Made by a program: the position numbers and the translations under genes
The notes under the pieces: generated by a model
What the model was told of the DNA's origin: nothing
Database searches by the model: none
Seen by the model: the letters and a program-made list of their open reading frames with translations, nothing else
Virus record (IMG/VR): IMGVR_UViG_3300048764_000086
Coordinates: 1-21,639 of that record
Reading direction: 5' to 3' (one strand)
Length of the DNA stretch: 21,639 bases
From: a virus
Part shown: positions 1-21,639 of the stretch, one piece after another
Position numbering within the stretch: position 1 is the stretch's first letter
Layout of the letters: every line of letters begins with the position of its first letter

Positions 1-303
1 TGCGCTATGGCCAAGGGTTACCGTGAGCGCTACGGAGCCTCCCGACCCGCCAACGCCCTGCCAAACGTCCACGATGCCCACTCCCGCAACCGCGGCGTTG
101 GAGCCAATGATTCGCGACCAAGTGTAGGGCGTCGACGCGTTATCGGTGATGCCTGTGACATACGAGGTCGACGTGCCGTTCGTCGCGACCGTCACGATCA
201 ACACGCTGGTCGACGCGACGCCCGTGAGCGACAGTGCCGTGATAGACGACCCGGTCTTCTGGGAGCCCGTGGTCGCGGGTGTTTGGGCTACCGCAACAGC
301 CAC
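1..303 (-). CDS. beta-rich virion protein, C-terminal part outside window
   Basis: The reading frame opens with GTG at 303 and runs off the left edge without a stop, giving 101 visible residues. It starts 10 nt after the stop of the gene before it, in the same minus-strand run. The product begins VAVAQTPATTGSQKTG and is rich in Thr, Ser, Val, Gly and Ala, with short alternating hydrophobic stretches and almost no charged residues, as in beta-sandwich fibre or decoration proteins of tailed phages. Its composition matches the three genes upstream of it (314-1696). A virion role is inferred from composition and position only. No catalytic motif or signal peptide is visible, and the true length is unknown. 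Confidence 0.6.
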   Translation of the reverse strand, partial: MAVAVAQTPATTGSQKTGSSITALSLTGVASTSVLIVTVATNGTSTSYVTGITDNASTPYTWSRIIGSNAAVAGVGIVDVWQGVGGSGGSVALTVTLGHSA

Positions 304-313
304 TGAGACGCCC

Positions 314-883
314 CTACGGCGTGAGCAGTTCGGCCAAGAAATGTTCGCAAGTCAACGTGTTCGACGACGAGCTAGCAGACCATGTCGCACCGACGGTCAC
401 GATGTTCGCCACGCTCGTGTTCTGCGTCGAGCTCCCCGAGCTGTCGGCCAGCATCGTCACACCCGCCGAGGTGGTGATCGCCGACGTAGCCTCAACACCA
501 AGCAGAAAGCCCTGCGTCAGCACGGTCCCCGACGTGCCGGTCGCCGTGACACGACTGATCGCCTGCAAAAACCAGGCGACATTCGTGACACTCGACGGTG
601 TCGTCACAGCGATAGCCGCCGCCAACGCCGTCCCAGCCACGCCGCCCAGGTAGACGCCCAACGTCAGGTTCGGTGTGCCGGTCGTCGAATAGATCCCCGC
701 CGCAGTCCACCGCCAAACCTGGCCGGTCTGCATAAAGTTCGCCGGGATCGTGAACGCCTCGCCCGCAACATTCGCGCCACCAGACACATCGGTGATCGAC
801 GTGGACGACGCGTACGGTGTCCCGGCGGTGTTCGACGTCTGCCCCGGGTTCATCAACAGCGCATACGACGGGCTGGCAGGCAT
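314..883 (-). CDS. putative virion/tail structural protein, beta-sandwich type
   Basis: This 189-residue protein begins MPASPSYALLMNPG and starts 3 nt after the stop of the preceding gene. Ser, Thr, Gly, Ala and Val dominate and charged residues are rare. The stretch around residues 45-75 (IPANFMQTGQVWRWTAAG, then GTPNLTLGVYLGG) resembles a recurring phage virion domain in which a start such as 'lpAnff..G' is followed by 'GtPtLtlgv.lGg'. That resemblance is recalled from family knowledge and was not searched. It lies in a run of four similar proteins directly downstream of the glycosyltransferase block, so it could be a fibre, a decoration protein or a glycan acceptor. Its exact virion position cannot be told from sequence. 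Confidence 0.65.
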   Translation of the reverse strand: MPASPSYALLMNPGQTSNTAGTPYASSTSITDVSGGANVAGEAFTIPANFMQTGQVWRWTAAGIYSTTGTPNLTLGVYLGGVAGTALAAAIAVTTPSSVTNVAWFLQAISRVTATGTSGTVLTQGFLLGVEATSAITTSAGVTMLADSSGSSTQNTSVANIVTVGATWSASSSSNTLTCEHFLAELLTP

Positions 884-886
884 GGG

Positions 887-1291
887 CTAACTCACCGTCA
901 GCGAAACGGACCCGGCACCAAACGTGACCGTGGCAGCCGAAGGAATCGACGTCGCCAAATTCAGGCTCGTTGACGCCGCCCCGAAAAACGTGCCCGCAGT
1001 ATTGGAAGCCCAAATCCCAAGAAACGGCAGGCCCGCCGCGACCAAAGGAAGATTCGCAAACGACTGCTGCCCGTACGACCCGCCCGTAAACAGGATCGCG
1101 GTCGTGCCGCCAGCAAGGTTCGCAACCGTCGGCGCAAGAAACGTGGCCTGCACCCTGCCATACCCGCCGCCCGCGATCTCGTTGCTGCCGTTCGTGGACG
1201 GCAACCCGCTGTGCAACGACATGAAATACACGCTCCCGGACCCAAGTGTCCCGAAGAACCCCTCACCGGCTGACGGCCCAAGATACGCCAT
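887..1291 (-). CDS. tail fibre protein, Gp80-like family
   Basis: This 134-residue protein carries the block MSLHSGLPSTNGSNEIAGGG near residues 24-43, followed by YGRVQATF. This is the typical pattern 'v.LHtgdPg..g.nEvsGGgYaRqavtf' of the short actinophage tail-fibre family often annotated as Gp80-like. The remainder is Gly, Ala, Ser and Thr rich, ending in a beta-type tail. The ATG at 1291 lies 15 nt after the preceding stop, and GATAGTC sits 7 nt before it instead of a Shine-Dalgarno. The family link is by recognition of the LHSG...NEIAGGGYGR pattern. The role in host attachment is inferred. Confidence 0.75.
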   Translation of the reverse strand: MAYLGPSAGEGFFGTLGSGSVYFMSLHSGLPSTNGSNEIAGGGYGRVQATFLAPTVANLAGGTTAILFTGGSYGQQSFANLPLVAAGLPFLGIWASNTAGTFFGAASTSLNLATSIPSAATVTFGAGSVSLTVS

Positions 1292-1298
1292 ATCAGCC

Positions 1299-1305
1299 GA
1301 CTATC
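1299..1305 (-). promoter_or_regulatory. GATAGTC start-associated element (copy 1)
   Basis: On the minus strand GATAGTC followed by GGCT lies 7 nt before the ATG at 1291, in the gap after the TGA at 1307. It takes the place of a Shine-Dalgarno, which is absent. The 12-base core TGATAGTCGGCT is identical to the copy before the portal gene (14032-14038). It could be a leaderless -10 element (GATAGT, about 8 nt before the start) or a translation signal. Confidence 0.5.
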
Positions 1306-1306
1306 A

Positions 1307-1696
1307 TCACTGGTAGAACACCGCGCCAGCCACCAGCCCAGACGGCGTGCCCCTACCGTTCAAACCAACACCCAACGTCAGAATGCCCGACGACGCAGTC
1401 CAGCCGCCCGGCAGCACGTTCCCAGCAGTCACGGTCTGCCCCGGACCAAGATTGACCGGCCCGAAAAACGCGCCACCAACCGACGGACTAGACGTCGCCC
1501 CATCGTAAAACGTGACCGTCTGCGACGCAACACCCGACACCTCGCTGACCGTGAACCCAAGCAGCGAATGAAACCCCGCCGCAATCAACTGCGTTGACGA
1601 CGCCGAGCTCAACGCCGAAGGAACACCAAGAAACCCGCCAAAGTTCGCTGTGAACGCCGCAAACGGATTGGACACGCCAAGATCGGAACCGGTCAT
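1307..1696 (-). CDS. putative virion structural protein
   Basis: This 129-residue protein begins MTGSDLGVSNPF, and its ATG overlaps the preceding stop by ATGA. From about residue 30 it reads SSASSTQLIAAGFHSLLGF, then VTFYDGATSS and GPGQTVTAGN, ending VAGAVFYQ. This layout (a LLGFTVSE-type strand, a 'v.lyDG' strand, a turn with 'GqtvT', and a final 'G.v.y' strand) resembles small one-domain phage virion proteins of about 100-130 residues. The resemblance is recalled, not searched. It belongs to the Ser/Thr/Gly-rich run at the end of the late operon. Function beyond a structural role is unknown. Confidence 0.6.
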   Translation of the reverse strand: MTGSDLGVSNPFAAFTANFGGFLGVPSALSSASSTQLIAAGFHSLLGFTVSEVSGVASQTVTFYDGATSSPSVGGAFFGPVNLGPGQTVTAGNVLPGGWTASSGILTLGVGLNGRGTPSGLVAGAVFYQ

Positions 1697-2433
1697 CCGT
1701 TTCGACTATCCCAGTGCAGACTGTCGAGACGGCACGTTTCGCCCGGATACCGGGCCCCCAGCCCAGTCTCGTGAAAATGCCACGGGCGCACCCTCATATC
1801 ACAGGCGGGAACGATCTTGTTGCGGTTGATCGCGGACCACATGAAAAACTCTTCCGGGCCAACAGCAAGCGAATCCGAGTCTTTCCTGAGATGCCAGTGC
1901 TCATACCCGTCCATCGACACCCGTTCCAACGCGTCGCGGCGAATCACGGTCGCATCAGACCCAACATATCCCCTGATCTGCCTGACGCCTTGGAACGGCC
2001 GGAGCTCCCGGAGCTCCACATGGTCCTTCTGCCCGAACCCGCCACCCACATATCTGCGGCACACCGCATACCCCGGCATGTTCCGACCGGCCACCAACCC
2101 GCCAACGATCGGATACTTCTCCGCGTCCCTGACCAGCAGATCGAAACACCTTCGCGTCTCGTAATAGCAGTCGATGCCCTGCCACACCACAGCGTCATAC
2201 CCCGCCTCGAGCGCGTACTCGCCCAGCAAGCGTTTGCCGTGATACACGATCTCGGTTGCCCAGAAAGACGGCTCAACCGGATACCGTAACTGCGGCAGGC
2301 TCGTTCGTGATGGGTGATCGACGACCGCGACCACATCCACATCCGGCAGCAGAACACGGCACATTTCCTCGAACTTTGGGACCGCGTACAGTTTTGACGG
2401 CCCGACAACGATCGTGCCGACCAGCACCTTCAC
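1693..2433 (-). CDS. putative GT-A-like glycosyltransferase
   Basis: This 246-residue protein starts at GTG 2433 with a GTGA overlap on the preceding gene. It opens with a hydrophobic strand (MKVLVGTIVVGPSKLYAVP) as in Rossmann-like nucleotide-sugar transferases. It then has YDAVVWQGIDCYYETR near residue 78, where GID takes the place of a DxD metal motif. Later come IVGGLVAGRN, RGYVGSDATVIRRDALE and a C-terminal block with GPEEFFMWSAIN and RPWHFHET. The arrangement fits a glycan-processing GT-A fold, and it sits last in a block of glycosyltransferases and methyltransferases. A canonical DxD is missing, so it could use another sugar donor mode or be only distantly related. The family assignment is inference. 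Confidence 0.5.
   Translation of the reverse strand: MKVLVGTIVVGPSKLYAVPKFEEMCRVLLPDVDVVAVVDHPSRTSLPQLRYPVEPSFWATEIVYHGKRLLGEYALEAGYDAVVWQGIDCYYETRRCFDLLVRDAEKYPIVGGLVAGRNMPGYAVCRRYVGGGFGQKDHVELRELRPFQGVRQIRGYVGSDATVIRRDALERVSMDGYEHWHLRKDSDSLAVGPEEFFMWSAINRNKIVPACDMRVRPWHFHETGLGARYPGETCRLDSLHWDSRNG
1704..1710 (-). promoter_or_regulatory. GATAGTC element (copy 2), inside coding sequence
   Basis: GATAGTC lies 7 nt before the ATG at 1696, at the same spacing as the other copies, but here it is also codons for Asp-Ser-Arg at the end of the glycosyltransferase-like gene. The following bases (GAAACGG) differ from the GGCT seen at the other sites, so this copy could be chance. Confidence 0.3.
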
Positions 2434-2894
2434 GGACGCCTACCGGATGCTGCGACAACAAGCCCAAAGTCGTGGGTCTGTACGTCCACGAACCCTACAG
2501 CGGTCAGCGCCCGTTCGAGCATCCCGGGCGTGAACATCGTCTTGTGAAAGTTCTCCGGGTAGTCCTGGTCGCCGAACAAGTAGGTCACGAACCGTTCGTC
2601 AGTCGAACTGCCGATCTGCCAGGCGAGAATGTGTCCTTCGAGGTTCGGAACCTCCACATACAGGCTGCCGCCGGGTCGTAGCCGGTTCAGCCACACGCCG
2701 AGAATGCGGGCCGTGTCACGGTGCGATAGGTGCTCGAGCAGATGGCACGCCCTGATCTCCGAACACGACCCAGGCGAGACCAACTCGAGCGTTGTGGCGT
2801 CGTCCACGATGTCCACACCCGGCAGGCCGTCCCGGCAGTCTAGGTGCGTGAACCCCTCGGTGGGACGGCCACCAGACCCGAGCTCAAGTCTCAC
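2430..2894 (-). CDS. SAM-dependent methyltransferase, small class I
   Basis: The most likely start is GTG at 2894, which overlaps the preceding TGA (GTGA) and puts the SAM-binding motif right at the N-terminus: VRLELGSGGRPTEGFTHLD. An upstream start at 2948 would add 18 residues that make no sense for the family. From the GTG the protein has 154 residues. Motif I is LELGSGG, the acidic residue after strand 2 is in THLD, then come DIVDDATTLE, the ACHLLEHLSH motif and LRPGGSLYVEVPN. These are the marks of short 'predicted SAM-dependent methyltransferases' with an 'HvLEHl' signature found in glycan clusters. It probably methylates a sugar or a carrier-bound glycan. The substrate is not visible. 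Confidence 0.75.
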   Translation of the reverse strand: MRLELGSGGRPTEGFTHLDCRDGLPGVDIVDDATTLELVSPGSCSEIRACHLLEHLSHRDTARILGVWLNRLRPGGSLYVEVPNLEGHILAWQIGSSTDERFVTYLFGDQDYPENFHKTMFTPGMLERALTAVGFVDVQTHDFGLVVAASGRRP

Positions 2895-4078
2895 AGAATC
2901 TTGACCTCCGGCAAAGGCACGATAAACCGGCCGCCACCGGCAAGCCACTCCCGTTCACGGTCAACGAACTCGTCGATGAAATGCCACGGCAACACCAGAT
3001 AGAAATCAGGGTTCGACGCACGGGACTCTTCTTCGCTGACAACCGGGATACCGGTTGCGGTCACCGTCCCGTACTTGTCAGGATTGCGGTCCGCCGCGAC
3101 CGCCGCCAACTGCGGTCCAATGTTCGCGTACTGCAACACCACGTTTCCCTTCGTAGACGCACCATACACATGCACGACCTTTCCGCCATCAGCGAGCTTC
3201 ACAAGCAGACCGTGCAAATCGGACCCGGCTTGCAAGACACGCCGCGCGAACCGCTCATACGGCTGGGCGGTGTCTAACGCCTGCTCGAACTCCGCGACCC
3301 TCAACCCGCGCAACGACTCGCGCTCATGCCTGCCCGTGTGCCCGATAAACAGCCTGATGCTCCCGCCGTTCACGCCGTTCAACTCGGCTTTCACGACCTC
3401 CAAGCCATGCTCCCCCACCAAACGTTCAAGCACGCTCAGCGAGTAGTAGCAAAGATGTTCATGCACCACGGCATCAAAGCCGGTGGTGGCAAGCATCGAC
3501 GGCAGATAGTGCAGCTCCGCAACCCACACGCCGTCCGAATGCAACGCGCCGGCGACCATTTGCACAAACCGGTGCGGGTCGTCGAGGTCGTACAGCATCG
3601 CGATCGACGTGATGACCTTCGCCTTACGATGCTTCCCGTCATAGAACTCGCGTCGAACCTTGTGGCCTTTCGCCTCCGCGTAGCTCGCGACGCTTGACGG
3701 GTCATACCCGATTTTCTCGGCCTTCACGGTGTACCCGTCCAACAACGTGCCGTCGTTACAACCAACGTCAACGACAAGACTTGCCGCACCAACATCAACC
3801 ATTCCTTCTGCTTGACGGGCGATCTCATGCAGGTTGTCAGTCATTGTCCTGTTGACCCCGGACCTGTACCAGTAGCTGTCGTACAACACGTAGCCCGGAA
3901 CCGTATGCCTGAGCTGCACGAGGCCGCACGCCCCTTCCTTCTGCGTGTCGCAGCGCATCAAATCCAACGGCACTCTGCGCTGCACCGCGTCTTTGAACGC
4001 ACCGGCGATCTGCTGCTCACCAAGCGACAAGATCGGTGTCAGCGGGCCACCGCACACCCGGCAAGACGTACGAATCAT
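2891..4078 (-). CDS. sugar C-methyltransferase, TylCIII/NovU-like
   Basis: This 395-residue protein has the three-part layout of NDP-sugar C-methyltransferases. An N-terminal zinc site is formed by Cys6 and Cys9 (CRVCGG) with Cys43 and Cys51. A class I SAM domain follows with VVDVGCNDGTLLDGY at about residues 102-116 and a VVHEHLCYYSL block near 205. A C-terminal domain contains VVHVYGASTKGNVVLQY near residue 300. The HEHLxYYSL and YGAxxKG motifs are typical of the family that methylates carbon 3 of NDP-4-keto-6-deoxy sugars. Length is usual (about 400). It overlaps the genes on both sides by 4 bp. No NDP-sugar synthesis genes are visible in the window, so the substrate would have to come from the host or from elsewhere in the genome. 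Confidence 0.85.
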   Translation of the reverse strand: MIRTSCRVCGGPLTPILSLGEQQIAGAFKDAVQRRVPLDLMRCDTQKEGACGLVQLRHTVPGYVLYDSYWYRSGVNRTMTDNLHEIARQAEGMVDVGAASLVVDVGCNDGTLLDGYTVKAEKIGYDPSSVASYAEAKGHKVRREFYDGKHRKAKVITSIAMLYDLDDPHRFVQMVAGALHSDGVWVAELHYLPSMLATTGFDAVVHEHLCYYSLSVLERLVGEHGLEVVKAELNGVNGGSIRLFIGHTGRHERESLRGLRVAEFEQALDTAQPYERFARRVLQAGSDLHGLLVKLADGGKVVHVYGASTKGNVVLQYANIGPQLAAVAADRNPDKYGTVTATGIPVVSEEESRASNPDFYLVLPWHFIDEFVDREREWLAGGGRFIVPLPEVKIL

Positions 4079-4887
4079 CTCACCCTCCCCTCATGCCACT
4101 CACGATTGCTCTTTGCTTCCAGCGCGGCCTGCTGCACCGGAAAATACGCGCGGTGAGGTAGCTCGATCGCATGGTTGGCAGTGTCAATCCACACCCCGTA
4201 CCCTTTCCCAACAGCCCGGTACGCGTAATCCTGGTTGTCGTACCCGTGGCCCCTGTCATACGCAACATCGTAATCAAGGCTCGTGTCATGCAAAACACGT
4301 CTTGGGATCGCAGCCCAGTTCGCTTCCCAGAACATTGGTGCGACAGGACATATCCCCTTAGCGATCTCAAGCCGGCAGTCCAGCCAACTGATGCTCGACG
4401 GCTTCCGGCCGTCGTAAGGTTCATGGAAGATCGACCACAGTCCTTCCGGGTCCGCAACACCTTCCACCCCGGGCTTGTCGGTCATCGAACACAACCCGGC
4501 GAGCAGACAGGTAGGGAACTCTTCTGCCATCGCCACGAACCGGTCCAGGCCGTCGCACGGCAGCCAAGTGTAATCCTGCAACGCCACAAACAAGTCTGCG
4601 TCAAGGTCGCGTGCGATGCCCATGCCGCGTTTGAACGCTGTGGCAAGACCGTGCCCGGACGTGTCGAAATGACGCCACCCAAGCTCCAGTAGTTCCGGAT
4701 GGTCGTCCGGCAGATCGCGGCGCTGCTCGTAAAGGTCGTCGCCAACGATCCACACAATGTCGTCGCGGCCCTGGCGTAGCAGCGAGTTGCAGTTGACATC
4801 CAGGCCGCCGAACCTCAGTGTGGGCGTGAACACCGCGATCATGGTGCGAGTTGGAAAACGAACCGCTCTAGCGTCATGCGCGCTCAC
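4075..4887 (-). CDS. GT2-type glycosyltransferase
   Basis: This protein has 270 residues if started at the GTG at 4887, which overlaps the preceding gene by 14 bp. An in-frame ATG at 4842 would begin directly at the first strand (MIAVFTPTLRFGG) and is equally possible. Visible blocks are the N-terminal strand and DIVWIVGDD near residue 43, DADLFVALQDYTWLP (the position of the donor-binding DxD, here QDY), and a C-terminal GHGYDNQDYAYRA. The last is like the acidic 'G.eD.D...R' motif that ends GT-A domains and holds the catalytic base. It likely transfers a sugar in the virion-modification block. The DxD is degenerate, so metal use is uncertain. Confidence 0.7.
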   Translation of the reverse strand: MSAHDARAVRFPTRTMIAVFTPTLRFGGLDVNCNSLLRQGRDDIVWIVGDDLYEQRRDLPDDHPELLELGWRHFDTSGHGLATAFKRGMGIARDLDADLFVALQDYTWLPCDGLDRFVAMAEEFPTCLLAGLCSMTDKPGVEGVADPEGLWSIFHEPYDGRKPSSISWLDCRLEIAKGICPVAPMFWEANWAAIPRRVLHDTSLDYDVAYDRGHGYDNQDYAYRAVGKGYGVWIDTANHAIELPHRAYFPVQQAALEAKSNREWHEGRVR

Positions 4888-5077
4888 AACCCTTCAGGGC
4901 AATCACTTTCACGGCGATCACGCCGTCAGCGCGCGGCCAATGCCATGACAGCACCACCATCCTGGTGCCCTGCGGACCCCAAAGGTTGAGCCTGCGCCCC
5001 TTTGGCAGTTGAAGGGAAATGCCGCGCCATGCGCCTGGGGTGCCAGCGCGGAAACGGCGAACGCGCACAAAGGTCAT
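4874..5077 (-). CDS. hypothetical small basic protein
   Basis: A 67-residue protein sits between two glycosyltransferase genes. The ATG at 5077 overlaps the preceding stop by ATGA with GAAGGA directly before it. An alternative GTG four codons upstream (5089) is possible. The product has many Arg/Lys and Trp residues (MTFVRVRRFRAGTPGAW, then RLNLWGPQG and VVLSWHW), with a strand-rich look and no recognisable motif. The tight overlap on both sides (4 and 14 bp) argues that it is translated as part of the cluster. I do not recognise the family and assign no function. Confidence 0.6.
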   Translation of the reverse strand: MTFVRVRRFRAGTPGAWRGISLQLPKGRRLNLWGPQGTRMVVLSWHWPRADGVIAVKVIALKGCERA

Positions 5078-6402
5078 TCCTTCACCCACAGTCCTGAGAG
5101 TTGTTCTGCGGCACCGAACCAGCCCATGTCACGCATCATGTCAGGGCCAACGTGCTGCGCCATCTGCTGTGTGGTCTCGTCCGTCAAGCCCCGGATGATG
5201 GATTGCACAAACACGTCGCGCCACTGGCCCTCTTCTCTCGGATCACCATCCACGAGCGTGCCGCACAACACGTTCTCCGACAACGCACCCCAATTGCTCG
5301 CGACGACCACACACCCTGCAGCCTGTGCTTCCATGCAACTGATGCACGACGTTTCGTGCATCTGCATGTCATGAATCGAATACCACGACGGATGCACCCA
5401 CACCAGGCTCGACAGCATCAGGTGAGCCAACGCTTTCTGGCCAAGCCCTCCCGGGAGTCGTTTCACGCCGGGCTGGTCAAGCATGCCGATCAGCTTTTCA
5501 CGGCTCTTAGCCATGACCGGGTTGTGCTCCGCCACAATGTCATACCACCGGCTGTACGTCGAGACCAGTTCGGCATCCGGCACGGCCTCACGAACCCGCG
5601 GCCAGATCTCCAACAGGATGTCCAACCCGCGGTCCGGTGACGACGAGTAGACAACCCTTTTCTCCCGTTCCGGCTCGCCTTCAAAGAACGACAGGTCGAT
5701 ACCGTTCCTATTCGCAACCACCTTCTGCGGGTCAAGCCACGGGTACGCGTCCTGCATGTGCTGCTTATGCCAGTGTGAGACGGTGCAGATGTGGTCGATG
5801 TTTGCCGCGTTCTGCTCGGTCAACCCTTCCGAGTGCGCGCCGGCCAAGTCCTCAAGCCACAAGCAGGTGCAGTCGGCGTTCGGCCGATACGCGTCGAACA
5901 CTCTCGCGTTCCTGAACGACACGAACGCCGTCAGATGTACCGTCGGATCGTAGGACCGAAAGTCGCGGAGGATCACATCCCCGAACACGCCTTCCTCATC
6001 GAACTGGCCGTACAACGTCACACGCCACCCCTGCGCGGCAAGCTCCTCTGACAGCCTCCACGCGGCCGTCTCAGACCCTCCCAAGCCTCTCGTGTAGATG
6101 TCTGAAGGATGCCATTCCCCGATCGCATAACCCGTCCAGATCACGACCTCACCCTTACGGGTTGTCTTAGCAGCGGCGCCAACGATCGCCCCGTCGTCAC
6201 ACACACCAACCTCAAGCAGATGGCCGTATGCTTGCAAGTCTTCGCCGACATCCGCAACTGAACACGGCGAGCCCGACGGTGCCACGACCAACAGCCTTGG
6301 ACAGTCCACTGGCAGTAGCGGCCACCGTACGACCGCGGCGTCCGGGCTGTCGGTCGTCGAGTCACCGTCGAGCACGTTCGACGGATCATAGATACGGGTC
6401 AC
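5074..6402 (-). CDS. GT4-type (GT-B fold) glycosyltransferase
   Basis: This 442-residue protein starts at GTG 6402 with a GTGA overlap. The first 85 residues are an extra N-terminal segment. The GT-B N-domain follows with IWTGYAIGEWHP, the conserved Gly loop GLGGSETAAWRLSEELA near residue 107, and WRVTLYG. The C-domain contains VVYSSSPDRGLDILLEIWP near 250 and ends with the donor-site block CISCMEAQAAGCVVVASN near 355-375, where Glu and the AxGxxVVAS pattern match the GT4 nucleotide-sugar binding motif. Overall it is a retaining glycosyltransferase of the GT4 kind, presumably acting in the cytoplasm on a virion protein or glycan intermediate. The sugar cannot be told. Confidence 0.8.
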   Translation of the reverse strand: MTRIYDPSNVLDGDSTTDSPDAAVVRWPLLPVDCPRLLVVAPSGSPCSVADVGEDLQAYGHLLEVGVCDDGAIVGAAAKTTRKGEVVIWTGYAIGEWHPSDIYTRGLGGSETAAWRLSEELAAQGWRVTLYGQFDEEGVFGDVILRDFRSYDPTVHLTAFVSFRNARVFDAYRPNADCTCLWLEDLAGAHSEGLTEQNAANIDHICTVSHWHKQHMQDAYPWLDPQKVVANRNGIDLSFFEGEPEREKRVVYSSSPDRGLDILLEIWPRVREAVPDAELVSTYSRWYDIVAEHNPVMAKSREKLIGMLDQPGVKRLPGGLGQKALAHLMLSSLVWVHPSWYSIHDMQMHETSCISCMEAQAAGCVVVASNWGALSENVLCGTLVDGDPREEGQWRDVFVQSIIRGLTDETTQQMAQHVGPDMMRDMGWFGAAEQLSGLWVKE

Positions 6403-7736
6403 GCTGCGAGCTCCAGGTGTCGTTCAATGAACTTACGAGCCGCACTATCCGCCGGCAAAGGCTCCAACACCAGATCAGGTGTCAACCATAGCTCGGTTCG
6501 TTTGCCGATAACCCGCTGGTCGCGCGCAGCAAAAAACGGCACGGTATCAAGCAGCTCCTTCGCCTTCGCATGCTCACCGTGCTTCACAAGCAAATCCGCA
6601 CACGCCAACCATGCCTGCACCGTCTGCTCCAACAAAATACCCTGCTGCCACCCAGGCAAATACGCTGTGATCAACGGATACGACGGGCACACCTCCAAGC
6701 ACTCGTTGACATACCGCATCGCCTGGTCGTAATGCCCCAACTGCATTTCGCACACCGCCGCCAAAGCCCTCGGATGAGCGGTGTACTGCAACGGGTTCAA
6801 AATCAGAATGCTCTGCGGCTTACCCATCCCAAGGGCCCTCAAAGCATGATCCAACCCTTCCTGCGGCCTGCCCAACGTTTGCGCACACTCCGCAAGACTC
6901 AGATGCGTGTCAGTCCACCCCCACGTCTCCCGCAAACTAGCGAACGCCACGCTCTCCGCATCCGCCACACGATTAGCCTGCATCAACGCCTGCGACAAAT
7001 ACCTTGACGCCTGCGCTCTACGTTCCGGCGGCTCACCACCAAACGTCAAATACCGTTGGAACGTTGGGATCGCGTTCTCCCAATCATTGCCGCCAAGATA
7101 CTCCAAACCCAGTGACTGCACGATCCTCGGATTGTCCGGCTCCTCCACATCCCAAGCCTTCAAAATTCGCAGGTTCCTAACCCCCGACGACTGGTCATGG
7201 ATCGCACGATGATGCACCCACCGTGCCGTATCGTGCAGAAGCTGAATCACCCGGCCGGTCCTGAAAATCTTGTGCTCATGCAACCGGCCCTCCCACCTGG
7301 CCACACCCGCACGGACCAGCCGTTCACGCCACAACTCCGAGATAATGTTGCCGTGCTCGTCCTGAGCGTACGTGTAATGCGTGAAGAACGCCACCTCATC
7401 CGGCTGCGCGTCCTTAGCGATCTGCCGCAGATTCTCCAGGCCAACCACAGTGTCGTCCATGTCCATCCAGAACAGCCACAAGCCGGTAGCGAGATCGTCC
7501 GCAGCGTTCCTGGCGGCAGCAAAGTCGTCCACCCACTTGAACCGGCCGACCTTCAGCTTGCGTGCAGGCCCATGCGTCTTCGCGTACGCCCTCGCCTTCT
7601 CGACCGTGCCGTCCACGCTGCCGGTATCCACAAGCACGACCTGATCAACATGCTGCCAGATCGAATCGAAACACCGCTCAACGTTGTGCGCCTCATTACG
7701 CGCTATCAGAGTGGCGGAGATCAGCGGCCTACTCAT
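6399..7736 (-). CDS. GT2 glycosyltransferase with C-terminal TPR region
   Basis: The start is taken at ATG 7736, which overlaps the previous stop by 8 bp and places the GT2 strand at the N-terminus (MSRPLISATLIARNEAHNVE). A start 11 codons upstream is possible but adds no conserved sequence. The product has 445 residues. The GT2 domain has VVLVDTGSVDGT near 33-44 and the DxD metal motif in WMDMDD near 90-95, followed by WEGRLHEH. From about residue 190 the sequence is helical with repeated TPR-like units. This domain order resembles the SunS-type glycosyltransferases, in which the TPR part helps bind a protein substrate. It fits direct glycosylation of a polypeptide, here probably a virion protein. 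Confidence 0.82.
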   Translation of the reverse strand: MSRPLISATLIARNEAHNVERCFDSIWQHVDQVVLVDTGSVDGTVEKARAYAKTHGPARKLKVGRFKWVDDFAAARNAADDLATGLWLFWMDMDDTVVGLENLRQIAKDAQPDEVAFFTHYTYAQDEHGNIISELWRERLVRAGVARWEGRLHEHKIFRTGRVIQLLHDTARWVHHRAIHDQSSGVRNLRILKAWDVEEPDNPRIVQSLGLEYLGGNDWENAIPTFQRYLTFGGEPPERRAQASRYLSQALMQANRVADAESVAFASLRETWGWTDTHLSLAECAQTLGRPQEGLDHALRALGMGKPQSILILNPLQYTAHPRALAAVCEMQLGHYDQAMRYVNECLEVCPSYPLITAYLPGWQQGILLEQTVQAWLACADLLVKHGEHAKAKELLDTVPFFAARDQRVIGKRTELWLTPDLVLEPLPADSAARKFIERHLELAA

Positions 7737-8046
7737 CGTCTTCGCCCGCTTCGCCCAGCATGTCTTCAACGAGCCGCTGCTGCTGCTCGACAGCCCGGCT
7801 CATAATGGCTGGCATGCTGCCCTGCGCCATTGCCGACTCCGCGGAAGCACGCCACAACGAAGCCCACAACTCCGGCTCGGCCTTGACAGCTTCAGACTCG
7901 GCCCGAGCGCGCAGAATCTCTATCGGCGGCCACGGGAGCGTCGAATCGTGCTCGTCGGCCACTCGAAGCAAATGAGCGTTCACGAGTTCGGTCCACCGTC
8001 GCTGTACGTCATACTGCACCGCGATGGCTGCCCCGCCGTCACTCAT
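7729..8046 (-). CDS. hypothetical helical protein
   Basis: This 105-residue protein starts at ATG 8046, overlapping the regulator gene's stop by 8 bp (ATGAGTGA). It overlaps the next gene, a glycosyltransferase, by 8 bp as well. The sequence (MSDGGAAIAVQYDVQRRW, then LVNAHLLRVADEHDSTLPW and AIMSRAVEQQQRLVEDML) is Ala/Glu/Arg rich and predicted by eye to be mostly helical, with an acidic tail GEAGEDDE. I do not recognise the family. Position between an XRE regulator and the glycosylation block suggests co-expression with both, nothing more. Confidence 0.6.
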   Translation of the reverse strand: MSDGGAAIAVQYDVQRRWTELVNAHLLRVADEHDSTLPWPPIEILRARAESEAVKAEPELWASLWRASAESAMAQGSMPAIMSRAVEQQQRLVEDMLGEAGEDDE

Positions 8047-8263
8047 CGACGGCCTCAAACTCGTCGGGCCACAACAACTCCGGGGTAGTTTCAAGCGCCG
8101 CGGCAATCCTGATCATCGTGGGCAGTTTCGGAATGTAGCCTCCCTCGGTCATCGAGATCAACGCCTTGTTGCACTTCGACTTTGACGCCAGAATCTCAAT
8201 GTGCATCCCGAGTTGCTTGCGTCGGGCGATCATCAGGCTTTCGTCGCGGGCACGGCTCATCAT
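8039..8263 (-). CDS. XRE-type HTH transcriptional regulator
   Basis: This 74-residue protein starts at ATG 8263 (a second ATG at 8260 and a TTG at 8269 are alternatives). It is essentially one HTH domain. IARRKQLGMHIEILASK gives helices 1 and 2, SKCNKALISMTEGGYIPK is the recognition region, and MIRIAAALETTPELLW is the closing helix-turn typical of Cro/CI-like XRE proteins. No Shine-Dalgarno is visible, and paired TTTTCAAA elements lie at and just upstream of its start, so autoregulation is likely. It may control the two divergent small genes at 8313-8646 and the glycosylation cluster that follows it on the minus strand. It is too short to be a CI repressor with a dimerisation or cleavage domain. 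Confidence 0.8.
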   Translation of the reverse strand: MMSRARDESLMIARRKQLGMHIEILASKSKCNKALISMTEGGYIPKLPTMIRIAAALETTPELLWPDEFEAVDE

Positions 8264-8312
8264 TTTCAAACCAGGCTATCCGTGCGTTTTCAAAACCCGG
8301 TAGACTCAGGGC
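8263..8312. promoter_or_regulatory. divergent control region with paired TTTTCAAA operators
   Basis: Only 49 bp separate the XRE regulator start from the plus-strand gene at 8313. Two similar elements lie 24 bp apart: TTTTCAAACC at 8263-8272 and the perfect 11-bp palindrome GTTTTCAAAAC at 8286-8296. They are AT-rich in a GC-rich setting, and the first one touches the regulator's start codons. This is the expected arrangement for XRE operators controlling divergent transcription. No strong -35/-10 pair could be fixed on either strand. Confidence 0.5.
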
Positions 8313-8474
8313 ATGAGCGATACCAGCGCAGTAGACCCTCGCCACGAAGCAATCAAGGCATTGAATGAGCTGGGAACTGGAGGCCCCGGTGGCAGTCTTG
8401 ATCGAAACGACAGGAAGGCCCTCGTGTTCGCAGTCCTCTACCTAGCCGATGTTCTGAAGGCTCGCGATGGCTAG
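8313..8474 (+). CDS. hypothetical small protein
   Basis: A 53-residue reading frame begins with ATG at 8313 (MSDTSAVDPRHEAIKALNEL) and ends KARDG at the TAG at 8474. It is transcribed opposite to all neighbouring late genes and away from the XRE regulator. A Gly-rich turn (GTGGPGGS) separates two helical halves. AGGG lies close before the ATG. It overlaps the next plus-strand gene by 8 bp, which supports translation. I recognise no family. In context it looks like a moron-type gene expressed independently of the late operon. Confidence 0.55.
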   Translation: MSDTSAVDPRHEAIKALNELGTGGPGGSLDRNDRKALVFAVLYLADVLKARDG

Positions 8475-8646
8475 ACCGAAGCTTGCGAAGACACTCTCAC
8501 AAGAACACGAAGCCGAAGCGGAACGTGCCTACGCTGCCGGCCAAGCCGCATCCGACTCGACGACCTCAACCGCCTGGATGCTCGCAGCGAACTACTCCGC
8601 AACGATGGCTGTGCTGTACGAGCTTAGAACAAAAGCGGGCGCCTGA
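8467..8646 (+). CDS. hypothetical small helical protein
   Basis: A 59-residue frame starts at ATG 8467, overlapping the previous stop in ATGGCTAG. The protein (MARPKLAKTLSQEHEAEAER, then AYAAGQAASDSTTSTAWMLA) is Ala/Glu-rich and helical and ends YELRTKAGA. Its last codons lie inside the stem of the late-operon terminator (8635-8661), so the 3' end of this gene and the capsid terminator on the other strand share the same bases. No family is recognised. It probably forms a two-gene unit with the gene before it. Confidence 0.5.
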   Translation: MARPKLAKTLSQEHEAEAERAYAAGQAASDSTTSTAWMLAANYSATMAVLYELRTKAGA

Positions 8647-8661
8647 TCGGAAGGCGCCCGC
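8631..8661 (-). terminator. intrinsic terminator of the capsid operon
   Basis: A perfect 9-bp stem, GCGGGCGCC at 8635-8643 and GGCGCCCGC at 8653-8661, encloses a 9-nt loop. Read on the minus strand the hairpin is followed by TTTTGTTC (8634 down to 8627), the U-tract expected of a rho-independent terminator. On the plus strand no U-tract follows, so it acts leftward only. It lies 27 nt beyond the major capsid gene stop. Confidence 0.8.
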
Positions 8662-8666
8662 GGTCC

Positions 8667-8689
8667 AGTCTGAACAGGACGGTCAGACT
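8667..8689 (-). other. second hairpin at the capsid gene stop
   Basis: AGTCTGA at 8667-8673 pairs with TCAGACT at 8683-8689 around a 9-nt loop. It overlaps the TAG of the capsid gene and stands just before the main terminator on the minus strand. It has no U-tract. It may protect the 3' end of the capsid mRNA or aid termination. Confidence 0.45.
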
Positions 8690-9803
8690 AGAAGGTTGTG
8701 AGCACCGGCCCGATCACCGTGCACAGATCAGGCGCAACCAGCTGCTCAACCACGTTCTCCCAAACCCTGATGTTCTCGAGCGGCGGATCAAGCTCCCACC
8801 AACGGTCAACCACGATGCTCTGCCCCGGCGCGCCCGGCTCAACACCGTTGCCGCTCGCTACCGGCAGAATCGTCCCCGGGGGCTGCGAGTCACCCGCACC
8901 ATCAGTGATCCGGCCGCGCAAAGCGTACACAACGCTCGGCTGACCCCACTGTGCGTTCGGGTCAACATACATCACCCGGGCGTAGTTGCCCCAAGTGTCC
9001 GCAAGACTCAACGGGTCGCCCGGCCGCCCCGAGTTGTACAGCGTGCCGTCAGCGATCACGATCTTCAACCCGAACAGCGTGGGCGGCAGGTTGTTCTCCC
9101 ACCCGCCCGTAACCGACTCCGGGCCTATCTGATACTTGATCTGATCCTTGATCGTGTAGTCGTTGCCGATCGCCATAGCAACCTCAAGACCGATCACCAA
9201 AGTGTTCGGGCGAATACCAGTCACCTTGTACTGGCTGAGAATCGCGGTCTGAAGATCCGTTTGGATTGCCGCCGGCGTCGTTAACGTCCCGGAATCCCAT
9301 GTCGCCCCGGTCGGTGCGAGCAGCGCGGTCTGCGTGAGACTCCCACCAAGGTTCGGTGGCAGCAGCAGGCTCGCGAGACGCACTTCCTTGTTCGTCGCGA
9401 ACTGCGTGAGCAAAGCTTGTGTTTTCGCATACTCCAAACGCAGGGCCGGGTTCGCCTGAACCATTTCCTTGCGCGTGATCTGCGTCGCAAGACGGTAGTC
9501 CGCGGTCTGATACGGCTTCAACCCGTAGTTGACGTCAATCTTCGGTGTCGGCGCGTCATCCGCGACAGCCATGTTTGATGTTCCCCCACCAAACAGCGAC
9601 GTCGGGTCGAACACCGGGTACACACCGTTGTTGTACATCACGTTCTGCGGCGTCACAATGTCGTTGTAAACGAAACCGTGCGGCGTGTAGAACCGTGCAA
9701 GGTTCTGCAGGACTTCCGGCTCAAGCTGAAGGCCAGGAAACCCGAACACTTCCTGCGACAGCGGGCCATAGGAGCCTGAAAACGGGTAGGTCGTGATCGC
9801 CAT
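8688..9803 (-). CDS. major capsid protein, HK97-type
   Basis: This 371-residue protein (MAITTYPFSGSYGPLSQEVF) follows protease and decoration genes, the standard place of the capsid gene. It has no cleavable delta domain of the long HK97 kind. Phage capsid features include TADYRLATQITRKEMVQANP (spine-helix region near 105-125), the IRPNTLVIGLEVAMAIGND block near 205, FGLKIVIADG, and the C-terminal RVWENVVEQLVAPDLC common in actinophage capsids. It starts 3 nt after the preceding stop with no Shine-Dalgarno visible, which is odd for the most abundant product and suggests translational coupling. Two hairpins follow the stop. Confidence 0.85.
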   Translation of the reverse strand: MAITTYPFSGSYGPLSQEVFGFPGLQLEPEVLQNLARFYTPHGFVYNDIVTPQNVMYNNGVYPVFDPTSLFGGGTSNMAVADDAPTPKIDVNYGLKPYQTADYRLATQITRKEMVQANPALRLEYAKTQALLTQFATNKEVRLASLLLPPNLGGSLTQTALLAPTGATWDSGTLTTPAAIQTDLQTAILSQYKVTGIRPNTLVIGLEVAMAIGNDYTIKDQIKYQIGPESVTGGWENNLPPTLFGLKIVIADGTLYNSGRPGDPLSLADTWGNYARVMYVDPNAQWGQPSVVYALRGRITDGAGDSQPPGTILPVASGNGVEPGAPGQSIVVDRWWELDPPLENIRVWENVVEQLVAPDLCTVIGPVLTTF

Positions 9804-9806
9804 GAC

Positions 9807-10370
9807 TTAGCCGGCCGCCAGTCCGCTGAGCAGTAGAGGGTTGACCCGGACCGCTACGCCCTGCCCCGGGTTACCGATGTCCATCGCACGGCCGACAGCC
9901 CACACCGGCGTGAACGTTGACGTGGACGACACACCGTAGATCACGATGTTCGAATACGAAGCACCAGTGACCGCACCAAGATTTGGCGTGAGGTTCGACA
10001 CGTTCGAAATCGGGTTTGTCACCGGCGATGCGGAGATCACACCAACATACGCGCCAAGGTTCACGGACCCCTGGACCGTCTCGCGAACAATGTTGCCAAT
10101 GTCGATCACCGAAACAGGCTTGCCGGCAACAGCGTAATCGCGGGCAAACCCGACAGGCTCGTCACTTGACGACGCGCACATCCGAACAAAAAAGCCGGGG
10201 GGGTTCGCGATCGGCGAGAAGCTCGAGGAAGTTGTGGACGCGACACCAAACGTGACCGCGGCGCCAGCGATAACGTCCGAAGCTGCGAAACACTCGATCG
10301 TGCCGCGCTTCGTGTGCCAAAAGTCCTGGTTGGTTGTCGACCCGTAGGCTGTGGATGCAGTGAAAGCCAT
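9807..10370 (-). CDS. capsid decoration/stabilisation protein
   Basis: This 187-residue protein (MAFTASTAYGSTTNQDFWHT) has a first domain with GTIECFAASDVIAGAAVTFG, resembling the small beta-barrel of head-decoration proteins, and a Gly/Ser/Val-rich remainder. It lies between protease/scaffold and major capsid genes, the usual slot for a decoration protein. The ATG shares its first base with the TAA of the protease gene (TAATG), with GGAG 5 nt before it. It should bind the outside of the capsid lattice. The assignment rests on position, size and the barrel-like N-terminus. Confidence 0.7.
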   Translation of the reverse strand: MAFTASTAYGSTTNQDFWHTKRGTIECFAASDVIAGAAVTFGVASTTSSSFSPIANPPGFFVRMCASSSDEPVGFARDYAVAGKPVSVIDIGNIVRETVQGSVNLGAYVGVISASPVTNPISNVSNLTPNLGAVTGASYSNIVIYGVSSTSTFTPVWAVGRAMDIGNPGQGVAVRVNPLLLSGLAAG

Positions 10371-10924
10371 TAGAGCTCCAGCTCCAGTTCGCCCTTGAGA
10401 TGCTCGTCAAGGACACGGTTGTAATCGGTCTTCGGAAGCTTGTTGTCCTTGATGTGCTGCCAGATCGCGGAGTCCAGTGTCTTTGTCTCGCTGCCAACCG
10501 GAACGGTGGTCGTGTTGTTCCACCCCGAAGGCTTCGTGTTCACGATGACCGGGCCCTCGTCAAGGAGCTTCAACGTCGCGTCGGCGTCAAGGGTGTAGAA
10601 GTGGCGTGAAGACTCTTCCTGGCCGGCGACAGCACGACCAGCCTCAAGCGCCCTAGTCCAGGCGATCTCAAACTTCTGCTGGTGAAGCTCGTTCGCCGCA
10701 GCGCGGCCCGCGGTCGCGTCGCTGCGAAGGCCCGCAAGTTCTGTCGAGTCAAGAAGAACCTTGTGCTCGTCGGCAGCCAGCTGCTCAAGCGTCTTCACCG
10801 GCTCCGTAACCGGTGGCGCTGTGGCCTTCTCAAGAAGCGTTACGACCGCTGCCTCGACAGCCGCATCATCCGCGGTGTCGTCCAGGTCGAGAAGCTTCAG
10901 AGTGTTGTCGGTGACCGTTGCCAT
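10370..10924 (-). CDS. possible nested scaffold protein (internal start)
   Basis: Within the protease gene an in-frame ATG at 10924 opens MATVTDNTLKLLDLDDTADD, exactly where the helical scaffold part begins. GAAGAAG directly precedes it, and a GATAGTC copy lies 14 nt upstream (10939-10945). The product would be 184 residues. In Mu the scaffold Z is made from an in-frame internal start in protease gene I, so the same arrangement is plausible here. This is inferred, and the longer fusion may be the only product. Confidence 0.4.
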   Translation of the reverse strand: MATVTDNTLKLLDLDDTADDAAVEAAVVTLLEKATAPPVTEPVKTLEQLAADEHKVLLDSTELAGLRSDATAGRAAANELHQQKFEIAWTRALEAGRAVAGQEESSRHFYTLDADATLKLLDEGPVIVNTKPSGWNNTTTVPVGSETKTLDSAIWQHIKDNKLPKTDYNRVLDEHLKGELELEL

Positions 10925-11644
10925 CTTCTTCGCAGGCTGACTATCCGCACCGAACCCCGGCAGACTAGACAGACTCACACCAAGCTCCGAAGCCCTGCGC
11001 TTGATCAGTTTCTTTGCCGCAGCCGCGTCACCATGACCGGACGCCGCAAGGATCGCCGCCGCGTGCAGCTGCGCCACGTTCCTGATCGGATAGGAACCGT
11101 CCGGCAGCGAGTTGCCTTCCTTCAGCGCAAGCTTGCGCTCCGCCGCATCAACATCCAGCAGCGTCAACTCGTCTTCCATCGCCTCCACCAAAGCGTCCGC
11201 CGACGCAAGACTGATCCTGCGCATGTTCAAATGCGGCTTGTTCGTTAGCGCGCCACCCATCAAGGCGTTCGTGATGTCGGCGCCAGTCTCGTCCGTTGTG
11301 TCCCCGTAGGTTGGGGAGAAAAACAGGTAGCGCTTGTCCTCAATCGCGCTCCTGCCGATCGGCGTCCACTCCACGTCAGCCATCGGCACACCATCAACCA
11401 GATCAACGTCGGTGATCCATCCCGCCGCCTCAGTCCTGCGAGGCTGACGGTCAGCCGAATGGTCAAGGTCAATCAAAGCCCTGTGGTCGGGCAGCCGTGC
11501 CAAGCTCGCCTTCCACGAAGCGACATCCTGCTCGGTGATCGAGAACTCACCGTACTTCTTGTGGTGGAACGTCCCGAGCTTCGCGACCTGCAACCGGCCT
11601 GTCGCTGTGGCAGGCGCGTCAAGCAAAACCGAGAACTCACCCAT
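10370..11644 (-). CDS. prohead protease fused to scaffold, Mu I-like
   Basis: This 424-residue protein begins MGEFSVLLDAPATATG. The N-terminal part matches the Mu gene I family: VAKLGTFHHKKYGEF near 20-34, ALIDLDHSADRQ with the IDxDH motif at 58-62, AAGWITDVDL, and FFSPTY near 108, then GGALTNKPHL. Near 170-222 is a second segment (LPDGSYPIRNVAQLHAA to KRRASELG) that resembles a small domain often fused to phage proteases. The C-terminal 180 residues are Ala/Glu/Lys-rich and helical, as in scaffolds. The protease should cut the scaffold and perhaps other head proteins during assembly. GATAGTC lies 7 nt before its ATG. Codons 19-28 hold the 29-bp repeat shared with an early gene. Confidence 0.8.
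   Translation of the reverse strand: MGEFSVLLDAPATATGRLQVAKLGTFHHKKYGEFSITEQDVASWKASLARLPDHRALIDLDHSADRQPRRTEAAGWITDVDLVDGVPMADVEWTPIGRSAIEDKRYLFFSPTYGDTTDETGADITNALMGGALTNKPHLNMRRISLASADALVEAMEDELTLLDVDAAERKLALKEGNSLPDGSYPIRNVAQLHAAAILAASGHGDAAAAKKLIKRRASELGVSLSSLPGFGADSQPAKKMATVTDNTLKLLDLDDTADDAAVEAAVVTLLEKATAPPVTEPVKTLEQLAADEHKVLLDSTELAGLRSDATAGRAAANELHQQKFEIAWTRALEAGRAVAGQEESSRHFYTLDADATLKLLDEGPVIVNTKPSGWNNTTTVPVGSETKTLDSAIWQHIKDNKLPKTDYNRVLDEHLKGELELEL
11561..11589. repeat. 29-bp repeat, copy in protease gene
   Basis: These 29 bases are identical, in the same orientation on the plus strand, to 18286-18314 near the start of the first early gene. After one mismatch, three more bases match. 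Here they lie on the non-coding strand of the protease gene and correspond to mRNA nucleotides 56-84. A match this long by chance in a window of this size is negligible. Confidence 0.9.
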
Positions 11645-11651
11645 ACCAGCG

Positions 11652-11658
11652 GACTATC
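11652..11658 (-). promoter_or_regulatory. GATAGTC start-associated element (copy 3)
   Basis: GATAGTC followed by CGCT lies 7 nt before the protease ATG at 11644, just after the TAG of the 23-residue membrane peptide. Spacing and sequence match the copies before 1291 and 14025. No Shine-Dalgarno is present. Confidence 0.5.
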
Positions 11659-11660
11659 GG

Positions 11661-11732
11661 CTAGCGCAGCCGCCCAAACACGTAGACCGCGCAAACAACG
11701 ATCGCGGCCACAATCAAAATCGTGATCAGCAT
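11661..11732 (-). CDS. tiny single-pass membrane peptide
   Basis: An ATG at 11732, one base after the portal gene's TAG, opens a 23-residue frame: MLITILIVAAIVVCAVYVFG then RLR and stop. It is almost entirely one transmembrane helix with a positively charged C-terminal end, so the C-terminus should stay cytoplasmic. GGGGTGG lies just upstream as a possible ribosome site. It fills most of the gap between the portal and protease genes. Function is unknown, and such peptides in head operons are often overlooked because of size. Confidence 0.5.
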   Translation of the reverse strand: MLITILIVAAIVVCAVYVFGRLR

Positions 11733-11733
11733 C

Positions 11734-14025
11734 CTATCCACCCCCCGCCGACGGATCGTCGCTCATCAAATACACGATCATGCAACGGCACCTGTCGCCA
11801 CCCTGACAGTCCGGGTTCGGGCAGTCCGGCAGATCATTCAACTCCTGCACGTCGCCGGTGTCCGCAGCCTCACAGTCATCGCAAGTATTGTCGTCCAACA
11901 CGCTCGTGTACACGCCGGCCACAGCACCATTAGCGACCGCGGCATCGTAACGTCCGTCACCGATCTGCGGCGAAGCATTCGACAGGGCTTCCAAATGCAA
12001 CTGTCCGGCCGCAGCCTGAGACGCAGCCACACCCGCATCCCTGACACCGGCCACGTTGACCTGCGCAACCTTCGCCGAGATAGCGTTTGCGATCGCCACG
12101 GCAGAGTTCTCCGCCCGCACCCTCGCCCGACCGAATCGTGCACCAACCGCGCCAAGCACACTCGCAACATCAAGCTGCTTCTGCTGCTTCGCGAGCTCGT
12201 CGACCACCGTCTGATGGCCCACACGGTACAGTCGCTCGTATTCGCCCTGTATCGCATCGGCTAGTTCGCCAGTATCTGGCTGTGCTGGATGAGCACGCCC
12301 GCTGGCAATCTGTTCGGCAAGCCTTGACGCGGCCGGTAAAGCCGCTGTCTCGATCCCTGTTCTTGCGCTGTCGAACGCTGCCCGCAGCTTGTCCTGCGAC
12401 AACACCGCGTCATGCCAACGATCCAGCTTCTTCGGTGACGCCGGGCCCTTCCCCGGAAACGCCGGGGCAGTCGTAGGATCACCGGCAGGCTTCCGGCCGC
12501 TAGGCAACTCGCTCGGCTTCGCTTCGGGTGCGATCGTCTCCGGCGACTGCAACACCGGATTCATCTGCGGCCCATTCGCCTGCAACGCCGAAGCCTTCAA
12601 CGCCGCCTCCGACGCCGCCTCCTTCAACGATCTCACATCCGCGTTCGCCGGCGGCAAATCAGCCCTTTCACGAAGCCAGTCCTCAAGCTCCGGATCGGCC
12701 TGCATCGCACCAGCACTAATCAGCAACTGCACGTACGCCGCGATCTCGCTAAGCGAAGCCGCATCCGTCAAATTCACGCTCAACACGGGTGACCCGTCAG
12801 CGTCAGGCCAGTTCAACAACCTGATCCTGTCCACCAAAGCATTCAACGGCGGCAACGGCCCGATCTGAGCGAACGCGTCAACCGCCGTCAAAAACGGGTC
12901 CATCTGAATGTCCGCCGTCGCCCTTGCCCCAACCTGATGGTGCCCGAGCTGCATGAAATCGCCAAGAAAACTCCCGGCAATACCAAGCTGATGGTACGTC
13001 AACGACGCCTGAATGCTCTCCCCGGAGCTCGAGTCGAACTTGATGACATCAACAAGCCACTCCTCACCCGGATTGCCGTTCGCGCCCTGCGAACCCGCTT
13101 TCGGGCCGGGCATCAGCACATACCCAGCCTCGTTCAAATGCAACGTCGCAAAAATCGTTTCGACCTGCGCCCGCGTTTTCGGGTCACTGTTGTTCGGCGG
13201 ATAGATGATCGGCACCCCAACAGCCTTACGCTCCTGGCCGATCGCGTCGATCCTTTCCAGCTTGTCCTTGTACATCCACGGCTTATACGCCGAGCGAAGC
13301 AGACTGACGCCCATCCAGTTGTCGCCCTCACCGCCCAGCCGGTAATACACAAGGTTCCCGGCCGGAATGATGATGTCAGGCTTGCTCGGAATGATCTGCC
13401 CGATATGCGTCATCTCGCCAAGATCGTCCTGCCACCAACGCCACACCGACCTTGGCAACCGGACCTGCAACGTTTTCGGCACCGTCAACGTGCGGCCCTT
13501 ATAGACAGTGGTTGTCCAGATCTGTTCGAACGGCGCGTACCCGGCCCTGATCATCAACGGCAACGCCTCCGACAGGTGCTGCGTGAACGACGGCCGCATA
13601 AACTGGTTGAGCGCCCACCAGATCGTGTCCGCAATCTCACGGTCCTGATCCGTAGCGTCATCGCCACCAAACGGATTCAACGTCCAAGACCCGGCCTGAA
13701 CAGGACTCGAGATCATCAACACCAGCCTGCGAATGTCCGGGTCCGTCCGGTACATCTCATCAAACATGTACTGGCCGGTCGGGCCAATCAGTTTCGGGTT
13801 CAGCTCATCCCACTGCGGCAAGCCCCAGTAGTTCGCTCTGCCTGTCTGGCCGAAGCTCACACCAAGCTGCGGTCTCGGCTCGTTCGCTGGTGACGGCGGT
13901 GTCGGGGTGTGCCCGAGCGTGATCTCGCCGGGCGCGATACCGTTCATCGGACGACCGAAAAATCCTCTCAGGGCGTCAGCGAACGCGACACCGCCCTGCT
14001 TGCCGTTACCGTTCTGCGACGCCAT
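11734..14025 (-). CDS. portal protein (DUF935-type) fused to MuF-like domain
   Basis: This 763-residue protein (MASQNGNGKQGGVAFADALR) has an N-terminal portal part with MYRTDPDIRRLVLMISSPVQ near 90, AGSWTLNP, and the GVSLLRSAYKPWMYKDKLER block near 240, as in Mu gp29/DUF935 portals. A Pro/Ala/Lys linker follows near 510-550. The C-terminal part (LDRWHDAVLSQDKLRAAFD onward) is MuF-like and helical. It ends in a Cys-rich segment with TCDDCEAADTGD, CPNPDCQGGDRCRCMIVYL, the 'D..tC..C...dG' type seen in MuF proteins. The portal forms the dodecameric DNA gate and the MuF part probably lines the head interior. It starts 6 nt after a GATAGTC element, with no Shine-Dalgarno. The fusion is longer than either usual protein. 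Confidence 0.85.
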   Translation of the reverse strand: MASQNGNGKQGGVAFADALRGFFGRPMNGIAPGEITLGHTPTPPSPANEPRPQLGVSFGQTGRANYWGLPQWDELNPKLIGPTGQYMFDEMYRTDPDIRRLVLMISSPVQAGSWTLNPFGGDDATDQDREIADTIWWALNQFMRPSFTQHLSEALPLMIRAGYAPFEQIWTTTVYKGRTLTVPKTLQVRLPRSVWRWWQDDLGEMTHIGQIIPSKPDIIIPAGNLVYYRLGGEGDNWMGVSLLRSAYKPWMYKDKLERIDAIGQERKAVGVPIIYPPNNSDPKTRAQVETIFATLHLNEAGYVLMPGPKAGSQGANGNPGEEWLVDVIKFDSSSGESIQASLTYHQLGIAGSFLGDFMQLGHHQVGARATADIQMDPFLTAVDAFAQIGPLPPLNALVDRIRLLNWPDADGSPVLSVNLTDAASLSEIAAYVQLLISAGAMQADPELEDWLRERADLPPANADVRSLKEAASEAALKASALQANGPQMNPVLQSPETIAPEAKPSELPSGRKPAGDPTTAPAFPGKGPASPKKLDRWHDAVLSQDKLRAAFDSARTGIETAALPAASRLAEQIASGRAHPAQPDTGELADAIQGEYERLYRVGHQTVVDELAKQQKQLDVASVLGAVGARFGRARVRAENSAVAIANAISAKVAQVNVAGVRDAGVAASQAAAGQLHLEALSNASPQIGDGRYDAAVANGAVAGVYTSVLDDNTCDDCEAADTGDVQELNDLPDCPNPDCQGGDRCRCMIVYLMSDDPSAGGG

Positions 14026-14031
14026 CTAGCC

Positions 14032-14038
14032 GACTATC
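14032..14038 (-). promoter_or_regulatory. GATAGTC start-associated element (copy 4)
   Basis: TGATAGTCGGCT stands between the TAG at 14040 and the portal ATG at 14025, with GATAGTC 6 nt from the start. The stretch from the preceding TAC codon to ATGGCG closely matches that before the tail-fibre gene at 1291. Confidence 0.5.
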
Positions 14039-14039
14039 A

Positions 14040-14231
14040 CTAGTAGGCGCGGCCGTGGCCGTCGCGCGGAGCACTCGTCGTCAGATGATGCTTGCCGCAC
14101 GACTGGCATTTGTACACCCACCGCTTGCCCGGCGTTTTCTTCGCAGCCGCCACCGCGTTGCGACGATGCGGAAACGCCGTCTTGCTGCACAGCCAGTGCT
14201 TGACGATCACCCGTTGCGTCTTATACGCCAT
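14040..14231 (-). CDS. small zinc-ribbon-like protein
   Basis: This 63-residue protein starts at ATG 14231, overlapping the previous gene by 11 bp. It is basic (MAYKTQRVIVKHWLCSKTAF) and carries YKCQSCGKHHLTT near residue 45. The pattern 'y.C..C..wHLTs' is shared by many small actinophage proteins encoded near the terminase, with Cys-x2-Cys and a following His that probably bind zinc. A nucleic-acid binding role is inferred. No nuclease motif is visible. Confidence 0.6.
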   Translation of the reverse strand: MAYKTQRVIVKHWLCSKTAFPHRRNAVAAAKKTPGKRWVYKCQSCGKHHLTTSAPRDGHGRAY

Positions 14232-14352
14232 CAGAGGCGGACTGTTCCCGCGCATACGCGGCTGCGTCTAGCTCGTCAAGAATCGTTAAACTCTTCAACA
14301 GCGTTGAACAGTTATGGTCCCCTGCTTGCCGTGCGTCCGTCTCATCGTGCAT
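14221..14352 (-). CDS. hypothetical small acidic protein
   Basis: A 43-residue frame starts at ATG 14352 (MHDETDARQAGDHNCSTLLK), preceded by AAAAGGG at about 7 nt, a fair ribosome site. It overlaps its neighbours by 11 bp on each side. A longer frame upstream to 14547 merely shadows the next gene. The product is acidic and helical at the C-terminus (ILDELDAAAYAREQSAS). No family is recognised. Confidence 0.5.
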   Translation of the reverse strand: MHDETDARQAGDHNCSTLLKSLTILDELDAAAYAREQSASDGV

Positions 14353-14608
14353 TTCGAAGCCCTTTTGTAGGGTTGGGTTTGTCAAGTGCCGGTCTGCCCT
14401 CGTAAGACTCGCCGCCCACCGTTCCGCACACCTGCCATGCGGCCTTCTTCGCTGCTCTATGGCTACGGTAGCGCTCAGGCTCCGCTTCCCATACGCTTTG
14501 CATCGGAGAATCAAGCATGCGCCCAATCCCGTAACACCGGCGCTCAACGATCCAACGCTTTCTCCAGTACCGCTCGACAGCGTCGGCGTGCGTCATCAGC
14601 CGCCCCAT
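14342..14608 (-). CDS. hypothetical basic protein after terminase
   Basis: This 88-residue protein starts at ATG 14608 in a TGATG overlap with the terminase stop. It is rich in Arg and Trp (MGRLMTHADAVERYWRKRW, IVERRCYGIGRMLDSPMQ, HRAAKKAAWQVCG). A basic helical protein here could bind DNA, but no defined motif is visible and I do not recognise the family. Tight coupling to the terminase is the main evidence that it is real. Confidence 0.55.
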   Translation of the reverse strand: MGRLMTHADAVERYWRKRWIVERRCYGIGRMLDSPMQSVWEAEPERYRSHRAAKKAAWQVCGTVGGESYEGRPALDKPNPTKGLRNAR

Positions 14609-16203
14609 CAGAATCGTTCGCCCATGATGCCGGCCGTCACAGGCTTCTCCTGCCGCGACAACGTTCGAGGCTCAAACGCCTGGCCGCCAGCCATCAACGG
14701 CAACAACCGTGCCGCATAACTCACGCAATCCACCTGATCGTCATTGCGGCCCTTGTCGAACACGCAAAGCTCATCCTCAAACGCACCCAACCAATCGGCC
14801 TGACGCGGATGATAAACCTTGTGCTGCTGATACAAGCTGATCGCACCAAACGCCCGAGTAACCTTGTCCAACTTCGTTCCTGCCTCCGCCGGAATGTCCA
14901 TCACCGGATACCCGGCACGCGCCAGGATCGCCAACGGCGATCGTCCTGCACCAAACTTCTCAACCCACATCGGCGGACGGCCATACCGATCGGAGCAGCG
15001 CATCATGAACTCCGCGACCTGCTGATCCTCAAACCGCTGCCGCTCAAGATCAATCAACAGCAGCACGTCACCAGCAGCCCGCCATGTCGACACGACCGTC
15101 CAGTCCGCAGTCTGCTTGCTCGAGATAGCAACATCACAAACCTGGAACGTCGGACACACACCCGTATCAAACCTGCGGCCGTCCTCAAACACATAGTCGG
15201 ACTGCACCACAGCACCAAGCTGAACCGACTCGACACGCCAGTATCGAAAATCGGCCCGTTTGAACATGAACCCTTCCGCCGGCGACGGTCGCTGCTGATA
15301 CAACGCAGACCAATACCGCGGCAACTGGGCTCTACGAATCGCCTCGAGCTCATCACGACCATACCGCTCAGGCCACAACGCCTCACCCGGCTGTCTGCCA
15401 ATCGGATCGTTGTCCTCAGCCAACGCCGGCAGCACCACATGCGTCCACGGCTCAACATCAACCGGATGATTCAACAACCTCCCGGTCAAATCGTCCTCAT
15501 GCCACCGGGCCATCAGAATCACAATCGCCCCATGCGGCTCAAGCCTCGTCCTAGCCGTGCCCCAGAACCACTGCCAAATCTTCTCGCGAAGTAGTTCGCT
15601 GTCGGCCTCCTCGCTGTTCTTGTGCGGATCGTCAATGATCAAATCATCGGCGCCACGGCCCGTCAACATGCCGCCAACACCGAGCGCAAACATGCCGCCC
15701 TTCATCTGCTCCAACGTCCACCTAGCCCGTGCGGACGACCCCCTGTTCACGCTCACCCCATAGAACCGTGGCCCATACTCGATCAGCAAATCCCGGGCCT
15801 TGGCACCCCACTCCTCCGCAAACTCGGCACCATAACCCGCGACCACAATCCGCTTGTTCGGAAACATTCCGAGCCGCCACGCCGGATAGAACCTCGAACA
15901 CATCTCCGACTTGCCGTGTCTAACCGGCACCGACACGATCAGACGTTTCAACTCCCCGGCAGCAACCTGCACCAGCAGATCGTCAATCAGCCTGATATGC
16001 GCCGGCAGACCCCACTTCGGCTCCGTCGCCAACATCAACGACGCCGGCGACACCTGGGCGAGCAGCTGCAAGTCGGTCTCGGAGATCAGCCCCAAGTCGT
16101 CTGAGAGCCGGGTCGGCGACAAGATTGACGTTGACGAGCGGTCCACTAAGGTCAATTGTAGACGTCTGCGCGGCCTTCCCATGCAACCGATCGATGATCT
16201 CAC
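14608..16203 (-). CDS. large terminase subunit
   Basis: The ATPase-nuclease motor that packages DNA into the head. The frame can encode up to 531 residues from GTG 16203. The first 36 or so look non-conserved and lie over the preceding gene, so the true start may be GTG 16146, TTG 16095 or TTG 16071. Walker A is SVPVRHGKSE near 91-100 (usual form PPRHGKS) and Walker B is DDLIIDDPHK, followed by the coupling block VILMARWHEDD. The nuclease domain has VCDVAISSKQTADWTV, and a last acidic cluster is in DKGRNDDQVDCVSYA. All key residues expected of the family are present. It overlaps the putative small subunit gene by up to 221 bp in another frame. Confidence 0.9.
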   Translation of the reverse strand: MRSSIGCMGRPRRRLQLTLVDRSSTSILSPTRLSDDLGLISETDLQLLAQVSPASLMLATEPKWGLPAHIRLIDDLLVQVAAGELKRLIVSVPVRHGKSEMCSRFYPAWRLGMFPNKRIVVAGYGAEFAEEWGAKARDLLIEYGPRFYGVSVNRGSSARARWTLEQMKGGMFALGVGGMLTGRGADDLIIDDPHKNSEEADSELLREKIWQWFWGTARTRLEPHGAIVILMARWHEDDLTGRLLNHPVDVEPWTHVVLPALAEDNDPIGRQPGEALWPERYGRDELEAIRRAQLPRYWSALYQQRPSPAEGFMFKRADFRYWRVESVQLGAVVQSDYVFEDGRRFDTGVCPTFQVCDVAISSKQTADWTVVSTWRAAGDVLLLIDLERQRFEDQQVAEFMMRCSDRYGRPPMWVEKFGAGRSPLAILARAGYPVMDIPAEAGTKLDKVTRAFGAISLYQQHKVYHPRQADWLGAFEDELCVFDKGRNDDQVDCVSYAARLLPLMAGGQAFEPRTLSRQEKPVTAGIMGERF

Positions 16204-16645
16204 GGAACGTTGCCAGCCGATGCGGGTTGTCCCTCACGTACACAACACGCGCGTTCTCGCCATCACCGACAACCACAGCACGCTCAGCCACAAGCCCATC
16301 GGTCAACACTGCTTTGAGCTCGGCCTTGAACTCGTCGGCAACCTGTTGGATCAGTTCGATCTCGCGCGGACGACGCGGCCTGCCGGGATGATGGAAACCT
16401 ATAGCAGCCCGCGTTTGCGCGTCCTGGTGTGCGACGCACTTGTCGCTGTCTTTGAGCGGTCTTGCCTGGCATTGTGAGCCGTCCTTGTTTGGCTCGGTGC
16501 ACCAACGACGCCCAGACATGGCATGGGCCGGCGCTGGGGGCGGCGGAGGCGGGGCAGCAGATGGCGCACCCGGGCCAGAGGGCACGGATACCTGTAGACC
16601 CGCTGACGAACCGCCGCTGTAACCGCCCCGTTTGTCGATAGCCAT
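15983..16645 (-). CDS. putative small terminase subunit with zinc knuckle
   Basis: The start is placed at ATG 16645 (MAIDKRGGYSGGSSAGLQVS), 4 nt after the preceding TAG. 220 residues. A Pro/Ala-rich linker (APPPPPPAPAHA) leads to a Cys-rich motif, RRWCTEPNKDGSQC, then KCVAHQ: Cys-x9-Cys-x9-Cys-x2-His. A helical part follows, with HRLATFREIIDRLHGKAAQ, similar to the 'R...ildRl.GKp.q' ending of many small terminases. Position directly before the large subunit supports that role, which is to recognise the packaging site. The last 70 codons or so run over the large-subunit frame. Without a search the assignment remains probable rather than certain. Confidence 0.6.
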   Translation of the reverse strand: MAIDKRGGYSGGSSAGLQVSVPSGPGAPSAAPPPPPPAPAHAMSGRRWCTEPNKDGSQCQARPLKDSDKCVAHQDAQTRAAIGFHHPGRPRRPREIELIQQVADEFKAELKAVLTDGLVAERAVVVGDGENARVVYVRDNPHRLATFREIIDRLHGKAAQTSTIDLSGPLVNVNLVADPALRRLGADLRDRLAAARPGVAGVVDVGDGAEVGSAGAYQAD

Positions 16646-16649
16646 GGCC

Positions 16650-16817
16650 CTATTTTCTAGAGATCCGAAAGACCAACCACGCAAACCGGGCAGCTTGACG
16701 CCGATTCTTCCGGGGCGCCGGAGGCTGATGCACACAGCAGAACTGACCGCCGCCCGTCGTCCACGCCTTACACGGCTCGCCTGTCCATTTTCTAGTTGCA
16801 GCGCAACGTTGAGACAT
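16650..16817 (-). CDS. small zinc-knuckle protein
   Basis: This 55-residue protein starts at ATG 16817 in a TGATG overlap. It contains MSQRCAATRKWTGEPC, then FCCVHQPPAPRKNRRQ, spacing Cys-x10-Cys...Cys-x2-His-Gln. The same knuckle occurs in the next gene (15983-16645). The C-terminal half is very basic, as in nucleic-acid binders. It resembles small phage proteins with a 'GePCkA...C..HgG' signature encoded next to terminases. A helper in DNA packaging is a fair guess, not shown. Confidence 0.55.
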   Translation of the reverse strand: MSQRCAATRKWTGEPCKAWTTGGGQFCCVHQPPAPRKNRRQAARFAWLVFRISRK

Positions 16818-17005
16818 CAGTTTGGGCCGTGTACGATCGCCTGGTTCACCGGAAGAAACGCCTGCTGCTGCTCGGCCGTTGAGATCCACGCGGCCGTCAA
16901 CCTCACCGCGTCACGGCGGGTCATGCCAGCCTGTCTAAGCGTGAAAAAGAAAGCGTAGGCGCAAGCACCAGCCACCGTCGCAGCCATGACGCGCGCATCA
17001 GTCAC
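16817..17005 (-). CDS. hypothetical protein with one hydrophobic helix
   Basis: This 62-residue protein starts at GTG 17005 with a GTGA overlap on the preceding gene. Residues 6-22 (VMAATVAGACAYAFFFT) form a hydrophobic helix that could cross the membrane. Then come LRQAGMTRRDAVRLTAAW and a polar C-terminus. The 'R.aGmsR.dAvRLt' stretch is helical and resembles pieces of small actinophage proteins, but I cannot name the family. Confidence 0.5.
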   Translation of the reverse strand: MTDARVMAATVAGACAYAFFFTLRQAGMTRRDAVRLTAAWISTAEQQQAFLPVNQAIVHGPN

Positions 17006-17559
17006 GCCGGGCCTCTCAGGAACGCTTCGAGCGCAGCCTTCAACGACCTGACCGCAGAAAGGCGTTCCGCACGCCCCGAATCGGCGTTCAAAAGCAGCGA
17101 CTCCGCAAACAGATGCTGCGCACCGGTCATCGCATCAATCACCCTCAACACCACCGGATCAAGATCATCCTCAACAACGTCCGCGTCGACCAGCTCGCCA
17201 TGCAACCCTGACGACGCCTGCAACGCGCGCTGCACATCCCTCGCCGATGTTGCCGCCTCCGGCTCAGGCGCGTTCGCCGCGGCAATCATCTTCAAGCCCT
17301 GGCTCATCGACTCGAAATCCGCAGACTCTGCGCTTTTCACGAGCCGCATACACACTTGGGCTTGCCGTTCCGACCCGTGAAAGTTCTGCCCGAGCCACGG
17401 CAGCCAGTCACCATGCTCGCAACGGTCCTTCGCCTCAGTGAGCTTGCGGCCGATCCGGATAGCGCGCTGCACCGCGTTCTCAGTCTCGGTTTGCAACAGA
17501 TCCCACTCGCGGTTGATCTCCTTCGCAATATCGCCAAGCGTGCGCGTAATCTCGCTCAT
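17002..17559 (-). CDS. DUF3102-like protein
   Basis: This 185-residue protein starts at ATG 17559, overlapping the previous stop by ATGA. An upstream start to 17610 would run over the previous gene. The first 90 residues match the DUF3102 pattern: DIAKEINREWDLLQTETENA, RIGRKLTEAKDRCEHGDW, LPWLGQNFHGSERQAQVCM. Such proteins have a helical DNA-binding-like domain and occur in phages, plasmids and firmicute genomes, with unknown role. The C-terminal half is helical and acidic (DADVVEDDLDPVV). It lies second in the late operon, between the sigma-like protein and the terminase genes, so a role in packaging start or late regulation is possible. Confidence 0.65.
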   Translation of the reverse strand: MSEITRTLGDIAKEINREWDLLQTETENAVQRAIRIGRKLTEAKDRCEHGDWLPWLGQNFHGSERQAQVCMRLVKSAESADFESMSQGLKMIAAANAPEPEAATSARDVQRALQASSGLHGELVDADVVEDDLDPVVLRVIDAMTGAQHLFAESLLLNADSGRAERLSAVRSLKAALEAFLRGPA

Positions 17560-18164
17560 GCCGCGACCTCCGCAAGATCCAACGCCACATCCCGCAACCG
17601 CTCCACACACAAACCAGCCTCACGCGCACCAATCCGCAAAGCCTTCTGCGCATCACCAGCCTGATACCCCAAACCCAACAACACCCCAAACTTGACGGTC
17701 ATACGCCTGTCATGCCCCCAACGCCTGTCCAACGCCGCACCAATCCTTTGCGCATGATCACCGTCATACACGTCCTCCGCACGCAACTCGCGAATATGGT
17801 CGGTGCCGGTTTCTTCCACGATCACATCAAGACTAGCCGGTCGAGGATCATACTGCCAACGCCGCTTCCCGTCCTCGCCGGCAACAAGCCGATGGTTCTC
17901 CTGCAACCTGTGGTACGAATCGCCCAGCTTCAACCGTAGATGCTTCGACGCGTACCCCGCGAAACTCGAACCCGCCGGATCCCTCCCACCAAACCCTGGC
18001 TGGTAGCTCTTCGCAAGCCTGGACATGATCAACATGCCCTCGCCAAGCAGATCCTCGTACTCTTCCAGCGACAGACGCGCGTTGCCTGCCCTGATCGCGT
18101 CCCGAACGAACGCCTCGACGTCGAGAACGTCGTGCATTTGGACGCGCTGACTGAGCGTTGCCAC
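17556..18164 (-). CDS. sigma-like transcription factor
   Basis: This 202-residue protein starts at GTG 18164 with no Shine-Dalgarno; TAGTCT lies 9 nt upstream. Residues 33-85 resemble sigma70 region 2: LEEYEDLLGEGMLIMSRLAK (like 'DLlQeG.lgL..A...Y'), SFAGYASKHLRLKLGDSYHR (like 'F.tYA...Ir..l.d..R'). The C-terminal segment (KFGVLLGLGYQAGDAQKALR) could be a region 4-type HTH but is divergent. As first gene of the late operon it is a natural candidate for turning on late transcription. It could instead be a sigma-derived DNA-binding protein without polymerase contact. Confidence 0.5.
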   Translation of the reverse strand: MATLSQRVQMHDVLDVEAFVRDAIRAGNARLSLEEYEDLLGEGMLIMSRLAKSYQPGFGGRDPAGSSFAGYASKHLRLKLGDSYHRLQENHRLVAGEDGKRRWQYDPRPASLDVIVEETGTDHIRELRAEDVYDGDHAQRIGAALDRRWGHDRRMTVKFGVLLGLGYQAGDAQKALRIGAREAGLCVERLRDVALDLAEVAA

Positions 18165-18199
18165 CGACTGGGCAGACTAGCAGCCGCGGACGATACCCC

Positions 18200-18228
18200 T
18201 TGACACACCGAACGATTGTGCGTACACT
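18200..18228 (+). promoter_or_regulatory. early promoter P1
   Basis: TTGACA at 18200-18205, a 17-bp spacer and TACACT at 18223-18228 make a near-consensus sigma70/SigA promoter. Transcription should begin near 18235, about 22 nt before the ATG at 18257, with GAAAGGAA as ribosome site between them. It lies in the divergent gap between the late and early operons. Confidence 0.8.
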
Positions 18229-18256
18229 TGGGGTCCCGGAACCACGAAAGGAACCC

Positions 18257-18508
18257 ATGCCCTCTCCCCAGACCATAGGTGGTAGGTGGTGGAACGTCCC
18301 GAGCTTCGCGACCTCCAAAGCCATCCAGGCCGTCAACGACGTGCAAGCCGCAGACATCGACCTCGCGAACCTGATCGACCGGACAATCCGCGATCTTCGC
18401 CAACTCCAACCATCGTTCACCGGCACCCCATTGTACTCCACGATCCAGGCCACCATTGCGGGCCTCGAGCGCGAGTATGCGGCGACCGTGAGAAAGTACC
18501 CGGCATGA
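18257..18508 (+). CDS. first early gene, hypothetical protein
   Basis: This 83-residue protein starts at ATG 18257 with a good ribosome site (GAAAGGAA). It begins MPSPQTIGGRWWNVPSFATS, then a helical part with KAIQAVNDVQAADIDLANL and IQATIAGLEREYAATVRKYP, likely a helical hairpin or short coiled coil. Codons 10-20 include the 29-bp block shared with the antisense strand of the protease gene. No family is recognised. As the first product of promoter P1 it may be regulatory, but nothing in the protein proves that. Confidence 0.65.
   Translation: MPSPQTIGGRWWNVPSFATSKAIQAVNDVQAADIDLANLIDRTIRDLRQLQPSFTGTPLYSTIQATIAGLEREYAATVRKYPA
18286..18314. repeat. 29-bp repeat, copy in first early gene
   Basis: Identical to 11561-11589 in the protease gene. 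In the early transcript these bases lie about 50-80 nt after the predicted start and are fully complementary to the protease mRNA near its 5' end. Confidence 0.9.
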
Positions 18509-18708
18509 ACGAACTGCGCGGACTCGACAACTGGATCACCGGCGTCAGCGACACAACGAACCCGAGATCACCGTACTACACCGGCCCCGAGTTCGACCTG
18601 ATGATCTGCCCATGCGGATGCGAGTTCTCAACCGAGAACACCGGCGACACCCGATGCCCGGACTGCGGGAGCACCCGCACAACGATCCTCGACGACAGGG
18701 AAGACTGA
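18505..18708 (+). CDS. small zinc-ribbon protein
   Basis: This 67-residue protein starts at ATG 18505, overlapping the previous stop by ATGA. MNELRGLDNWITGVSDTTNP is followed by MICPCGCEFSTENTGDTRCP and DCGSTRT, giving Cys-x-Cys-x-Cys and Cys-x2-Cys pairs about 13 residues apart, typical of a zinc ribbon. The acidic end (DDRED) follows. It is probably a nucleic-acid or protein adaptor of the early operon. No enzyme motif is present. Confidence 0.7.
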   Translation: MNELRGLDNWITGVSDTTNPRSPYYTGPEFDLMICPCGCEFSTENTGDTRCPDCGSTRTTILDDRED

Positions 18709-18914
18709 TGGTTGCTTACAGCACACTCTCATGGATCGCCGGCATCGCCGTATGCTGGCTGGTCGCCGGGCTCATTGTATGCGGCGTGATCGCTTGGGGC
18801 AACTGGAACAAGCCAAGGTTCAAAATGGAATGGTTGGGCGGCGAGCTTTGGTTGTTGGACTACGGTTACCCGGTTGAGCTGCTTGCCGTCGATGGCGGCG
18901 TGTGCGCGAGTTGA
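18708..18914 (+). CDS. small membrane protein
   Basis: This 68-residue protein starts at ATG 18708 in a TGATG overlap. Residues 7-28 (LSWIAGIAVCWLVAGLIVC) form a clear transmembrane helix, followed by a short charged and aromatic domain (GNWNKPRFKMEWLGGELWLL). The topology is probably N-out or re-entrant with a cytoplasmic C-terminal part. No family is recognised. Early phage membrane peptides often alter host physiology or exclude other phages, but nothing here shows that. Confidence 0.6.
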   Translation: MVAYSTLSWIAGIAVCWLVAGLIVCGVIAWGNWNKPRFKMEWLGGELWLLDYGYPVELLAVDGGVCAS

Positions 18915-18918
18915 CGCC

Positions 18919-19125
18919 ATGATCGACTGGGCCGAGCTAGGCGTAACCGATCCCGCCGAAATTCGCTTGCTACAACATGACCGCAGGCTTTACGGCAACT
19001 GCTACATCAAGGATGGCAAACGGATTGATCCGCAAGACCTTTACACGACTGGCGGCGAACCGATGTATCCGCGCTTACCAAAAGCCAACTGGGACCTTTT
19101 CGCGCTGATCGATGGGACGCTGTAG
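18919..19125 (+). CDS. hypothetical protein
   Basis: This 68-residue protein starts at ATG 18919, 4 nt after the previous stop. It reads MIDWAELGVTDPAEIRLLQH, then DRRLYGNCYIKDGKRIDPQD and PRLPKANWDLFALIDGTL. It is mixed helix and strand, with conserved-looking Trp and Tyr but no known motif. It is the last gene before the terminator at 19174-19202. Confidence 0.55.
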   Translation: MIDWAELGVTDPAEIRLLQHDRRLYGNCYIKDGKRIDPQDLYTTGGEPMYPRLPKANWDLFALIDGTL

Positions 19126-19173
19126 GCTCTCTTGTGCTGCGGCCGATCCAGAGTGGAAGCCGTTTGTGGGATA

Positions 19174-19202
19174 GGGCGTCCGACCATCACGGTTGGGCGC
19201 CC
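19174..19202 (+). terminator. hairpin terminator after first early operon
   Basis: A 12-bp stem, 19174-19185 with 19191-19202 (ten Watson-Crick and two G-U pairs), has a 5-nt loop ATCAC. It lies 49 nt after the stop at 19125 and directly before promoter P2. The following bases are TTCCGGGTT, so the U-tract is weak, and termination may be partial. Confidence 0.6.
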
Positions 19203-19209
19203 TTCCGGG

Positions 19210-19239
19210 TTGACGGGGGCCCGGTCGAAAGCGTATCCT
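19210..19239 (+). promoter_or_regulatory. early promoter P2
   Basis: TTGACG at 19210-19215, an 18-bp spacer and TATCCT at 19234-19239 fit a sigma70-type promoter. It should start transcription near 19247, leaving a leader of about 45 nt before the ATG at 19293. It stands immediately after a hairpin terminator, so it begins a new unit. Confidence 0.65.
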
Positions 19240-19292
19240 GATAGTTGCACGCCGGTTTGGTGCCCCGGCCCGCAAACCCTGGAGAACACTTG

Positions 19293-19490
19293 ATGGCTGA
19301 CCCTCGCTGTGATCGTTGCGACGACCAAGGCTGGTATCTCGACAGTCTGGAATCGCGTGCACCGTTGTTTGGGCGGTTGAAAATGTTGCGGGAGCCGTCT
19401 TGGGTTCGTACGGTCGTGGAGTGCGGGTGCCGCGATGTTGCCGGCAATCTTGCGAGAGACCGGTACATGGCATCACGGGCTGCGGCATGA
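19293..19490 (+). CDS. small zinc-finger-like protein
   Basis: This 65-residue protein starts at ATG 19293 (GGAGAA upstream). It begins MADPRCDRCDDQGWYLDSLE and later has VVECGCRDVAGNLARDRYM. Two Cys pairs, Cys-x2-Cys and Cys-x-Cys, about 37 residues apart and with 'C..C.d.Gw', resemble half a DnaJ-type zinc finger as found in many small phage proteins. It probably binds zinc. No further role can be read. Confidence 0.65.
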   Translation: MADPRCDRCDDQGWYLDSLESRAPLFGRLKMLREPSWVRTVVECGCRDVAGNLARDRYMASRAAA

Positions 19491-19699
19491 GCGAACTGCC
19501 GACCGAGGGGCAAAACGACAGAGCCAAATACGAGCTAGTCCTCGCGAAGCGCCGGTGCTGTCACGAGGGCTGCACGAGGACGGTGACGCACTTCATGGTG
19601 CCGGTTGGGAGCGACCCGGCTTCTGAGCCCGTCTGGTGCCTTGACCACGACAGCGACTCGCGGCGTCCTGGTGCTCGCGAACGGACGGTGATCCGCTGA
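19487..19699 (+). CDS. small Cys/His protein
   Basis: This 70-residue protein starts at ATG 19487 (ATGA overlap). MSELPTEGQNDRAKYELVLA is followed by RRCCHEGCTRTVTHFM and VWCLDHDSDS, a Cys-x4-Cys...Cys-x2-His set likely to bind zinc. The C-terminus is Arg-rich. It is the second consecutive small zinc-binding candidate in this operon. The family is not recognised. Confidence 0.6.
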   Translation: MSELPTEGQNDRAKYELVLAKRRCCHEGCTRTVTHFMVPVGSDPASEPVWCLDHDSDSRRPGARERTVIR

Positions 19700-19953
19700 T
19701 GACTCGCAGGAAGCGGTGGCGAGTGGGCTGGTGCGTGGTCGGCGATCAAGTGAGTTGGTTCGAGTTCGACCATGAACGCGCGGCGGTGAGCTACTTCGAG
19801 GCGGCACGCCATGCGAAGGAGTCGGAGTCGGATCGCACACTGAAGCGTGCGTGGTTGCAGCGCGCCAAGGGCATTTCCCCTCTTGACGAGAACAGCGAGT
19901 GGGTGCTGATCGACGGTCCATTGCCGATTCCCTCGACGTTCGAGGCCGCGTGA
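19699..19953 (+). CDS. hypothetical protein
   Basis: This 84-residue protein starts at ATG 19699 in a TGATG overlap. MTRRKRWRVGWCVVGDQVSW begins a strand-rich half. A helical stretch follows (HERAAVSYFEAARHAKESES) and then WVLIDGPLPIPSTFE. The shape is a small alpha/beta protein. I do not recognise the family. It is followed by a 1-bp overlap with the next frame. Confidence 0.6.
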   Translation: MTRRKRWRVGWCVVGDQVSWFEFDHERAAVSYFEAARHAKESESDRTLKRAWLQRAKGISPLDENSEWVLIDGPLPIPSTFEAA

Positions 19954-20033
19954 TGGTGGGCTTCCGCTTGACGGCGTTGCTGCTACTCGCCCTAGCTGTC
20001 GGGTTTGCGTTTGCTTGGTTGGCGGCGCGATGA
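19953..20033 (+). CDS. tiny membrane peptide
   Basis: A 26-residue frame starts at ATG 19953 within TGATG: MVGFRLTALLLLALAVGFAF then AWLAAR and stop. It is one transmembrane helix with basic residues at both ends. The overlaps with its neighbours (1 and 4 bp) suggest real translation, and the frame would be missed by usual length limits. Confidence 0.5.
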   Translation: MVGFRLTALLLLALAVGFAFAWLAAR

Positions 20034-20068
20034 CTCGTCTGCCGCTTTCGGGTGTTCTCTCCACATGA
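20030..20068 (+). other. 12-codon linking reading frame
   Basis: ATG at 20030 overlaps the membrane peptide's stop (ATGA), encodes MTRLPLSGVLST, and stops in another ATGA that starts the next gene at 20065. It may be a translation relay that carries ribosomes to the next start, or chance. Confidence 0.25.
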
Positions 20069-20580
20069 CGACAAGCCTTCATCTTGTCGACACGCAAACA
20101 GCCGAGCTCGTCCCAGGCGACCAAGGCTACCTCGACAAAATCCAAGAACTCGAAACCCAACTGCGCAAAGCCGAGAAACGCGTCCGCTCACTGGACTGCC
20201 AGATCGCAGCGTTGGAGGAACGCAAAGCCAAAGCCAGACTGGAACACGCTCAACGCCGAATCATCGAAGACGTGTTCCAAGAGTGGTGCCAGGTCGCGGG
20301 GCGCAAAGCCACAACGAAACTGGGGGCCGTCAGGTTCGACACGATCGCGTCAAGACTCGCTGAGGGCCGGTCAAGATGGGAGTTCAGTCTTGCGATCTAC
20401 TATGGGGTGCACAGGCCGCCGATCAAGGATGGCATCCGGTTCGATGACATCAGCCTGATCTGCCGGGACGAGGTCAGGTTCGAAACCCGGATGCGGGCGT
20501 GTTACCGCGAGTTTCCTGATGTTGCTAAGGGCTTTCTGCCGGCCGGCGAGATCGTACAGCTCCCCGGCATCGCGTCCTAG
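20065..20580 (+). CDS. coiled-coil protein with replication-initiator-like C-terminal domain
   Basis: This 171-residue protein starts at ATG 20065 (MTTSLHLVDTQTAELVPGDQ). Residues 23-72 form a coiled coil (IQELETQLRKAEKRVRSLDC, IAALEERKAKARLEHAQRRI). The remaining part, VFQEWCQVAGRKATTKLGAV, RFDTIASRLAEGRSRWEF, SLAIYYGVHRPP and RFDDISLICRDEVRFETRM, follows the pattern of the C-terminal domain of actinophage replication initiators: 'vf.yW..vtG....kl...R...I..rLaeG', 'l..AI.G', 'y.dl.lilrd...ve.f'. It could be a stand-alone replication or DNA-binding factor. No catalytic residues are seen. The assignment is from recalled family pattern. Confidence 0.55.
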   Translation: MTTSLHLVDTQTAELVPGDQGYLDKIQELETQLRKAEKRVRSLDCQIAALEERKAKARLEHAQRRIIEDVFQEWCQVAGRKATTKLGAVRFDTIASRLAEGRSRWEFSLAIYYGVHRPPIKDGIRFDDISLICRDEVRFETRMRACYREFPDVAKGFLPAGEIVQLPGIAS

Positions 20581-20612
20581 AAACACCGCGACCCGCCGGG
20601 CCATAAAGGCAC

Positions 20613-20641
20613 TTGACGGGCCGAGGGCGATCATCTAAGAT
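20613..20641 (+). promoter_or_regulatory. early promoter P3
   Basis: TTGACG at 20613-20618, a 17-bp spacer and TAAGAT at 20636-20641 form a good sigma70-type promoter 32 bp after the previous stop. The predicted start near 20648 lies about 330 nt before the next gene, so the transcript has a long leader. Confidence 0.7.
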
Positions 20642-20977
20642 CGACGGCGAACTAGGCCTATCGAAGTCTACATGCTGCGACGGAGCGTTGTCAAGGCAAG
20701 CATTTCTTCCCCGGAAGTCGGGCCGCGAGTCGCTGCCCGTGACAGCACTTACGCCGTAGCCAACCGGCATAAGTACAAACGTTGGTCCCTCTGCCAACGA
20801 ACTGCAACGGCCTACCGAGGAAAGCCACAGACTTCTTCTTTGATGCCGTTGTTCGTTTCGTCCCTACGCTAACGCTTGTAGTAATCCGGGGTTCGCTTGC
20901 TTTCCGCCGCCCGTTCTGCGAAGATATGTGCGCGGCCTTTGGGCTGTCCCGCAACCCACAAACAAAGGAACCAGACA
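20642..20977 (+). ncRNA. possible structured leader or small RNA, no gene
   Basis: Between 20581 and 20977 no convincing gene is seen; the frames present lack ribosome sites and sensible composition. After promoter P3 there are consecutive inverted repeats. CTTCC/GGAAG lies at 20706-20717. A 21-bp dyad with one mismatched pair is at 20719-20739. ACTTACGCC/GGCATAAGT (one mismatch) is at 20747-20775. CGTTGG/CCAACG is at 20781-20800. CAACGGC pairs with GCCGTTG at 20806-20812 and 20845-20851. They could fold as a row of RNA hairpins in the leader of the gene at 20978, or be protein-binding sites or an origin. No known riboswitch is recognised. Confidence 0.4.
20665..20694 (-). promoter_or_regulatory. 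possible leftward promoter facing P3
   Basis: On the minus strand TTGACA (20694-20689), an 18-bp spacer and TAGACT (20670-20665) match a sigma70-type promoter. Its start near 20658 would run left, against P3 and antisense to the early genes. No minus-strand gene is convincing there, so it may make an antisense RNA or be chance. Confidence 0.35.
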
Positions 20978-21639
20978 GTGGTTGTTCTTGACGAAAGACT
21001 CGAAACACTCGCCACCCTGAAACTCGCAGCGGGCGGACACCACTCGTTCGAGGAAGGCGTGTGCGTGATGGAGGCCGTGGCGTGGATCGCCGGCGAACCG
21101 TTCAGCGACCATCCCAAGTGCGCGAGTCCGGTGATCGCCACGTTTATGCGCCAATGGAACGACGACCTCGACGACGACGGCAGGCAGATGTTGAAGCCGC
21201 TGATCCCAAAGCTTGTCGGCACCGCTGTCGCGGTGCAGTATGACGCTGCTGGCCGGAAGGTCGAGGATCGTCGTGGCTGGATGTGCGCCGACTGGCTTGT
21301 GCGTGTTCATACCCCGGCGTGGCTTGAGCTTGCCGGATGTGTTGAGGCCGCGACAGCGTTGCGGGCGCTCCCGGAGTTGCGGACTCTTTGGGCGTTGAAG
21401 AAAGCGCGGCCGGTCATCGAAGTAGGACGCGCAGCCGGGGCCGCAGCCTGGGACGCAGCCGGGGCCGCAGCCGGGGCCGCAGCCGGGGCCGCAACCTGGG
21501 CCGCAGCCGGGGCCGCAACCGGGGCCGCAGCCGGGGCCGCAGCCGGGGCCGCAACCATGGCCGCAGCCGGGGCCGCAGCCGGGGCCGCACCCGGGGCCGC
21601 AACCGGGGCCGCACCCGGGGCCGCACCCCAGGCCGCAAC
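20978..21639 (+). CDS. CVMEAVA-type phage protein with Ala-rich repeat tail, partial
   Basis: The start is GTG 20978, 7 nt after AAAGGAA; the frame is open to the window edge (220 codons). The N-terminal 150 residues belong to a family I recognise from actinophages, of unknown function: GGHHSFEEGVCVMEAVAWIA near 19-38, GEPFSDHPKCASPVIATFMR, LKPLIPKLVGTAVAV and WMCADWLVRVHTPAWLELA. From residue 152 (base 21431) the protein is a run of AAGA tetrapeptides, with Trp, Asp, Thr, Pro, Met and Gln at set places. Family members often carry such Ala-rich, Trp-containing repeats. It is the first gene after the structured leader. The function and the length of the repeat tail remain unknown. Confidence 0.75.
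   Translation, partial: MVVLDERLETLATLKLAAGGHHSFEEGVCVMEAVAWIAGEPFSDHPKCASPVIATFMRQWNDDLDDDGRQMLKPLIPKLVGTAVAVQYDAAGRKVEDRRGWMCADWLVRVHTPAWLELAGCVEAATALRALPELRTLWALKKARPVIEVGRAAGAAAWDAAGAAAGAAAGAATWAAAGAATGAAAGAAAGAATMAAAGAAAGAAPGAATGAAPGAAPQAA
21431..21639 (+). repeat. 12-bp tandem repeat, 17 units and continuing
   Basis: The unit is GCAGCCGGGGCC (Ala-Ala-Gly-Ala), in phase with the gene. Seventeen full units fit before the window ends. Only three positions vary: the second codon is GCC, ACC or CCC, the third is GGG, TGG, ATG or CAG, and the fourth is GAC once. GCA is constant in every unit. The repeat makes a Gly-x3-Gly ladder in the protein. Confidence 0.9.

Follow-up and report, generated by a model that had tools for sequence, protein, structure and literature searches.

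How does a small gene come to carry, close to its start, a stretch of DNA that also lies within the head maturation protease gene of the same virus, and does the complementarity between the two transcripts serve any regulatory end? The question is raised by the window analysed here, a 21,639-nt stretch of viral DNA (IMG/VR record IMGVR_UViG_3300048764_000086). The original prediction offered two explanations for a 29-nt match within it: that an early RNA pairs in trans with the late protease mRNA, or that the start of the early gene contains a copied piece of the protease gene. As discussed below, a short dispersed duplication by illegitimate copying requires the fewest assumptions, and we give it a probability of about three in four.

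The repeat and its setting

On the plus strand, bases 11561-11589 match bases 18286-18314 at all 29 positions, as had been claimed. After a single mismatch (G at 11590, C at 18315) come the three further matching bases noted before, which extend the likeness to 11593 and 18318 (32 of 33 nt). The copies lie 6.7 kb apart in the same orientation on the plus strand, which is antisense relative to the protease gene. Numbered from the ATG at 11644, the protease mRNA is complementary to the 29 nt at nucleotides 56-84 (codons 19-28), and the promoter elements TTGACA (18200-18205) and TACACT (18223-18228) place the other copy some 50-80 nt downstream of the predicted transcription start; both points agree with the original prediction. 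The coordinates of the features discussed here are collected in Table 1.

Table 1. Positions of the two repeat copies and of the genes and signals around them
Feature	Position	Strand	Basis and remarks
Head maturation protease gene	10370..11644	-	Mu-like prophage I protein, PF10123 (E=2.5e-19); phrog_328 (E=1.3e-21)
Putative donor copy, protease codons 18-28 (LQVAKLGTFHH)	11561..11593	-	Sequence comparison
Sigma-70-like promoter sequence TTGACA-17-TACACT	18200..18228	+	10/12 to consensus; predicted transcription start near 18235
83-aa orphan ORF with patch	18257..18508	+	SD AAGGA upstream; stop overlaps next start as ATGA
Putative derived copy, 32/33 identical (first 29 exact), codons 10-21 of 83-aa ORF	18286..18318	+	Sequence comparison
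Next small ORF	18505..18708	+	Overlaps 83-aa ORF by ATGA; twin has methyltransferase cassette between the two

Leaving aside its 3' tandem array, the window has no second dispersed direct repeat that is exact over at least 20 nt. The longest repeat in each of 60 order-3 Markov simulations was 13-17 nt, and the simulations together with the window scan show the two copies to be far more alike than chance permits, bearing out the earlier estimate that a chance match is negligible. No further copy of the 33-mer is found in the window, where the next best match reaches 67%, and a family of operators was rejected for want of additional copies. The window ends (21382-21639) in an array of 12-bp GC-rich units whose minus strand is open as Ala/Pro-rich and Arg/Leu/Pro-rich frames.

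The minus-strand protease gene has the portal gene on one side and the major head gene on the other. A 23-aa hydrophobic ORF (MLITILIVAAIVVCAVYVFGRLR; 11661-11732, minus strand), which resembles a tiny membrane peptide, lies in the gap from the portal stop to the protease start.

The gene that bears the other copy has a Shine-Dalgarno sequence, an ATGA overlap with its neighbour and a GC content by codon position (0.56, 0.51 and 0.77) resembling that of the protease and portal genes; on these grounds, translation of the "early RNA" as an mRNA is very probable. It is gene order that suggests early (or "first early") timing for this transcript. An AlphaFold2 model of the 83-aa protein, made without an alignment (mean pLDDT 74), predicts a two-helix hairpin (residues 16-54 and 58-80) after a low-confidence N-terminal coil (pLDDT about 50 over residues 1-20). 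The patch, residues 10-21, would occupy mostly this predicted coil, along with the beginning of the first helix. Since the patch is translated antisense, giving RWWNVPSFATSK rather than LQVAKLGTFHH, peptide mimicry or a protease decoy was rejected. Adjoining the promoter is a divergent 202-aa ORF (17556-18164, minus strand) that by eye resembles a small sigma-like factor; it has no significant match in Pfam or PHROGs.

A twin strain and rearrangement beside the small gene

A second IMG/VR contig, IMGVR_UViG_3300047539_000046 (the twin, L001), is about 99.9% identical to the window across long aligned stretches. SNPs set it apart, as do larger changes after 18517 and a replacement between the terminase and portal genes, where 35 nt in the window (14286-14321) face about 89 nt of unrelated sequence. 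These differences in both SNPs and structure identify the twin as a distinct strain or assembly. Both repeat copies are intact there (3421-3449 and 10201-10229), with neither site changed.

The two strains part ways directly after the 83-aa gene. At this point the twin has a DNA-methyltransferase-like gene (L001 10420 onward) that the window lacks, the start of which shares 36 nt (94%) with that of a small window gene at 19487. These otherwise unrelated genes thus begin alike, with MSELPTEGQN in the window and MSELPTVGQS in the twin methyltransferase. Moreover, about 576 bases of the window (roughly 18627-19203) are absent from the twin, with a 3-bp TTC microhomology at the junction. The methyltransferase cassette, the shared 5' ends and the TTC deletion together place short-patch and gene-boundary rearrangement directly beside the 83-aa gene. 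Near-identical 5' ends (GGCATGARCGAACTG or similar) are in fact common to three genes, those at window 18505 and 19487 and the twin methyltransferase.

The existence of the twin also bears on whether the repeat is real. The window is a metagenomic virus contig, a point in favour of an artefact. That both copies are held by a second contig differing in SNPs and structure makes an assembly error very unlikely, and chance was rejected on the simulations, none of which yielded a repeat above 17 nt; artefact and chance, taken as one explanation, are barely credible.

Relatives and the probable direction of copying

Searches of IMG/VR with the protease, portal, terminase and 83-aa proteins returned only the twin and two further contigs, L007 and L008, and neither the protease alignment nor a 22-mer found anything in GTDB genomes. 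A degenerate pattern for WWNVPSFAT matched only the twin. The 16-mer core of the repeat occurs in 39 other contigs, one copy apiece, 4 of which match a 24-mer with three mismatches; all 39 were taken as chance or unrelated matches, and these contigs served as the background for the base rate given below.

The protease of L007 is 55% identical to that of the window, and its stretch IQIAQLGDFSD aligns without gaps to LQVAKLGTFHH (20 of 33 nt identical). The 5' end of the L007 protease gene has no repeat longer than 14 nt within the L007 contig, which starts within the portal gene and so does not include the early region. The 83-aa protein presents a different picture: outside the twin, no relative of it turned up in IMG/VR, in 50,697 phage records or in PLSDB plasmids. 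The searches gave no patch-free relative for the receiving site, the 83-aa gene being present only in the near-identical twin, patch included. Because a distant relative has the homologous protease stretch, the protease copy is ancestral rather than acquired, and the copy in the 83-aa gene appears derived.

These comparisons support the earlier suggestion that the early gene took in a copied piece of the protease gene at its start: the donor stretch is gap-free in L007, and the other copy sits in an orphan gene beside a rearranging region. On this reading, illegitimate recombination or template switching would have placed a copy of about 33 bp, taken from the 5' portion of the protease gene, within the N-terminal coding region of a small gene that sits in a rearranging cluster of accessory genes. 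At the left junction, in GGTGGTAGGTGGTGG, repeated GTGGT motifs match the edge of the donor, and this possible microhomology may have guided the copying. As 33 nt make 11 codons, such an insertion would have kept the reading frame. The antisense relation would simply follow from the orientation of the patch, which has roughly a one-in-two chance for any copied patch, and we infer that it has no regulatory role. Dispersed exact repeats of at least 29 nt do turn up in other viral DNA (2 of 56 blocks, see below), which favours a duplication, but they are uncommon and not all of their sites fall within long ORFs. Also weighing against it are the lack, among the relatives found, of one that would display the insertion, and the near-complete identity of the copies, for which selection for pairing would account as well.

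It might also be asked whether the 33 bp are needed at both places as DNA, as a binding site for a protein or a site of recombination. Two near-identical copies in the same orientation are what such an element would leave. That there are only two, with the next best window match so much poorer, argues against it, as do the lack of clear dyad symmetry by eye and the fact that sequence conservation in the protease itself accounts for one copy. Recombining the two copies would, moreover, delete the portal and terminase genes, and a shared DNA element is on balance highly improbable.

Possible antisense pairing between the transcripts

The stable complementarity between the early and protease transcripts amounts to 29 bp. 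The isolated duplex has a computed energy of -63.6 kcal/mol, and after the costs of opening the two sites (15.3 and 14.2 kcal/mol) the net gain is about -34 kcal/mol. Other measures are unremarkable: the repeat site is not unusually accessible in either transcript, and the whole-duplex energy (-182.7, compared with a background of -158, sd 14) does not set the pair apart, since it is dominated by long weak duplexes.

Pairing might act in either direction. In the form first proposed, the early mRNA would bind codons 19-28 of the protease mRNA in trans and provoke cleavage by RNase III or RNase E, delaying protease synthesis until early transcription fades. Such pairing is thermodynamically possible, and it has a mechanistic analogue in the coding-sequence silencing of ompD by MicC, which acts at codons 23-26 via RNase E and cannot block translation there (PMC3469820); pairing as far in as codons 19-28 may thus have a mechanism open to it. 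Phage antisense RNAs, including OOP and aQ, provide a further precedent (PMC12197685). Against these stand the position of both sites within translated sequence (codons 10-21 and 19-28), where ribosomes should cover them, their ordinary accessibility, and the distance of the protease site from its start codon, beyond the region in which pairing usually blocks initiation. MicC, for its part, acts with Hfq and through the free 5' end of an sRNA, not as a translated mRNA. A full-text literature search found no paper on trans early/late antisense in phages. We regard early control of the protease by this route as quite unlikely.

In the reverse direction, the late protease mRNA would pair with the early mRNA and destroy it, shutting the early operon late in infection. 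The energetics are identical, and on the early mRNA the pairing site lies 29 nt past the start codon, some 50 nt from the predicted 5' end. The weaknesses noted above apply here as well, and this version is very unlikely indeed. Taking both directions together, trans antisense control is unlikely.

Were the pairing real, an antisense regulator would have arisen in one step, with a translated mRNA regulating a late head gene: 33 bp of that gene, placed in the early 5' coding region, would yield a message that delays the protease or is destroyed when the late message appears. This one-step gain is rather improbable, and the present evidence falls short of establishing the origin of an antisense regulator. 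Read as a duplication, the locus is a tidy example of a phage patching a small gene with a piece of its own genome.

Comparison with known systems

The closest parallel to duplication is phage mosaicism by illegitimate or short-homology recombination, which likewise leaves short displaced segments in accessory regions of small genes. Cassette exchange, a microhomology deletion and shared 5' ends, all part of that likeness, adjoin the patch here. What sets the locus apart is its donor, a second gene of the very phage that received the patch, read in antisense, and the small size of the patch (33 nt). The start-associated repeats of cluster K mycobacteriophages are also short and lie near the starts of small genes; those repeats occur many times upstream of start codons, whereas here there are two copies only, one inside each of two genes.

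Among antisense systems, MicC-ompD of Salmonella shares a site deep in coding sequence, but MicC is an sRNA that depends on Hfq and has a 12-nt seed, while the putative regulator here would be a translated mRNA, fully complementary over 29 bp. Lambda OOP and aQ and the c4 RNA of P1 and P7 are, like the early transcript, phage RNAs complementary to another mRNA of the phage. OOP and aQ lie opposite the genes they target, unlike the present loci, whose match at a distance stems from a duplicated patch.

Dispersed repeats in other viral contigs

To estimate the base rate of such repeats, other viral contigs were sampled as 56 blocks, none longer than 20 kb and together 1.06 Mb. In this sample, which is small, not fully random and drawn mostly from contigs picked by a GC-rich 16-mer match, dispersed exact repeats of at least 20 nt occur in 8 blocks, of at least 25 nt in 3 and of at least 29 nt in 2. 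The repeat studied here is uncommon, then, though not unheard of. Some of the background sites with repeats of at least 29 nt fall close to ORF ends or in DNA without a long ORF. In two other viral contigs, L087 (4834-16912) and L091 (5970-12932), exact repeats of 20-33 nt form dispersed families, some members of which lie outside long ORFs and are possibly regulatory.
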